This document shows positions 1-64,000 of a stretch of 64,000 nucleotides of DNA, one piece after another (position 1 is the first letter of the stretch; each line of letters starts with the position of its first letter). A model generated the notes under the pieces. That model had not been told where the DNA came from. It was given only the letters and a program-made list of their open reading frames with translations, and did not search any database. The stretch comes from Cyanobium sp. PCC 7001 (lineage in GTDB: Bacteria; Cyanobacteriota; Cyanobacteriia; PCC-6307; Cyanobiaceae). The DNA lies in NCBI RefSeq assembly GCF_000155635.1, contig NZ_DS990556.1, positions 1,109,051 to 1,173,050 of the forward strand. Direction: 5' to 3'. A program made the position numbers and the translations under genes.

Positions 1-783
1 CTCTACGGGTGGTTCATCCCAGCGGGTTCCGGCCTGGCCAGACTGCGACTGTGGCAGCGGCTGCGCCCCCTGCTGCTGGAGGCCCTGCTGCTCACGCTGG
101 TGGTCACCGTGCTCAGCGAGCTGGCGGTGCTCTGGCGGCCGGCGGCCTGGGCGGCCCTGGCCCTGCTGCTGATCACCCGCCCGGTGCGGCGGCTGTTCGC
201 CGTGCGGCTGCAGATCTACGCGGTGCTGCTCTACTGGCTGAGCCTGGGCACCCTGCTCGCCGTGCTGAGCACGCTGCAGTCCCCGGCCATGGCCTGGTAT
301 CTCCAGCCGGGCCAGATCGCCCTGGTGACGATGGCCCTGCAGGTCGGCTTCATCCTCACCACCCACGGGCAGCTGGATCCGGCCGAGCTGGCCGCCTGCG
401 AAGCCTGGGGGCCGCTGCGCTGGATCGGTGAACGGGTGAGCCACCGGCCCCACCGCTGGCTCTACCTGCCGCTGTTCGCCGTGGTGGCCTACTACCTCTG
501 GCTCCGGTACGACCGTGCCCTGCTCACCCTGCTGTGGACGGCGGAAGCCTTCGTCATCTACGGGCTGAGCGCGGTGCTGCGCGACGGCAAGTTCCGGTTG
601 CTGGCCCTGATCGCCCTGGGGGCCTGCCTGCTGCGCCTGGTGGCCATCGACATGGCCCAGGCCAATCTCGGCATCCGCGCGGTGGTGTTCATCGGCGTCG
701 GCCTGCTGATGCTGGGGATGAATGCCCTCTACAACCGTTTCCGCAGCCGCTTCGAGAGCGGCGGCCCGGAGCCCGAACCGTGA
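1..783 (+). CDS. C-terminal part of a multi-pass membrane protein (DUF2339-like)
   Basis: The reading frame is open from the first base, so the gene begins upstream of the window and only about 260 C-terminal residues are visible. These form at least five or six leucine- and alanine-rich membrane helices separated by short loops. The last helices, with an LRDGKFRLLAL segment followed by LLRLVAIDMAQ, resemble the end of DUF2339 predicted membrane proteins. The function of that family is unknown. The stop codon overlaps the start of the next gene (TGATG), suggesting co-transcription with the M48 peptidase. The family call is from remembered motif resemblance only. Confidence 0.7.
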   Translation, partial: LYGWFIPAGSGLARLRLWQRLRPLLLEALLLTLVVTVLSELAVLWRPAAWAALALLLITRPVRRLFAVRLQIYAVLLYWLSLGTLLAVLSTLQSPAMAWYLQPGQIALVTMALQVGFILTTHGQLDPAELAACEAWGPLRWIGERVSHRPHRWLYLPLFAVVAYYLWLRYDRALLTLLWTAEAFVIYGLSAVLRDGKFRLLALIALGACLLRLVAIDMAQANLGIRAVVFIGVGLLMLGMNALYNRFRSRFESGGPEPEP

Positions 784-1706
784 TGCGGCGGCCGTCCCCC
801 CGTCTGGCCGTGCTGCTGACCCTGCTGGGAGCAGGTGCTGGCCTGATCGCCCTGCTGGTGCAGGGCCAGCCCCAGCGGCTGCGGCCATCCCTCGCTCCGG
901 CGGCCCGGCTGCTGGGCACCCCCTTCCAGCTCGCCGATCGCCTGGCCAGCCGGATGGTGCCGGTGGACGCCCTGGACGAGCGGGAGCTGGGCACGGTGCT
1001 CCACGCCCGCTACGCCGCCCGCATCCAGGCGGGGGATCCCGACCAGGCCTACCTCGACGCCCTGATGGAGGACCTGAAACCCCATCGGCGCCGCCCGCTG
1101 CACTACCGCGCCTACGCCGTGGGGCCCTGCGGCACGATCAACGCCGCGGCGCTGCCCGGCGGGATTGTGCTTGTGTGCCGCGAGCTGCTGCAGGGCATGG
1201 GCAGCGAAGCGGAGGTGGTGGGCGTTCTGGCCCACGAGATCGGCCACCTGGAGCTCGGTCACGGCTTCGATCTGGTACGGGGCGAATTGCTGGCCCGCCG
1301 CAGCCGCACGGTGCTGCTGGGCCGCCTCGCCGACCAGATGGTCGGGATTCTGGTGCGCCGGCGCTACAGCCAGGCGGCCGAGAGCGAGAGCGACGCCTAT
1401 GCCTTCGCGCTCCTGCTCGACAGCCTCTACGACCCCGCGGCCCTGGCCAGGGGGTTCCGCACCCTGATCGCCGACCGAGGACACGCGCGGCCGGTGGGGC
1501 TGCTGGGCGAGCTCTCCGCCAGCCATCCACCCTCGGAGCTCAGGCGGCAGCTTTATGCCGAACGTGCCCGGGCCTGGTGGCACAGCCACGGGAGCCAGCG
1601 GCGTTACCGCGGCACCCGCAACCTGAGAGAACGCCGCACCCTCAGGCAGCGGGAGCACGCCGAAGAATGGGCAAGCGGCCAGGAGGGGACTCAGGCCACC
1701 AGGTAG
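783..1706 (+). CDS. M48 family zinc metalloprotease, membrane anchored
   Basis: The 307-residue protein has an N-terminal hydrophobic segment (about residues 8-26) that should act as a signal anchor. A zinc-binding HEIGH motif lies at residues 151-155, followed by ELGH, and a downstream ESESDAYA segment near residue 200 fits the third zinc ligand of M48 peptidases. These enzymes (HtpX, BepA, YggG types) degrade misfolded envelope or membrane proteins. The start overlaps the stop of the upstream membrane protein gene. The last 16 bases overlap the convergent sigma factor gene. The exact substrate cannot be told from sequence. Confidence 0.88.
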   Translation: MRRPSPRLAVLLTLLGAGAGLIALLVQGQPQRLRPSLAPAARLLGTPFQLADRLASRMVPVDALDERELGTVLHARYAARIQAGDPDQAYLDALMEDLKPHRRRPLHYRAYAVGPCGTINAAALPGGIVLVCRELLQGMGSEAEVVGVLAHEIGHLELGHGFDLVRGELLARRSRTVLLGRLADQMVGILVRRRYSQAAESESDAYAFALLLDSLYDPAALARGFRTLIADRGHARPVGLLGELSASHPPSELRRQLYAERARAWWHSHGSQRRYRGTRNLRERRTLRQREHAEEWASGQEGTQATR

Positions 1707-2698
1707 CCCTCAAGCCGGCGCGACTGGGAGCGGATTCCCTCGAGGGCCTTGCGCTCGAGATTGCGGGTCTTGTCGCGGCTCATGCCCAGGTTCTTGGCGA
1801 TGGAGCTGAGGCTCATCGGTTCGGTGAGGCCCTGACCCTCGGGATCCAGGCCGTAGCGCATCTTCAGCACCCGCCCCTGCAGCTCCGGCAGTTGCTCCAG
1901 CAGCGCCCGCAGGTCTCCCTTCAGGCACTCCCCGTCCACACGCTCCTCCGGCAGCTCCCCATCCCCCGCCAGCAGATCCAGCAGCTCCGTGTCCTCCCCA
2001 TCCCCCACCTTCGTCTCCAGACTCACCGGCTGACGCGCGCGGCACAGCAGGTCCTTCACCTCCTCCTCCGGCAGCTCCACATACCCCGCCAGCTCCGTCA
2101 CCGTCGGCGTGCGGCCCAGCTCCTGGCTCAGTTCGCGCTGGCCCTTCTTCAGCTTGTTCAGCGTCTCGGTGATGTGGATCGGCAGACGGATCGTGCGGCT
2201 CTTCTCCGCAATCGCCCGCGTGATCCCCTGGCGGATCCACCAGTACGCATACGTACTGAACTTGTAGCCCCGCGTCGGGTCGAACTTCTCCACGCCCCGC
2301 ACCAGACCGATCGTTCCCTCCTGGATCAGGTCCAGCAGCTCCATGTTCCGCTTGGTGTACTTCTTCGCCACACTCACCACCAAGCGCAGATTCGCCGCCA
2401 CCATCCGCTCCTTGGCCCGGCGGCCCGCCTGGAGGCGCTTCTTCAGCACCGCCGGGCTCAGGCCCGCCGCCTTCGCCAGCTCCGCCGCGCTCGGTGCCGT
2501 TCCCCCAGCCCGCATCGTCAGCTCCTGCTCCATCTCCTCCAGCGCCATCAGCTCCTGCACCTGGCGGCCCAGCGTGATCTCCTGCTCGTGGGTCAGCAGC
2601 GGCACCCGGCCGATGTCCCGCAGGTAGCTGCGCACCAGATCGCCACCCCCGGACTGGGCGGAGCCATCGGCGGTCACGGCCACTGGCAGGGAAGGCAT
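1691..2698 (-). CDS. Group 2 (RpoD-like, non-essential) sigma-70 factor
   Basis: The 335-residue protein has a region 1.2 segment ([17 protein letters not shown], about residues 24-40), a full region 2 containing [13 protein letters not shown] and [14 protein letters not shown], region 3, and region 4 with a helix-turn-helix ending in [24 protein letters not shown]. The long region 1.1 of the principal sigma factor is missing, which is typical of cyanobacterial group 2 factors (SigB to SigE) used in stress, light and carbon/nitrogen responses. Which of these it is cannot be decided here. The gene is divergent from rluB across a 73-bp gap containing a perfect dyad (2709-2732) and its 3' end overlaps the M48 gene. 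Confidence 0.93.
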
Positions 2699-2708
2699 GA
2701 CGATTGAG

Positions 2709-2732
2709 TTACGAAACGGTTCTGTTTCGTAA
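2709..2732. promoter_or_regulatory. Perfect inverted repeat between divergent sigma factor and rluB genes
   Basis: TTACGAAAC and GTTTCGTAA form two perfect 9-bp arms around a 6-base spacer. The element lies 11 bases upstream of the sigma factor start and about 40 bases upstream of rluB, in a short AT-richer island. A protein-binding operator is the simplest reading; a regulator cannot be named. It is not followed by a T-run, so a terminator is unlikely. Confidence 0.55.
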
Positions 2733-2771
2733 ACCTATCACCCTTTTCCGGCGCTGATCCAGCATGGGCCG

Positions 2772-3500
2772 ATGGCCAGCCAGCGCCTGCAGAAACTGAT
2801 CGCCGCCGCCGGGGTCTGTTCGCGACGCCATGCCGAGGAGCTGCTGCGGCAGGGGCGTATTCAAGTGAACGGCGCCGCCGCCCGACTGGGGGACAGCGCC
2901 GATCCCGACCGTGACAGCATCGCCGTGGACGGCCGGCCCCTTGACCGGCCGGCCCGGCCCGTGCTGCTGCTGCTCAACAAGCCCCTGGGGGTGCTCTGCA
3001 GCTGCAGCGACCCCCAGGGAAGGCCCACGGTGCTGGATCTGCTGCCCCCCGAGCTGCGCCAGGGCCAGGGGCTGCATCCCATCGGCCGCCTTGACGCCGA
3101 CAGCAGGGGCGCCCTGCTGCTCACCAACCAGGGGGATCTCACCCTGCGCCTCACCCATCCGCGCTACGGCCACCGCAAGCTCTACCGCGTGTGGGTCTCC
3201 GGGACCCCCAGCGCCACCACCCTGGAGCGATGGGCGGCCGGGGTGCCTCTCGACGGTGTGGCCAGCCAGCCCGTGGATGTGCGGGTGCTGCAGCGGGGCA
3301 AGCGCGGCACCCGGCTGGAACTGGCGATGGGGGAGGGAAGGAATCGGCAGATCCGCCGCACGGCAGCCCTTCTGGGCCATCCCGTGCTGGATCTGCAGCG
3401 GGTGGGGATCGGTCCTCTGCGCCTGGGGTCGCTGGCTGAGGGGTGCTGGCGGGCGCTCGATCACCAAGAATGGCAGGCCCTGGCCGACCCTCCCCTCTGA
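2772..3500 (+). CDS. rluB: RluB/RsuA-family 23S rRNA pseudouridine synthase
   Basis: The 242-residue protein begins with an S4 RNA-binding domain (RLQKLIAAAGVCSRRHAEELL, roughly residues 5-60). The catalytic domain follows and contains GRLDADSRG (about residues 106-114), whose first aspartate is the catalytic nucleophile in this family, and MGEGRNRQIRR near residue 190. Family members isomerise uridine to pseudouridine in 23S rRNA (RluB) or 16S rRNA (RsuA). The length and KLYRVWV segment fit RluB/RsuA, but the exact target site is inference. ATG start; no conflict with the divergent sigma factor gene. Confidence 0.9.
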   Translation: MASQRLQKLIAAAGVCSRRHAEELLRQGRIQVNGAAARLGDSADPDRDSIAVDGRPLDRPARPVLLLLNKPLGVLCSCSDPQGRPTVLDLLPPELRQGQGLHPIGRLDADSRGALLLTNQGDLTLRLTHPRYGHRKLYRVWVSGTPSATTLERWAAGVPLDGVASQPVDVRVLQRGKRGTRLELAMGEGRNRQIRRTAALLGHPVLDLQRVGIGPLRLGSLAEGCWRALDHQEWQALADPPL

Positions 3501-3589
3501 GCCGCCCCCCTGCCCCCCTGCCTGCGCGATTCGGCCGGTTCTGGCGCTGGGGCCGTGGCCGCCAGACGACGCACAATGACGCCGTTGGG

Positions 3590-4429
3590 GTGGATCCCCT
3601 GGTGGCGGCAGGCCGCCAGCTGCGGCAGCGCCGCGAGGAGCGCCAGCTGAGCCTGCGGCAGCTGGCGCTGGAAACCCGCATCAGCACCCCGGTGCTGGAG
3701 GCGCTGGAGCGGGGCTGGCGCGATCGCCTGCCGGAGGCCACCTACCTGCGCACCATGCTGCCCCTGATCGAGCGCCACCTCGACCTGGCCCCCGGCAGCC
3801 TGGAGGTGGTGCTGCCCGAGACGACCCCACCCAGCCCGGGGCGTCAGCGCCAGGGCCTGCTGCGCCGCTTCACGCCAGGCTCGATCGATGTGTTCACCAC
3901 CTGGCAGGGAACGGTGCTCTACGGGCTGCTCACCCTGGGGCTGATCTACGGCCTTAACCTGCAGCAGCAGCATCTGGCCCAGGAGGGTGTGCTGACGCTG
4001 AGCCCTGTGGCGCCGCTGCCCCCGGGGGAACAGACCCGGCGTCCGGAGGCGGGACAGGTCCTGCTGGCCATCGAGCCGGATCTGCGTCCCCTGCAGGTGG
4101 CGGCCCGGGGCCAGGGGCTGAAACTGCTGGACGGCCAGGACGGGGACCAGGGCGGGGGCAGCAGCCAGACTCCCGTGACGCGTCAGGAAGGAACCCTGGT
4201 GCTGCAGCTCGGCGGCGTGTCGGAGGTGAATCTGGAACGGGGCAACGGCGAGAGCACCCGCTTCCAGACCAGCGGCGGACGCCTCGAGTTCGGCCTCACC
4301 ACCCCGTGGAGCCTGCGTGTGAATCCGGCGCCCACCGGAGACGGTGCGGTGCGGTGGCGGGGCCAGAGCCTGGCCCCGGAGGCAGGGGAGCCCGGCAGCT
4401 TCCGGCCTCCGGCAGCTCAGCCGCGCTGA
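3590..4429 (+). CDS. RodZ-like helix-turn-helix membrane protein
   Basis: The N-terminal 75 residues form a Cro/RodZ-type helix-turn-helix (LRQRREERQLSLRQLALETRI followed by LEALERGWRDRLPEATYLR). A single membrane helix follows near residues 110-130 (TVLYGLLTLGLIYGL), then a periplasmic region with a beta-rich DUF4115-like end. This is the RodZ layout, a cytoskeletal cell-shape protein that links MreB to the wall machinery. The frame is open back to 3443 inside rluB. The GTG at 3590 was chosen because it sits just before the conserved helix-turn-helix and outside rluB; an upstream start is possible. The 3' end overlaps convergent malQ by 13 bases. Confidence 0.75.
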   Translation: MDPLVAAGRQLRQRREERQLSLRQLALETRISTPVLEALERGWRDRLPEATYLRTMLPLIERHLDLAPGSLEVVLPETTPPSPGRQRQGLLRRFTPGSIDVFTTWQGTVLYGLLTLGLIYGLNLQQQHLAQEGVLTLSPVAPLPPGEQTRRPEAGQVLLAIEPDLRPLQVAARGQGLKLLDGQDGDQGGGSSQTPVTRQEGTLVLQLGGVSEVNLERGNGESTRFQTSGGRLEFGLTTPWSLRVNPAPTGDGAVRWRGQSLAPEAGEPGSFRPPAAQPR

Positions 4430-5952
4430 TGGCGGCCGGCCATCTCGCCCAGCCCCTTGAGCGGACCGTCCAGGCTGGCGATCGGGTCGGTTAGGCGCCA
4501 GGTCCAGTTGCCTGAGCTGGTGCCTGGCGTGTTGAAACGGGCCCGGTCATCCAGTTCCAGCAGGTCCTGCAGCGGTGCCACGGCCAGTTCGGCCTCGCTG
4601 GCCAGGGCGGCCTCCAGCAGCTGCCAGGCGGGCGCGGTCACCGTGACCCCGAGCACCTGTTCCACCCGCCGCCGCTCCTCATCGCCCAGATCTCCCCACC
4701 AGCCGGTGGTGGTGGCGTTGTCGTGGGTGCCGGTGTACACCACCCAGTGGGGGCCGTTGATGTTGGCCGGCAGGTAGGGGTTGTCGTCATCGCCGTTGAA
4801 GGCGAACTGGAGGATCTTCATCCCGGGCAGGGCGAAGCGATCGCGCAGGGCCTCCACCGGGGGGGTGATCACGCCGAGGTCCTCGGCGATCAGGGGCAGG
4901 CGCCCTTCTCGCAGCTGGCCCTTGAGGCGGCAACGGAGCCAGAGCAGGCTCAGCAGCAACCGCCCGGGGGATGGCTGCCAGCAGCCGTTCTGGGCGGTGG
5001 CGTCACCACCGGGCACGCTCCAGTAGGCCTGCAACGCCCGGAAGTGGTCGAGCCGCAGCCGGTCGAAGAGCTCTAACTGACGGCCCAGGCGGGACAGCCA
5101 CCAGCGGAAGCCGCTGCGCCAGTGGCGGGACCAGCGGTACACCGGCGTGCCCCAGAGCTGGCCGGTCTCGGAGAAGTAATCGGGGGGAACGCCGCTCTGC
5201 TCCGTCAGGGAGCCGTCTCGGCGCAGGGAGAAGAGCTCGGGATGGCACCACACATCGGTGCTGTCGTGGGCCACGTAGAAGGGCAGGTCGCCCACCAGAT
5301 CGACGTCGCAGCGGTGGGCCTGGGAGCGCAGGGCCTGCCACTGACGCTGCAGCTGCCACTGCACCAGCGCCTGCTCGAGCAGCGGTCCCGCCAGGTCGCG
5401 ATCCAGCCGCCGCAGGCTGTCGCGATGCCGCTGGGCCAGGGGCTTGGGCCATTCCCACCAGGGCCTGCCGCCCTGCTGCTCCCGCAGCACCATGAAGCGG
5501 CAGTGGTCGGGCAGCCAGGAGCGCTGGCGGTGCGCCCAGGCCGCGAAGGCGGCCTGACTCTCGGCGGACTGCTCCGGCCAGCGGCGGGCCAGTGCCGCCG
5601 CCAGGGCGGCGGCACGCTGGGGCATCAGCGCCAGGTCCACCCGTTCGGTGGCGGCGGGGTCGGGCAGGGCCTGCAGGTCCTCGCTGCTGAGGAATCCCTC
5701 CTGCTCCAGCAGGTCCCCGTCCAGCAGCCAGGGGTTGAGGGCCGATCCACTGGGGGAGCTGTAGGGGGAGCCGGTGCTGTCGGTGGGCGCCAGGGGCAGC
5801 AGCTGCCAGAGGCCGATGCGGTGCCGGGCCAGCAGATCGATCCAGTCCCGCGCGGCCGCGCCGAAGGTGCCGCACGGGCCGGGACCGGGAAGGGCCGTGG
5901 GATGGAGCAGCACGCCGCAGCGACGCCGGGCGGGCGGATGGAGTGGACTCAC
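4417..5952 (-). CDS. malQ: 4-alpha-glucanotransferase (GH77 amylomaltase)
   Basis: The 511-residue protein has the normal length of amylomaltases. Diagnostic segments include GVLLHPTALPGP at the N terminus, SPYSSPSGSALNPWLL, DLVGDLPFYVAHDSTDVW, RLDHFRALQAYWSVP, LIAEDLGVITPPV and TGTHDNATTTGWW; the RLDHFR and AEDLG aspartate/glutamate and the THDN aspartate are the catalytic residues of GH77. The enzyme transfers alpha-1,4-glucan segments and helps recycle maltodextrins from glycogen breakdown. Its start overlaps the stop of bciB by 4 bases, so the two are probably co-transcribed. Confidence 0.95.
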   Translation of the reverse strand: MSPLHPPARRRCGVLLHPTALPGPGPCGTFGAAARDWIDLLARHRIGLWQLLPLAPTDSTGSPYSSPSGSALNPWLLDGDLLEQEGFLSSEDLQALPDPAATERVDLALMPQRAAALAAALARRWPEQSAESQAAFAAWAHRQRSWLPDHCRFMVLREQQGGRPWWEWPKPLAQRHRDSLRRLDRDLAGPLLEQALVQWQLQRQWQALRSQAHRCDVDLVGDLPFYVAHDSTDVWCHPELFSLRRDGSLTEQSGVPPDYFSETGQLWGTPVYRWSRHWRSGFRWWLSRLGRQLELFDRLRLDHFRALQAYWSVPGGDATAQNGCWQPSPGRLLLSLLWLRCRLKGQLREGRLPLIAEDLGVITPPVEALRDRFALPGMKILQFAFNGDDDNPYLPANINGPHWVVYTGTHDNATTTGWWGDLGDEERRRVEQVLGVTVTAPAWQLLEAALASEAELAVAPLQDLLELDDRARFNTPGTSSGNWTWRLTDPIASLDGPLKGLGEMAGRHQRG

Positions 5953-7190
5953 GCCGAGGGCAGCCGGTAACGGCTCACGATCCTGCGGGCGAAGGCCGGG
6001 ATGTGGGCCTCGGCCTTCTCAGGGTGGTGACGCCGCACCCAGAGGGCGTTGCGGGTGAAGTGGGAGTCGATCGAGAAGCGGCCGTATTCCAGCCCCTTCG
6101 GACCGAAACGCTGCACGAACACACCGATCAGCTCCGCCAGCCAGCGGGGCAGCTTCACGGCCTTGTCGTAGGCCTCGATGCCCTGCTGCACGGCGGCGCG
6201 GCGGTCGCCGCGGCTGGTGACGGGCGCCACGTCCAGCTCCGGCTCCACCAGATCGAGCAGCTGCTGACCGAGGGGATTGCGCACGGTGATCCACTGCCGG
6301 CCGAACTCGGCTCCCATGTAGCCCACCACCAGGTCGGCACCGGCGTTGGTGTAGTCGAAGCAGCTGAGGCAGCTGGGCGCGAACACATCCTTGAGCTTCG
6401 GCGTGTCCAGGCCGAAGAAGGGCACCGTCTCGGTACGCCCATCGCTGTGGCGGAAGTGGATGCGGAAGTCCTGCATGAACTCGTAGTGCACCACGGTCTC
6501 CGGTGAGCTCACCGTGCTCTCCAGGAAGGTCTGCAGGCCGGCCCGGGAGACGTTGTCCACGCAGGGGAGGCCGAGCACGTAGAGGGCATCGAGGGGGAGG
6601 GTGGGCTGCACCGCCCGCAGGGCCTGGATCTGGCAGCCCACGCCGATCGCCAGCAGCCGGCGGATGCCGCTGCCCGGCAGCTGCTCCAGCACCTCGAGGT
6701 TGGGGGAGAGGGTGGGCTTGTTCACCCGGGCGCTGAGCACCTCCTCCGGCGTGCGCGCCAGCCGGGGCACGGGGGTGAATCGGTCGTGCTCGCTCTGCCC
6801 CACGCAGAGCACCGCATCCACCAGGCCCGTCTCGAGGGCCCGCACGCCGATGCGGCTCACGATGCCGGTCCACTGGGCACCCTCGAGCGGCCGCGCCAGG
6901 CGGGCGGTGACCATCCGCTGGTGCACGCCGAAGTAGAGCTCGTCCTCGTTGTCGAGGTCACGGCTGCGGCCGTGGGCGGCCGCCTCCATCGCCTCGAAGC
7001 GCTGATGCAGGAAGGCGCAGCTCTGCCTCACGTAGGCCACCCAGCGGCTGTCGCAGAGGCCGCACTGGCTGCAGAGGTCCTTGGCGGGGTACACGCTCCC
7101 TTTGGCGAGGGGACGGGCTCGCTCGTGGGGAGCCGCGACCTGGCCGGCAGGGGGTGGGGTGGGGGCGGCCGGCAAGGGAAGGCCTATCAC
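5949..7190 (-). CDS. bciB: Ferredoxin-dependent divinyl (proto)chlorophyllide a 8-vinyl reductase, FrhB/BciB family
   Basis: The 413-residue protein carries a CSQCGLC iron-sulfur motif near residues 40-46, then GVGCQIQALR, GLPCVDNVSR and CLSCFDYTNAGADLVVGYMG, the conserved cysteine blocks of the F420-hydrogenase beta-subunit-like family. In cyanobacteria the family member BciB reduces the 8-vinyl group of divinyl chlorophyllide to give monovinyl chlorophyll a. Related 7-hydroxymethyl chlorophyll reductases look similar, so the assignment rests on family context. It is the first gene of the bciB-malQ pair and is divergent from the LCP gene. Confidence 0.85.
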   Translation of the reverse strand: MIGLPLPAAPTPPPAGQVAAPHERARPLAKGSVYPAKDLCSQCGLCDSRWVAYVRQSCAFLHQRFEAMEAAAHGRSRDLDNEDELYFGVHQRMVTARLARPLEGAQWTGIVSRIGVRALETGLVDAVLCVGQSEHDRFTPVPRLARTPEEVLSARVNKPTLSPNLEVLEQLPGSGIRRLLAIGVGCQIQALRAVQPTLPLDALYVLGLPCVDNVSRAGLQTFLESTVSSPETVVHYEFMQDFRIHFRHSDGRTETVPFFGLDTPKLKDVFAPSCLSCFDYTNAGADLVVGYMGAEFGRQWITVRNPLGQQLLDLVEPELDVAPVTSRGDRRAAVQQGIEAYDKAVKLPRWLAELIGVFVQRFGPKGLEYGRFSIDSHFTRNALWVRRHHPEKAEAHIPAFARRIVSRYRLPSA

Positions 7191-7249
7191 TGGTCCACAA
7201 CCTATCGGGTGCTCCCCACCGGGGTGTGGGTCAAAGTGGTGGCCCTGTC

Positions 7250-8308
7250 ATGAACGGGCGCCCAGCGATCCCGATGCCCCCCCGCCCTGCGACTCCCTCT
7301 CCCCGCAGCTCCGCCGCCCCAGGCGGCACGGCCGCTCCGGCGCGGCGGAGCCGGAGCAGGAGCTCCAACGCCAGGGTGCTGCTGAGGCTGGCTCTGGTGG
7401 CGGCCGGGATGGTGGGCGGGCTCAGCCTGCTGGGCCTGATCTGGCCCAAGCCCGACCCCGGCCTGGAGAACCAGGGCGACAGGAGCGTGAGTGATCTGGC
7501 CAAGCCCCCGAACCGGCCCATCACCGTGCTGGTGATCGGGGTGGATGCGGATCAGCTCGGCCAGGCCACCAACAAGGCGGCACCGCCCGGGCCGGCCAAC
7601 GCCGATGCCCTGCTGCTGCTGCGGGTCAATCCGGGCGGGCCCCTGCAGGTGCTGGCCCTGCCTCCGAGCCTGGCGGTGAAGCTGCCGGGCAGACCGGGGC
7701 TGCAGTCGCTCGGCAGCCTCTACCGCACCGGGGGCGCTGCCCTCACGGCCGATGCGGCCCGGGAGCTGGTGGGCCTGCCGCGCCAGGAGCCCCATCGCTA
7801 TCTGGTGCTGAGCCGGGGCGCGCTGCGCTCCCTGGTGGACGAACTGGGCTCGCTGGAGGTGAATCCCAACGCCACGATGAAATACCGCGACAAGCGGCAG
7901 GGCCTCACGATCGACATCCAGAGCGGCCTGCAGCGGCTCAAGGGCACCCAGGTGGAGCACCTGCTGCGCTACCGCAGCCCCGACAGCCCCCTGCAGAGCC
8001 GGCTGAGCAGCCAGGAGGCGGTGATCCGCAGCCTGCTCAATGAGCTCAGCCAGAGCAGCCGGGTGGAGATGCTCCCTCCGCTGGTGCAGAAGCTGCGGGG
8101 CCAGGTGCAGAGCAACCTCACCCCCACCGAGGTGCTGAGCCTGATGGCCGCCGTGCTCAAGCCCGACCAGGCCGTGGCCTTCGCGGTGGTGCCGCTGGAA
8201 CCCCCCCGGGACGCTCCGGCCGGCGCCGACCTGCGGGAGCTGGCCAAATCCGCCCCCAGGCCGCTGTGGCCCGAGCCCTCCGGCCCGGCGGCGCCGGCGG
8301 GCTCCTAG
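7250..8308 (+). CDS. LytR-CpsA-Psr (LCP) family cell-envelope ligase
   Basis: The protein of about 352 residues has a basic, serine/proline-rich cytoplasmic head, one membrane helix (VLLRLALVAAGMVGGLSLLGLI, split around residues 43-65) and an extracytoplasmic LCP domain with TVLVIGVDAD, NADALLLLRVNP, and LVDELGSLEV. LCP proteins attach secondary glycopolymers to peptidoglycan or related carriers. The ATG at 7250 removes a poorly conserved stretch that would run into the divergent bciB leader. Its stop shares a CTAG with the stop of the opposing gene. Confidence 0.85.
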   Translation: MNGRPAIPMPPRPATPSPRSSAAPGGTAAPARRSRSRSSNARVLLRLALVAAGMVGGLSLLGLIWPKPDPGLENQGDRSVSDLAKPPNRPITVLVIGVDADQLGQATNKAAPPGPANADALLLLRVNPGGPLQVLALPPSLAVKLPGRPGLQSLGSLYRTGGAALTADAARELVGLPRQEPHRYLVLSRGALRSLVDELGSLEVNPNATMKYRDKRQGLTIDIQSGLQRLKGTQVEHLLRYRSPDSPLQSRLSSQEAVIRSLLNELSQSSRVEMLPPLVQKLRGQVQSNLTPTEVLSLMAAVLKPDQAVAFAVVPLEPPRDAPAGADLRELAKSAPRPLWPEPSGPAAPAGS

Positions 8309-8862
8309 GGCGCCTCCCAGCCCGCGGCCCGCAGCTGGGCGCACCCCAGCTTCAGGGCCGCCGGCAGGGCGAGGGCCAGGTGTTCACCATCCTCACCAGC
8401 GGCCGGGAGCACCCCCAGCCAGGGCAGACCGTCGCGGCGGCGCAGGCCCCCCTGCCAGGGCAGTCCCCACTGCACCAGGCCCACCAGCGGCACGGCCGCC
8501 TGGCGCAGCAGGGCGGTCATCGCCGCAGGCAGGCCGCTCTCCTGCTGGTCGGCATCCAGCAGCAGCAGGGCCGGCTGCCGCCAGGCCCCCACCGCCTCGG
8601 CCCAGCAGCTGCCGTCCGCCAGGGTGCGGCCGGGATCCACGGGCAGCGGCACCAGCTGCGGCGGCGCCCCCGGGGCAGGGACCTGCCGGTGCAGAGCCAT
8701 CAGCTGCGGCACCGGCACTGCGGGGTCGAGCGCCGCAGCCAGCTCCAGGCCCAGGGCCGCGGCCAGCGCCGGCGCCGCCGCCTCCAGCAATCGCCGCTGG
8801 GGCTCGGGCGGGCCGGCGGCCAGGAGCACCAGGCTGGCCGGCAGCACTCCGGAAACCGTCAT
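8305..8862 (-). CDS. Conserved hypothetical protein, unrecognised
   Basis: The 185-residue protein starts at the ATG that gives MTVSGVLPASLVLLAAG; an upstream GTG-like extension of 13 codons exists but overlaps the prs leader. It is rich in alanine, leucine and glycine with no clear membrane helix, metal site or nucleotide motif. The alternating hydrophobic strands and the LLLLDADQQESGLP segment are compatible with an alpha/beta Rossmann-like fold, which is only an impression. It is divergent from prs (69-bp gap) and convergent with the LCP gene. Function unknown. Confidence 0.7.
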   Translation of the reverse strand: MTVSGVLPASLVLLAAGPPEPQRRLLEAAAPALAAALGLELAAALDPAVPVPQLMALHRQVPAPGAPPQLVPLPVDPGRTLADGSCWAEAVGAWRQPALLLLDADQQESGLPAAMTALLRQAAVPLVGLVQWGLPWQGGLRRRDGLPWLGVLPAAGEDGEHLALALPAALKLGCAQLRAAGWEAP

Positions 8863-8931
8863 CGTTGTTTGCACTCCAGCGGGCGGGCTCGCTTCTACCA
8901 TCGGAGTTCAGCCGACGCGTCTGCGCTCGCC

Positions 8932-9939
8932 GTGACCAGTTTCCTCACCGCTGATCGGCTGGCTCAGGAGCGCGCAGCGTCGGAAACGCCCCACGACACC
9001 CGCCGGCTGAGGCTGTTCAGCGGCACCTCCAACCAGGAGCTGTCCCGGGAGATCGGCGCCTATCTGGGCGTGCCGGACGGCCCCCGGGTGATCAAGCGCT
9101 TTGCCGACGGAGAAACCTACATCCAGATCCAGGAATCCATCCGCGGCTGTGATGTGTTCCTGGTGCAGCCCACCTGCGCGCCGGTGAACGACCACCTGAT
9201 GGAGCTGCTGATCATGGTGGATGCCTGCAAACGGGCCTCGGCCCGGCAGGTCACCGCCGTGATCCCCTACTACGGCTATGCCAGGGCCGACCGCAAGACC
9301 GCCGGGCGCGAATCGATCACCGCCAAGCTGGTGGCCAACCTGCTCACCATGAGCGGGGTGGACCGGGTGCTGGCCATGGACCTGCACTCCTCCCAGATCC
9401 AGGGCTACTTCGACATCCCCTGCGACCACATCTACGGATCGCCCGTGCTGGTGGACTATCTCCAGACCCGGAACCTGGGCGAGGTGGTGGTGGTGTCACC
9501 GGATGTGGGCGGTGTGGCCCGGGCCCGGGCCTTCGCCAAGCAGATGCACGATGCCCCCCTGGCGATCATCGACAAGCGCCGCGCGGCCCACAACGTGGCC
9601 GAGAGCCTCACGGTGATCGGCGATGTGGCCGGCAAGACCGCCATCCTGATCGACGACATGATCGACACCGGCGGCACCATCTGCCAGGGCGCCCGGCTGC
9701 TGCGCCGCAGCGGGGCCGCCCGGGTGCTCTGCTGCGCCACCCACGCCGTGTTCTCGCCGCCGGCCACCGAGCGGCTCTCCGAGCCCGGCCTGTTCGAGGA
9801 GGTGGTGGTGACCAACAGCATCCCGCTGGCCGAGGAGCGCCGCTTCCCCCAGCTGCGGGTGCTATCGGTAGCCAACATGCTGGGGGAGGCGATTTGGCGG
9901 ATCCACGAGGAAAGCTCCGTGAGCTCGATGTTCCGCTGA
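8932..9939 (+). CDS. prs: Ribose-phosphate pyrophosphokinase
   Basis: The 335-residue enzyme makes PRPP from ribose 5-phosphate and ATP for purine, pyrimidine, histidine and tryptophan synthesis. Recognisable segments are RLRLFSGTSNQELS, RFADGETYIQI, PYYGYARADRK, MDLHSSQIQGYF, VVVSPDVGGVARA and the PRPP-binding loop LIDDMIDTGGT. The GTG start (TSFLTADRL) matches cyanobacterial orthologs as remembered; the frame is open further upstream but that would overlap the divergent gene. The stop lies inside a 12-bp repeated sequence that continues into the next gene. Confidence 0.96.
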   Translation: MTSFLTADRLAQERAASETPHDTRRLRLFSGTSNQELSREIGAYLGVPDGPRVIKRFADGETYIQIQESIRGCDVFLVQPTCAPVNDHLMELLIMVDACKRASARQVTAVIPYYGYARADRKTAGRESITAKLVANLLTMSGVDRVLAMDLHSSQIQGYFDIPCDHIYGSPVLVDYLQTRNLGEVVVVSPDVGGVARARAFAKQMHDAPLAIIDKRRAAHNVAESLTVIGDVAGKTAILIDDMIDTGGTICQGARLLRRSGAARVLCCATHAVFSPPATERLSEPGLFEEVVVTNSIPLAEERRFPQLRVLSVANMLGEAIWRIHEESSVSSMFR

Positions 9940-11249
9940 CTCGTCCGCTGACTGGACCGCTGACGGCTCCGCTGCAGGGTGCTCTGACGGCCAAGCGGCG
10001 GAACGGCGGCGGGCCAGCCTCGGCCAACCTGCCGCCCCTGAAGCGCTTCAGCCGGCTCAAGGCCCTGCTGCCGCTGAGCCTCAACCTGCTCCTGGTGGCG
10101 GCCGTGAGCCTGCCGGGCCTGGCGGCGGCGCGTCCCCGCACCCCCCAGCCCCGCCGCATCGGCGTGTGGCTCACCAACAGTCCGAGTCCGCTGTACTACG
10201 ACCCGCGGCGCATCGAAACGGCGGTGGCCGAACTGGCCGAAAGCGGCTTCACCACCCTCTACCCCAACGTGTGGAGCCGGGGCACCACGTTCCACCGCTC
10301 CCGGCATGCGCCGATGGAGGCGGCCCTGATCAAGGCCGATCCCAATCTGGATCCGATCTGCCGTCTCACCCGCAGCGCCCAGCGCCGTGGCCTGGAGGTG
10401 ATCCCCTGGTTCGAGTACGGGCTGATGGAGCCGGGCAGCGCCGCCGTGGTGCGTGAAAAGCCCGAGTGGGTGCTGCAGCGCCGCGACGGCAGCACCGCCT
10501 ACCCCATGCACGGCACCACGATGGCCTGGCTGAACCCCGCCCATCCGGAGGTGCGGGCTCGCTTCATCGGCTTGGTGGAGGAGGTGGTGAAGCGCTGCGA
10601 CGTGGATGGCATCCAGCTGGATGACCACTTCGCCTGGCCGGTGGAGCTGGGCTACGACCCCTACACCCGCGCGCTCTACCGCGCCGAGACCGGCCGGGAA
10701 CCCCCCGCCAACCACACCGATCGCTACTGGATGAAGTGGCGGCGCCAGAAGCTCACCAGCCTGCTGAGGGAACTGCGGCAGCGCCTGCGGCAGCTCGATG
10801 CGGAGCGCAACCGGCGCATCGGCCCCGGGGGCACGCGGCGGCCGGAGCGGGTGATCAGCCTCTCACCGGGGCCGTTCCGCTTCGCCTACAACCACTGGCT
10901 CCAGGACTGGGAGCTGTGGTCCGTGGGGGAGCTGGTGGACGATCTGATCGTGCAGAACTACGCCTACTCGGTGAAGGGCTTCGCCAAGGACCTCGACCAG
11001 CCGGCCCTGGTGAAGGCCAAGGAGTGGGGGATGCCCGTGGAGATCGGCATCCTGGCGGGCTTCGGGGGGCGCACCCCGGCCATGGCCACCATCCGCGAGA
11101 AGGTGAAGCTGGCCACCAGCCGCGGCCACGGGGTGATCTATTTCTACTGGGAGGGGCTCTGGGGCGAGCACGCCGGCCCCGAAGGCGCCGCCGCCCGCAA
11201 GGCCGCCTTCCGCCGTCTGCACCAGGAGGTCAACGGGCGGCGGCGCTGA
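9894..11249 (+). CDS. GHL10-type glycoside hydrolase-like secreted protein
   Basis: The protein has a signal peptide-like stretch (LPLSLNLLLVAAVSLPGLAAA, in two parts around residues 58-78) followed by a TIM-barrel domain with GVWLTNSP, LYPNVWSRGTTF, VIPWFEYGLM, TTMAWLNPAHPEVR and DGIQLDDHFAWP, the pattern of GHL10 (DUF187) enzymes. Bacterial relatives act on exported polysaccharides; the substrate here is unknown. The only non-CTG start in frame before the signal peptide is a TTG at 9894, which overlaps prs by 46 bases. The first 30 residues are an unusual PLT-rich repeat. The 3' end overlaps convergent pepN by 20 bases. Confidence 0.8.
   Translation: MADPRGKLRELDVPLTRPLTGPLTAPLQGALTAKRRNGGGPASANLPPLKRFSRLKALLPLSLNLLLVAAVSLPGLAAARPRTPQPRRIGVWLTNSPSPLYYDPRRIETAVAELAESGFTTLYPNVWSRGTTFHRSRHAPMEAALIKADPNLDPICRLTRSAQRRGLEVIPWFEYGLMEPGSAAVVREKPEWVLQRRDGSTAYPMHGTTMAWLNPAHPEVRARFIGLVEEVVKRCDVDGIQLDDHFAWPVELGYDPYTRALYRAETGREPPANHTDRYWMKWRRQKLTSLLRELRQRLRQLDAERNRRIGPGGTRRPERVISLSPGPFRFAYNHWLQDWELWSVGELVDDLIVQNYAYSVKGFAKDLDQPALVKAKEWGMPVEIGILAGFGGRTPAMATIREKVKLATSRGHGVIYFYWEGLWGEHAGPEGAAARKAAFRRLHQEVNGRRR
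9933..9976. repeat. 12-bp periodic repeat (CCGCTGAC plus 4 variable bases) across prs/GHL10 junction
   Basis: CCGCTGAC occurs at 9933, 9945 and 9957, exactly 12 bases apart, with a fourth partial copy CCGCTGCA at 9969. The prs stop codon is within the first copy. Because 12 is a multiple of three, the repeat reads through the overlapping downstream frame as repeated PLT. Confidence 0.7.
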
Positions 11250-13965
11250 GCCCGGAGGCACTGAGCTCGGTGGCGAGGCACTGCTCCACCACCTCGCGGG
11301 TGTTGGTGGAGAGCGTGCCGGAGGCCAGGGCGGTGAGCGCCTGGCGCATGCGCTCGCGCCGCTCAGGGCCGTAGCTCTGCCAGCGGCTGAACACCTTGGC
11401 CATGCGGGAGGCGGTGATCGGGTTGCGCTGATCGAGGGCGGCGATCTGGTGGGCCATGAAGCGGTAGCCGGCGCCATCGATGGCGTGGAACACCGGCGGA
11501 TTGCCCGCCAGCCCCCCCAGCACGGCGCGCACCGAGTTGGGGGCGGCCGGATCGAAGCGGGGATGGTGCAGCAGGCGCTCCACCCGCTCCAGCCCATCGG
11601 GGAAGGGGGCGGAGGCCTCCAGGGCGAACCAGGCATCCAGGATCACCGGTTTCTCCTGCCAGCGCCGGTAGAAGGCGTCCACCGCCTCCTGGCGGGCGGC
11701 GATGGGCAGGCACTGCAGCGCCCGCAGGCCGGCCCGGGCCAGGGTCATCGAGCCGCCGTCCACCGCCTCGCGGGCCGCCTGGATCACGGCGGGATCGCCG
11801 GCGGCGGCGCGCCAGGCCCAGATGGTGCCGGTGAGCCGGCGGGCGCCGCTGCCCTCGGGCCAGGCCAGGGGCCAGGCGGGCCGGCAGCGCTCCAGCGAGG
11901 CCTGGAGCGGCTCGGCCAGGGCCTCGCCGAACCGGCGCTGCAGGGCGAGCAGGGCGGCGAACAGGGCCGGCGGATCGGGCTGGTCGCTGGCATCCTCCAG
12001 TTCCGCCAGACCGGGCAGGGAGAGCAGGGCGGCGCGGCTGCCCTCCGACAGCAGGGGGTCGGCCAGGATGCGGCCGAAGGCGGCGATGAGCAGCTCCTCC
12101 AGTTCCTCGTTGGCATGGCCGGCGGCCCGGGCCTGCACCGCCTGCCCCACCAGCCCCTGGGCCGCATCCCAGCGGGCGAAGGCCTCGCTGTCGTGGGCCA
12201 GCAGATGCACCAGCTCGGCGGTGGTGCGCCCCATCTCCAGCTTCACCGGCGCCGAGAACTGCCGCAGCAGGGAGAGGGCCGGAGGGTGGGCCTGGGGCGG
12301 CAGGCCCACCAGCCGCAGCTGCTGGCGGGGCTGGTCGATCACCAGCAACCGGGTGTGGGCGCCCCAGGCCCCATTGCGCTCGGCGGCGGCGGTCTCGGGC
12401 TGCTCCCCCTCCAGCTGCACGGGCAGGGCCTGGCCGGCCTGATCGACCAGTCCCAGGGCCAGGGGGATCACCAGGGGCTGCTTCTCGGGCTGGCCCGGGG
12501 TGGGCGGCGTGTGCTGCTCCACCGTGAGCTCCAGCACTCCGGCGGTGCCATCCCAATGGCGATGGATGGTCAGCACGGGGGTGCCGGCCTGGTGGTACCA
12601 GCGGCGGAACTGGGCGAACTCGAAGGGGGCCGGAACCACACCCTCCCGCGCCCAGGCGGCCTCGGCCGCGTCCTGCATGGCCTGCACGAAGTCGTCGCAG
12701 GTGGCGGCGCTGCCGTCATGGCGGCGCACGTAGAGGGCCATGCCCTCCATGAACGTATCCTCACCCAGCAGGGTGTGGAGCATGCGGATCAGCTCGGACC
12801 CTTTTTCATAGATGGTGGTGGTGTAAAAGTTGTCGATGGCCTGGTAGGCATCGGGCTGCACGGGGTGGGCCGTCGGGCCGGCATCCTCCCGGAACTGGGT
12901 GTTGCGCAATACCGCGACGTTTTCGATCCGGTTGAGCGCCAGGCCATGGAGATCGGCGCTGAAACTCTGATCCCTGAACACCGTGAGTCCCTCCTTGAGG
13001 GAGAGCTGGAACCAGTCGCGGCAGGTGATGCGGTTGCCGGTCCAGTTGTGGAAGTATTCATGGGCCACCACACTTTCAATTCTCTCGAGCTCGGCGTCGG
13101 TGGCTGTTTCCGCATCGGCCAGCACCAGCTTGGAGTTGAAGATGTTGAGGCTCTTGTTCTCCATCGCACCCATGTTGAAGTGGCGCACCGCCACGATGTT
13201 GAACTCCTCGAGGTCGTATTCGAGCCCGTACCGCTGTTCATCCCAGCGCATGGCCCGCTGCAGCGACGCCATGGCGTGGGCCGTGTAGGGCGCATCGCCG
13301 GGCTCCACGTGCAGCCGCAGCCGCACGGGGCGGCCGCTGGCGGTGGTGAAGGTGTCCTGCACCTCCTCGAGCCGGCCGGCCACGAGGGCGAAGAGGTAGG
13401 AGGGCTTGGGGAAGGGGTCGTCCCAGACGGCGTAGTGGCGCGGCGGCGCGCCGTCCTCCCCGCTCAGCAGGCCGGTGTCCACGCAGTTGCCGTTGGAGAG
13501 GAGCACCGGGCAGGTCTGCTGATCGGCCTCGATCCGCACCCGGAAACGGCTGAGCAGGTCGGGCCGGTCCGGGTGGAAGGTGATGCGGCGAAACCCCTCG
13601 GCCTCGCACTGGGTGGCGAGCATCCCGCCGCTCTCGTAGAGCCCCTCCAGGGTGGTGTTGGTGTGGGGGTGGATCCGCACCCGGCTCTGGAGCAGAAACG
13701 GTCGCCGCGGCGGCGCTGCGATCACCAGGCCGTCATCGCTGAGGCGGTAGGCGTCCGGGGCGAGCTCCTCGCCATCGAGGCGCAGTTCCAGCAGGGTGAG
13801 ATCGAGTCCCCTGAGTTCCAGGGGCCCAGGCGACGCGGCTGGATTGGGTTCGAAGGCCAGCTGCGCCTCCACTTCGGCGTGGTCGTCGAACAGCCGCACG
13901 GTGAGGTCGGTGCGGTTGATCAGGCAGACCGCAGGGCGGTAGTCGGCAAGACGCACCGTGGGCAT
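11230..13965 (-). CDS. pepN: Aminopeptidase N (M1 family)
   Basis: The 911-residue protein has the full-length gamma-proteobacterial type PepN layout. The GAMEN exopeptidase motif is at residues 266-270, the zinc site HEYFH at 302-306, with the second glutamate ligand at residue 325 in LSLKEGLTVFRD. It removes N-terminal residues from peptides in the cytoplasm. The start at MPTVRLADYRP drops a proline-rich 46-residue extension that would be atypical. Its 3' end overlaps the convergent GHL10 gene. Confidence 0.96.
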   Translation of the reverse strand: MPTVRLADYRPAVCLINRTDLTVRLFDDHAEVEAQLAFEPNPAASPGPLELRGLDLTLLELRLDGEELAPDAYRLSDDGLVIAAPPRRPFLLQSRVRIHPHTNTTLEGLYESGGMLATQCEAEGFRRITFHPDRPDLLSRFRVRIEADQQTCPVLLSNGNCVDTGLLSGEDGAPPRHYAVWDDPFPKPSYLFALVAGRLEEVQDTFTTASGRPVRLRLHVEPGDAPYTAHAMASLQRAMRWDEQRYGLEYDLEEFNIVAVRHFNMGAMENKSLNIFNSKLVLADAETATDAELERIESVVAHEYFHNWTGNRITCRDWFQLSLKEGLTVFRDQSFSADLHGLALNRIENVAVLRNTQFREDAGPTAHPVQPDAYQAIDNFYTTTIYEKGSELIRMLHTLLGEDTFMEGMALYVRRHDGSAATCDDFVQAMQDAAEAAWAREGVVPAPFEFAQFRRWYHQAGTPVLTIHRHWDGTAGVLELTVEQHTPPTPGQPEKQPLVIPLALGLVDQAGQALPVQLEGEQPETAAAERNGAWGAHTRLLVIDQPRQQLRLVGLPPQAHPPALSLLRQFSAPVKLEMGRTTAELVHLLAHDSEAFARWDAAQGLVGQAVQARAAGHANEELEELLIAAFGRILADPLLSEGSRAALLSLPGLAELEDASDQPDPPALFAALLALQRRFGEALAEPLQASLERCRPAWPLAWPEGSGARRLTGTIWAWRAAAGDPAVIQAAREAVDGGSMTLARAGLRALQCLPIAARQEAVDAFYRRWQEKPVILDAWFALEASAPFPDGLERVERLLHHPRFDPAAPNSVRAVLGGLAGNPPVFHAIDGAGYRFMAHQIAALDQRNPITASRMAKVFSRWQSYGPERRERMRQALTALASGTLSTNTREVVEQCLATELSASGLSAAAR

Positions 13966-14029
13966 GGCAGGGGGTGGGTGGAAGGAAGGAGGCTCGGGCG
14001 GGGGAGACCCCACCCAGCCCGGGGGGGTG

Positions 14030-14518
14030 TCAGCGGGTCGGCGTGGCGGCGGCTTTCGGGACGGGGCCGGGCTGGGGCGGGGGCGGGATCGCCTCGGCGC
14101 CACCGGAGCGCTGCAGCGCCGCCTCCACCTCCTTCCTCACCCCTTCGGGCACCTCCTCGGGACACACCTCGGCCGCCCCGAGAACCGCGGAGTTGATCGA
14201 TCCCTTGCGCAGGGCATCCAGGGCCAGGGGCTCACGGCCCACCTGCTCGATCACGCCCCCGTGCTGGTGCTCGATCACCTGGGCCATGGTTTCGCCCGCC
14301 ACCCCCACCGCCGTGTCGAAGGCGATGCCGGCGGCGCGGGAGATGCACACGTTCACGGCCGCGATGCGGGAATAGAGGGCCATGTCGGCCTCCTTGGCCG
14401 CAGCGGCGGCGGGGGCGGAGGACGGCGTCGCCGCCAGGGCGGGCAGGCCGGCGCACAGCAGGGGAAGCACCAGCAGAGAGGCCAGCCACCAGGAGCGGGA
14501 ACGGATTCGCACAGCCAC
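14030..14518 (-). CDS. Conserved secreted hypothetical protein
   Basis: The product is about 162 residues with a GTG start. A basic N terminus (VAVRIRSRS) is followed by a hydrophobic signal sequence ending in LPALAAT near residue 30. The mature part has ALYSRIAAVNVCISRAAGIAF and VGVAGETMAQVIEHQHGG, with two cysteines, and ends in a proline-rich tail. I recall similar short secreted proteins in marine picocyanobacteria, sometimes misnamed as cAMP phosphodiesterase, but nothing in the sequence supports an enzymatic role. It lies between pepN and a CpeS-like gene, all on the same strand. Confidence 0.65.
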   Translation of the reverse strand: MAVRIRSRSWWLASLLVLPLLCAGLPALAATPSSAPAAAAAKEADMALYSRIAAVNVCISRAAGIAFDTAVGVAGETMAQVIEHQHGGVIEQVGREPLALDALRKGSINSAVLGAAEVCPEEVPEGVRKEVEAALQRSGGAEAIPPPPQPGPVPKAAATPTR

Positions 14519-14568
14519 GCCACAGGGAGCACCGGTCCATGCTGCACCACCGCTGCCGAGTGGCCCTC

Positions 14569-15096
14569 TCAGCTGGCGAGCGACTCCCCGGCGGCCTCCA
14601 GCCGCAGCTCGTGGTGGGTTTCGGCCAGCTCCAGATCCCCGTCCTTCCAGGAATAGATCGAGCGGGCGCGGTAGCGGTCCTGATCCACCAGACGGATGTG
14701 CTCGAGGATGGCCCACTCCTGGTCGTGGGATTCGAAGATCAGCTCGTGCTCATCCACCTGGCGGATCTGGCTCTCGGTGGGGCTGCCGCAGAGGTAGCCG
14801 CGGCTGCGGCGCAACTGGTGACCGCACAGATAGGCCTCCATCGTGCCGCTGGCCGCAAAGCCCGGCTTGCGTGGGAAGACCTCACCGTCCTGCTCCGGCC
14901 ACCAGGTGAAGCGGTAGGCCGCTTCACCCTCGATCGGCTCTGAGAAGGCTTCCACCCGCAGCAGCATGTCCACCTGCAGGGTGTCCCCGTCGGCGAAGTA
15001 GAAGAGGCGGCGCGAACGCCAGAGCCCGAGGTTGCGGGAAAACCAGCGGCGCAGGTTGCTGTCGAGCTGGATGCGGCTGGAGACAGCACTGGACAT
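14569..15096 (-). CDS. CpeS/CpcS-like lipocalin-fold protein
   Basis: The 175-residue protein contains LRRWFSRNLGLWRSRRLFYFADG near the N terminus, resembling the GkWrSqRt segment of CpeS/CpcS-type phycobilin lyases, and later alternating beta strands (TLQVDMLLRVEAF, YRFTWWPEQDG, YRARSIYSWKDGDLELAETHHELRL) compatible with a ten-stranded beta barrel. CpeS-type lyases attach bilins to phycobiliproteins. The similarity is partial, so a bilin-binding role is inference. The ATG at 15096 starts the conserved part; the frame is open upstream. Confidence 0.6.
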   Translation of the reverse strand: MSSAVSSRIQLDSNLRRWFSRNLGLWRSRRLFYFADGDTLQVDMLLRVEAFSEPIEGEAAYRFTWWPEQDGEVFPRKPGFAASGTMEAYLCGHQLRRSRGYLCGSPTESQIRQVDEHELIFESHDQEWAILEHIRLVDQDRYRARSIYSWKDGDLELAETHHELRLEAAGESLAS

Positions 15097-15223
15097 GGAA
15101 TCGGGGGCCCGGGACAGGGATCGGAGCCGCGGATCCATCACAGGCTGGCGGGCCCGGGCAGGAGACTCCCCCACCTCATAGCCAGGACGGGCCGGAACTG
15201 CCCAGACCCCATAGCCTTGCGGC

Positions 15224-16381
15224 GTGAGCCAGACCCCTTCGCCAACGAGCGCGCCAGGCGGTGAGCGCCAGGCGCTGCGCCTGCTCCTCGTGGCGACACG
15301 CCAGCAGCTGGCCGGGCAGGATCTGCGCACCCTGCTGCAGTTGCTCAAACGGGACGACCTGGGCTTCGAGGTGACCCTGGAAGTGGCCGATCCGCGCCGC
15401 CAGCCGGAGCTGCTGGAGCTGCACCGGCTGCTGGCGACCCCGGCCCTGGTGAAACTCGCCCCCGCTCCCAAGCAGGTGTTCGCCGGCAGCCCGATCAGCC
15501 AGCGGCTGCAGAACTGGTTGCCGCGCTGGCAGCAGCTTGCCGTGGTGAACGACCTGGGGATCCAGGCCGAGACCATCGACATGGAGGCCCACCACTCCAG
15601 GCGCGAGCTGCAGCTGGAGGACCAGCTGCTGGTGCTGCGGCAGGAGAACGAAGCCCTGATCGAGCGGATCGGGGTGCAGGAACGGCTGCTGCGCATGGTG
15701 GCCCACGAGCTGCGTACGCCGCTCACCGCCGCCAAGCTGGCCCTCCAGAGTCACCGGCTCGGGCAGATCGACGAGCGCCGCTACCAGGAGGTGGTGGGGC
15801 GCCGCCTCGATGACATCGAAGAGCTCTCCAAGGACCTCCTGGAGGTGGGCACCACCCGCTGGGAGGCCCTGTTCAATCCCAAGCGGCTCAGCCTCGGCAA
15901 GCTGGCCGCCGAGGCGATCCTCGAACTCGAGAAACTCTGGGTGGGCCGCTCGCTGCGGCTGATCACCGACATCCCCGCCGACCTGCCGGACGTGTACGGC
16001 GACGAGCGGCGGCTGCGTCAGGTGCTGCTCAACCTGCTGGAGAACGCCTTCAAGTACACCCCCGAGAGGGGAGAGGTGACGCTCACCCTGCTGCACCGCA
16101 CCGACCAGTGGGTGCAGCTCAGCGTGGGGGACAGCGGTCCCGGGATACCGGCGGAGCAGCAGCAGCGGATCTTCCTGGAGCGGGTGCGTCTGCCCCAGAC
16201 AGCCGACACCACCTCGGGCTACGGGGTGGGGCTCTCCGTGTGCCGCCGGATTGCCGAGGTGCATGGCGGGCGCATCTGGGTGGTGTCCGAACCGGGCGAG
16301 GGGGCCTGCTTTCATGTGACCGTGCCGGTGTGGAGCGGCCAGGGCCAGTCCGCCTTGACGAAGGGTCACCCTGGCCCGTAG
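15224..16381 (+). CDS. sasA: Circadian clock output histidine kinase SasA
   Basis: The 385-residue protein has an N-terminal KaiB-like thioredoxin-fold domain (about residues 15-105, LRLLLVATRQQLAG and LVKLAPAPKQVFAGSP). A coiled linker leads to the dimerisation domain, with phospho-acceptor His161 in RMVAHELRTPL. The ATPase domain has N-box LLNLLENAFKYTP, SVGDSGPGIP and GVGLSVCRR. SasA binds KaiC and phosphorylates RpaA to time global transcription. A GTG start gives the usual length. The tRNA-Glu gene follows 61 bases after the stop. Confidence 0.95.
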   Translation: MSQTPSPTSAPGGERQALRLLLVATRQQLAGQDLRTLLQLLKRDDLGFEVTLEVADPRRQPELLELHRLLATPALVKLAPAPKQVFAGSPISQRLQNWLPRWQQLAVVNDLGIQAETIDMEAHHSRRELQLEDQLLVLRQENEALIERIGVQERLLRMVAHELRTPLTAAKLALQSHRLGQIDERRYQEVVGRRLDDIEELSKDLLEVGTTRWEALFNPKRLSLGKLAAEAILELEKLWVGRSLRLITDIPADLPDVYGDERRLRQVLLNLLENAFKYTPERGEVTLTLLHRTDQWVQLSVGDSGPGIPAEQQQRIFLERVRLPQTADTTSGYGVGLSVCRRIAEVHGGRIWVVSEPGEGACFHVTVPVWSGQGQSALTKGHPGP

Positions 16382-16442
16382 TTTCCTCCCATCAGCACAA
16401 AGGCTCAGAAACCAGTTCTGACGCCCCTCCTGCTGTGGCCTC

Positions 16443-16515
16443 GCCCCCATCGTCTAGAGGCCTAGGACACCTCCCTTTCACGGAGGCGACAGGGGTTCGA
16501 ATCCCCTTGGGGGTA
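16443..16515 (+). tRNA. trnE: tRNA-Glu (UUC anticodon)
   Basis: The 73-nt gene folds as a cloverleaf. Acceptor arms GCCCCCA and TGGGGGT pair with one G-U at the end. The anticodon stem is CCTCC/GGAGG around loop CTTTCAC, giving anticodon TTC. The T arm is AGGGGTTCGAATCCCCT, with the conserved GTTCGAAT loop. No CCA is encoded. In cyanobacteria this tRNA also supplies glutamate for tetrapyrrole synthesis. Confidence 0.97.
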
Positions 16516-16520
16516 TGCAG

Positions 16521-16556
16521 AACGGTGCGCCTGAAGACCTGCTCAGGCGAGCCGTT
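16521..16556 (+). terminator. Hairpin just downstream of tRNA-Glu
   Basis: AACGGTGCGCCTGA (16521-16534) pairs with TCAGGCGAGCCGTT (16543-16556), leaving one 2x2 internal mismatch and an 8-base loop. It starts 6 bases after the tRNA end. There is no T-run after it, so it could be a processing signal or a weak terminator rather than a classical intrinsic terminator. Confidence 0.45.
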
Positions 16557-16857
16557 CAGGATCTGTGTACGACGTCTGAAAACCTGTTGCATGCATCGTT
16601 CAACACCCGTTGTTCTTGCCGATCCGATGCAGATTTGTCGCGTCCCGGACGTAGGGCTCGGGAAGCAGAGCTGAAGTTGTGAAAGAGAGGTTTGGTGCAG
16701 GGTCGCGGACTGTCTCGACCGGGGAATAGCACCACCGGGGATTAGCCCGACTGGGGAATAGCTCGACCGGGGAGTCGCTCAACGGGTTCCGTTGCCACAG
16801 CCATGGCGGCCCATGGCGTTTCCGGCGGGATCCAAGGGTGACGCCGAAGAGGCGCAG
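16557..16857. other. Gene-free stretch between tRNA-Glu and the SRPBCC gene
   Basis: Together with the hairpin this is the only gap above 300 bases in the window. Short open frames exist on both strands but none resembles a protein and they cross a 16-bp tandem repeat (16715-16790). Base composition in the left half is more AT-rich than the surroundings. No tRNA, promoter pair or insertion element was recognised in it. Confidence 0.6.
16715..16790. repeat. 16-bp tandem repeat, four copies plus a partial fifth
   Basis: The consensus TCGACCGGGGAATAGC is seen at 16715 and, with 2 to 3 changes each, at 16731, 16747 and 16763. A degenerate partial copy TCAACGGGTTCC follows at 16779. Copies are contiguous with no spacer. 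The unit length is not a multiple of three, which argues against a coding repeat. Confidence 0.85.
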
Positions 16858-17376
16858 TCAGGCCAGGCCGGCCCGCCGCATCGCCTCCATCTGCACGCCG
16901 CGCAGATTGTTGGCCAGATCGGTACGCAGACGCTGCTCGATCAGTCCGATCGGCATCCCGGGACGCCCCTGCACGATCAGCTCATAGAGCAGGATGCTCA
17001 CCCCGGCGTCCTGGCCGATCCGCCACACCCCCTCGAAGCGGCGGAAATCACCGCGGTTCATCGCGAAACGGAGTTCGCCGGCCTCCCGGTCCTCCACCAG
17101 TTCCAGTTCCACGGTGGCGGTGAAGCGCATGCCGCAGAACTGCTGGGTGCCCACCTGCTCGAGGCAGACGCGGTTGCCGCGGCGCCAGAGCTGCCGCGAG
17201 CTGGCCAGGTTCGGGATGAAGCGGCTGAGGTTGGGGTAGTCGGTGAGCACACCCCAGATCCAGTCGGGCTCCAGGGCCAGGCGCAACTGCACCGCCAGGC
17301 GCCGGGCCCCCTGCTCGAGGCGCTCCATCTCCTGCTGGATGGTGTCGAGACTGCAACTGCCGGGGAGCGCGGTCAT
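16858..17376 (-). CDS. SRPBCC (START-like, coenzyme Q-binding type) family protein
   Basis: The 172-residue protein (from the ATG at 17376) has the fold signature of polyketide cyclase/COQ10-like SRPBCC proteins: LALEPDWIWGVLTDYPNLSRFIPNLASSRQL, followed by strands such as FTATVELELVEDREAGELRFAM and a C-terminal helix (IEQRLRTDLANNLRGVQMEAM). Such domains bind hydrophobic ligands. The frame continues upstream through a proline/serine-rich stretch with a GTG at 17502 and on into the petH leader, so the start is uncertain. It is divergent from petH. Confidence 0.8.
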   Translation of the reverse strand: MTALPGSCSLDTIQQEMERLEQGARRLAVQLRLALEPDWIWGVLTDYPNLSRFIPNLASSRQLWRRGNRVCLEQVGTQQFCGMRFTATVELELVEDREAGELRFAMNRGDFRRFEGVWRIGQDAGVSILLYELIVQGRPGMPIGLIEQRLRTDLANNLRGVQMEAMRRAGLA

Positions 17377-17389
17377 CGGCACGGGCTGA

Positions 17390-18763
<1,374 letters not shown>

Positions 18764-18836
18764 CCCCACCCCAGCGGGGCCACCGGCCCCCGCTCCTGCC
18801 CCAGGCCCTGCCCCCGCCGGGAGTGGGCCGATCGAG

Positions 18837-18860
18837 GCCCGCCTCCGGCGGGCTTTTTTT
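18837..18860 (+). terminator. Intrinsic terminator after petH
   Basis: GCCCGCC and GGCGGGC form a perfect 7-bp stem around a TCC loop and are followed directly by seven T residues. It is the clearest intrinsic terminator in the window and separates petH from zwf. Confidence 0.93.
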
Positions 18861-18949
18861 GTGTTCGCACACACAGACGGTCACAAAGCCACCGGGGGCA
18901 TGGGAAAGCCCGCCGGCGCCGTTAAACCAGAGGGGTCAGCCTGTGCTCC

Positions 18950-20473
18950 ATGGCCGCCGTTCTCACCAACCCGTTGCGGGTGGGTCTCCGCCAGGAACGG
19001 GTGATCCCGCCGCAGATCATCGTGATCTTCGGCGCCAGTGGAGACCTCACCCATCGCAAGCTGGTGCCGGCCCTGTTCGAGCTGTACCGCCAGCGGCGCC
19101 TACCCAGCGAGTTCGCCGTGCTGGGGTGTGCCCGGCGGCCCTGGAGCGACGAGGAATTCCGTTCCCGCATGGCCGCTTCCCTGGCCGACGCGATCGCCGC
19201 CGATCCCCAGGCCTGGGAGCAGTTCGCGGCCGGGCTGTTCTACGAGCCCGCCGACCTCTCCAATCCGGCCACGATCGTGCAGCTGGGCGAGCGGCTCGAT
19301 GCCATCGACCGGGCCCGCGCCACGCGGGGCAACCGCACCTTCTATCTCTCGGTGTCGCCCGCCTTCTACGGCAGCGGCACCCGCGCCCTGGCCGCGGCCG
19401 GCCTGCTCAGCGACCCGGACCGCAGCCGGGTGGTGATCGAGAAGCCCTTCGGCACCGACTACGCCAGCGCCCAGGATCTGAACCGGGTGGTGCTGGGCTG
19501 CGCCAAGGAGAAGCAGATCTTCCGGATCGACCACTACCTGGGCAAGGAAACGGTCCAGAACATCCTGGTGCTCCGCTTCGCCAACACCATCTTCGAGCCG
19601 ATCTGGAACCGCAACTACATCGCCAACGTGCAGATCACAGCGGCCGAGACGGTGGGCGTGGAGGAGCGTGCCGGCTACTACGAAACCTCCGGTGCCCTGC
19701 GGGACATGGTGCAGAACCACCTCACCCAGATGCTCGCTCTCACCACCATGGAACCCCCCGGCCGCTTCGACGCCGAGGCGATCCGCAACGAGAAGGCCAA
19801 GGTGCTGCAGGCCGCCCAGCTGGCCAACCCCGGTGAACCCTGGAAGTGCTGCGTGCGGGGGCAGTACGGCCCCGGCGGCAGCCGCAGCAGTCCGATCGCC
19901 GGGTACCGGGAGGAGCCGGGGGTGGACCCGAACAGCACCACGGAGACCTACGTGGCCATGAAGCTGTTCATCAACAACTGGCGCTGGCAGGGGGTGCCGT
20001 TCTACCTGCGCACCGGCAAGCGCCTGCCCAAGCGGCTGTCGGAGGTGGTGCTCACCTTCCGGGAGGCGCCGGTGCACCTGTTCGACGCCGCGGCCGGCGC
20101 CCCCACGCCCAACCAGCTGATCCTGCGCATCCAGCCCGATGAGGGGGCGGAGATCAAGTTCGAGGTGAAGGCCCCCGGTTCCGGCATGCGCAGCCGCCCG
20201 GTGGACATGGCCTTCAGCTACGACGACTCCTTCGGCGAACCGAGCGACGAGGGCTACGTGCGGCTGCTGGCCGACGCCATGCTGGGGGAACCCACCCTCT
20301 ACACCCGCAGCGACGAAGTGGAAGCGGCCTGGAGGCTCTACACCCCGCTGCTGGAGGTGCTGGAGGAATCGCCCTGGCAGCTGCCGGTGCATCCCTACGA
20401 GGCCCGCACCTGGGGCCCGGCCGCCGCCGACAACCTGCTGGCCGACGACGACCTGGTCTGGCGTCGGCCCTGA
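18950..20473 (+). CDS. zwf: Glucose-6-phosphate 1-dehydrogenase
   Basis: The 507-residue enzyme catalyses the first step of the oxidative pentose phosphate pathway, making 6-phosphogluconolactone and NADPH. The dinucleotide-binding motif is FGASGDLTHRKL (residues about 27-38), and the substrate/catalytic motif RIDHYLGKE begins near residue 195. The length is normal. It is followed 50 bases later by opcA, whose product activates this enzyme in cyanobacteria, so the two probably form one operon for dark NADPH supply. Confidence 0.97.
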   Translation: MAAVLTNPLRVGLRQERVIPPQIIVIFGASGDLTHRKLVPALFELYRQRRLPSEFAVLGCARRPWSDEEFRSRMAASLADAIAADPQAWEQFAAGLFYEPADLSNPATIVQLGERLDAIDRARATRGNRTFYLSVSPAFYGSGTRALAAAGLLSDPDRSRVVIEKPFGTDYASAQDLNRVVLGCAKEKQIFRIDHYLGKETVQNILVLRFANTIFEPIWNRNYIANVQITAAETVGVEERAGYYETSGALRDMVQNHLTQMLALTTMEPPGRFDAEAIRNEKAKVLQAAQLANPGEPWKCCVRGQYGPGGSRSSPIAGYREEPGVDPNSTTETYVAMKLFINNWRWQGVPFYLRTGKRLPKRLSEVVLTFREAPVHLFDAAAGAPTPNQLILRIQPDEGAEIKFEVKAPGSGMRSRPVDMAFSYDDSFGEPSDEGYVRLLADAMLGEPTLYTRSDEVEAAWRLYTPLLEVLEESPWQLPVHPYEARTWGPAAADNLLADDDLVWRRP

Positions 20474-20523
20474 GCTCCCTTCGCCTCAATGCCCCCTTCC
20501 CCACCCACCGCCAGCCCCCGCTG

Positions 20524-21834
20524 ATGTCCGCCCAGCTCACGCTCCAGGCCCCCACGGCCCTGCCCCCGTCCGATGTGGTTCCCTACCTGGAAAAGCTGTG
20601 GGGGGAGGATCTGCAGCACACCAGCGGCGCCGCCACCTTCAGCCTGGTGGTGTACGAGCCCTCCTGGCTGCAGCAGCATCTGATCCGCACCGGCCGGGTG
20701 AGCGGCCCCCTCACCGGCCTGCTCGACCATGACCTGATCGCCGCCGCCAAGGAGGCCGTGCCGGCCCTGGACCTGCCCTTCAGCACGGCGGTGATGGACC
20801 AGCGGCTGGCCTGGCGGCTGGGCCAGCAGCCGGGGGATGCCAGGGCGGAGGATCTGCGCGGCCAGTTCGTGGATGGAGCCATCAGCGCCCACATGCCGCG
20901 GCGGCTGATCACCCTGGCCCCCACCCTGGATGAAGCGCGGCCGCTGGAAACCCTGGTGGCGGCCTACTGCCCCCTGCCGGACGAGGGCGGCGGCGGACCG
21001 GCCTGCGGTGACGTGGTGGTGCTGCGGGGCGGCCGGGAGGTGCTCAAGAGCAAGCTCGATCTGGTGCTGCCCCTGATCAGCGACGACCTGCCCTGCTGGG
21101 TGTGGTGGAACAGCAGCCTCGACGAGGCGCCGGAACTGCTGGAGGCCCTGGCACCGCCGCCGCGCCGGCTGGTGGTGGACAGCTCCCTGGGCCAGCCGCG
21201 CCGCTGCATCGACGTGCTGGTGGACCGGATCGCCAGCGGCCAGGCCGTGAACGACCTCAACTGGCTGCGGCTGCGCAGCTGGCGCGAGTCGCTGGCGATG
21301 GTGTTCGATCCGCCGTCCCGCCGCAACGCCCTTGATCACGTGGTGCAGCTGGACATCGACGTGGAGGGCGACCATCCGCTCAAGGGCCTGCTGCTGGCGG
21401 CCTGGCTGGCCGACCGGCTCGGCTGGGAGCTGGTGGAGTCCTATGGCGTGGAGACCGACTGGGCCGGCACCCGCCGGGAGAAGGGGATCGGGGCCGAGTT
21501 CCGCCGCCGCGATGGCTCGGCGCTGCAGTTCCGGCTCATGCCCGTGCCGGTGGGCAGCCCCAAGATCCACCCGGGGGCGCTGGTGGGCCTGCGCCTGATC
21601 TGCGCCCCGGAGGGGCGGCCGCCGCTGTGCGTGATCCTCTGCTCCGAATCCGGGGGCTGCATGCGGCTGGAGGCCGGCGGCATGGCCTCGATGGAACTGG
21701 CGGAGGATGTGGTGCCGCTGCCGAACGAGAGCGAGGAGGAGGAGCTGGCCCGCCTCCTCTCCGGCGGCCACGACACCACCAATCCGCTGCTGGCGGCCGC
21801 GGCGCCGATCGCTGCCAAGCTGCTCCCCAGCTAG
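20524..21834 (+). CDS. opcA: Glucose-6-phosphate dehydrogenase assembly/activator protein OpcA
   Basis: The 436-residue protein has conserved OpcA segments: ARPLETLVAAYCP, LPLISDDLPCWVWWNSSLDEAPELLEALAPP and NDLNWLRLRSWRESLAMVFD. OpcA is an allosteric partner that links G6PDH activity to thioredoxin-dependent redox control. Its position directly after zwf is the usual cyanobacterial arrangement. ATG start; the stop is 36 bases before cbiA. Confidence 0.95.
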   Translation: MSAQLTLQAPTALPPSDVVPYLEKLWGEDLQHTSGAATFSLVVYEPSWLQQHLIRTGRVSGPLTGLLDHDLIAAAKEAVPALDLPFSTAVMDQRLAWRLGQQPGDARAEDLRGQFVDGAISAHMPRRLITLAPTLDEARPLETLVAAYCPLPDEGGGGPACGDVVVLRGGREVLKSKLDLVLPLISDDLPCWVWWNSSLDEAPELLEALAPPPRRLVVDSSLGQPRRCIDVLVDRIASGQAVNDLNWLRLRSWRESLAMVFDPPSRRNALDHVVQLDIDVEGDHPLKGLLLAAWLADRLGWELVESYGVETDWAGTRREKGIGAEFRRRDGSALQFRLMPVPVGSPKIHPGALVGLRLICAPEGRPPLCVILCSESGGCMRLEAGGMASMELAEDVVPLPNESEEEELARLLSGGHDTTNPLLAAAAPIAAKLLPS

Positions 21835-21870
21835 CGCCCCGCACCTCACCGCCCTGCGCACCTTCAGCCC

Positions 21871-23370
21871 TTGCCCTGCCTGATCGCGGCCCCCTGCAGC
21901 GGCAGCGGCAAGACCCTGCTCACCCTCAGCCTGGCGGCCCTGGCCCGGCGGCGGGGCCTGCGGCTGCAGCCCTTCAAGGTGGGGCCCGACTATCTCGATC
22001 CCCAGCTGCTCAGCCAGGTGAGCGGGCTCACCTGCCGCAATCTCGACCCCCTGCTCTGTGGCGAGCCCTGGGTGCGGCGCTGCTTCCAGTGGCACGGCAG
22101 CCGGGCCGATCTGGCGGTGGTGGAGGGGGTGATGGGCCTGTTCGATGGGCGAGGACCCGGCAGTGAGGGCAGCTCAGCGGCGGTGGCAGCCCTGCTGGAT
22201 CTGCCGGTGGTGCTGGTGGTGGAGGCCTCCCGCCAGGCCGGCTCACTGGCGGCGCTGGTGCGGGGCTTCCGCGACCATGGCCCGCCGCCGGTGCGTCTGG
22301 CCGGGGTGGTGCTGAACCGGGTGGGCAGCGAACGCCACCGGCAGCTGCTGGCGGAAGCCCTCGAGGCCATTGCCGTGCCCCTGCTGGGCGTGCTGCCCAG
22401 CGATCCGGTGCTGGAGTGGCCGTCGCGCCATCTGGGGCTGCTGCCGCCCCAGGAGCAGGCCGACCTGCCGGAGCGCCAGCAGGCCTGGGCGGCGCTGGCG
22501 GAGCGCCATCTGGATCTGGAGCGTCTCTGGCCCCTGCTGGCCCCGGCGGCCCCGGCCAGCGGCTCCGGGCCAGGGCACGGGCATGAAAACGGTCAAGAGC
22601 ATGGGGATCCGATCGCCTGGCTGCTCGGATCGCTGCCCATCTCCCCAACCGCGGCCCGGAGCTCGGCCTCGGAGCCGCTGCCGATCGCGGTGGCCCAGGA
22701 CGCCGCCTTCCACTTCCGCTACCCGGAAGCGGAGGAACTGCTGCGGGGCGTCGGCCTGGATCCGCGGCCCTGGAGCCCCCTGGCCGATGAGCCGCTGCCG
22801 GCGGGCTCCAGGGCCCTGCTGCTGCCGGGGGGGTATCCGGAACTCCATGCGGCCGGGCTGGCGGCCGCCCGTCGCAGCCTCGGGGCGCTGCGCCAGGCGG
22901 CGCGGGCGGGGCTGCCGATCGCGGCGGAGTGCGGCGGTCTGCTGCTGCTGGGCGAAAGCCTGTGCGATCCGGCCGGGCGGGCGCACCCGATGGCGGGGGT
23001 GCTGCCGTTCGCGGCACGGCGCGGGGCCCTCAGCCTGGGCTACCGCGAGGCCCAGGCCTGCGGTGACGGCCTGCTGGTGCGCCGGGGCGAGTGCTTCCGC
23101 GGCCATGAGTTCCACCGCTGGCAGCTGGAGACCGTGACGGGCGGGGGTGAGCTGTGGCAGCTTGAAGGCTGGGGCAGCCCCCGCCGGAGCGAAGGATGGA
23201 CCACACCGACCCTGCACGCCAGCTGGCTGCATCTTCACTGGGCTGGATGCCCGCGGATTCCACTCCGGCTGGCCGCCGCAGCCGCGAACGCCGCTCCGGC
23301 ACCGGCCAGCGGCGCGATGTCAGTGCGGGCGCTGCCGGATCCAGGGCTCCGGTCGAGCGCTGGCGCCTGA
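21871..23370 (+). CDS. cbiA: Cobyrinate a,c-diamide synthase
   Basis: The 499-residue protein has an N-terminal ATP-binding domain with SGSGKT (residues 10-15), PFKVGPDYLDP and VVEGVMGLFDG, and a C-terminal class I glutamine amidotransferase domain with LPGGYPELHA and catalytic Cys354 in AECGGLLLLG. It amidates the a and c carboxylates of cobyrinate in cobamide synthesis. A TTG start is the only one before the conserved CLIAAPCSGSGKT. About 45 C-terminal residues are a poorly conserved tail that overlaps the acylphosphatase gene. No cobalamin riboswitch was seen in the 36-base gap upstream. Confidence 0.93.
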   Translation: MPCLIAAPCSGSGKTLLTLSLAALARRRGLRLQPFKVGPDYLDPQLLSQVSGLTCRNLDPLLCGEPWVRRCFQWHGSRADLAVVEGVMGLFDGRGPGSEGSSAAVAALLDLPVVLVVEASRQAGSLAALVRGFRDHGPPPVRLAGVVLNRVGSERHRQLLAEALEAIAVPLLGVLPSDPVLEWPSRHLGLLPPQEQADLPERQQAWAALAERHLDLERLWPLLAPAAPASGSGPGHGHENGQEHGDPIAWLLGSLPISPTAARSSASEPLPIAVAQDAAFHFRYPEAEELLRGVGLDPRPWSPLADEPLPAGSRALLLPGGYPELHAAGLAAARRSLGALRQAARAGLPIAAECGGLLLLGESLCDPAGRAHPMAGVLPFAARRGALSLGYREAQACGDGLLVRRGECFRGHEFHRWQLETVTGGGELWQLEGWGSPRRSEGWTTPTLHASWLHLHWAGCPRIPLRLAAAAANAAPAPASGAMSVRALPDPGLRSSAGA

Positions 23371-23621
23371 TCGTGGAGGGCAGGGTGCAGGGGGTGGGCT
23401 ACCGGGCCGCCTGCTGCGCCCGCGCCCAGGATCTCGGCCTGGGCGGCTGGGTGCGCAACCTCCCCGACGGCCGGGTGGAGCTGGAGGCCGAGGGCGGCAG
23501 CCAGCAGCTCAATGACCTGCGGCTCTGGTGTGAGATCGGCCCTCCCCACGCCGAGGTGCGCTGCGTGAGCACCCTGCCCGTGGGCACCACGGGAGAGGAC
23601 TGGTTCGAGGTGCGCCGCTGA
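23247..23621 (+). CDS. acyP: Acylphosphatase
   Basis: The domain VEGRVQGVGYRAACCARAQ through GGWVRNLPDGRVELEAEG is the acylphosphatase signature, with catalytic Arg in GYR and Asn in VRN. It hydrolyses acyl phosphates. The family is about 90 residues, but the frame extends about 35 to 50 residues upstream inside cbiA: ATG codons exist at 23196 and 23247 and none closer to the domain. The shorter one is given; either way the gene overlaps cbiA by more than 120 bases in another frame. The stop overlaps the next start (TGATG). Confidence 0.85.
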   Translation: MPADSTPAGRRSRERRSGTGQRRDVSAGAAGSRAPVERWRLIVEGRVQGVGYRAACCARAQDLGLGGWVRNLPDGRVELEAEGGSQQLNDLRLWCEIGPPHAEVRCVSTLPVGTTGEDWFEVRR

Positions 23622-24331
23622 TGACGCTGGCCGCCGTGCATGGCTCCACGCCCCATCTGGTGGGGGAGCTGGCGGCCTTCGGGCTGGCGGTGGCCCTTTC
23701 CCCCGCCCACATCGTGCTGCTGCTGCTGGTGCTGCTGGGGGAGAAGCCCCGGCTGCGAGGCAGTGGGTTCGTGCTGGCCTGGCTGGCCACCAGCGGCCTG
23801 GTGGTGGCCGGCCTGCTCACGGTGGGGCACGGGCTGCTGCTCACCATGGAGCGGGGCAGCGCCCACCGCACCGGCCTCGACCTGATCGCGGCCGGCGGGC
23901 TGCTGGCCCTGGGGCTGCGGGAACTGCTGGGCCGCAGCGCCGAAGGCGGTACACCGGGCTGGGCCGACAAGCTCGACCGCTTCTGCGCCCTGCCCCTGCC
24001 TCTGCTGCTGCTGCTCAGTTCGGCCTTCCAGATCGCCAGCCCCGACGACCTGTTCCTGTTCGCCAGGACGGCCGCCAGTGTGCTGGAGGCCGGGCTGGCT
24101 CCGGCCCAGGAGATCGGGGCCACCGTGCTGTTCAGCCTCACGAGCGGCCTGCTGCTGCTGGGGCCGCTGCTGGCTCTGCTGCTGCTGGGCCCCGAGCGCA
24201 TGCTGCCGCAGCTGCAGCGGGGGAAAAGCTGGCTGCTGGCCCGCGGTGATGCCGTGGTGGGGCTGGTGAGCCTGGCCCTGGCGGTGTACCTGGGCTGGCA
24301 GGGAATCGAGGGCCTGCAGCTGCAGCTCTAG
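23621..24331 (+). CDS. GAP/SfLAP-like multi-pass membrane protein
   Basis: The 236-residue protein has about six membrane helices: one near residues 12-40 with ALSPAHIVLLLLVLLGEKPRLRG, and others with GFVLAWLATSGLVVAGLL, LLLLLSSAFQIASPDD and a final VGLVSLALAVYLGW. The P-x-N/H loop after helix 1 and the overall pattern resemble the GAP (Sap, sulfolipid-1-addressing-like) branch of LysE-type transporters. The substrate is unknown. The gene starts on the acyP stop and ends overlapping the convergent helicase by 4 bases. Confidence 0.7.
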   Translation: MTLAAVHGSTPHLVGELAAFGLAVALSPAHIVLLLLVLLGEKPRLRGSGFVLAWLATSGLVVAGLLTVGHGLLLTMERGSAHRTGLDLIAAGGLLALGLRELLGRSAEGGTPGWADKLDRFCALPLPLLLLLSSAFQIASPDDLFLFARTAASVLEAGLAPAQEIGATVLFSLTSGLLLLGPLLALLLLGPERMLPQLQRGKSWLLARGDAVVGLVSLALAVYLGWQGIEGLQLQL

Positions 24332-25818
24332 GCCCCGTTCCCGTCCTCCAGCCAGCGGGCCCACAGCGCCTGCTCTTCGCCGTCGGAGCGGACATCGGCT
24401 GTGGCCCGGGCCACCAGCGCCACCGAGGTGCTGGCCCGGCTCACGGCCACATAGAGCAGCTGGCGCCGCAGCAGGGGATCGCGGGGCAGGAACACATCCC
24501 CGTCCACGAACACCTGGCCGAAGGTGCTGCCCTGGCTGCGGTGGACGGTGAGCACCGCAGCGGGGCCCAGGGCCGCGAAGGCATCCCGGAGCAGGAAGAA
24601 GCGGCGCCACAGGGCCCGGCCCGCCTGCTTCCCCGCCAGGCGGGCCTGCTGGCGCAGCTGGGTCAGCACCGCCTCGATCGCGGCCCGGTCGGAGGAGCCC
24701 AGGGGGGGCAGCAGCCGCAGGTTGAGCTGGCTGTCGCCGCTGTCCACCGCGGCATTGAGGGTGGCGATCACCGGCACGGCGGCGCCGCCCAGATCGGCGC
24801 CGGTGAGCCCGAACTCGGCCAGATCGCAGCGCTCGGGGGTGACATCGCGCACCACCACCTCCCGGTTGGAGCCAAGCACCATGTCGGGCTCCTCCCCGGC
24901 CTCCTCCCCTTCGCGGCAGGCCGGGGCCATCACGGCGCTGCGGGTGATCAGCACCTCGCCGGGAAGCACCGGCAGCTGGTCGGCCATGGCGCCGTGCAGG
25001 GCCCGGCGGGCGATCGGCACCAGCTGCTCCAGCGAGCGGTTGGTGTAGCAGAGGATGCGGGCCTGGTCGGGATCGTCCGCCGCCACGCTGCGGCGCAGGG
25101 CCTCCTGGGCGGCCTCCAGCCACTGGGGCCGCCGCAGCAGCGCCACCTCGCCGGCGGCGGCGCGCACCGGCGGGAGCTCGGGGGGCAGGCGGCAGGGGAG
25201 CACCTGCTCGCGGATGCCCCGCGCCAGCCGCAGCACCGGCCCCTGATGGCGCACCACTTCGGTGAGGTGGGCCGTGGCCGCCCTGCCGAGGCTGAATACG
25301 GCGCTGCTGGGCTCCCCCACCGGCGGCAGCTGGGCCGGATCCCCCACGAACACCAGCCGGGTGCGGAAGGGATGAGCGCAGCGCAGGGCGATCTCCAGCA
25401 GGGTGGTGTCCACCATCGAGGCCTCGTCGATCAGCACCAGGCCCAGATGTTCGAGGGCGCCGGCGGTCTGCTCCGTCTCCTCGCAGCGCTCCCGATCGCC
25501 CTGGCGCCGCAGCTTGAGCCGCAGCAGCCGGTGGATCGTGGAGGGATACCAGGTGGGCATGAGGCCGGCGCGGGCCAGATGGCTGCGCAGCACCCCCACG
25601 GCCTTGTGGGTGGGAGCCACCACGGTCCAGCACAGGCCGCGGGCTTCCACCTGGGCCAGGAAGGCCATGGAGAGGAAGGTCTTGCCGGTGCCGGCGTAGC
25701 CACTGAGCACGAAGGGCACCCCCTCGGCCGGCTGGGCCAGCCAGGCGGCGAAGCGCTCGCTGGCCTGCAGCTGGCCGGGCGTCAACGGGAGGGGCGGGGA
25801 GGGGGAGGAGGGGCCCAA
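24328..25818 (-). CDS. RecD-like superfamily 1B DNA helicase
   Basis: The 496-residue protein has Walker A GYAGTGKTF (residues 40-48), APTHKAVGVL, Walker B LVLIDEASMVD, the GDPAQLPPVGE motif, LTVHRSQGSTF and the C-terminal motif YVAVSRAS. This is the helicase core of RecD2/Dda-type enzymes without the long RecD2 N-terminal extension. It likely unwinds DNA 5' to 3' in repair or replication restart. The downstream gene on the left strand is the GAP protein, convergent with a 4-base overlap; upstream is the divergent-PAP2 gene, 9 bases away on the same strand. Confidence 0.9.
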   Translation of the reverse strand: MGPSSPSPPLPLTPGQLQASERFAAWLAQPAEGVPFVLSGYAGTGKTFLSMAFLAQVEARGLCWTVVAPTHKAVGVLRSHLARAGLMPTWYPSTIHRLLRLKLRRQGDRERCEETEQTAGALEHLGLVLIDEASMVDTTLLEIALRCAHPFRTRLVFVGDPAQLPPVGEPSSAVFSLGRAATAHLTEVVRHQGPVLRLARGIREQVLPCRLPPELPPVRAAAGEVALLRRPQWLEAAQEALRRSVAADDPDQARILCYTNRSLEQLVPIARRALHGAMADQLPVLPGEVLITRSAVMAPACREGEEAGEEPDMVLGSNREVVVRDVTPERCDLAEFGLTGADLGGAAVPVIATLNAAVDSGDSQLNLRLLPPLGSSDRAAIEAVLTQLRQQARLAGKQAGRALWRRFFLLRDAFAALGPAAVLTVHRSQGSTFGQVFVDGDVFLPRDPLLRRQLLYVAVSRASTSVALVARATADVRSDGEEQALWARWLEDGNGA

Positions 25819-25827
25819 ACGGGTGGC

Positions 25828-27377
<1,550 letters not shown>

Positions 27378-27503
27378 TCAGGCGAAGCCGCGCTGGCCGG
27401 CGCCGATGGCCCAGGCCACACACTCGGCAAGACCGGGCCGGGAGCACGGGCCGCGGGCCAGGGGACGTGGGTGACACTGAACCCGCACCGCAACGGCTGC
27501 ACC

Positions 27504-28862
27504 ATGGCCCTGCCTTCCCTGCTCCCCGCGGCCCGGCGCCGCGAACGGATCGCCGCCGCCGCCGCCACGGCCGTGCGCGACCACTGGGTGACGCTCCATG
27601 ACGGCGCCCGCACGGTGCCGGCGGCGCCCCTGGCCCAGGAGCTGCTGGTGTACCGGGTGGACAACGGCCGGCTGCTGGCCGACCTGGAGGAACGGCTCGG
27701 CGATGACCCCGCCCGCCTGCGGCGGCTCCACAGCGAGGAGGACCGGCCCGACACCCAGGCCCTGCTGCACAGCCTGCTGCTCACCAAGGCCGGCGATGCC
27801 CGGGGGCCGATCCTGCAGGAGCTGCGGCGGCTGGCGGTGCAGACCGAGCCGCTGCTGGTGGACGCCGACGGGGTGGTGATCAACGGCAACCGGCGGCTGG
27901 CGGCGATGCGCAGCCTGCTGGCGGAGGATCCCAAGCGCTACGCCCGCTTCCACGAACCCCTGGTGGCGATCCTGCCGCCGGAGGTGAGCCGGGCCGATCT
28001 CGAGTTCCTCGAGGCGAGCCTGCAGATGGCGCCCGAAACCAAGCTGGCCTACGGCTGGGTGGAGCGGCGCCTGAAGCTGCGGGAGCAGCACCAGCGCCTC
28101 GGCCTGGCGGACGACTGGATCCAGGAGGCCTACCGGCTGGGGGATCCGGCCCAGCTGGAGCGGGAACTGGCGGAACTGGCCCTGGCGGAGGCCTACCTGG
28201 AGGACGTTCTGGGGCAGCCCAGGCGCTATTCCAGCGTGGGCGACGCCGAGCCCCTGTTCACCGGGCTGACGGCCCAGCTGGATGCCCTCCCGCCTCGCCT
28301 GCAGGGCGCCTGGCGGCAGCTGGGCTTCCTGCTGATCGACCAGCGCCGGGAACTGGATGCCGGGATGGCCAAGCACTTTCCCTTCAGCGCCCCGGTGGCG
28401 CCCTCGATGCCCGTGGAGGCGCTGCTGCGGCTGGGGCAGGACTGGGGGCTGGGCAGCGGGCGGGACGGGGAGGGGCCCGATCCGGGCGACGACGCCGGAA
28501 TGGCCGCGCCGCTGCGGACCCTGCCGAAGGCCTGGCTGCGGGGTGTGGCCCGGCGGGCGGGCGCGCCAGGGCAGCGAAGGCCCCGGGCCCTGGCGGTGCA
28601 GGAGGTGCTGGACACGCTGCGGGTGGAGCTGCGCCAGGAGCAGAGCCCCCAGCGGCTGTTCAAGGCCCTGCGCCAGAGCCGCAAGCTGCTCAGCCGGCTG
28701 AATGCCGAGCAGCTCGGGGCGCAGGAGCGCAACCGCCTGCGGGGCGAACTGGCGGCGATCGCGGCCCAGGGCAGCCAGCTGCTGGGCGAGGCGCCCCAGC
28801 CGGCCGGGCTGCTGCAGCGGCTGAAACGTGGGCTCAAGCGGCAGCTGAAGCGGCAGCGCTGA
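27504..28862 (+). CDS. Orphan protein with ParB/sulfiredoxin-like N-terminal domain
   Basis: The 452-residue protein contains LLVDADGVVINGNRRLAAMRSLL (centred on residues 119-139, with NGNRRLAAMR at 127-136), which matches the catalytic/CTP-binding loop pattern of ParB-N domains (G-x-x-R-x-x-A). A helical middle follows (ETKLAYGWVERRLKLREQHQRLGL, where ParB proteins have their helix-turn-helix) and a basic arginine-rich C terminus. There is no parA or parS-like context: neighbours are crtE and folD. The ATG at 27504 is used; the frame continues far upstream antisense to crtE, which is not coding. Function unknown; nuclease, NTPase or DNA-binding roles are possible. Confidence 0.75.
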   Translation: MALPSLLPAARRRERIAAAAATAVRDHWVTLHDGARTVPAAPLAQELLVYRVDNGRLLADLEERLGDDPARLRRLHSEEDRPDTQALLHSLLLTKAGDARGPILQELRRLAVQTEPLLVDADGVVINGNRRLAAMRSLLAEDPKRYARFHEPLVAILPPEVSRADLEFLEASLQMAPETKLAYGWVERRLKLREQHQRLGLADDWIQEAYRLGDPAQLERELAELALAEAYLEDVLGQPRRYSSVGDAEPLFTGLTAQLDALPPRLQGAWRQLGFLLIDQRRELDAGMAKHFPFSAPVAPSMPVEALLRLGQDWGLGSGRDGEGPDPGDDAGMAAPLRTLPKAWLRGVARRAGAPGQRRPRALAVQEVLDTLRVELRQEQSPQRLFKALRQSRKLLSRLNAEQLGAQERNRLRGELAAIAAQGSQLLGEAPQPAGLLQRLKRGLKRQLKRQR

Positions 28863-28874
28863 GCCCCTGCGCCG

Positions 28875-29756
28875 TCAGACCACCAGATCAGCCAGGCCGT
28901 GGTCGAGGCCATGGCGGCGGCACCAGGCCACCAGCGTGTTCACCAGCAGCATGGTCACGGTCATCGGGCCGACGCCGCCGGGCACCGGCGTGATCGCCGC
29001 CGCCAGCGGCTCCACCTCCTCGAAGCGCACATCGCCGCAGAGTCCCCCTTCCGGCTTGCGGTGGATGCCCACATCCACCACCACCGCTCCGGGCTGCACG
29101 TGCTCGGCCCCGATCATGCGGGGGCGGCCCGCCGCCACCACCAGCACGTCGGCCTGGCGGCAGAGGGCCTCGAGGTCGCGGGTGCGGGAGTGGGCCACCG
29201 TCACGGTGGCATCGGCGGCCTGCAGCATCAGGGCCATGGGCTGACCCACCAGGATGCTGCGGCCCACCACCACCGCCCGCCGGCCGGCCAGCTCCACCCC
29301 CTGGTGGTCGAGCAGCGCCATCACGCCGGCGGGGGTGCAGCTGCGGGGCCCGGGCTCCCCCTTGAGCAGCCGGCCGAGGTTGAGGGTGTGGAGGCCGTCG
29401 GCGTCCTTCTCCGGGTCCATGGCCAGCAGCAGCGGGGCGGCCTCGAGGCCGGCCGGCAGCGGCAGCTGCAGCAGGATGCCGTCCACCGCCGGGTCGGCAT
29501 TGAGCCGCTCGATCGTGGCCCGCACCTCCGCGGCACTGGTGGTGGCGGGCAGATGGGAGCCGAGGCTGTGGATGCCCACGCGGCCACAGGCCTTTTCCTT
29601 GTTGGCCACGTACACGCCGCTGGCGGGGTCGTCCCCCACCCGCAGCACGGCGAGACCCGGCGGCCTGCCCACCGCCGCCTGGCGGGCGCCGACCACGGCG
29701 GCGAGGCGCTGCTCGATCAGGCCGGCGAGCTGGCGCCCATCAAGACGGATGGCCAT
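28875..29756 (-). CDS. folD: Bifunctional methylenetetrahydrofolate dehydrogenase/cyclohydrolase
   Basis: The 293-residue enzyme has [14 protein letters not shown] with the catalytic lysine, [27 protein letters not shown] and [15 protein letters not shown], all signatures of FolD. It interconverts 5,10-methylene-THF and 10-formyl-THF for purine and formyl-Met synthesis. Length is normal. Upstream it is divergent from the HD phosphodiesterase gene across 137 bases; downstream it converges with the ParB-like gene with 12 bases between. Confidence 0.97.
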
Positions 29757-29893
29757 GGAGCGGTGCTGGGGTGTGGGGTGGCGGTGGCCTGGGGAGATGG
29801 GTCGGGCTGCCGTGGGGGAGAGACCCGTCTCCAGCTTGCAACGCCAGGCCGCAGCCGCCCTGCCGGCGGGGCCGTGGTCGCTAGCGTCGATGC

Positions 29894-31975
29894 ATGGGCT
29901 GGCGGCTGTCGACGATCCCCATCCTCCGCCGGCTGCGTCGCCTCTGGCGGCAGTGGCTCCGCGCCGAGCGGCCGCGCCAGCCTGCCGCCTGGTGGCGGCT
30001 GCGGGACGCGGCGGCGGTGCTGGTGGTGTGCGCCCTGGTGGCGCTGCTCAGCAGCTGGCGCTGGCTGGCGGAGCCGAACCTGCGCCCCGGCATGCTGGCC
30101 CCCTTCACGGTGCGGGCACCGGAGGCCGCCGAGGTGGTGGACAGCACCGCCCTGGAGGAACGGCGCCAGCAGATGCTGCCCCGCACCACGGTGCAGGTGG
30201 TGGACCAGCAGGCGAGTGAACGGCTGCGTCGCTCGCTGGATCAGCAGATCAAGGCGATCGAGCAGCTGCTGGTCACCGACCAGCCGCGCGTGGAGCCGGT
30301 GACCCTCACGGAGGGCCAGCGGCGCTGGCTGCGGGGGCTCGACAGCCTGCAGTTCACGGCCTGGGCGCGGGAGGTGCGCCAGGCCCAGCTGCGCATGCTC
30401 AGCCAAGGGCTGGCCCCGGGGCTGTCCGAAGGGCAGCTGGTGGAGGCGGCCACGATGCAGCTGGAGAACCTCTCCGACCAGGGCCGCAGCCTCGGGGCCC
30501 GCCTGCTGGTGCAGACCCTGCAGGGCCACACCAACCTGCGCAGCGATCCGGCCCTGAGCCAGCGGCGCATCGAGGCCCTGATCAGCCAGCAGGGCATCCC
30601 CACCATCGCCGTGGAGCAAGGCGACCTGGTGGTGCACCAGGGCGAGCCGATCAATCCCCAGGCCTTCGATGTGCTCGATCACTTCGGGCTGGTGAACCGG
30701 CGGCCGCGGCCCCTGGCCTGGCTGGGCCACTTCCTCGAGAGCCTGGCCGTCGCCGGCACGATGGTGCTGCTGCTGCGGCGCTGGCGCAGCAGCCTGGAAC
30801 CGCGCCAGGCGATGCTGGCCCTGGGCACCCTGCTGGCGGTGCAGGGGCTGCACCTGTGGCTGAACCAGCTGGCCAGCCCGATGGTGCTGCTGGTGCCGCC
30901 CACCCTGCTGCTGGCCCAGGGGCTGGGCACGGCCTGCGGGCTGGCCTGGCTGGCGGCCGCCACCCTGCTGTGGCCCATCCCCCTGAGTGGCCTGCTGGGG
31001 CTGCGGCTGCTGCTGGCCGCCGGCACCGCGGCGGTGGCGGCGGTGCTGGCGGGCCGCCAGCGCACCCGGGCGGAACTGCTGCAGCTGGCGGTGCTGCTGC
31101 CGGCCGGAGCCGTTCTGCTGCAGTGGCTGCTGCTGCAGGGCCGCGGCGAGCCCGGCCAGTTCGACCTGCTGAGCGAGGCCCTGCTGCTGGGCGGCCTGCT
31201 GATGGCCGGCCTGCTGCTGGCGCCGCTGGTGGAGACGTTCTTCGGGCTGATGACACGCACGCGGCTGCTGGAGCTGGCCGATCTGGAACGGCCGCTGCTG
31301 CGGCGTCTCTCCTGCGAGGCGCCGGGCACGTTCGAGCACACCCTGATGATCGCGGGGCTGGCGGAGGAGGGGGCCCGCAGCATCGGCGCCGATGTGGATC
31401 TGGTGCGCACCGGGTCGCTGTACCACGACGTGGGCAAGCTGCACGGCCCCCAGTGGTTCATCGAGAACCAGGAGGAGGGGGTCAACCCCCACGACAGCCT
31501 CGACGACCCCTTCGCCAGCGCGGCGATCCTGCAGGCCCACGTGGACGAGGGCCTGAAGCTGGCCCGGCGCTATCGCCTGCCGCGGCCCCTGGCCGACTTC
31601 ATCCCCGAGCACCAGGGCACCCTCAAGATGGGCTACTTCTTCCACCAGGCCCGCGAGCGGGACCCCTCGGTGCCGGAGCAGCTGTTCCGCTACCGCGGCC
31701 CCAGGCCCCGCAGCCGGGAGACGGCGATCCTGATGCTGGCCGACGGCTGCGAGGCGGCGCTGCGGTCCCTGCCGCCCGGCACCAACGAGGCCGAGGCGCG
31801 GGAGATGGTGCGGCGGATCCTGGAGGCCCGGCTGCGGGATGGCCAGCTGGACAACAGCGGCATCGGCCGGGCCGAGCTGGAGCTGCTGATCCGCGCCTTC
31901 GTGCGGGTGTGGAAGCGGATGCGGCACCGGCGCATCCCCTACCCGATCCCGCGCCGCAAGGCGTTCAGCGCCTGA
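29894..31975 (+). CDS. 7TM-HD family cyclic-di-AMP phosphodiesterase (PgpH type)
   Basis: The 693-residue protein has an N-terminal membrane helix (about residues 38-57), a large extracytoplasmic 7TMR-HDED domain, a run of about seven hydrophobic helices (residues 275-455), and a cytoplasmic HD domain with [36 protein letters not shown] (His511-Asp512) and HVDEGLKLA. PgpH-type proteins hydrolyse c-di-AMP, a second messenger in osmotic and potassium control. The ATG start follows a short divergent promoter region shared with folD. Confidence 0.93.
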
Positions 31976-32035
31976 TCCCCTGGCGGCTGACCTCCTGCAC
32001 CCGATCCTGAGGACCCGACCCAGGGCGGGAGCGGC

Positions 32036-32578
32036 TCAGGCGGCCAGGTCGAGGCGGAGCCCCTGGCTGGCCTCCAGCAGCCGGTAGGCGGCCAGGCGCT
32101 GGTGCCACAGCTCCGGATCGCCGCCGGCGTCGGGGTGCCAGCGGGTCACGTTGCGGCGCCAGGCGGCGCGGATCTGGGGCCAGCTGCTGCCCGGCTCCAC
32201 CCCCAGGTGACGGCAGGCCTGCAGATAGGGATCGGGGGCGGCCGGCACGGCCCGCAGCGGCGGCCGGGCGGCGGCGGCGGGCGCGTAGCGCTGCGCCCGC
32301 CGCACCGGGGGCCCCGGGTGAGCGGAGCGGCGTGGCCAGGGCAGGGCGGCCACCAGCAGGGCGAGGACGTCGATCAGCCCCTGGCCGAGCAACAGGGCGC
32401 CCACCAGCAGGAACACGGCCGGCGCCCAGAGCATGTGCAGGCTGTCGGCGGCGATCTGGTGGTTGCCGTGGCGCAGGTGGACCCGCACCCCCTGGTCGAT
32501 CATCACCGCCACCAGCCCGCCGACGGCGCAGCTGACGCCGCCCTTGAACAGCGTGTGCAGGGGGCGGTGACGGGGCAC
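32036..32578 (-). CDS. Membrane-anchored J-domain protein
   Basis: The roughly 180-residue protein has two hydrophobic segments (about residues 12-27 and 50-80), a basic linker, and a C-terminal J domain DPYLQACRHLGVEPGSSWPQIRAAWRR ending with HPD at residues 148-150. The HPD motif stimulates DnaK ATPase activity, so this is a membrane-tethered co-chaperone without the G/F or zinc-finger regions of DnaJ. A GTG at 32578 is chosen; a TTG at 32608 would add ten residues. It converges with the PgpH gene. Confidence 0.82.
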   Translation of the reverse strand: MPRHRPLHTLFKGGVSCAVGGLVAVMIDQGVRVHLRHGNHQIAADSLHMLWAPAVFLLVGALLLGQGLIDVLALLVAALPWPRRSAHPGPPVRRAQRYAPAAAARPPLRAVPAAPDPYLQACRHLGVEPGSSWPQIRAAWRRNVTRWHPDAGGDPELWHQRLAAYRLLEASQGLRLDLAA

Positions 32579-32695
32579 GGCGGCGGGGCGCGACGGCTCT
32601 GAAGTCAAAGTAGCGGCGCCGGCAAGGGCGCACACCGCCGCGGTGACGGCCTGGCAGGCGGTGACGGCTTGGCAGGGGGCCCCGGCCTGAGCAGC

Positions 32696-34261
32696 ATGGT
32701 CATGGAGGACAGGGCCGCGGAACGGAGCGCAATGGCGGCACTCAGCTTCCGGGAGCTGCAGCGGCAGCTCCAGCCCGACTGGGGCCACACGATCGAGGGT
32801 CGGGGCCCGGAGGTGGACGTGCTGATGGTGCCGTCCCTCTCGATGGACCAGACCCAGATGGATCTGGTGACCGGCTCCCACCACTACGAGGAGCGGCAGC
32901 TGTTCGCCCTGATCGGCCTGCGCCATCCGGGCGTGCGGATGCTGTACGCCAGCAGCAAACCCCTGGGGGAGCTGGTGGTGGATGCGGTGCTGGAGCTGCT
33001 GCCCGGCGTGCCCACCTCCCACGCCCGCCGGCGGCTGCACCTGTTCGACACCGACGACGCCTCCAGCCGGCCGCTCACGGCCAAGCTGCTGGAGCGACCG
33101 GCCCTGCTGGCGCGCATGGGCGAGCTGCTGCGCCCCGGCCGCAGCTTCATCAGCTGCTTCGTGGTGAGCGATCTGGAGCGCCAGCTCTCGGAACGGCTGC
33201 AGGTGCCGCTGCTGGGCACCCCGCCCGACCTGCTGCACTGGGGCAGCAAGGCCGGCAGCCGGGCCCTGTTCGCCCGCTGCGGTGTGCCCCACCCGCCGGG
33301 CACGGCGCCGGTGCACGATCTGGAGCAGCTGGCGGAGGCCACCGCCGGGCTGTGGGAAGCCCATCCGGAGCTGCGCAGCTGCGTGGTGAAGCTGAACGAG
33401 GGCTTCAGCGGCGAAGGCAACGCGCGGTTGGCCCTGGAGCCGCTGCAGCTGGCGGAGCTGTCGGCACGGGAGCGGCGCCAGCGGCTGCGCAGCGCGCTCG
33501 ACAGCCTGCCGATGCCCTCCCCGCGCTGGCGGGAGCTGATGGCCGAGCAGGGGGCGCTGGTGGAGGCCTGGCTGGAGGGGGGCGAGGAGCTGCGCTCCCC
33601 CAGCGTGCAGGGCACGATCCATCCCGGCGAAGGGGGCCGGCCGGGAGCGGTGGAGGTGCTCTCCAGCCACGAGCAGGTGCTGGGGGGCCCTGGCGGGCAG
33701 ACCTACCTGGGCTGTCGCTTCCCCGCGGCCGATCCCTACCGGGAGGCGCTGATGCGCCATGGGGCCCGGGTGGGGGAAGCCCTGGCCCAGGAAGGGGCGC
33801 TGGAGCGCTACGCGGTGGACTTCATCGCCCGGCGCTTCGGGCAGCACTGGGACCTGCAGGCGATCGAGATCAACCTGCGCCAGGGCGGCACCACCCATCC
33901 CTACATGGCCCTGAACGCGATCACCAGCGGCCGCCTGGAGCCCGGCGACGGGCTCTACCGCTCGCCCACCGGCACGCCGCTCTTCTACCGGGCCACCGAC
34001 AACCTCTGCTCACCCCAGCTGCGGGGCCTGCTGCCGATCGACCTGATCGACATCGTGGCCGAGGCGGGGCTGCACTACGACCCGGCCCAGCTGCGCGGCA
34101 GCGTGTTCCACCTGCTGGGCTGCCTGTCGGAATTCGGCAAGCTGGGCATGACCTGCATCGGCCGCAGCGCGGCGGAGGCGGAGGCGGTGTACGAGGCCAC
34201 CGAGGCGCAGCTGGTGCGGGCGGCCTCTGAGCGGGGCGCCGGAGAACGGGGCGGCCCCTAG
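32696..34261 (+). CDS. PGM1-type ATP-grasp peptide ligase-like protein
   Basis: The protein of about 520 residues has an N-terminal domain with EVDVLMVPSLSMDQTQ and LFALIGLRHP, and an ATP-grasp core: VVKLNEGFSGEGNARL (ATP-binding lysine and glycine loop), ALVEAWLEGGEELRSPSVQG, and metal-binding IEINLRQGGTTHPYMAL. This matches PGM1-related proteins, named for the pheganomycin peptide ligase, that couple amino acids or peptides through acyl phosphates. No peptide precursor gene was recognised nearby. Several start codons lie close together (TTG 32669, ATG 32696, 32702, 32732); 32696 is used. Product unknown. Confidence 0.82.
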   Translation: MVMEDRAAERSAMAALSFRELQRQLQPDWGHTIEGRGPEVDVLMVPSLSMDQTQMDLVTGSHHYEERQLFALIGLRHPGVRMLYASSKPLGELVVDAVLELLPGVPTSHARRRLHLFDTDDASSRPLTAKLLERPALLARMGELLRPGRSFISCFVVSDLERQLSERLQVPLLGTPPDLLHWGSKAGSRALFARCGVPHPPGTAPVHDLEQLAEATAGLWEAHPELRSCVVKLNEGFSGEGNARLALEPLQLAELSARERRQRLRSALDSLPMPSPRWRELMAEQGALVEAWLEGGEELRSPSVQGTIHPGEGGRPGAVEVLSSHEQVLGGPGGQTYLGCRFPAADPYREALMRHGARVGEALAQEGALERYAVDFIARRFGQHWDLQAIEINLRQGGTTHPYMALNAITSGRLEPGDGLYRSPTGTPLFYRATDNLCSPQLRGLLPIDLIDIVAEAGLHYDPAQLRGSVFHLLGCLSEFGKLGMTCIGRSAAEAEAVYEATEAQLVRAASERGAGERGGP

Positions 34262-34290
34262 CGTTTCCGTTCACGCTCTCCATTCACGCC

Positions 34291-34917
34291 TTGCCGCCCT
34301 TGCGCCCCCTGTCCGCCCCCTTCGCCCCCTGGCGCCACCGCCGGCTGCCGGCGGCCAGCCTCGGCCTGGCCCTGCTGCTGGCGGCGGCTGGGCTGGCGGG
34401 CTGCCAGAACCGGGAGAAGGAGGCCGAGCGCCTGCGCCAGGAGCAGGCCCTGCAGGCTGCGGCGACCGCCGAGAAGACCCAGCTCGATGCGCTGGTGCAG
34501 CGCTGCGAGGCCGGCCAGGAGGCGCTGGTGCAGGCGGCCGACGCGCTGGCGGCCACCGAGACGGCGCTGGCGAACCTGGAGCGGCTGCGCTACCGGGCCA
34601 CGGCCCGCCCCCAGGCGCCCGATCCGGCCACGCTGCAGCGCTTCACCATCAGCGACCAGGAGCTGGAGCTAGAACGCCACCAGCAGGCCCTGGAGGCCTG
34701 GCAGAAGGCGGAACAGACCCGTCGGGCCCGCTGGCAGGCGGAGCAGCGCCAGGAGCGCCAGCGGCTGCAGGCGCGGCTGCGGCAGCAGCGCCAGGCCCTG
34801 AGCGAGGCCAATCCGGCCGTGCTGGCCCCCGAGCCCGGGGCGGAACTGGACAGCGCGGCCCTGGCGGCCTACCGCAGCTGCCAGCGCGAGACCCTGGCCA
34901 GCCTCAAACGCTCCTGA
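34291..34917 (+). CDS. Lipoprotein with long coiled coil
   Basis: The 208-residue protein has a TTG start, a basic N terminus, a hydrophobic signal and a lipobox LAGC near residues 35-38, after which QNREKEAERLRQEQ begins a glutamine/arginine/glutamate-rich helical stretch over most of the length. The heptad-like pattern indicates coiled coils around residues 40-105 and 120-170. A cysteine pair (QRCEAG and SCQRE) could form a disulfide. It should be a periplasm-facing lipoprotein of unknown function. It follows the ATP-grasp gene by 29 bases on the same strand. Confidence 0.72.
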   Translation: MPPLRPLSAPFAPWRHRRLPAASLGLALLLAAAGLAGCQNREKEAERLRQEQALQAAATAEKTQLDALVQRCEAGQEALVQAADALAATETALANLERLRYRATARPQAPDPATLQRFTISDQELELERHQQALEAWQKAEQTRRARWQAEQRQERQRLQARLRQQRQALSEANPAVLAPEPGAELDSAALAAYRSCQRETLASLKRS

Positions 34918-34942
34918 CCAACGACCTCTCAGATCTCAGTTC

Positions 34943-35968
34943 TCAGCCCCAGCGGCGCTGGTGCCAGGCCCAGGCATCGGAGAGGATCGTGTCCAGATCG
35001 GAGCGCTGCGGCGTCCAGCCCAGCTCCGCCATCGCCCGCGAGGCATCGGCCACCAGCTCGGCGGGATCACCGGGGCGGCGGGGAGCATCGAGCTCCCGCA
35101 GGCTGCGGCCGGTGATGCGGCAGGCGGCGTTGATCACCTCCTGCACCGAATAGCCGCGGCCGGTGCCGAGGTTGTAGATGTGCTGGCCACCCTGCTGCAG
35201 CAGCCGATCCAGGCCGAGCACATGGGCGGCGGCCAGGTCCGCCACATGGATGTAGTCGCGGATGCCGGTGCCATCGGGGGTGGGGTAGTCGCGCCCGAAC
35301 ACCGCGATGGACTCGCGGCGGCCGGCCAGGGCCTCCAGCACCAGGGGGATGAGGTGGGTTTCGGGGTCGTGGTCTTCACCGAGATCGGCGGCGGGATCGG
35401 CGCCGGCGGCATTGAAGTAGCGGAAGATCACGCTGGGCTGGCCGTAGGCGGCGCCGAAATCGGCCAGCAGCTGTTCCACCATCCACTTGCTGCGGCCGTA
35501 GGGGTTGATCGGCGCCTGGGGACAGCGCTCGTTGATGGGGATCTGGTCGGGGGCGGGGATGCCGTAGGTGGCGCAGGTGGAGCTGAACACCAGCGGGATG
35601 GGCAGGCCGCGGCGCTGGGCCTCGGCCTGCAGGGCCTCCAGCAGCACCAGGGTGTCGCCCAGGTTGTTGCGGTAGTAGCGGGCCGGATCGCTCACGCTCT
35701 CGCCCACGTAGGCGTAGGCGGCGAAGTGGAGCACGGCCCGCACGGGGCCGGCCGGCAGCTGGGGATGGTGGCCCTGCAGCAGGGCATCGAGCAGGGGGCG
35801 ATCGCCCAGCTGCCCGGTCACCAGGGGCACCTGCAGCACCTGCTCGGCGATGTCGCGGTGGCCGTACACGAGGTTGTCGAGCACCAGCACCGGCTGGCCG
35901 GCGCGCTGCAGGGCGCGCACGGTGTGGCTGCCGATATAACCGGCGCCGCCGGTCACCAGGATCGTCAT
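34943..35968 (-). CDS. galE: UDP-glucose 4-epimerase
   Basis: The 341-residue short-chain dehydrogenase has GGAGYIGSHT at residues 7-16 for NAD binding, SSTCATYG and catalytic Tyr157 and Lys161 in NPYGRSK, plus NLGTGRGYSVQEV. It interconverts UDP-glucose and UDP-galactose for surface polysaccharides and glycolipids. It opens the glycan island and is followed 9 bases later... on the same strand it lies just downstream of the DUF6165 gene, so the two probably share a transcript. Confidence 0.96.
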   Translation of the reverse strand: MTILVTGGAGYIGSHTVRALQRAGQPVLVLDNLVYGHRDIAEQVLQVPLVTGQLGDRPLLDALLQGHHPQLPAGPVRAVLHFAAYAYVGESVSDPARYYRNNLGDTLVLLEALQAEAQRRGLPIPLVFSSTCATYGIPAPDQIPINERCPQAPINPYGRSKWMVEQLLADFGAAYGQPSVIFRYFNAAGADPAADLGEDHDPETHLIPLVLEALAGRRESIAVFGRDYPTPDGTGIRDYIHVADLAAAHVLGLDRLLQQGGQHIYNLGTGRGYSVQEVINAACRITGRSLRELDAPRRPGDPAELVADASRAMAELGWTPQRSDLDTILSDAWAWHQRRWG

Positions 35969-35977
35969 GGCGGCGGC

Positions 35978-36403
35978 TCAGGCGGCGGGAACGCTGGGGT
36001 CGACTCTGCCGGAGCGGCCTGTCGCTGCATGGCCGGTGTCGTAGCTCTTCTGCTCGATCAGGGCGCTGCCGCTCTGGAGGTTGATGGCGCGCTTGAGGGC
36101 GGCACGGCGGTCGTTGAGGCGGTGGATGCTGCGGGCCAGCCGCACGAAGGCGGGGCCGAAGTCGCTCTGGCGGTCACAGGCGCGGATCGCCTCCTCGCAG
36201 TGCCACAGCTCGGCATTCACAGCCTGCAGCTGCTCCTGCAATGCCGGATCGAAGCGGGGTGCGGCCGCCGCGAAAGCCTGCTGCAGCAGGGCCTGCTCCC
36301 GGTTCACCTGCTGCAGCGCCTCGCCCTCGAAGTGCTGCTGCTTGAGGGCCAGGATGGTGAGCTTGTCCACCAGCTCGCCCACGGACACCGGAATCGTGAG
36401 CAT
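35978..36403 (-). CDS. DUF6165 family protein
   Basis: The 141-residue protein begins with TIPVSVGELVDKLTILALKQQ, the hallmark of DUF6165, followed by a helical central part (QLQAVNAELWHCEEAIRACDRQ, FVRLARSIHRLNDRRAALKRAIN) and a short tail. Such proteins are often found beside glycosyltransferases in polysaccharide loci, as here beside galE, but no activity is established. It sits between galE and the MNT/HEPN pair on the same strand. Confidence 0.8.
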   Translation of the reverse strand: MLTIPVSVGELVDKLTILALKQQHFEGEALQQVNREQALLQQAFAAAAPRFDPALQEQLQAVNAELWHCEEAIRACDRQSDFGPAFVRLARSIHRLNDRRAALKRAINLQSGSALIEQKSYDTGHAATGRSGRVDPSVPAA

Positions 36404-36449
36404 CCTGGCGGCGGCCGGCAGCTGGCACGCAGGCTAGGAGCGGCGGGGG

Positions 36450-36818
36450 CTAGGAGCGGCGCGGCCAGACCCAGCGCACATCGCGGCGGAGCTCGCCAGC
36501 GAAACGGGATCCTTCGGCCAGCAGGGCGCTGTGTTCGGCGGGGGTGAGCACCAGGGCATCGCAGCTGAGAGGCAACCGCTCCAGCGGCCAGAGCAGCAAC
36601 CGCTCCTGCTGGGAACCGCTGGCGTGGGCGTCGATCAGCAGCAGATCCAGGTCACTGCCCACGCCGGCCTGGCCACGGCCGTAGCTGCCGAACACCGCCA
36701 CCCGCTCCAGCGAAGGAACACGGGCCGCCTGCTCGGCCGCCCAGGTTTCCACCTGGCGCAGAACCTGGTGGGGCTCAGGCCAGCGCAGCACGGATTGCGT
36801 CAACGAGCGCACGGGCAT
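36450..36818 (-). CDS. MNT-type nucleotidyltransferase antitoxin
   Basis: The 122-residue protein has the minimal nucleotidyltransferase motif FGSYGRG (residues 43-49) followed by SDLDLLL with the metal-binding aspartates at 56 and 58. In HEPN/MNT systems the MNT protein neutralises the HEPN toxin, in studied cases by AMP transfer to it. The ATG at 36818 overlaps the end of the HEPN gene by 44 bases, which indicates translational coupling. The frame is open upstream antisense to nothing real. Confidence 0.88.
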   Translation of the reverse strand: MPVRSLTQSVLRWPEPHQVLRQVETWAAEQAARVPSLERVAVFGSYGRGQAGVGSDLDLLLIDAHASGSQQERLLLWPLERLPLSCDALVLTPAEHSALLAEGSRFAGELRRDVRWVWPRRS

Positions 36819-37176
36819 GGCGGAGAGCGTCGTCACTCTGGAGACGGCCGAAGTGATCGGTGGGGGCCCCATCCGGCAGGCTATCGGGGTAGCGGGTGGG
36901 GATGTAGAGCGCATCGAGGATGCGCAGACGATCCTCCAGGTCCGTCACCGCTTCTGCGAGGCCGGCGGCGGCGGCGGCGGGCAGATCGCGGAAGGAGCGC
37001 CCAAGCCCATGCCCCCAGACCTGCTGGCCAAGACTGAGGTGAAGGGCCTTGAGGGCTTTCTCCACCGCCTGGTGGCAGGCGAAACAGGCCCACTCATGGT
37101 GCCCGGCCCTGGCGCTCAGCTCGGCCTGGTCCAGATCGGCGTGGGCCTGATGCAGCCAGTCGGCGGAGCGGTTCAT
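36775..37176 (-). CDS. HEPN domain protein, putative toxin of HEPN/MNT pair
   Basis: The 133-residue helical protein has the HEPN pattern WLHQAHADLDQAELSARAGHHEWACFACHQAVEKALKALHLSLG and a C-terminal YIPTRYPD, typical of the COG2250 group that accompanies MNT proteins. A clear RX4-6H ribonuclease motif, as in HepT, is not obvious, so RNase activity is uncertain. It is first in the pair, with MNT second, and is divergent from gmd across 69 bases. Confidence 0.87.
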   Translation of the reverse strand: MNRSADWLHQAHADLDQAELSARAGHHEWACFACHQAVEKALKALHLSLGQQVWGHGLGRSFRDLPAAAAAGLAEAVTDLEDRLRILDALYIPTRYPDSLPDGAPTDHFGRLQSDDALRHARALVDAIRAALA

Positions 37177-37245
37177 GCCGCCATTGTGACCAGGGGCCTG
37201 TGACGAGCGGGAGTAACTTCCTGCCTGGCCTGAGCGGACACCCCC

Positions 37246-38385
37246 ATGCCCAAGACAGCGCTGATCACCGGCATCTCAGGGCAGGACGGCAGCTACCTGG
37301 CCGAGCTGCTGCTGGAGAAGGGCTATGTGGTGCACGGCATCAAGCGGCGGGCCAGCAGCTTCAACACCCAGCGGATCGATCACCTCTACCAGGACCCGCA
37401 CGAGAGCGATCAGCGCCTGGTGCTGCACTACGGCGATCTGACTGACAGCACCAACCTGATCCGGATCGTGCAGCAGGTGCAGCCCGATGAGATCTACAAC
37501 CTCGGCGCTCAGAGCCATGTGGCGGTGAGCTTCGAGAGCCCGGAATACACCGCCAACAGCGATGCCCTCGGCACCCTGCGGATTCTGGAGGCGGTGCGCA
37601 TCCTGGGGCTCACGGAGAAGACCCGCATCTACCAGGCCAGCACCAGCGAGCTCTACGGCCTGGTGCAGGAGATCCCGCAGAAGGAGAGCACGCCCTTCTA
37701 CCCGCGCAGCCCCTACGGGGTGGCCAAGCTCTACGCCTACTGGATCACGGTGAACTACCGCGAGGCTTACGGCATGTATGCCTGCAACGGGGTTCTGTTC
37801 AACCACGAATCGCCGCGGCGGGGCGAAACCTTCGTGACGCGCAAGATCACCCGTGGCCTGGCGCGCATCAACGAGGGGCTCGATGAGTGCCTGTTCATGG
37901 GCAACCTCGATTCGCTGCGCGACTGGGGCCACGCCCGCGATTACGTGGAGATGCAGTGGCGGATGCTGCAGCAGGAGAGCCCGGAGGATTACGTGATCGC
38001 CACCGGACGGCAGGAGAGCGTGCGTCGCTTCATCGAGCTCACGGCGGCGGAGCTGGGCTGGGGGCCGATCCAGTGGGAAGGAAAGGGGGTGAACGAGGTG
38101 GGCCGGCGCGACACCGGCGAGGTGGTGGTGCGGATCGATCCGCGCTACTTCCGCCCGGCAGAGGTGGAAACGCTGCTGGGGGATCCCACCAAGGCGCGGG
38201 AGAAGCTGGGCTGGACGCCCACCACCACCCTGGAGGAGCTGGTGGCGGAGATGGTGGCGGCCGACAAGGAGGAGGCGCGCAAGGAGGCGATCCTGCGGTT
38301 GAAGGGCTTCAAGGTGGTGGGCTCGATGGAGAACCCGCCCACCAACCCGCTGGCGGTGGAGCGGGCCCGGGCCGCTCAGGGGTGA
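37246..38385 (+). CDS. gmd: GDP-mannose 4,6-dehydratase
   Basis: The 379-residue enzyme has [15 protein letters not shown] (residues 7-21), [21 protein letters not shown] and the catalytic pair Tyr157 and Lys161 in SPYGVAK, followed by [20 protein letters not shown], diagnostic of Gmd. It converts GDP-mannose to GDP-4-keto-6-deoxymannose, the substrate of the next gene product. The stop overlaps the next start, so gmd-fcl is an operon making GDP-L-fucose for surface glycan. Confidence 0.97.
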
Positions 38386-39443
38386 TGGCCCACTCCGACG
38401 CCATGACATCCCCCTCCCTGCTGCAACCGACCCTCCTGCGTCCGAGTGACCGGATCTTCGTGGCCGGCCACCGCGGCATGGCCGGCGGCGCCATCGGCCG
38501 GGCGCTGCAGCGCGCCGGCTACGGCGATGGGGCCCAGGGGGGAGCCCTGCTCACCGCCGGCCGCCAGGAGCTGGATCTGCTCGATGGGGCGGCGGTGGAG
38601 CGCTGGTTCGCCGCGCAGCGGCCGGATGTGGTGGTGCTGGCGGCGGCGAAGGTGGGCGGCATCCAGGCCAATGCCAGCTACCCGGCCGACTTCCTGCTCG
38701 ACAACCTCAAGATCCAGACCCACGTGATCGAAACGGCCTGGCGCAGCGGCGTGCGGCGGCTGCTGTTTCTGGGCAGCAGCTGCATCTACCCCAAATTCGC
38801 CGAGCAGCCGATCCGGGAGGAGGCCCTGCTCACCGGCGCCCTGGAGCCCACCAACGCCTGGTATGCGATCGCCAAGATCACCGGCATCAAGCTGGGCGAG
38901 GCGCTGCGGCTGCAGCACGGCTTCGATGCGATCAGCCTGATGCCCACCAATCTGTACGGGCCCGGCGACAACTATCACCCCACCAACAGCCACGTGCTGC
39001 CGGCGTTGATCCGCCGCTTCCACGAGGCGGCCGAGCGGGGTGATGCCAGCGTGACCTGCTGGGGCACCGGCACGCCGCTGCGGGAATTCCTGCATGCGGA
39101 CGATCTGGGCGAGGCCTGCGTGTTCGCCCTGGAGCACTGGGATCCGGCCGCCGCCGATGCGCCGCGGGATGGGGCGGGCGATCCACTGGCCTTCCTGAAC
39201 GTGGGCACGGGGGTGGATCTGAGCATCCGCGAGCTGGCCGAAGCGGTGGCGAAGGCCACCGGATTTGGCGGTGAGATCCTCTGGGACACGACCAAGCCCG
39301 ACGGCACCCCGAAGAAGCAGCTGGACGTGAGCCGGCTGGCCTCGCTGGGCTGGCGGGCCCGCATCCCCCTGGCCGAGGGCCTGCAGCAGGCGGTGGCGGC
39401 CTTCCGCAGCGAGCTGAGCCGCGGCGCCGTGCGGGCGGCGTAG
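38385..39443 (+). CDS. fcl: GDP-L-fucose synthase
   Basis: The 352-residue protein has GHRGMAGGAIGRAL (about residues 28-41), VVLAAAKVGGIQAN, GSSCIYPK, catalytic Tyr160 and Lys164 in WYAIAK, and LMPTNLYGPGDNYHP, the signature of the epimerase/reductase that finishes GDP-L-fucose synthesis. The ATG at 38385 overlaps the gmd stop; a second ATG at 38403 would remove six residues. Downstream begins the toxin-antitoxin cluster. Confidence 0.96.
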   Translation: MAHSDAMTSPSLLQPTLLRPSDRIFVAGHRGMAGGAIGRALQRAGYGDGAQGGALLTAGRQELDLLDGAAVERWFAAQRPDVVVLAAAKVGGIQANASYPADFLLDNLKIQTHVIETAWRSGVRRLLFLGSSCIYPKFAEQPIREEALLTGALEPTNAWYAIAKITGIKLGEALRLQHGFDAISLMPTNLYGPGDNYHPTNSHVLPALIRRFHEAAERGDASVTCWGTGTPLREFLHADDLGEACVFALEHWDPAAADAPRDGAGDPLAFLNVGTGVDLSIRELAEAVAKATGFGGEILWDTTKPDGTPKKQLDVSRLASLGWRARIPLAEGLQQAVAAFRSELSRGAVRAA

Positions 39444-39496
39444 GGCCGAGGGCACGGTCAGGCACAGGGCCAGGCCAGCCCACTGGTGGGCCATAA

Positions 39497-39541
39497 ATGC
39501 GCACTAAGATGCGCACACCGCCCAGGACCAGCCATGCGCAC
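39497..39541. promoter_or_regulatory. Three ATGCGCAC copies at the RHH/PIN operon start
   Basis: ATGCGCAC occurs at 39497, 39509 (12 bases apart) and again over the start codon at 39534. The core TGCGCA is its own reverse complement. Repeated palindromes over the promoter are typical operators for antitoxin autorepression. Confidence 0.5.
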
Positions 39542-39773
39542 CACCCTGGAGCTTCCCGACCCACTCTTTGCCAGGCTGAAGGCACGGGCCGTGAGCCAGG
39601 GCGTGACCCTCAAGGCCCTGTTGCGGAGCTACGTGGAGCAGGGGCTCAGCGCCGCTCCCGATGGAGCCCCCCGGGCTCGTTCTGCCGCCGCTCTGCCCCG
39701 GCTGGATGGTCCCCTGGCGATCGGCAGCGAGCAGTGCAGCAATGCCGGGCTGTTCGACCTGCTCGACCCTTGA
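39534..39773 (+). CDS. Ribbon-helix-helix-like antitoxin
   Basis: The 79-residue protein starts with MRTTLELPDPLFARLKARAVSQGVTLKALLRSYVEQGL, the strand-helix-helix layout of CopG/VapB-type DNA-binding antitoxins. The C-terminal part is less conserved, as expected for the toxin-binding segment. It is followed 14 bases later by a PIN toxin. Three repeats of ATGCGCAC around its start suggest autoregulation. Confidence 0.83.
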   Translation: MRTTLELPDPLFARLKARAVSQGVTLKALLRSYVEQGLSAAPDGAPRARSAAALPRLDGPLAIGSEQCSNAGLFDLLDP

Positions 39774-39787
39774 GCCCCCGCGCAGTC

Positions 39788-40222
39788 GTGAGCCCCGGAG
39801 CCGACCTGCCGGATCTCAATGTGTGGCTGGCTCTGGCGTCCAGCCAGCACATCCACCACCGGCAGGCTTTGCACTACTGGGAACAGCTCGCCGCGGAGCA
39901 GGTGCTGTTCTGCACGGTGACGGCCCTGGGGTTGGTGCGGCTGGTGAGCCAGCCCCGGCTGATGGGTGACGCCGTGAAGAACGCTGCGGAGGCCTCGGAG
40001 CTTCTGGCCGCGTTCTGCCGCCAACCCGGCGTGGCGTTAGCACCAGCGGAGCACGACGGCTGGGACGTTTTCCATCGCCTGATGCGGAAAGGGGAGCTGC
40101 CCCCACGACTCTGCACCGATGCCCACCTGGCGGCGCTGGCGATGACGCATGGCTGGCGGCTGGTGAGCTTCGACCGGGATTTCAAGCGCTTCGAGGGTCT
40201 GCACTGGCTGGCGCTGTCCTGA
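39788..40222 (+). CDS. vapC: PIN-domain ribonuclease toxin (VapC-like)
   Basis: The 144-residue protein has the PIN fold signature: DLPDLNVWLALASSQHIHH with the first acidic residue, a central helical part, and TDAHLAALAMTHGWRLVSFDRDFKRF with the C-terminal acidic cluster. VapC toxins cut tRNA or rRNA. A GTG start at 39788 is chosen; a TTG overlapping the antitoxin stop (39770) is an alternative. It appears intact. Confidence 0.87.
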   Translation: MSPGADLPDLNVWLALASSQHIHHRQALHYWEQLAAEQVLFCTVTALGLVRLVSQPRLMGDAVKNAAEASELLAAFCRQPGVALAPAEHDGWDVFHRLMRKGELPPRLCTDAHLAALAMTHGWRLVSFDRDFKRFEGLHWLALS

Positions 40223-40228
40223 TCCGGG

Positions 40229-40385
40229 TCAGGCCAACCACTCCTGCATGAGCCCGGCCACAGCGCGAAACTCCGGATCCTTGTGCTGCAGGAGGCGCTC
40301 GCTGGATTCCTGCCAGTCGATCGGCAACGGGCTCGTCGTCACGCAAGGTGAGCAACGCCGAGGTCTCCAGACAGAACAGGGTCAC
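40229..40385 (-). pseudogene. vapC remnant: PIN toxin reduced to its two ends
   Basis: A GTG overlapping the AbrB-type antitoxin stop (GTGA) begins TLFCLETSALLTLRDDEPVAD, a normal PIN N terminus with its first catalytic acid. About 25 codons on, the frame shifts and reads SSERLLQHKDPEFRAVAGLMQEWLA then stop, which is the usual PIN C terminus (HKDPEF). A normal toxin needs about 85 more residues between them, including the middle acidic residues. The gene therefore appears inactivated by an internal deletion with a frameshift. Confidence 0.75.
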
Positions 40386-40615
40386 CCGGCCTCCAGGGAG
40401 GCCTCGGCACGACGGTCATCCAGGAGCCTCTGGCTGGCACCCGCTTTTCCACGCCCACGAAAGGCCTTCACAGGAGAGGCATCCACAGGAACAACACGGA
40501 TCGTGCCATCGGCCTCCACCAGCCACTCCAGCCGCTGGGATGGGCTCAGGGCGAAGCGTTCCCGGATCGGCGCCGGGATCACGGTCTGGCCACGGGCGGT
40601 GATCGTGCTCCTCAT
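40382..40615 (-). CDS. AbrB/MazE-type swapped-hairpin antitoxin
   Basis: The 77-residue protein begins MRSTITARGQTVIPAPIRERFAL, the SpoVT/AbrB DNA-binding hairpin, then WLVEADGTIRVVPV. The C-terminal half is basic and would bind the toxin. It is the intact antitoxin of a pair whose PIN toxin is broken (40229-40385); stop and start overlap as in a working operon. It is divergent from a VapBC pair, with an inverted repeat upstream. Confidence 0.87.
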   Translation of the reverse strand: MRSTITARGQTVIPAPIRERFALSPSQRLEWLVEADGTIRVVPVDASPVKAFRGRGKAGASQRLLDDRRAEASLEAG

Positions 40616-40626
40616 GGCATCAGCGG

Positions 40627-40657
40627 TGAATGACCCGATAGCTCAATCAATCATTCA
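40627..40657. promoter_or_regulatory. Inverted repeat upstream of AbrB-type antitoxin
   Basis: TGAATGA (40627-40633) and TCATTCA (40651-40657) are perfect 7-bp arms with a 17-base spacer that is AT-rich. The position, 12 to 42 bases upstream of the antitoxin start, fits an autoregulatory operator or the promoter of that gene. Confidence 0.4.
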
Positions 40658-40688
40658 GGCCAGCCAGTGCTTGGGTGATGGCGCCCGT

Positions 40689-40716
40689 GTCTACACTGAA
40701 GGCAGACCGTCTACAC
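40689..40716. promoter_or_regulatory. Paired GTCTACAC direct repeat upstream of vapB
   Basis: GTCTACAC occurs at 40689-40696 and 40709-40716, 20 bases apart (about two helical turns), ending 10 bases before the vapB start. This is a plausible operator for the VapBC complex. Confidence 0.45.
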
Positions 40717-40726
40717 AAGCAGGCCC

Positions 40727-40996
40727 TTGGCCCTGAACATTCGCCATCCCGAGGCCAATCGCCTGGCTGCCGAACTGGCCGCTCTCTCCGGCCAGACGAA
40801 GACCGACGCCGTGATCCAGGCGTTGAAGGAACGGCTGGAGACGCTGAAGCGACAGCAGGAGGATGGCGGCCAGGCGCGGCGGCGACGCCTCGAACGGCTC
40901 GAGGCGATCGCCCTGCGGGCAGCGGCCCGGCCGCAGAGGGATCCACGGTGTGCCGAGGAGATCCTCGGTTACGACAGCTCGGGGCTGCCCAGCTGA
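40727..40996 (+). CDS. vapB: VapB-family antitoxin (PSK-type)
   Basis: The 89-residue protein begins MALNIRHPEANRLAAELAALSGQTKTDAVIQALKERLE, the classic Rv0623-like VapB N terminus, with a basic central helix and a short acidic tail for toxin binding. The start is TTG, fixed by the conserved first residues. Its stop overlaps the vapC start by one base (TGATG). Confidence 0.93.
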   Translation: MALNIRHPEANRLAAELAALSGQTKTDAVIQALKERLETLKRQQEDGGQARRRRLERLEAIALRAAARPQRDPRCAEEILGYDSSGLPS

Positions 40997-41397
40997 TGGT
41001 CATCGACCCATCCGCCCTTGTGGCCATTCTTCTGAATGAGCCCGAGCGCCGGGCCTTCATCGAGGCCATCGCGGCCGCCGAGGTGTGCTGGCTCTCTGCG
41101 GCCTCCCTGGTGGAACTCTCGATCGTGATCGAGGTGAAGCTGGGGCCTGATGGCCTGGACGACCTTGACCTGTTTCTGGCCACGGCCGGGGTCGAGACGG
41201 TGGCTTTCGATCATGACCAGGCCCTCATCGCTCGCGCGGCCTTCCAGCGCTTCGGCAAGGGGCGCCATCCTGCTGGCTTGAATCTGGGCGACTGTTGTGC
41301 CTACGCCCTGGCCCGCGTGCGTGAGGCCCCCCTGCTGTTCAAAGGGCGCGACTTCGTGCACACGGATATCCGCAGTGCGTTGACAGGACCGTACTGA
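40996..41397 (+). CDS. vapC: VapC PIN-domain ribonuclease toxin
   Basis: The 133-residue toxin has MVIDPSALVAILLNEPE with the first acid, SAASLVELSIVIE with the second, and LNLGDCCAYALARV with the third, then PLLFKGRDF. All three active-site positions are present, so it is probably functional. It is coupled to vapB by start/stop overlap. Such toxins usually cleave initiator tRNA or rRNA. Confidence 0.93.
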   Translation: MVIDPSALVAILLNEPERRAFIEAIAAAEVCWLSAASLVELSIVIEVKLGPDGLDDLDLFLATAGVETVAFDHDQALIARAAFQRFGKGRHPAGLNLGDCCAYALARVREAPLLFKGRDFVHTDIRSALTGPY

Positions 41398-41475
41398 TCA
41401 GGGGCTCGGTTCGACCGACTCCACGTCGGCGATGCCGCGGACATCACTGTCCATGGTGTGCAGCCGGGCCTGGTG
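41398..41475 (-). pseudogene. Possible C-terminal remnant of a PIN toxin
   Basis: On the minus strand, reading to a TGA at 41398-41400, the frame gives ARLHTMDSDVRGIADVESVEPSP. The LHT-x-D-x-D pattern followed by a short hydrophobic segment is what closes many PIN toxins. No start, antitoxin or upstream half is left in frame. It is short, so this may be chance resemblance. It lies in the 182-base gap between the vapBC pair and phd. Confidence 0.3.
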
Positions 41476-41549
41476 CTGCCTGGATGGCCTGAGCCTCCCC
41501 GCACTGGAAGGCGTTGCTGCCGTTCGATCTCAGGGCGGGCGTCGGCTTA

Positions 41550-41569
41550 AGCTAGACAGTTGAGCTAGC
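41550..41569. promoter_or_regulatory. GCTAG/CTAGC inverted repeat upstream of phd
   Basis: GCTAG (41551-41555) and CTAGC (41565-41569) flank a 9-base spacer, and AGCTAG is also directly repeated at 41550 and 41563. The element ends 11 bases before the phd start, suiting an autorepression operator. Confidence 0.4.
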
Positions 41570-41579
41570 CAGCTTCGCC

Positions 41580-41840
41580 ATGGACGCCGTGTGGACGCTG
41601 CAGGATGCCAAGAACCGCTTCAGTGCGGTGGTGGATGCGGCCGCCCGCGGCGAACCGCAGAAGGTGACACGCCGCGGCCAATGGGTGAGCGTGGTGCTGT
41701 CGGCGGAGGAATACCAACGCCTGCAGCGGCTGGATGCAGCCAACGCGCCATCACTGGCCGAGCTGCTCCTGCAGATGCCGCAGGACGACGAAGGCTTCGA
41801 GCGGGTGCCCATCACGCCGAGGGAGTTCCCGGCTTCCTGA
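41580..41840 (+). CDS. Phd/YefM-type antitoxin
   Basis: The 86-residue protein has the Phd fold: WTLQDAKNRFSAVVDAAARGEPQKVTRRGQWVSVVLSAEEYQRL, then a C-terminal toxin-binding tail PSLAELLLQMPQDDEGFER. It precedes a FitB-like PIN toxin by 16 bases. A partial second copy of its central and C-terminal sequence, with an 18-codon deletion, is found at 44153-44246. Confidence 0.92.
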   Translation: MDAVWTLQDAKNRFSAVVDAAARGEPQKVTRRGQWVSVVLSAEEYQRLQRLDAANAPSLAELLLQMPQDDEGFERVPITPREFPAS

Positions 41841-41856
41841 TGGATGGTTTTGATTG

Positions 41857-42276
41857 ATGTTTCTGATCGACACCATGGTGCTCTCCGAACTCCGGCTGCG
41901 CAGGCGGGATCCGGGGGTGGTGGCCTGGATCGGCAGACAGCGGCCGGAGGATTGCTTTCTGAGTGTGGTGAGCATCGGCGAGATCGAACGCGGCATTGCC
42001 CGCAGGCGCACGACCGATGAGAGAGTTGCCGCGCAGCTGGCCGGATGGCTGGATCAGCTGCTGCGGCTGTATGGCGATCGGCTGCTGCCGGTGGATGTGG
42101 GTGTGGCGCGCCGGTGGGGACAGCTCTCGGCCGAGATCGGCCACGACGGTGCCGATCTGCTGATCGCCGCCACGGCGCTGGAGCGTGGCCTCACGGTGGT
42201 GACCCGCAACCTGCGGCACTTCACGCCCACGGGCGTGCAGACGCTCAACCCTTGGCGAGGGGAGGGCAACTGCTGA
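41857..42276 (+). CDS. vapC: FitB-like VapC PIN toxin
   Basis: The 139-residue protein has MFLIDTMVLSELRLRRRDPGVVAWI, VSIGEIERGIARRR and HDGADLLIAATALERGLTVVTRNLRHF, the full set of FitB/VapC motifs including IDT, E, and D at the catalytic positions. It is partner to the upstream Phd-type antitoxin. ATG at 41857 is used; a TTG three bases earlier is possible. Confidence 0.93.
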   Translation: MFLIDTMVLSELRLRRRDPGVVAWIGRQRPEDCFLSVVSIGEIERGIARRRTTDERVAAQLAGWLDQLLRLYGDRLLPVDVGVARRWGQLSAEIGHDGADLLIAATALERGLTVVTRNLRHFTPTGVQTLNPWRGEGNC

Positions 42277-42285
42277 TCGCCTTCA

Positions 42286-42477
42286 TCAGCCGGGCAGCCC
42301 GCTGAGGGTGTGGCGGGCCGTGGCCAGGATGAGGCTGACCGCCATGGGCAGCTGCAGGGCATCGCTGAGCTGGGCTGCCACCCGTTTGGTGCCCGGCCGC
42401 CATAGAAGAGGCTTGGTTCGATCCTCACCCCGAACGCCAGAGCGCTGGCCATCGCTGTCCATGGCTTTAGCCTCCAA
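42286..42477 (-). other. Unrecognised small open frame in the toxin-antitoxin island
   Basis: The 218-base gap between the FitB-like gene and the second MNT gene holds one modest minus-strand frame of 63 codons (MDSDGQRSG near its start and ARHTLSGLPG at its end). It has no recognised motif and no obvious ribosome binding site. It could be a remnant of another module, a small protein or chance. Confidence 0.2.
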
Positions 42478-42494
42478 CCAGTGAGCGCAACGAG

Positions 42495-42905
42495 ATGGGC
42501 GCCGACGCGATCAGAACCGTTCCTGAGCGTTGGACCACGCCCAGGCCTCTGGACGCCTCCCCAGCGCTTGGGCCGGGCCTCAACCCCGCCTCTCTAGAGG
42601 CGGGGTTGAGGCGGCTGGCCGGCCGCGACGACGTTCAGGCCCTGGTGGTGTTCGGATCACGAGCCAGCGGCAGGGCCCAACACCACTCGGATCTCGATCT
42701 GCTGGTGATCGCACGGCAGGCCGACCTGCCGCCAGAGAGGGAGTTGCCGCTCTGGCAGGAGCTGCGCACAGCCCTCGGGGATGTGGGGGTTCCGGTTGAC
42801 CTGCTGGTGTACGGCCGGCAGGACGCTGCCAAGCTGGCAGGATCCCGATGGCATGTGCTCGGTCATGCGGCTCGCAGCGGAAGGATGCTGTATGTCGCCG
42901 AGTGA
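42495..42905 (+). CDS. MNT-type nucleotidyltransferase antitoxin (second pair)
   Basis: The 136-residue protein has VVFGSRASGRAQHHSDLDLLV with GSRASG at 54-59 and aspartates at 66 and 68, then VPVDLLVYG with the third acid. It is the MNT half of a second HEPN/MNT pair, here in MNT-first order. The ATG at 42495 gives an extended N terminus; a TTG at 42606, inside a perfect inverted repeat, would start at RRLAGRDDV just before the domain. The start is therefore uncertain. Confidence 0.88.
   Translation: MGADAIRTVPERWTTPRPLDASPALGPGLNPASLEAGLRRLAGRDDVQALVVFGSRASGRAQHHSDLDLLVIARQADLPPERELPLWQELRTALGDVGVPVDLLVYGRQDAAKLAGSRWHVLGHAARSGRMLYVAE
42577..42612. repeat. Perfect 17-bp inverted repeat inside the MNT gene
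   Basis: GCCTCAACCCCGCCTCT (42577-42593) is followed by a 2-base spacer and its exact reverse complement (42596-42612). It encodes residues about 28-40 of the long MNT frame, or lies across a possible TTG start. As RNA it would form a very stable hairpin. Confidence 0.9.
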
Positions 42906-43257
42906 GGATGCCGCGCTGCTGCTGATCACCGTGCGGCGCCATCTGCGCTCCATGGCGATGAGCCTTGATCCTGGATTCGCACAGGAAGATTGGGGCTTTC
43001 TGGCGCAGCAGGCGCTGGAGAAGGTGCTGAAGGCCAGCATCGTGCTGGACGACCGGGAGCCACCACTCACCCATGAGCTCACCACCCTGGCTGACCTGGC
43101 AGGGGTATCGCTCACACCACTGCTGCTGGGCCTGCAGCCCTTTGCGGTGAAAGCTCGCTACAGCGCCGAAGAGACACCCCTCCCCGGGGAGCGGCGGCAG
43201 ATTCTCACCGCACTGGAAGGGCTCACCCAAGGCCTGGAGGCGCGGCTCAACCGCTGA
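42892..43257 (+). CDS. HEPN domain protein, putative toxin of second HEPN/MNT pair
   Basis: The 121-residue helical protein has EDWGFLAQQALEKVLKASIVLDDREPPLTHELTTLADLAG and LQPFAVKARYSAEE, matching the COG2250 type of HEPN protein. The ATG at 42892 overlaps the MNT gene end by 14 bases, implying coupled translation. As in the first pair, a canonical RX4-6H motif is not clear. Confidence 0.87.
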   Translation: MSPSEDAALLLITVRRHLRSMAMSLDPGFAQEDWGFLAQQALEKVLKASIVLDDREPPLTHELTTLADLAGVSLTPLLLGLQPFAVKARYSAEETPLPGERRQILTALEGLTQGLEARLNR

Positions 43258-43350
43258 CCCGCCAGCAGGAAGGCCCGCCCCAGATGAAGGGCACCGTTGG
43301 CGCTGCCTCCAGCGCACGGGTTCGACTGCCGACAGCACGGCTCACCCCAA

Positions 43351-43374
43351 GTATGATCATATCCAGAGTCATAC
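43351..43374. promoter_or_regulatory. GTATGA/TCATAC inverted repeat upstream of RHH/MazF operon
   Basis: GTATGA (43351-43356) and TCATAC (43369-43374) are perfect arms around 12 bases. An ATGATCAT palindrome (43353-43360) overlaps the left arm. The site ends 7 bases before the antitoxin ATG, suitable for autorepression. Confidence 0.5.
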
Positions 43375-43381
43375 TGATGTG

Positions 43382-43696
43382 ATGCCTCCTGCAGCCCCCA
43401 CCGAGCGCGTCACGGTGACCATGCCGGCCGATCTGATCGCCGGCATTGATCGGTTTGAACGCAATCGGAGCCGGTTCATTGCCGATGCCGTGCGCCATGA
43501 ACTCAAGCGCCGGCGAAGAGAGGAGTTGCTGCGCTCGCTGGAGGAGCCCCATCCCGACAGCATCACCACGGCCTCCCTGGGGCTGGAGAGCTGGAGCCAG
43601 GGGCTCCCGGCCGGTGATGACGACCTCCTCGACCCCAGGGGCGGGGTGCCGCTGCGCTGGAGTGAGGAACAGGGATGGCAGGAGCCGGAGGCATGA
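43382..43696 (+). CDS. Ribbon-helix-helix antitoxin of a MazF pair
   Basis: The 104-residue protein has ERVTVTMPADLIAGIDRFERNRSRFIADAVRHELKRRRREELLRSLEEP, the RHH fold of MazE9-like or CopG antitoxins, with an acidic tail for toxin binding. Its stop overlaps the MazF start (ATGA). A GTG three bases upstream is an alternative start. Confidence 0.9.
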   Translation: MPPAAPTERVTVTMPADLIAGIDRFERNRSRFIADAVRHELKRRRREELLRSLEEPHPDSITTASLGLESWSQGLPAGDDDLLDPRGGVPLRWSEEQGWQEPEA

Positions 43697-44046
43697 GCCT
43701 GGCCAGGGGCACGGTGGTGCTGGTGGATCTGGAGCCCACCCGAGGCCATGAACAGCAAGGCACCAGACCCTGTGTTGTGGTGAGCGATGCGGCTGTGAAC
43801 AGCAACCAGCGTTTTCCTCTGATTGCCGTCGTGCCGGTCACCGGCACCCCAGCACCGGGGGCGCTGTACCCAGCGCTCGCACCCGGCGCCAGTGGCCTCA
43901 GCAAGCCCTCCACAGCGTTGGTGGATCAGGTGCGCTCCATCGATAAGCAGCGCATCCGCCGGCGTTATGGCCAGGTGTCCGCAGCGGAGCTGGAGGCGAT
44001 CGACAATGGCCTCTGCCTCTATCTGGGCCTCGACCCCGACCCATGA
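43693..44046 (+). CDS. mazF: MazF/PemK-family mRNA interferase toxin
   Basis: The 117-residue protein has LARGTVVLVDLEPTRGHEQQGTRPCVVVSDAAVN and LIAVVPVTG, then PSTALVDQVRSIDKQRI, the conserved blocks of MazF with its arginine in TRPCVV and the threonine-rich region. It should cut mRNA at short sequence motifs. It is coupled to the upstream RHH antitoxin and appears intact. Confidence 0.94.
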   Translation: MSLARGTVVLVDLEPTRGHEQQGTRPCVVVSDAAVNSNQRFPLIAVVPVTGTPAPGALYPALAPGASGLSKPSTALVDQVRSIDKQRIRRRYGQVSAAELEAIDNGLCLYLGLDPDP

Positions 44047-44152
44047 GCCAGCGCGGCCAGGGCCTCATGGAGCAGCCCCTCCTGGGCCTGCACGACGCAG
44101 CCAACCTCAAGCGCGCCCGCACCCGAGTCCGGGGGAAGCCCACCGGGACCTC

Positions 44153-44246
44153 CACGTCGCGACCAATGGGTGAGCGTGGTGCTGTCGGCCGAGCTGCTCC
44201 TGCAGATGCCGCAGGACGATGAGGGCTTCGAGCGGATGCCCATCAC
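44153..44246 (+). pseudogene. Truncated duplicate of the phd antitoxin gene
   Basis: Bases 44153-44189 match 41668-41704 of the phd gene and 44190-44246 match 41759-41815, with only a few differences; the 54 bases between (18 codons) are missing from this copy. In frame it reads DQWVSVVLSAELLLQMPQDDEGFERMPIT and then hits a stop near 44265. The 5' third of the gene has no counterpart and no start codon, so it is a dead fragment. It overlaps the end of the tacT gene. Confidence 0.85.
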
Positions 44247-44719
44247 AACGTGTGGCGGATGTCCTTGAGCAGCAGCAACAGATGCAGGGGATCGGTGGGC
44301 GAGCGCTGGAACTCCGGGATCTGGTGCTCATAGAAGCCACGGGCTTCCGCACTCTCCACGTGCACGAGCAAGCCACGGCAACCGATGGTGTCGCTGAGGC
44401 TGGCCACACGGGTGATCGTGTCCAGCAGCAGGGCAGCGCCGAGCCCCCGGCCTTCATGCTCCTGGTGCACCCCAAGGCGGGCCAGCAATGCCAGGGGCTG
44501 CGGCAGATCAGCGAGCGCAACACTGGCCATGCACCAGGCGTAGAAGGCCACCACATGGGGCTGGTCTGCCGGGGTGACGACAAACACCCGCGTGGTACCG
44601 GTGCCGTGGGCCATCCGGGCCACGTTCGCCAGCCAACGGGACTGCGCCTCGGAGCGGCAGCGGAAACCACCCAGTTGGTGATTGCCCGCCAGCGGCTGCG
44701 GCGGGCTGTAAGGCCTCAC
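44243..44719 (-). CDS. GNAT-family acetyltransferase toxin (TacT/AtaT-like)
   Basis: The 158-residue protein has the TacT pattern: an N-terminal PQPLAGNHQLGGFRCRSEAQSRWL, a strand VFVVTPADQPHVVAFYAW, and the acetyl-CoA loop GVHQEHEGRGLGAALL. Toxins of this type acetylate aminoacyl-tRNA and stop translation. The GTG start overlaps the stop of the adjoining TacA-type antitoxin frame (GTGA). The toxin looks complete although its antitoxin gene does not. Confidence 0.88.
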   Translation of the reverse strand: MRPYSPPQPLAGNHQLGGFRCRSEAQSRWLANVARMAHGTGTTRVFVVTPADQPHVVAFYAWCMASVALADLPQPLALLARLGVHQEHEGRGLGAALLLDTITRVASLSDTIGCRGLLVHVESAEARGFYEHQIPEFQRSPTDPLHLLLLLKDIRHTL

Positions 44720-44991
44720 CGCTGAGGGTTGGCGGTGGCTGCATCGCTGGAGGGCGTCACGAACGGGGATGGCCGCTGCAGCAGTCGCACCAGGCCAGGC
44801 AAACGGCGGGCTGGACGGCTGTTGATCCGCTCCCATTCCTCCAGGCCGGCGGGATCGAGAACGAAATGGTCCCGATCGGCCAGAACCTGTTGGGCCGCCA
44901 GGCGGCCCTGGGCGAGGAGGAAGGAGCTGCGATCGGTGCCGAGCGCAGCGGCGGCACGGTCGATCAGTTCGCGATCCGCTCGCGTGGCGCG
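44716..44991 (-). pseudogene. TacA-type (DUF1778) antitoxin with missing start
   Basis: The minus-strand frame RATRADRELIDRAAAALGTDRSSFLLAQG through QVLADRDHFVLDPAGLEEWERI is a DUF1778 antitoxin, and its stop overlaps the tacT start. Reading upstream there is no ATG, GTG or TTG within a sensible distance of the domain: the frame runs on antisense through the glycosyltransferase gene. The first dozen or so residues expected of the family are lacking or altered. It may be a broken antitoxin, or use a non-standard start. Confidence 0.65.
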
Positions 44992-45801
44992 CTGATCGAG
45001 CGCCTCTGGCGCCTGCTGGATCGGCTCCCACCGCCGCCACCGGCCGACGGCCTCGCCAACCTGCCGTTGCTGGGGGTGCCGATCCTCAACCGCCCGGATC
45101 TGCTGGAGCGGCTGCTGGCCAGCCTCGATCATCCGGTGAGCACCCTGGCAATCGTGGACAACAGCGCCACCGCGGCTGGCCCCGGTGCCGTGTCCGCCCG
45201 GCTCGAGGCCATCCGTGAACGGGGCCATCCCCTGGTGAAGCAGATCCGCATCGCCCGGCCGTTCGCCAATCTGGGCGTGGCGGCGAGCTGGAATCTGATC
45301 CTCACCAGCTTCCCGGAGGCCGCCACGGCGCTGCTGGCCAACAACGACGTGCAATTCGCGCCGGGCGTGCTGGGCGCCGCCCTGGAGCGGATCGATCCAG
45401 GCAGGGCCCAGTTCCTGCCCCTGCTGCCCGCGCCCCACGCCTTCACCGCCTTTCTGCTCACGCCCCTGTGCTGGGATCGGCTGGGCCTCTTCGATGCCAA
45501 CTTCCACCCGGCCTACTGCGAAGACCTCGACTACCGCGATCGCCTCCAGGCCAGCGCTGGGGTGGAGCAGCTCGATGGGGCCTTCGCCCATGCCGCCATG
45601 GCCGCCCTCAACCCCAGCCACAGCGCCACCCTTGCCAGTGATCCGAAACTGCGGCACCACAACGGCATCAGCTACGAGCTCAACCGCCTCTGGTATCTGA
45701 GCGAACGGCGTCTCCGCCGCGACCCCCGCGGCAGCTGGCGCCGTCTCTGGCTGGCCCAGTGGAGCGACGACCCTTCCCCAGACCCCCCTGAGCCTTCCTG
45801 A
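44866..45801 (+). CDS. Glycosyltransferase family 2-like protein
   Basis: The conserved part begins at LPLLGVPILNRPDLLERLLASLDHP and contains LAIVDNSA, ANLGVAASWNLIL, LLANNDVQFAPG and FHPAYCEDLDYRDRL, the GT-A fold pattern with a DxD-like NDV and an ED-rich acceptor motif. It probably adds a sugar to a surface polysaccharide. The ATG at 44866 gives 311 residues, but its first 65 codons lie antisense to the tacA-like frame and look unlike a glycosyltransferase; a TTG at 45067 would begin at the conserved core. The true start is unresolved. Confidence 0.82.
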   Translation: MVPIGQNLLGRQAALGEEEGAAIGAERSGGTVDQFAIRSRGALIERLWRLLDRLPPPPPADGLANLPLLGVPILNRPDLLERLLASLDHPVSTLAIVDNSATAAGPGAVSARLEAIRERGHPLVKQIRIARPFANLGVAASWNLILTSFPEAATALLANNDVQFAPGVLGAALERIDPGRAQFLPLLPAPHAFTAFLLTPLCWDRLGLFDANFHPAYCEDLDYRDRLQASAGVEQLDGAFAHAAMAALNPSHSATLASDPKLRHHNGISYELNRLWYLSERRLRRDPRGSWRRLWLAQWSDDPSPDPPEPS

Positions 45802-45810
45802 GCCCCGCCC

Positions 45811-46131
45811 ATGACCTCCCGCAGCCCGCAGGACCACTCCCAGACGGGCTCGCTCCTGTCGGACACCGAGGGCCCCGCACGCCGCCGGCAGGGCCTGAGC
45901 CGCTTCTTCAGCCGCAGCTTCGGTGCCGGGGCCGTGGTGGTGGCCGTGCTGGTGGGGATCCAGCTGGGCTCGATCCCCTGGCGCTACCGGCGTCAGATCT
46001 GGCAGCTGCAGGGCTTCCTGCTGGGTGGCCTGGCCGGCTACGTGGTGGGCCGCCTCAGCAGGGCCGGGGCCTCCTCCCCCGGCGGCGCGGCTGGCGATCG
46101 CCACCGGCCGGGCCTGCCGCCCCCGCCCTGA
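45811..46131 (+). CDS. Small membrane protein, unrecognised
   Basis: The 106-residue protein has a polar serine-rich N terminus, two hydrophobic segments (GAGAVVVAVLVGIQLGSI near residues 38-55 and LQGFLLGGLAGYVVGRL near 67-83) separated by a basic turn WRYRRQ, and a glycine/proline-rich tail. It follows the glycosyltransferase by 9 bases and may be co-transcribed. No family recognised. Confidence 0.65.
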   Translation: MTSRSPQDHSQTGSLLSDTEGPARRRQGLSRFFSRSFGAGAVVVAVLVGIQLGSIPWRYRRQIWQLQGFLLGGLAGYVVGRLSRAGASSPGGAAGDRHRPGLPPPP

Positions 46132-46225
46132 GCCCAACCGCTACAGCGTCCGCCCAAACGGTGCAGGGGCCCGGGCCATCCGGCAGGATTGGGGTTGTGG
46201 CCGATCCCAGCAGGAGCCTTTCTCG

Positions 46226-46675
46226 ATGGCCCAGTTCCCCAGCGCTTCGGCGCCCAAAACCGGGCCCCTGCCCCAGCTCCCCGACTGGGTGAACTGGCTG
46301 CAGGCGGGTCTCACCGCCCTTCTGGCGGTGCTGTTTCTGGTGATGGTGGGCAAGGCGCGGCAGCAGGGGTCCCAGATCCGCGAACTGCAGGAGCGCCTGC
46401 AGGGGCTGGAGAACAGCCGGGCCCTGGAGCGCACCACCGGCCTGGAGGAGCAGCTGCGCTCCACCGTGGAACGTCTGCAGGTGGTGGAGCGCAACACCTC
46501 CCGGATCGATCTGCTCAGCGCCCAGGCGGAGGCGCTGCGGGCCGAGGTGCGCCAGCTCAAGCGCAGCGGTGCCGCCAGCCCGCCACCACCCATCACCCCT
46601 CCGGCGGGGGACACCCCCACCACCCCCTCGCCCTCCCAGGGCCCGACGCCCCCTCCGGCTCCTCCGGCTCCCTGA
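46226..46675 (+). CDS. Membrane-anchored coiled-coil protein, unrecognised
   Basis: The 149-residue protein has one membrane helix (WLQAGLTALLAVLFLVMVG, about residues 24-42), then a coiled coil (QIRELQERLQGLENSRALERTTGLEEQLRSTVERLQVVERN) to about residue 115, and a proline/threonine-rich tail. The layout suggests a scaffold or envelope spacer. Function unknown. It converges with the sugar permease gene, 10 bases away. Confidence 0.7.
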   Translation: MAQFPSASAPKTGPLPQLPDWVNWLQAGLTALLAVLFLVMVGKARQQGSQIRELQERLQGLENSRALERTTGLEEQLRSTVERLQVVERNTSRIDLLSAQAEALRAEVRQLKRSGAASPPPPITPPAGDTPTTPSPSQGPTPPPAPPAP

Positions 46676-46685
46676 GCGTGAGCGC

Positions 46686-47534
46686 TCAGCCTTTCACGGC
46701 ATCGCCGCTGGCGCTGGGCAGGATGTAGCGCTGCAGAGCGATGAACAGGGCCAGCACCGGCAGGATCGACACCACCGACCCCGCCGCCACCAGGCGCCAG
46801 TCGAGCGAGAAGCTGCTGGCCAGCTGCTGCAGCCCCAGGGGCAGGGTGTAGAGCTCGGGTTCATCGAGGATCACCAGCGGCCAGAGGAAATCGCTCCAGG
46901 TGCCGATGAACACGAACATCGCCAGGGTGATCAGATCGGCCCGCGCCGCCGGAATCATCACGTTCCACCATTCCCCCAGGCGGGAGCAGCCATCGCTGCG
47001 GGCCGCCTCCTCCAGCTCCACCGGTACCCCCACGAAGCTCTGGCGCAGCAGGAAGATGCCGAAGGCCGTGGCCGCCTGGGGGATGATCAGGGCCCAGAGC
47101 GTGTTGCGCAGGCCGATCTGCACCATCAGCAGATAGAGAGGGATCATCACCACCTGGAAGGGGATCAGGATCGTGGCCACCACCAGCGCCAGCACCAGCC
47201 CCCGGCCGGCGAAGCGCAGCCGGGCCAGGGGGTAGGCCGCCAGCGAGCAGAACAGCAGGTTGGCCAGCACCGCCAGGGCGCTCACCACCGTGCTGTTGAG
47301 CAGGTAGGTGAGCATCGGATTGTCGGCGAACAGGCGCTGGTAGGCCTCCAGGCTCGGCTCCGCCGGCAGCAGGGCCGGCGGGCTGGTGAAGATGTTCTCG
47401 GCCGGACCCTTCAACGAGGTGCTCACCAGCCAGAGCAGCGGCACCAGCATGGCCAGGGCCACCAGCAGCAGGAGCACCAGCTGCAGCGCCGAGGCGGCCA
47501 GGGAACGCCGGGGGCCTGAAACGGGTTGACTCAC
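46686..47534 (-). CDS. Carbohydrate ABC transporter permease (MalG-like)
   Basis: The 282-residue protein has six membrane helices and the EAA loop EEAARSDGCSRLGEWWNVMIPAARADLI that docks the ATPase subunit. PFQVVMIPLYLLMVQIGL and WSDFLWPLVIL are typical of the MalG/UgpE/GgtD class for sugars or glucosylglycerol. The GTG at 47534 is used because the longer frame would run into leuA. No partner permease, binding protein or ATPase lies in this window, so the substrate is unknown. Confidence 0.9.
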   Translation of the reverse strand: MSQPVSGPRRSLAASALQLVLLLLVALAMLVPLLWLVSTSLKGPAENIFTSPPALLPAEPSLEAYQRLFADNPMLTYLLNSTVVSALAVLANLLFCSLAAYPLARLRFAGRGLVLALVVATILIPFQVVMIPLYLLMVQIGLRNTLWALIIPQAATAFGIFLLRQSFVGVPVELEEAARSDGCSRLGEWWNVMIPAARADLITLAMFVFIGTWSDFLWPLVILDEPELYTLPLGLQQLASSFSLDWRLVAAGSVVSILPVLALFIALQRYILPSASGDAVKG

Positions 47535-47538
47535 AGCC

Positions 47539-49182
47539 TCACACCCGGGGGCGATCCGCCAGGGGCAGATCACCCAGCTGGGGCAGCGGCGCCTTCTGGG
47601 GGTGCAGCGGCAGGCTCTGGCTGCCGCTCACCAGCCGGTTGAGGGCATTCACGAAGGCCTGGGCTGCCGCCACCACGATGTCGGTGTCAGCGGCGTGGCC
47701 GGAGTAGAGCACGCCCTGATGGCGCAGCCGGATCGTCACCTCGCCCATGGCGTCGATCCCCTCGGTGACGCTCTTCACCGAGAACTCCACCAGCTCGTTG
47801 GGCACCTGGGCCAGGCGGTTGAGGGCCTGGCACACCGCATCCACCGGCCCGGTGCCGATGGCCGCCTCGCTGATCTCCGCCCCGTCCGCCGTGAGCAGGG
47901 TCACGGTGGCGGTGGGCTGCAGGCCCGTGCCGCAGCTCACCTGCACGCTCTTGAGCGTGAAGCGGCCCTCGTCGGTCTGCTGCACCTGCTCGCTCACGAT
48001 CGCCTCGAGATCCCGGTCGGTGATCTCCCGCTTGCGATCGGCCAGCTCCTTGAAGCGGGCGAAGGCGTCATCGAGATCCTCCCGGCTGAGCTCGTAGCCG
48101 AGCTCCTCCAGGCGGGCCCGGAAGGCGCTGCGGCCGCTCAGCTTGCCCAGGGAGATGCGGTTGTCCGCCAGACCCACGGTGCGGGCGTCGATGATTTCGT
48201 AGGTGAGGCGGTGCTTGAGCACGCCGTCCTGGTGGATCCCGCTCTCGTGGGCGAAGGCGTTGGCCCCCACGATCGCCTTGTTGGGCTGCACCGCCATGCC
48301 GGTGAGGTTGCTCACCAGCCGCGAGGTCTTGGTGATCTCCTCGGTGCGCACGCCGGTGAGCGGCTCGGTGCTGTCGGCCGGCCGGCCCAGGAAGGGGTTG
48401 AAGTAGCTGCGGCGCACGTGCAGCGCCATCACCAGCTCCTCCAGCGAGGCGTTGCCGGCCCGCTCGCCGATGCCGTTGATCGTGCACTCCAGCTGGCGGG
48501 CGCCGTTCTTCACCGCCTCCAGGAAATTGGCCACGGCCAGGCCCAGATCGTTGTGGCCGTGCACCGAGATCACCGCCTGGTCGATGTTGGGCACGTGGGC
48601 ATTGATGCCGGCGATCAGCTCGCCGAACTCGGCCGGGGTGGTGTAACCCACCGTGTCGGGGATGTTGATCGTGGTGGCACCGGCCTTGATCGCGGCCTCG
48701 ATCACCTGGTACATGAACTCCGGATCGCTGCGGCCGGCGTCCTCGCAGGAGAACTCCACGTCGTCCACCAGGGAGCGGGCGTAGTCCACCATCTCGGCGG
48801 TGATCGCCAGCACTTCGTCGCGGGTCTTGCGCAGCTTGTGCTCCAGGTGGATGTCGCTGGTGGCGATGAAGGTGTGGATGCGCCTGTGGGCCGCGGGTGC
48901 CACGGCGTCGGCGCAGGCCTTGATGTCGCCGGCGGCGGCGCGGGCCAGGCCGCAGATCACAGGACCCTCCGGGGTGCCCACGCTCTCGGCGATGCGCTGC
49001 ACGGCGTTGAAGTCGCCGGGGCTGGCGAAGGGGAAGCCGGCCTCGATGATGTCCACGCCCAGGCGGGCCAGCTGCTGGGCGATCGCCAGCTTCTCCTCCA
49101 GGTTGAGGCTGGCCCCCGGCGACTGCTCGCCATCGCGGAGCGTGGTGTCGAAGATCAGGACACGGCCTGGGTCGCGGGCCAT
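47539..49182 (-). CDS. leuA: 2-isopropylmalate synthase
   Basis: The 547-residue enzyme has [14 protein letters not shown] near the N terminus, [28 protein letters not shown] and [14 protein letters not shown] in the catalytic barrel, and a C-terminal regulatory domain beginning near residue 395 for leucine feedback. It condenses acetyl-CoA and 2-ketoisovalerate, the first step of leucine synthesis. A TACAAT -10-like hexamer lies at 49220-49225 on the minus strand, 38 bases upstream. Confidence 0.97.
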
Positions 49183-49219
49183 AACGCCGCCTCTATCCGT
49201 AGTGACTATGAGTTAACAG

Positions 49220-49225
49220 ATTGTA
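49220..49225 (-). promoter_or_regulatory. Possible -10 hexamer of leuA
   Basis: TACAAT on the minus strand is close to the sigma-70 consensus and sits in a short AT-rich island upstream of leuA. No convincing -35 hexamer was found at the usual spacing. Confidence 0.3.
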
Positions 49226-49240
49226 GGAGCTGGCCCGGCC

Positions 49241-49900
49241 TCAATTCCGAAGAAACACCGGCTGTTGCAGTGATTCCGCCTTCTCCAGCACAGGCCGCAG
49301 GCTGGCCAGATCCACGAAGCCATCGGCGGCGTTGCGCAGCTCCCGCGCCACCATCCCCTCGGTGGTCATCAGCGTGATCCGCACCCCCTGGGCCCGCAGC
49401 ACCTCCACCAGCCGGTCAAGATCGCGGCTGCCGCTCAGCAGCCACACCTCGTCGGTGCGCGGGGCCACCATCATCAGATCCACCGCCACCTCCACATCCA
49501 GGTTGGCCCGCACGAAGTGGCGCTGATCAGCGGGACGCTGGTCGGTGGGACGCGGTGGTTCGGGGTGGCGGTGCTCGCCGTCCGCCGCCTGGGTCGATCC
49601 GTTCGAGGCCGGCGGCGCCAGTTCCCGCAGGGGCCGCGTCCGCACCGTGAACCCCAGGCTGGTGAGCGCGTCCCGGAACGGGCGCTGGTCGGAGGGATCC
49701 TTCAGGCCCGCGTACCAGAAGGCTCCGGCCAGCTCCAGCCCCGGCTGGGAGGAGGCATGCCGCAGCAGGCGGCGGGGATCGAAGAACCAGCCCAGCTTCT
49801 GCTGGGCATAGAACATGCTGTGGCCGTCCACGGCCACCACCAGCTGCCGCGGGCGGGGCTGGAAGCGGGCTGGGAGGCTGGGCTGGGCGCCTTGGTCCAT
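49241..49900 (-). CDS. NYN (LabA-like, PIN-superfamily) domain protein
   Basis: The 219-residue protein has LVVAVDGHSMFYAQQKLG, GAFWYAGLKDPSDQRPFRDAL, VRANLDVEVAVDLMMVAP and VWLLSGSRDLDRLVEVLRAQGVRITL, the layout of the NYN/DUF88 fold to which LabA, a cyanobacterial clock-feedback protein, belongs. A polar insertion (around residues 95-125) interrupts the domain. The usual SGDSDF motif is SGSRDL here, so nuclease activity is uncertain. It lies upstream of leuA on the same strand. Confidence 0.82.
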   Translation of the reverse strand: MDQGAQPSLPARFQPRPRQLVVAVDGHSMFYAQQKLGWFFDPRRLLRHASSQPGLELAGAFWYAGLKDPSDQRPFRDALTSLGFTVRTRPLRELAPPASNGSTQAADGEHRHPEPPRPTDQRPADQRHFVRANLDVEVAVDLMMVAPRTDEVWLLSGSRDLDRLVEVLRAQGVRITLMTTEGMVARELRNAADGFVDLASLRPVLEKAESLQQPVFLRN

Positions 49901-49967
49901 GGGCCAACCCTAGGGCCGGGTCTCGCTCCGGCACCTGGATCTACAGTTCGCCCACCGCGGCAAGGCC

Positions 49968-51536
49968 ATGGCCAACGGGCAACTGGCCCTCGTCCTGCAC
50001 GCCCATCTGCCCTACGTGCGTTCCAGCGAGCCGGGTTCGCTGGAGGAGGACTGGTACTTCCAGGCCCTGCAGGAGTGCTACCTGCCGTTGCTGGACACCC
50101 TCGAAACGGCTGCGGCGGATCCCGAGCAGCACCCCCGGCTCACCCTGGGGCTCTCGCCCACGCTGCTGAGCCTGCTGGCCGACCCGGGGCTCAACGCCCG
50201 CTTCCTGCCCTGGCTCGACACGCGGCTGGAGTTGCTGGCCTTTGCTCCGCCGGGCTTCGAGGCGGCCGCCACCGACCTGCGCCAGCAGCTCGAGCAGGTG
50301 CGACAGCAGTGGCAGGCGTGTGACGGGCAGCTGGTGCCCCGCTTCCGCCGCCTGCAGCAGGGGGGCGTGCTGGATCTGATCACCTGCGGGGCCACCCACG
50401 GCTACCTCCCCCTGCTGCGCCAGGTGCCCGAGGCCGTGCGGGCCCAGCTGCTCAACGCCGTGCGCGAGCACCGCCGCCTGCTGGGGGAGCCCCCGCTGGG
50501 CATCTGGCTGCCGGAGTGCGCCTACTACGAGGGGCTCGATCAGCAGCTGGTGGCCGCCGGGCTGCGCTATTCGGTGCTGGATGGTCACGGCCTGCTGCAC
50601 GGCCAGCCCCGGCCCCGCTACGGCGTGTTCGCCCCGATCTGCTCGCCCGCGGGCGTGGCCTTCTTCGGCCGCGACGGCAACGCCACCCTGCCCGTGTGGA
50701 GCGCCCGCGAGGGCTACCCGGGCGATGGGGCCTACCGGGAATTCCACCGCGATCTGGGCTGGGATCTGCCGGAGGAGCAGCTGCGGGAGGCCGGCATCCG
50801 CGACCGCCGCCCCCTGGGGCTGAAGCTGCACCGGGTGAGCGGGCGTGGCTGCCCCCTCGATCGCAAGCAGCCCTACGACCCGGCCCTGGCCCAGCAGCGG
50901 ATCGACGACCATGCCACCGACTATCTCGACGGTCGGCGGCTCGAACTGTCTGGCCTGGCCGGCTCCATGGCCCAGGCACCCCTGCTGGTGGCTCCGTTCG
51001 ATGCGGAGCTGTTCGGCCACTGGTGGTTCGAGGGGCCCCGCTTCCTCGCCGCCCTGTTCCGCCGGGCCGCCGCCGCCGGCGTGGAGCTGGTGACGCTGCG
51101 GGAGGTGCTGGCCCGGGATCAGGCCCTCCAGCTCTGCCATCCGTCCCCCAGCAGCTGGGGCCAGGGGGGCTACCACGACTACTGGCTCAACGACAGCAAT
51201 GCCTGGGTGGTGGCCGAATGGCAGCGGGCCTCACGGGCGATGGTGCGCCGGGTGAACCGGGGGGTGGGCAGCGCCGAGCAGCAGCAGATGCTCACCCAGG
51301 CAGGCCGGGAGCTGCTGCTGGCCCAGAGTTCCGACTGGAGCTTCATCCTCCGGGCCGGCACCACCACCGAGCTGGCCCGGGAGCGGATCGAGCGCCATCT
51401 GGAGCGGTTCTGGCGCCTGCTGGATGCGATCGAAACCGGCGCGGAGCTGCCCCCGGGCTGGCTCCGGGCCGTGCAGCGGGAGGATGCCCTGCTGCCCGAG
51501 CTCAACGCCGCCGACTGGGTGACCCCGCTCAGCTGA
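49968..51536 (+). CDS. GH57 family 1,4-alpha-glucan branching enzyme-like
   Basis: The 522-residue protein has LVLHAHLPYVR (residues 8-18), EDWYFQALQECYLPLL, ITCGATHGYLPLL, the nucleophile Glu183 in GIWLPECAYY, and the acid/base Asp345 in APFDAELFGHWWFEG, then a helical C-terminal domain. This matches bacterial GH57 branching enzymes that introduce alpha-1,6 branches into glycogen. Activity was not separable from related GH57 amylases by sequence alone. Confidence 0.92.
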   Translation: MANGQLALVLHAHLPYVRSSEPGSLEEDWYFQALQECYLPLLDTLETAAADPEQHPRLTLGLSPTLLSLLADPGLNARFLPWLDTRLELLAFAPPGFEAAATDLRQQLEQVRQQWQACDGQLVPRFRRLQQGGVLDLITCGATHGYLPLLRQVPEAVRAQLLNAVREHRRLLGEPPLGIWLPECAYYEGLDQQLVAAGLRYSVLDGHGLLHGQPRPRYGVFAPICSPAGVAFFGRDGNATLPVWSAREGYPGDGAYREFHRDLGWDLPEEQLREAGIRDRRPLGLKLHRVSGRGCPLDRKQPYDPALAQQRIDDHATDYLDGRRLELSGLAGSMAQAPLLVAPFDAELFGHWWFEGPRFLAALFRRAAAAGVELVTLREVLARDQALQLCHPSPSSWGQGGYHDYWLNDSNAWVVAEWQRASRAMVRRVNRGVGSAEQQQMLTQAGRELLLAQSSDWSFILRAGTTTELARERIERHLERFWRLLDAIETGAELPPGWLRAVQREDALLPELNAADWVTPLS

Positions 51537-51552
51537 ACCGCACAGCTGAGCT

Positions 51553-52884
51553 TCAGGGGCGCAGCAGCCGCCCGAGCCGCGCCGCCTCCCGGCCCTGCAG
51601 GCCCAGCAGGCCCAGCCGCACCTCCCACGGGGCCAGGGCGAACAGCCGCAGCATTGCCGCCAGCAGCTGGGGCACGCTCAGGGTGTTGGTGAGAAAGCCA
51701 GACCACTGCGGCTCCGGCAGCGCGAAGAAGGTGGCGAAGAAGGCCCGCAGCCGGGCCTCCGGAAAGCGCATCAGCTTGTCCAGGCCGAACTGGTAGAGGG
51801 CATGCTTGCGCCGCAGCTCCTGGGGCCAGAGGCCGGCCCAGCCCGCGGCCGCCAGCGTGGCCGGCGAAGCCTGGCCATCGGCGCAGGCGGCCGCCACGGC
51901 CCGGGCCAGGCCGGGGGCGCGGCGCAGCAGGGCCCCCACCAGATAGCCGCTGGCGGGATGCACCATCGCCGCCGCTCCCCCGAAGGCCAGCAGCGGCTGC
52001 TGACGATCCGGCAGGGGCAGGTTCATCGGAAACAGGCAGAACTCCTCGTGCTCCACGGCGCTGATCGCCACACCGCGATGGGCGAGGCGAAGCTCCAGCC
52101 GCTGGCGCAGGGTGTCGAAGGGCAACGGCGGCGCCAGGGCCAGGGAGGTCTCCTCCACGAAGTAGCGCCCCTCGCCCAGGTCCATGGCATAGAGGAAGGA
52201 GGGCGGCTCGGAGCGCTGTTCCGGGCTGAGGTGATCGCAGCGGAAGTCCATCAGCACGAACTGGTCGGGCTCCACCGGCGCGGCCGTGAAGCGACCCACC
52301 ACGCCGTAGGCCGCCTGCCCCGCCACCGGCCCCTCATCGGGACGTTGCACCAGGGCCGACCGGTGGCCGCTGGCATCGAGCACCAGCCGGGCCCGCAGCC
52401 GCTCCCCGGCCGCCGTGGTCACCACACTCACTCCGGCGGGTTCCTGGGCTCCGCGCTCGCCCTCGAACGCCAGGCCCACCGCCTCGCCCCGATGCCAGCG
52501 CACTCCCAGCCGCCTGGCCTGCTCGAGCCAGTGGGCCTGCAGCCGGACCTTGTCGAACAGTCCGTAGTCGCGGCCATGCAGAACCGGCTGATTGCCGGGC
52601 CCGCCCGGGTCGGCCTCGCCCGGGCCGAAATAACTCACGGTGTGGCTCCAGCGATGGCCCAGCAGATGGGCCAGGCCGAGGCTGTCCACCTCCTCGCCCC
52701 AGATGCCGTAGGTGTTGGGCCAGGGAGCCTGAGGATCGGCGTCGCTGAGCACCGCCACCTGCAGTCCCTCGGCGGCCAGGGCCGCGGCGATGCAGAGTCC
52801 GGCGGGCCCGGCCCCGATCACCAGCACATCGCTGCAGGGGGAGGCCGGGATGGCGACGTCGCTGCGGCTCTCCGGTGGCGTCAA
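51553..52884 (-). CDS. crtL: Lycopene beta-cyclase (CrtL type)
   Basis: The 443-residue flavoprotein has [21 protein letters not shown] (residues about 21-41), [34 protein letters not shown] and [16 protein letters not shown], the signature of plant/cyanobacterial CrtL. It closes the beta-ionone rings of carotenoids. Its start overlaps the gyrA stop by 4 bases (ATGA), so it may be translated from the gyrA transcript. CrtL-b is favoured over the epsilon form by general resemblance only. Confidence 0.94.
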
Positions 52885-55532
52885 TCCGCTGGGTCCTGGG
52901 CCTCGGCATCCACCGCAGCGTCCAGCTCGGCATCCACCGCAGCGTCCAACTCGTCCTCGCTGGCCGCCGGCGGCACCAGCACCACCTCCACCAGCCGATC
53001 GCCCGCATCGAGCCGCTGCAGGCGCACGCCAGTGGCCGCCCGCGACTGCTGCGGAATGGCGTCGGCCTCCGTGCGCACGATCACCCCGCGCTCGCTCACC
53101 AGCAGCACCTCCTCCCCGGCGCCGAGCACCTTGAGGCCCACGAGGGTGTCGCCGTCGCGGCGGAACTTGATGGCCCGCAGCCCCATACCGGCCCGCTTCT
53201 GCAGGCGGAACTGATCCACCGGCACCCGCTTGCCCAGGCCGGCCGCGCTGGCCACCAGCACCCAGGGCCCCTCGCTGACCGCCACCTCCTCGGCCGCCAC
53301 CTCATCGGCCACCAGCTCCTCCGGCTCCGACTCCTCGAGCCCGGCCGAATCGGAGGAGCTGGCCACCCGGTCCGCCAGTTCGGCGGACAGCACATCCATG
53401 CTCACCAGCTGGTCGCCCGCGCGCAGGTTCATGGCGCGCACGCCCCGGGCCGTGCGGCCGAGGGGACGCAGTTCCTCGTCGGTGAGGCGGAAATGAATGG
53501 TCATGCCCTTGAGCGAGCCGATCAGCACGCTGTCGCCGGGAAGGGCCAGACGCACCCAGCGCAGATCGTCGCCGTCTTCCAGGGAGATGGCGATCAGCCC
53601 GTTGGAGCGGATGTTGCTGAAGGCGGAAAGCCGGGTGCGCTTGATGTAGCCGCCACTGGTGAGCATCACCAGCATCGCCTCCTCGCTGAAGGCGCTCACG
53701 GCCAGCAGCGACGTGATCTGCTCCTCACGGGGGATGGGCAGCAGCTGCACGATCGGCGTGCCCTTGGCCGCGCGGCTGCAGATCGGCACCCGGTAGGCCG
53801 GCACGGCATACACGACGCCCCGATCACTGAACAGCAGGAGGTTGTCGTGGTCGTTGCAGCTGATGAACAGCTTCACGGCCTCCTCACCCTGGCTGCGGGT
53901 GCCGGCCTTGCCGCGGGTGCCGCGGCTGGTGGCCTCGAACTCGCTCACCGGCATCCGCTTGAGATAGCCGGTTTCGGTGAGCAGCACCACCGACCGCTCA
54001 TTGGCGATCAGGTCGATGTCCTCCAGGCCTCCCTCGAGGTCGAGGATCTCGGTGCGGCGCGGCGAGAGGTAGCGGTTGCGGATGGCGCCGAGCTCATCGG
54101 TGATGATGCCGAACACCCGTTCCCGCCGGGCCAGGATGTCCTTGTAGTCGGTGATCTTGGCGAGCAGATCCTCATGCTCGAGCCGGATCTTGTCGGCCTC
54201 CAGGGCCGTGAGCCGGCGAAGCTGCATCTGCAGGATCGCGTCCGCCTGGATCTCGGTGAGGCCGAACTGAGCCACCAGTTCACTGCGGGCGGAAGCCGTG
54301 TCGGCGGCGGCACGGATCAGGGCGATGATCGCATCGAGGCTGTCCAGCGCGATCAGCAGGCCCAGCAGGATGTGGTCGCGTTCCTCCGCCTTGCGCAACA
54401 GGAACCGGGTGCGACGTTCGATCGTCTCGACCCGGAATTCCAGGAACACCTCCAGCATCTTGCGGAGGGTGAGCAGCACCGGCTCCCCCTTCACCAGGGC
54501 GAGCATGTAGGCGCTGAAGTTGTTCTGCAGCGGGGTGAGTTTGAACAGGTTGTTCAGCACCACCTGCGGATAGGCATCGCGGCGCAGCTCGATCACAATG
54601 CGCATGCCATCGCGGTCCGACTCATCGCGGATGTCGGAAATGCCGTCGAGTTTCTTGTCGTTCACCAGCTCGGCGATCCGCTCGATCAGCGAGGCCTTGT
54701 TGGTCTGGAACGGCAGTTCGGTGATGATGATGGCGTCACGATCCGGCCGCCCTTTCGCCTCGATCGTCTCCACCGAGGCCACCCCCCGCATCGTCACCGA
54801 ACCACGGCCGGTGGTGTAGGTCTCGCGGATGCCGCGGCGCCCGAGGATCTGGCCTCCGGTGGGGAAATCGGGGCCCGGGATGATAGCCATCAGCTGCCGA
54901 TCCTCCACATCGGGGTCGGCGATCAGCGCCAGCAGGCCATCGATCAGTTCCGTGAGGTTGTGGGGCGGGATGTTGGTGGCCATCCCCACGGCAATTCCCG
55001 TGGAGCCGTTCAGCAGCAGCTGGGGAATCCGAGCCGGCATCACGGTGGGTTCCTGCTGGGACCCATCGAAGTTGTCGGCGAAGTCCACCGTTTCGGCCTC
55101 GATGTCCTCCAGCAGGGCATCGGTGGTGAGCGCCTGCAGCCGCGATTCGGTGTACCGCATGGCGGCCGGCGGATCACCATCCACCGAGCCGAAATTGCCG
55201 TGGCCGTCCACCAGCGGCAGGCGCATGTTGAAGTCCTGTGCCATGCGAACCAGGGCGTCGTACACCGCTGTGTCGCCGTGGGGGTGGTATTTGCCCAGCA
55301 CCTCGCCCACCACACGGGCACACTTGCGGTAAGGCCTGTCGCTGGTGAGACCCAGCTCATACATGGCATAGAGGATGCGCCGGTGCACCGGCTTGAGGCC
55401 ATCGCGGGCATCGGGCAGGGCCCGGCCCACGATCACGCTCATCGCATACTCCAGATAGGAGCGCGACATCTCGTTGCGAAGATCGGTCTGGATGATTCGC
55501 GAATCGCCGTTGGGGTCGGTGGGATCCGCCAT
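52881..55532 (-). CDS. gyrA: DNA gyrase subunit A
   Basis: The 883-residue protein has [27 protein letters not shown] split over residues 27-52, the active-site Tyr127 in [10 protein letters not shown], and a C-terminal beta-pinwheel with the GyrA-box-like [11 protein letters not shown] and [16 protein letters not shown]. It cuts and religates DNA for negative supercoiling together with GyrB. The last residues are a repeated acidic tail (ELDAAVDA twice). crtL follows with a 4-base overlap. Confidence 0.98.
52902..52949. repeat. 24-bp tandem duplication at the gyrA 3' end
   Basis: A 24-base unit at 52902-52925 is repeated at 52926-52949 with one change. It is in frame and encodes two copies of the acidic octapeptide ELDAAVDA in the C-terminal tail of GyrA. 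Confidence 0.88.
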
Positions 55533-55638
55533 GCAGAACTGCCTTCAACACAGCCATCCTATCGACAGCTCTGCCCGCCGAACTCCCGCCAGGGTTCACC
55601 GCTTCCGGGCCCGAGGATGAGCTCGCCATGAGCGCAGG

Positions 55639-56808
55639 ATGAGCGGCCGAGCCCGGGGAGCTGAGGAGCGCAGCGAAGCGAGCCTGCGCCAGCGCCAGGA
55701 GCAGGGGGAGCTGCGGGTGCGCTCGGCCGAAGCGTTCCGGCAGCTGGTGCAGGACCACGACCTGGCCACCGCCTTCGCCCGCACCGATGTGGTGGTGGCC
55801 GCCGACGCCGTGTTCACCGACCAGGCCAGCCTCCACCTCTCCCTGGGCCCCAGCGATCCGCCGATCCGGCTGCAGCGGGTCCAGGTGGGGGGCGTGCAGG
55901 GCCTGGCCAGCGGCGGCAGCGGCGAGCTCGTGCTGCCGATCGGTGGCGGCCTGGCCGACCCGGACCGCAGCAGCGGTGCCACGGTGCTGGACCGGCTGCT
56001 GAAAGGTGAGGCCGTGCCCCTCGCCGCCGCTGGCGAGGCGACGCTTCAGCATCCGCGGCGGGAGCTGCACACCGAACTCACCCTGGAGCGGATCGCCACC
56101 GGGCGGCTGCTGCTGCACCGGGCCATCGCCGAAAACGGCATCGTGGCCGTGAGCAGCCAGACCGGGCTGTGCCACAGCCCGCTCGGCCCCCTGCTGGGCC
56201 CCCTCACCACGGCGCTCTACAGCTGCGGCGGCGCCGGCAGCATCGGCCTCACCTCACCAGGGCTGCAGGCGCTGGGTCCCGGTTCGCCCGTGCTGGTGGC
56301 CGGCGCGATCGGCTGGGTGCTGGGCAGCGGCAGCGGCCACCAGCCGCAACCCCGCCGCCAGGGCAGCGGCCATGCCCGCACCCCCGGCGCCGTGGCGGCC
56401 GTGGCGGTGGACCTTCACGGCCTCGACCCCCTCTGGCTGCGCTCCTGCCACTTCGAAGGGCATGGCCGTGGCCTGCTGGTGGCGATCGCCGCGCCCGTGC
56501 CCCTGCTCAACCTGGCCAGCGCCCGCCGGGCCGCGGCCGGCCCCGAGGCCCTGCAGGCCCCGGTGCTGGATCTGGCCCTTCCCCGCCGGGTGAAACCGGC
56601 CCTGGGCAGCGTGAGCTACGCGGAGCTGCAGCAGGGCAGCTTCGAGCTCCAGGGGCGGCGGTTGCGCTGTGCCCCCGCCCACAGCCCGCGGCTGGCCGCC
56701 TCGATCACCGATCGGCTGATCGGCCTGCTGCAGAGCGGTGACTTCCCCCTTCGGCTGCCGGCCCTGCCCCTGGGCTCGCGGCCAGGCCTGGTGCCCCTCG
56801 ATCCTTGA
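55639..56808 (+). CDS. Homocysteine biosynthesis protein (DUF39/HcyBio family)
   Basis: The 389-residue protein has FRQLVQDHDLATAFARTDVVVAADAVF, LVLPIGGG, HPRRELHTELTLERIATGRLLLHRAIAENGIVAVSS, LYSCGGAGSIGLTSPG and VLVAGAIGWVLGSGSGHQP, the conserved blocks of DUF39. In methanogens this family takes part in turning aspartate semialdehyde into homocysteine by sulfur insertion. The two-domain archaeal form carries a ferredoxin module that is absent here. The exact role in cyanobacteria is not settled. It is divergent from gyrA. Confidence 0.82.
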   Translation: MSGRARGAEERSEASLRQRQEQGELRVRSAEAFRQLVQDHDLATAFARTDVVVAADAVFTDQASLHLSLGPSDPPIRLQRVQVGGVQGLASGGSGELVLPIGGGLADPDRSSGATVLDRLLKGEAVPLAAAGEATLQHPRRELHTELTLERIATGRLLLHRAIAENGIVAVSSQTGLCHSPLGPLLGPLTTALYSCGGAGSIGLTSPGLQALGPGSPVLVAGAIGWVLGSGSGHQPQPRRQGSGHARTPGAVAAVAVDLHGLDPLWLRSCHFEGHGRGLLVAIAAPVPLLNLASARRAAAGPEALQAPVLDLALPRRVKPALGSVSYAELQQGSFELQGRRLRCAPAHSPRLAASITDRLIGLLQSGDFPLRLPALPLGSRPGLVPLDP

Positions 56809-56896
56809 AGCCAGGCCGCGAGGGTGGGAGGGCGATCCGGAAACCCCGCTTAAGCTCCGGCCCAGGAATTTCCGCCGGAGCGCGCCCTTGATCGCC

Positions 56897-57514
56897 ATGG
56901 CAGACGAGAACCAGAGCCCTGCCACCCCGGCAGGGGAGCAGCCCCAGGAGCGGCCCGCCAGCGAGCTGGCCACCGAGCGCGCCACCGAGCCCGTCGAGGC
57001 CATGGCGAGCCCCCCTGAGCAGAACTCCCCTGAGCAGCCTTCTGCGGGGGAGCCGTCCTCCGAAGCTCCCTCCCCGGAACCCGTCGCCGCGGGGGAGCCG
57101 ACCCCAACTCCACCTGCGGCCAGCCCCGCCCCGGAACCCGGCGTCGCCGCCACCGTGAGCGTGCCGCCCCTGGAGGGCAGCCCGGACAGCGGCGAGGCCG
57201 GCGGCGAATGGCACCTGCTGACCGGCAAGGTGCAGGCCTGGCTGAGCCGCGGCCAGCTGCAGGAGTTCTGGCAGAGCGCGCGCACACCCCTGATGGCCCT
57301 GCTGGCGGTGGTGGCCGCCGTGCTGGTGCTTCGGGTCTATGCCGCCCTGCTGGCCGCCCTCGATGGCCTGCCGCTGGTGCCCGGTCTGCTGGAACTCGTG
57401 GGGGTGATCTGGATCCTGCGCCACGGGCTGCCGAAGCTGCTGCACAGCAGCGAGCGCGAGCAGCTGATGCAGCAGCTCCAGCGCCGCTGGAATGCCTTCC
57501 TCGGCAGGAGCTGA
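56897..57514 (+). CDS. CAAD/CURT1-like membrane protein
   Basis: The 205-residue protein has a long disordered N-terminal half rich in proline, glutamate and serine (residues 1-100), then KVQAWLSRGQLQEFWQSARTPLMALLAVVAAVLVLRVYAAL, a short loop and LELVGVIWILRHGLPKLLHSSEREQLMQ. Two adjacent membrane helices flanked by amphipathic segments match the CAAD domain, related to the CURT1 proteins that bend thylakoid membrane. Thylakoid location is inference. Confidence 0.83.
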   Translation: MADENQSPATPAGEQPQERPASELATERATEPVEAMASPPEQNSPEQPSAGEPSSEAPSPEPVAAGEPTPTPPAASPAPEPGVAATVSVPPLEGSPDSGEAGGEWHLLTGKVQAWLSRGQLQEFWQSARTPLMALLAVVAAVLVLRVYAALLAALDGLPLVPGLLELVGVIWILRHGLPKLLHSSEREQLMQQLQRRWNAFLGRS

Positions 57515-57559
57515 CGCCGAGGGCCGGTTGATAGCTTGACCCGAACACGTCAGTTTCCG

Positions 57560-58723
57560 GTGGACATCCAGCTCGGCCGCTCCCGCACCGTCCGTCGTGC
57601 CTACGGCATCGACGAGATCGCCCTGGTGCCCGGCGGCCGCACGGTGGATCCGGCGGTGACCGACAGCAGCTGGACCCTCGGGGGCATCAGCCGCGAGATC
57701 CCGATCATCGCCAGTGCCATGGACGGCGTGGTGGATGTGGGCATGGCCGTGGAGCTCACCCGCCAGGGCGCCCTGGGGGTGCTGAACCTGGAGGGGGTGC
57801 AGTGCCGCTACGACGACCCCAACCCCGTGCTCGATCGCATCGCGGCCGTGGGCAAGGAGGCGTTCGTTCCGCTGATGCAGGAGCTCTACAGCCAGCCCGT
57901 GCGGGAAGACCTCATCGCCAAGCGGATCGGCCAGATCAAGGAGAAGGGCGGCATCGCCGCCGTGAGCGCCACGCCGGTGGCGGCCATCCGCTTCGGCAAG
58001 GCGATCGCCGAGGCGGGCGCCGATCTCTTCTTCGTGCAGGCCACGGTGGTGAGCACCGAGCACATCGGTCCGGAGGGCCAGGCAAGCCTCGACCTGGAGG
58101 CCCTCTGCCGCGATTTCGGCGTGCCGGTGGTGATCGGCAACTGCGTCACCTACGAGGTGGCCCTGAAGCTGATGCGGGCCGGAGCCGCCGGCGTGATGGT
58201 GGGCATCGGCCCCGGTGCGGCCTGCACCAGCCGCGGCGTGCTGGGCATCGGCATCCCCCAGGCCACCGCCGTGGCCGACTGCGCCGCTGCCCGTGACGAC
58301 CACGCCGCTGCCACCGGCCGCTACGTGCCGGTGATCGCCGATGGCGGCATCGTGACCGGCGGCGACATCTGCAAGTGCCTGGCCTGCGGCGCCGACGCTG
58401 TGATGATCGGTTCACCGATCGCCCGCGCCGCCGAAGCTCCGGGCCGGGGCTTCCACTGGGGCATGGCCACCCCGAGCCCGGTGCTGCCCCGCGGCACCCG
58501 CATCAACGTGGGCACCACCGGCAGTCTGGAGAAGATTCTGCGGGGCCCCGCCGGCCTCGACGATGGCACCCAGAACCTCCTGGGCTGCATCCGCACCTCC
58601 ATGGGCACCCTCGGGGCCCGCACCCTCAAGGAAATGCAGCAGGTGGAGGTGGTGGTGGCTCCCTCGCTGCTCACCGAAGGCAAGGTGTACCAGAAAGCCC
58701 AGCAGCTGGGGATGGGCAAGTAA
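57560..58723 (+). CDS. guaB: GuaB3-family IMP dehydrogenase-like protein
   Basis: The 387-residue protein starts at a GTG giving the conserved [24 protein letters not shown]. It has [34 protein letters not shown] with catalytic Cys222, and [28 protein letters not shown]. The regulatory CBS pair of classical IMPDH is absent, as in the cyanobacterial/actinobacterial GuaB3 group. It likely oxidises IMP to XMP for GMP synthesis. The small RNA Yfr1 and trxA follow, the order known in other cyanobacteria. Confidence 0.93.
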
Positions 58724-58739
58724 GTCGTATGTTGAAACC

Positions 58740-58800
58740 GTGGGGGCTTCACAGCTCACACACTCCTCACACCCTCCGGCCCGGCACGTCCGGGCCTTTT
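58740..58800 (+). ncRNA. yfr1: Yfr1 cyanobacterial small regulatory RNA
   Basis: The guaB-trxA gap contains the invariant Yfr1 motif ACTCCTCACAC at 58762-58772. It is flanked, as in known Yfr1 RNAs, by a short 5' hairpin (GTGgGGGC ... GCTCaCAC, 58740-58760) and a 3' terminator stem GGCCCGG/CCGGGCC with a CACGT loop and four T residues (58778-58800). A TATGTT -10-like hexamer (58728-58733) sits 6 to 7 bases before the proposed start. Yfr1 base-pairs through the unpaired motif with mRNAs of outer-membrane porins in Prochlorococcus. The position between guaB and trxA matches the literature location. Confidence 0.93.
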
Positions 58801-58827
58801 GTCCTTAAAGCCCTGCAACGCTTGGCT

Positions 58828-58866
58828 GCTCCGGTCTGAGGAGATCCGGAGCACCCTTGCTAGATT
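58828..58866 (+). promoter_or_regulatory. Inverted repeat and -10-like hexamer upstream of trxA
   Basis: GCTCCGG (58828-58834) and CCGGAGC (58846-58852) are perfect arms with an 11-base loop, ending 8 bases before TAGATT (58861-58866), a possible -10 box. The trxA ATG is 24 bases further on. The repeat would cover the -35 region, so it could be an operator; a regulator is not known. Confidence 0.4.
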
Positions 58867-58890
58867 GCGGGAACCCTGACCCCCACAAGG

Positions 58891-59214
<324 letters not shown>

Positions 59215-59236
59215 ACCCCGTGCCGAGCCCGCGGCC

Positions 59237-60295
59237 GTGAGCGGCCTTCCCTCTCCCTGCAGCGCCGCTGAACGTGGTGGAGGCACCAGCCCCATTGATG
59301 CCCTCGCCGAAGCGATCGAAGGCCATCCCCAGCGTCGGCTGATCGACAGGGCCCTGGTGTCCCTGCTCTCCCTGTGCCGCCACGAGTCCGAACCCGAGGC
59401 CTGGCACATGGTGGAGGGCACCCTTGCCGACATCAGCGAGGCCCTCGATGTGTTCCGCCCTCAGCGGGACGTGCGCAAGGTGTCGGTGTTCGGCTCCGCC
59501 CGCACCACCGCCGACGACCCCAGCCATGCCCTGGCGCGGGAGCTGGCTGAGGAGGCGGTGGCGGCCGGCTTCGAGGTGATCACCGGCGCCGGCGGCGGCA
59601 TCATGGAGGCCGCCAACCTCGGGGCCGGCTGCGAGCACAGCATCGGCCTGAACGTGGATCTGCCCTTCGAGCAGCATCCCAACCCCGTGGTGAGCAGCTG
59701 CAATGGCCGCTTGCTCCACTTCCGCTACTTTTTCACCCGCAAGCTGTTCTTCCTGCGGGAGAGCGATGCTCTGGTGGTGCTGCCCGGAGGCTTCGGCACC
59801 CTCGATGAACTGTTCGAGTCCCTCACCCTGATCCAGACGGGACGAACACCGCCGATGCCCCTGGTGCTGCTGGCGCCACCGGACGATCCCTTCTGGCTCA
59901 GCTGGCACGAGCACAGCCTGGCCACGATGCGCCAGCGCGGGCTGATTTCACCGGAGGATTCCTCCCTGCTGTTCCTCACCCAGAGTGCCCGCGAGGCCAT
60001 GGAGCAGATCGGCCGCTTCTACCGCGTGTACCACGCTGCCGCCCTTCGGCAGGACCGGGTGGAGCTGCTGCTCAACCATGCGGTGCCCCCGCCGGCGCTG
60101 GATCAGCTCAACCGCGACTATGACGATCTGGTGGATCAGGGCGTGATCCAGGCCGCCGAAACCATCGACGAGCGCGGCTTCCTGCGGCCCTGCCTCCGCT
60201 TCCACTTCGACAAGCGCCGCATGGGCCGGCTCTACCAGCTCATCGACAGCCTCAACGGGCTGGACCTGCCGGACGCCATCCCCGCGCTGCGATGA
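59237..60295 (+). CDS. LOG-family (lysine decarboxylase-like) protein
   Basis: The 352-residue protein has a helical N-terminal part and a Rossmann-like core with VSVFGSARTT, EVITGAGGGIMEAANLGA, GLNVDLPFEQ, YFFTRKLFFLRESDALVVLPGGFGTLDELFE. The GGG-x(2)-ME and PGGFGTLDE motifs are those of LOG cytokinin-activating phosphoribohydrolases and their relatives that cleave nucleotide N-glycosidic bonds. The longer N and C termini differ from plant LOG. GTG start at 59237; the stop overlaps hisH. Confidence 0.88.
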   Translation: MSGLPSPCSAAERGGGTSPIDALAEAIEGHPQRRLIDRALVSLLSLCRHESEPEAWHMVEGTLADISEALDVFRPQRDVRKVSVFGSARTTADDPSHALARELAEEAVAAGFEVITGAGGGIMEAANLGAGCEHSIGLNVDLPFEQHPNPVVSSCNGRLLHFRYFFTRKLFFLRESDALVVLPGGFGTLDELFESLTLIQTGRTPPMPLVLLAPPDDPFWLSWHEHSLATMRQRGLISPEDSSLLFLTQSAREAMEQIGRFYRVYHAAALRQDRVELLLNHAVPPPALDQLNRDYDDLVDQGVIQAAETIDERGFLRPCLRFHFDKRRMGRLYQLIDSLNGLDLPDAIPALR

Positions 60296-60945
60296 CCCGC
60301 ATCGGTCTGATCGATTACGGCATGGGCAACCTGCATTCGGTGCAACGGGCCTTCGAGCGCCTCGGCGCCAGCCTGGTGCCGGTGCACGGGGCCGACGCCA
60401 TGGAGACCTGCGACGCCCTGGTGCTGCCGGGCGTGGGTGCCTTCGACCCCGCCATGGAGCGCCTGGAGCACAGCGGCCTGGCCACCGCCATCCGGCGCTG
60501 GTGCGCGGCGGGGCGTCCCCTGCTGGGGATCTGCCTGGGCCTGCAGCTGCTGTTCGAGGGCAGCGACGAGGGCAGCGCCGCCGGCCTGGGGGTCATTCCC
60601 GGCCGGGTGAAGGCCCTGCCCCGCAAACCCGGCCACCCGATTCCCCACATGGGCTGGGAGCCCCTGGTGCCGGGGAGCCCGAGTCCGCTGCTGCCGGCGG
60701 ACGCCCCCGAGGCCTGGGTCTATTTCGTGCACTCCTTTGCAGCCGTGCCTGCCGATCCGGCCTGCACCACGGCCCGGGTGGACTTCGCGGGTGAGCGGAT
60801 CACCGCCGCGGTGTGGCAGGGCCGCATCGGAGCCTGCCAGTTCCACCCCGAAAAGTCGGCCCTGGCCGGCCAGGCGATGCTGCAGCGCTGGCTCCACTGG
60901 CTCACGGAGCAGGCGGGCAGGGGAGACGCGGCAGCGGAGCCATGA
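60292..60945 (+). CDS. hisH: Imidazole glycerol phosphate synthase, glutaminase subunit
   Basis: The 217-residue class I amidotransferase has IGLIDYGMGNLHSVQRA at the N terminus, catalytic Cys81 in GICLGLQLLF, and the His-Glu pair in CQFHPEKS near residue 185. It supplies ammonia to HisF in histidine synthesis. ATG overlaps the stop of the LOG gene, and its own stop overlaps the rsmD start, so the three genes form a tight run. Confidence 0.97.
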   Translation: MTRIGLIDYGMGNLHSVQRAFERLGASLVPVHGADAMETCDALVLPGVGAFDPAMERLEHSGLATAIRRWCAAGRPLLGICLGLQLLFEGSDEGSAAGLGVIPGRVKALPRKPGHPIPHMGWEPLVPGSPSPLLPADAPEAWVYFVHSFAAVPADPACTTARVDFAGERITAAVWQGRIGACQFHPEKSALAGQAMLQRWLHWLTEQAGRGDAAAEP

Positions 60946-61535
60946 CCCTGCGGCTGAGCGGCGGCCGCAAGCTCCAGAGTCCCCCCGGCGACAGGGCCAG
61001 GCCCACGGCATCCCGGGTGCGCCTGGCGGTGATGAACCTGCTGGCCCGTGAGCTGCGTGGCGCAGCCTGGCTGGATCTGTTCAGCGGCAGCGGCGTGATG
61101 GCCTGTGAGGCCCTGCAACGGGGAGCCCGCCGGGTGGTGGCGGTAGAACAGGATCCGCGCATCGCGGCGGTGGCCCGCCACAACCTTCATCTGGTTCAGA
61201 CCGGCGAGGCGAACCGGAACGATGGAAGGCCGGCGCCCCAGGTGGAGCTCCACGGCGGCGAAGCCATCCGCTGGCTGCAGCGGGGTTGCCCCGGTGAGCC
61301 CTTCACGATCATCTATGCCGATCCGCCCTATGCCGCCGGGCTCTATGGCGACCTGGCCCGGGCGGTGGCGGCGGGGGGCTGGCTGGCTGAGGGCGGCTGC
61401 CTGGTGCTCGAGTGCGCCACAGCTGATTGTCCCGCCACGCCCGAGGGGTGGCGGGACAGGGACCGCCGCCGTTACGGCACCACCACGGTGATTCTTCTGG
61501 AGCCGGATACCGGGGGCAGCGCCCTGCAGAGCTGA
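60942..61535 (+). CDS. rsmD: 16S rRNA (guanine966-N2)-methyltransferase RsmD
   Basis: The 197-residue protein has RLSGGRKLQSPPG at the start, the SAM-binding DLFSGSGVMACEAL (residues 45-58) and the catalytic DPPY at 127-130 in IIYADPPYAAG. RsmD methylates G966 in the 30S head. A 12-residue insertion-like segment (TGEANRNDGRPAP) sits after NLHLV. It overlaps hisH by 4 bases. Confidence 0.94.
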   Translation: MTLRLSGGRKLQSPPGDRARPTASRVRLAVMNLLARELRGAAWLDLFSGSGVMACEALQRGARRVVAVEQDPRIAAVARHNLHLVQTGEANRNDGRPAPQVELHGGEAIRWLQRGCPGEPFTIIYADPPYAAGLYGDLARAVAAGGWLAEGGCLVLECATADCPATPEGWRDRDRRRYGTTTVILLEPDTGGSALQS

Positions 61536-61545
61536 AATCCGGGCT

Positions 61546-61659
61546 TCAGACGTCCAGCACGCTGCCGCGGCGGTACTGGTTCCAGGCCGCCACGAACAGG
61601 CCGAGCAGCGTCACCGGGATCAGACCGAGCACGATGCCGCAGAGCAGGGGTTCGATCAT
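61546..61659 (-). CDS. petG: Cytochrome b6f complex subunit PetG
   Basis: This 37-residue protein is a single membrane helix: [20 protein letters not shown] then [17 protein letters not shown]. Length and sequence match PetG, a small subunit needed for assembly and stability of the cytochrome b6f complex in the thylakoid membrane. It converges with rsmD (10-base gap) and is divergent from cytM. Confidence 0.95.
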
Positions 61660-61760
61660 GGGAGCGCAGGGGAGGGCTTTCGCGCCACAATCTTCCCATG
61701 CCTGCCCACCGTTCTCCCGTACCGGGTCCCAGCGGATCGCGACCGCCGATCCAGCCTCCC

Positions 61761-61784
61761 CGCTCCAGGACGCTCCCTGGAGCG
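61761..61784. promoter_or_regulatory. Perfect inverted repeat between petG and cytM
   Basis: CGCTCCAGG (61761-61769) and CCTGGAGCG (61776-61784) are perfect 9-bp arms around a 6-base spacer. A further similar half-site GCTGGAGCA follows at 61789. The region is the shared upstream region of divergent petG and cytM and could be an operator. Confidence 0.5.
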
Positions 61785-61852
61785 GTCGCTGGAGCAGGCT
61801 CGGGATCAGGCGATCAGAACCCCGTTCTGACCCACCAACCCCAGGCGTCGCG

Positions 61853-62230
61853 ATGAACAGCCAGATCGTCCAACCCGCCATGCCCCGCGGCCTGGTGGCC
61901 GCCCTGGTGCTGGCGGCCGCCACCGCCTGCGTGGTGCTGGCTCTGCTGGTGCTGCCGGCAGCCCGCACCGATCCCTACACCCGCCAGACCCTGGAGCTGC
62001 GGGGGTCGGTGGAACATGGGGCCCGGCTGTTCCGGCTCAACTGCGCCGGCTGCCACGGCATCGCCGCCCAGGGGCTGGTGGGTCCCGATCTGCATGGGGT
62101 GTCCCAGCGCAAGAGCCAGCGCCAGCTCATCCAGCAGGTGGTGAGCGGCCGGACCCCGCCGATGCCTCGCTTCCAGCCCGAGCCCCAGGCCATGGCCGAC
62201 CTGCTGGCCTACCTGAACGGACTGGTGTGA
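61853..62230 (+). CDS. cytM: Cytochrome cM, membrane-anchored c-type cytochrome
   Basis: The 125-residue protein has an N-terminal membrane helix ([22 protein letters not shown] split around residues 13-34), the heme site CAGCH at residues 64-68 and an axial methionine near 103 in PPMPRF. Length and layout match CytM, which lowers photosynthetic or respiratory electron flow under stress in cyanobacteria. The stop overlaps the next start (GTGA). Class I cytochrome c6 is less likely because of the anchor and short size. Confidence 0.88.
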
Positions 62231-62994
62231 AGCCGCCCCTGGTGGTGGTGCTGGTGGAACCGGCGGGAGCCCTCAACGTGGGCAGCGTGGCCCGGCTCTG
62301 TGCCAACTTCGCGGTGCAGCAGCTCCGTCTGGTGTCCCCCCGCTGCGATCCGTTCGGGGAGGAGGCCCGCCGCATGGCCGTGCATGGGGCGTCCGTGCTC
62401 GATCAGGCCGCGCTCCATCCGGATCTGGCCTCCGCCGTGGCCGATTGCCACCGCGTGGTGGCCACCAGCGGCCGCCGCGACGGCGAACCCCTGCCACTGC
62501 AGGGCCCCGAGACCAGCCTGGCCTGGCTGTCCGGCGGCCCCTGCGATCAGACGGTGGCGCTGGTGTTCGGCCGCGAGGACCGGGGGCTGAGCAATGGGGA
62601 ACTGCTCCAGGCCGGCCACCTGCTCACCCTGCCCACGGCCGCGGCCTACACCTCCCTGAACCTCTCCCATGCCGTGGCGCTGGCCCTGCACGCCTGGCAT
62701 GGGCAGGTGCAGAGGACAGCACATGCCGCCGAACCACCTGAAGAGGTTCTCGAACCCTGCCGCCGCGGCGAGCTGGAGGCGCTGGTGGCTGACGCCGAAG
62801 CTCTCCTGCTGGAGGTGGGATTCCTCTATCCCCACACGGCCGATGCCCGCATGGCCAAGGTGCGGGCGCTGCTGCAGCGGGGCGGGATCAGCAGCGGCGA
62901 GGTCGCCCTGCTGCGCGGCATGGTGCGCCAGTTGCGCTGGGCCAGCCGTCAGGGCGCCAACCCCCCCGGCTGCAGCCCGGCAGCTCCCTCCTAG
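62227..62994 (+). CDS. TrmJ-like tRNA 2'-O-methyltransferase (SPOUT family)
   Basis: The 255-residue protein has VVLVEPAGALNVGSVARLCANF at the N terminus, VALVFGREDRGLSNGEL in the middle and LTLPTAAAYTSLNLSHAVALAL, the three SPOUT motifs that form the knotted SAM site. Together with the C-terminal helical extension it matches TrmJ, which methylates position 32 of tRNA. A GTG start overlapping the cytM stop is used. Substrate is inferred by family. Confidence 0.9.
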   Translation: MKPPLVVVLVEPAGALNVGSVARLCANFAVQQLRLVSPRCDPFGEEARRMAVHGASVLDQAALHPDLASAVADCHRVVATSGRRDGEPLPLQGPETSLAWLSGGPCDQTVALVFGREDRGLSNGELLQAGHLLTLPTAAAYTSLNLSHAVALALHAWHGQVQRTAHAAEPPEEVLEPCRRGELEALVADAEALLLEVGFLYPHTADARMAKVRALLQRGGISSGEVALLRGMVRQLRWASRQGANPPGCSPAAPS

Positions 62995-63021
62995 CGTCGT
63001 GACCTTCGCCGCCTGCCTCCA

Positions 63022-64000
63022 TTGACTGCTGGCCGCCCACCCGAGCCCCCGCGCACCGGCTGGGGCCACCCGCTGCGGTTGCTGCTGCGTCTCACCGTGA
63101 TGGGCATCGGGCTGGGGGTGCTGGCGGGCACGGGGCTCAAGCTGCTGGCTCCCCACCTGGCCACCGGCGCGGTGGATGCTCCGAAGCTCGACCCCGGCAA
63201 CCAGGCTTCGGCCAGCACCCTGGATCCGGGGCGTTTCGAGCCGAAGAAGAAGCTCACCGCCCTGAGCGAGTCCTGGGCCCGCCTGGCGGCTGCCCAGCAG
63301 GGGCTTCAGGCCAGCGGCTTCCTGCTGGTGCTGGATGACGGTCGCTATGCCGAACTGCAGGCCGATCAGGCCCTGCCCGCCGCCAGCTCGATCAAGACCC
63401 CCATCCTGCTGGCGGGCCTGGAGGATGTGGACGCGGGCAAGATCCGCTGGAACGAGCCCCTGCCCCTCACCAAGGAGGTGGTGGGGGGTGGCGCCGGCTG
63501 GATGGCCAGCAGGCCGGTGGGCACCCGCTTCCCCTTCTTCGAATCGGCCACCGAGATGATCCGGGTGAGCGACAACAGCGCCACCAACCTCCTGATCAAG
63601 CGTCTGGGGGGCAAGGAGAAGCTCAACGCCCGCTTCCAGGCCCTGGGACTGCCGGCCACGGTGATCAACAACTGGCTGCCGGATCTCGAGGGCACCAACA
63701 CCACCAGCGCCCGCGACCTGGCCAAGTCGATCGCCCTGGTGGACACCGGCGAGACACTGAGTCCGCGGGCTCGGGATCTGTTTCGCGAGATCATGGGCAC
63801 CTCCCGCACCAACACCCTGATCCCGCTCGGACTGCTTCAGGGCCTGGGCAAGGACGCCGCAGACCCGGACAGCGAACTGCTGAGCTTCGGCGTCACCGTG
63901 TACAACAAGACCGGCGACATCGGCATCGCCTACTCCGACGCCGCCCTGATCCATCTCCCCACCGGCCAGCGGGCCGTGGCCGCCTTCATGGTGAAGGGGC
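63022..64000 (+). CDS. Serine hydrolase with class A beta-lactamase fold (3' truncated by window)
   Basis: At least 326 residues are visible. There is an N-terminal membrane anchor (LRLLLRLTVMGIGLGVLAG in part, near residues 17-35), a disordered linker, and a penicillin-binding fold with SSIK containing catalytic Ser122 and Lys125, SDNSATN, and a KTG triad in NKTGDIGIAYSD. It looks like the cyanobacterial beta-lactamase-like serine hydrolases, which may act on peptidoglycan rather than on antibiotics. The TTG at 63022 is used. The frame is open to the end of the window. Confidence 0.88.
   Translation, partial: MTAGRPPEPPRTGWGHPLRLLLRLTVMGIGLGVLAGTGLKLLAPHLATGAVDAPKLDPGNQASASTLDPGRFEPKKKLTALSESWARLAAAQQGLQASGFLLVLDDGRYAELQADQALPAASSIKTPILLAGLEDVDAGKIRWNEPLPLTKEVVGGGAGWMASRPVGTRFPFFESATEMIRVSDNSATNLLIKRLGGKEKLNARFQALGLPATVINNWLPDLEGTNTTSARDLAKSIALVDTGETLSPRARDLFREIMGTSRTNTLIPLGLLQGLGKDAADPDSELLSFGVTVYNKTGDIGIAYSDAALIHLPTGQRAVAAFMVKG

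Follow-up and report, generated by a model that had tools for sequence, protein, structure and literature searches.

The 16-bp tandem array downstream of tRNA-Glu in Cyanobium sp. PCC 7001 is very probably a non-coding minisatellite without sequence-specific function, generated by tandem duplication and slippage and only one of many in its genus. It was studied within a 64,000-nucleotide stretch of this genome (hereafter the window), where it lies in a convergent gap into which both tRNA-Glu (+) and a SRPBCC gene (−) end. The array and the features around it are as follows.

15224..16381, + strand: SasA-type histidine kinase gene (KaiB-like domain, HisKA and HATPase_c), the upstream neighbor; NCBIfam NF006800, 505 bits against a cut-off of 342, and Pfam KaiB, HisKA and HATPase_c
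16443..16515, + strand: tRNA-Glu, anticodon TTC; ARAGORN, and Rfam RF00005 at 60.2 bits
16520..16557, + strand: strong hairpin directly 3' of tRNA-Glu; fold of the first 45 nt of the gap
16714..16786, no strand: 16-bp tandem array, four imperfect copies at 16714-16777 and the start of a fifth; TRF, repeat finder and shuffles
16858..17502, − strand: SRPBCC gene (polyketide cyclase / dehydrase and lipid transport), the convergent neighbor; Pfam PF03364 at 59.7 bits, ORF list and gene caller; start approximate, the longest ORF extending to 17586
17540..18763, + strand: petH-like ferredoxin-NADP reductase gene; NCBIfam NF045929 at 591.3 bits, slightly below the cut-off of 600
18950..20473, + strand: zwf, glucose-6-phosphate dehydrogenase; TIGR00871, 614.4 bits against a cut-off of 400.6

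The name SasA is one that we presume for the kinase from its domain architecture. A simple gene caller finds no larger gap in the window than that at 16382-16857, which measures 476 bp with the tRNA counted in. An earlier note on this DNA, made from the letters alone, had called it the only large one, which holds for its rank but not for its being alone, as three further large gaps lie at 26389-26738 (350 bp), 23371-23620 (250 bp) and 36548-36774 (227 bp).

The array is real and far beyond shuffle expectation. Its self-match score is 25.5; when the 342-bp gap was shuffled 2,000 times with dinucleotides preserved, the scores averaged 7.0 (sd 1.1) and went no higher than 14.0. TRF reports it at 16714-16773 with period 16, 3.8 copies and 79% matches, and the repeat finder places the copies at start-to-start spacings of 16, 16 and 16. 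Copies 1 to 4 read CTCGACCGGGGAATAG, CACCACCGGGGATTAG, CCCGACTGGGGAATAG and CTCGACCGGGGAGTCG, followed by the beginning of a fifth; they differ from the consensus at 0, 3, 2 and 2 of 16 positions, and GGGG with the following A forms a conserved core. The fifth register has 9 mismatches in 16 and keeps only its start. The earlier note had thus found a true 16-bp array downstream of tRNA-Glu(TTC), yet the copies are not pure as it had described them, and its limits of 16715-16790 move to 16714 and about 16786. With a period of 16, no in-frame repeat can be encoded, and the array is non-coding.

The array begins about 200 bp past tRNA-Glu on the same strand, beyond the hairpin, and could on these grounds belong to a repeat-rich small RNA or to a processed 3' trailer of the tRNA-Glu transcript. 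We regard this as very unlikely. A structured RNA is recognized by a match to a curated family or by folding better than shuffles, and the array shows neither: folding of the two strands gave z values of +0.84 and +0.50, and in an Rfam scan of 16300-17600 only the tRNA exceeded its cut-off. Moreover, the array is not conserved, and the hairpin probably separates it from the tRNA. A folding energy of −24.9 kcal/mol (z = −4.32) was obtained for the first 45 nt of the gap, and the hairpin, which is followed by no T run, probably ends or trims the tRNA-Glu transcript; scans of 16300-17000 detected neither a sigma-70-like promoter nor a consensus terminator. Hairpins with z ≤ −2 stand directly after tRNA-Glu in 5 of 12 genomes of the genus, despite differing sequence.

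The 16-bp unit is private to this locus. The Cyanobium sp. PCC 7001 genome comprises 2,834,252 bases in two contigs, and the gap sequence is present in it once. Allowing up to 3 mismatches, the unit pattern has 69 forward and 63 reverse matches in the genome, as against 64 and 86 for a reversed control; the only clustered near-exact matches are the array itself, and the genome holds no second array of this unit. When the whole gap was searched against 60 genomes (its own included), only short matches at chance level were found besides itself, and the best 20 matches listed from a plasmid collection cover only the tRNA part (query positions about 39-125). Elsewhere in the same genome, a gap of 876 bp (L118:9249-9869) carries three different arrays with periods of 18, 13 and 16. 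Because tRNA genes are common integration sites, the array might be part of a mobile-element relic, such as a MITE, a REP-like sequence or the end of an element integrated at the tRNA 3' end, but we consider this extremely unlikely. MITEs and REP sequences occur as dispersed copies with inverted repeats, whereas the gap is single-copy, the repeat finder detected in it no inverted repeats with a 9-bp seed, and the gene order across it is kept in the genus.

While gene order is kept across the gap, its sequence is not. We found the SRPBCC gene in 12 of the 13 genus genomes searched, the exception (G008) being a genome 77% complete, and tRNA-Glu adjoins it in all 12. G002, the nearest relative located (91% protein identity), has no alignable array in the gap. 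At the orthologous gap, 8 of the 12 genus genomes have arrays that no more than one of 200 shuffles matched or outscored, with periods of 14 to 18. For a wider comparison, 76 orthologous loci, with 64 named family loci added, yielded 68 proteins and 66 gaps, of which 58 remained after the removal of 8 same-genome duplicates; an array-bearing gap whose protein was not recognized (L055) and a second piece of genome G003 (L047) are outside this set. With an array defined by a score of at least 11 reached by no more than 1 of 200 shuffles, and gaps shorter than 40 bp scored as array-free, 12 of the 58 distinct genomes bear an array at this gap, some of them with two copies only (×1.6-2.0). Their units are unrelated and their periods range from 14 to 23, and the fewest array-state changes on the protein tree number 8. 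Arrays turn over at this position. Array-bearing gaps make up 10/20 in the tree group that holds the genus of the window, 1/32 in a second group and 1/6 in a third (P = 0.0001 for the first against the second, Fisher's exact test, on a tree whose root and some branches are unsure). In Synechococcus sp. CS-1325 (L100), from a lineage outside the array-rich group, about six copies of a 15-bp unit occupy the orthologous gap after tRNA-Glu.

At this gap the sister genomes G011 and G012 differ in two other arrays, in one of them by whole units. Their flanking regions align, and where one of the genomes has four units of the first array the other has only two, so that they differ there by exactly 32 bp (two 16-bp units). 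The second array, whose unit is likewise 16 bp, occurs in one of the two genomes and is all but missing from the other; here the difference is 29 bp. Both are fragmented metagenome-assembled genomes, in which repeats can be misassembled.

To place the array among others, we sampled 864 kb of the Cyanobium sp. PCC 7001 genome (G000, the window included) and 400 kb each from three genomes of the same genus (G002, G006 and G007), one of the same family (G021) and one of the same class (G053). Genes were called with a simple codon-usage caller, and tandem arrays scoring at least 14 were counted in the gaps, a run of N in one stretch (L138) being excluded. The four genus genomes have 71 arrays in 206 kb of intergenic DNA (24 in 84,067 bases in G000, 17 in 33,014 in G002, 11 in 45,569 in G006 and 19 in 43,537 in G007), as against 3 in total from three shuffles per gap. 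Outside the genus, 1 array was found in 32,057 intergenic bases in G021 and 8 in 68,043 in G053. The genus exceeds each of them in array density (P = 0.00075 and P = 0.0016, respectively), with arrays treated as independent and one genome compared each time. Of the true arrays in the samples, the one with the highest score lies between two genes of G002 (L171:17763-17862) and repeats a 14-bp unit about seven times; it is a promising locus for differences in copy number among strains.

These arrays have no common motif, for the units share no words beyond those of shuffles (mean longest shared word 7.46 versus 7.35, sd 0.20), nor do they prefer promoter gaps, with densities per 100 kb of 34.9 in divergent, 34.6 in codirectional and 33.3 in convergent gaps. 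Both observations bear on the idea that the array is bound by a protein, as an operator, a nucleoid-protein site or a partition-type site with four phased copies. Its four evenly spaced intergenic copies, their conserved core and a unit of 16 bp, close to one and a half helical turns, would suit such binding. Nevertheless, we judge it unlikely. Besides the lack of a shared motif and of a gap preference in the class, the array sits between two 3' ends and is thus not an evident promoter element of either gene, no sigma-70-like site was detected in 16300-17000, and the unit is not reused in the genome. Units of iterons and operators are conserved in relatives, while this one is missing from the closest relative and from the other orthologous gaps. 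The absence of a shared motif and of a promoter-gap preference, together with the lack of the array in the closest relative, favors neutral tandem duplication and slippage instead.

We next asked whether the genus has a preferred unit size. Periods of 12-18 account for 50 of its 71 intergenic arrays. The mode at period 14 was rejected as a sign of size preference, since the score threshold requires a period of at least 14 for a perfect two-copy array. An equal criterion was therefore applied to all distances, counting the gaps that hold an exact 8-mer repeated at a given distance among the 941 gaps of the four genus genomes. Only distances that are not multiples of three were compared, because intergenic stretches miscalled by the simple caller add multiples of three. 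Repeats at distances of 13, 14, 16 and 17 occur in 82 of the 941 gaps, as against 47 at 7, 8, 10 and 11 (P = 0.0026), 41 at 19, 20, 22 and 23 (P = 0.00028) and 30 at 25, 26, 28 and 29 (P = 9×10−7), where one gap may count in several bands. All four genomes have their maximum in the 13-17 band. The other two do not, the bands in the same order being 1, 3, 2 and 2 of 168 gaps in G021 and 10, 19, 11 and 6 of 226 in G053. In coding arrays of the genus, almost every period is a multiple of three, and the commonest are 12 (44 arrays) and 15 (48 arrays). The coding and intergenic patterns would both fit one mutational process that is filtered by the reading frame inside genes; alternatively, selection for repeats at the protein level could have shaped the coding peak.

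The lineage-wide excess of arrays and the size preference are moderately supported and make a modest lead. Given the 82 of 941 gaps against 47, 41 and 30, and the 10/20 against 1/32 orthologous gaps, one picocyanobacterial lineage may possess a trait of replication or repair by which tandem duplications, preferably about 12-18 bp long, arise and enter intergenic DNA and, as multiples of three, proteins, a proposal that we put forward tentatively. Since simple slippage alone would not favor units of 12-18 bp above those of 7-11 bp, the account lacks some additional cause, which might in general terms be that flaps or slipped strands are handled imperfectly during replication. Among five repair and polymerase families in the six sampled genomes, no clear cause was detected. 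Loss of the exonuclease VII large subunit, of RecJ or of the 5' nuclease domain of DNA polymerase I was rejected, as all three are present in 6/6. A Y-family polymerase occurs in 5/6 and is missing in G053. SbcD exceeds its family cut-off in 5/6, and the exception is G021, the genome with the fewest arrays; this coincidence is a single-genome lead with no expected direction.

The favored origin of the array by duplication and slippage can be put as a series of steps. In the DNA that separates tRNA-Glu from the convergent SRPBCC gene, taken to be free of constraint, a 16-bp stretch would have been duplicated in tandem; whole units may then have been gained or lost by slippage between copies during replication, and point mutations would have made the copies diverge. 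Within the genus, fresh tandem duplications of some 12-18 bp may keep arising at any site where selection permits, of any length in intergenic DNA and in multiples of three in genes. Slippage as the mechanism, and neutrality, we infer from the pattern.

Among the three options that the earlier note had offered, a slippage product is thus the supported one, while a protein-binding array is weakened by a unit neither reused nor kept in the nearest relative and by equal densities across gap types, and a repeat-rich RNA by the folding of both strands. The genome-wide search for similar arrays that it had proposed found no second one in the genome. What it had correctly spotted, and slightly over-described, is an ordinary intergenic minisatellite. 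The array itself is of little consequence, being an ordinary product of tandem duplication, although it could be a marker for strain typing. If one lineage does make duplications of a preferred size, the origin of short tandem duplications could be put to the test by comparing its repair and replication proteins with their counterparts in relatives that have few arrays. A lineage trait of this kind, if true, would also give a steady supply of in-frame protein insertions.

Two known families of cyanobacterial repeats, which we take to be defined as heptamers (STRR) and 37-bp repeats (LTRR), resemble the array in being tandem and intergenic. They have fixed lengths and sequences shared at many loci, whereas the unit here is 16 bp and unique to its locus, in agreement with the earlier view that it is neither a heptamer nor a 37-bp repeat. 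Nor does it have the 7- or 37-bp unit shared across many loci that would place it in either family.

Published surveys give some background. Synechococcus sp. CS-601 has 197 tandem repeats of up to 30 bp (PMC6337551); in the portion of that paper considered here, this is a count only, with no unit-size preference, comparison with relatives or turnover at a locus. In prokaryotes, intergenic DNA mostly has an excess of close direct repeats (pairs of 10-mers within 50 nt), and mismatch repair is weak on loops of more than 1-3 bases (PMC4060949). The portion of that survey considered here names no lineage with a preferred tandem unit of 12-18 bp, and its exact tandem units extend up to 11 bp only. 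By titles and the beginnings of abstracts, we recognized in the full-text literature no report of a preference for 12-18-bp tandem units in Cyanobium-like picocyanobacteria. The closest likeness is to bacterial minisatellites, or VNTR loci. Such loci consist of head-to-tail units of about 10-60 bp beyond chance, and the array has period 16 and a score of 25.5 against a shuffle maximum of 14.0; its copies are short, imperfect, head-to-tail and non-coding, with a unit specific to the locus. The whole-unit copy differences at the same gap that mark VNTR loci are seen between the sister genomes G011 and G012 in other arrays. Bacterial minisatellites are already known, and the array is a further example of them.
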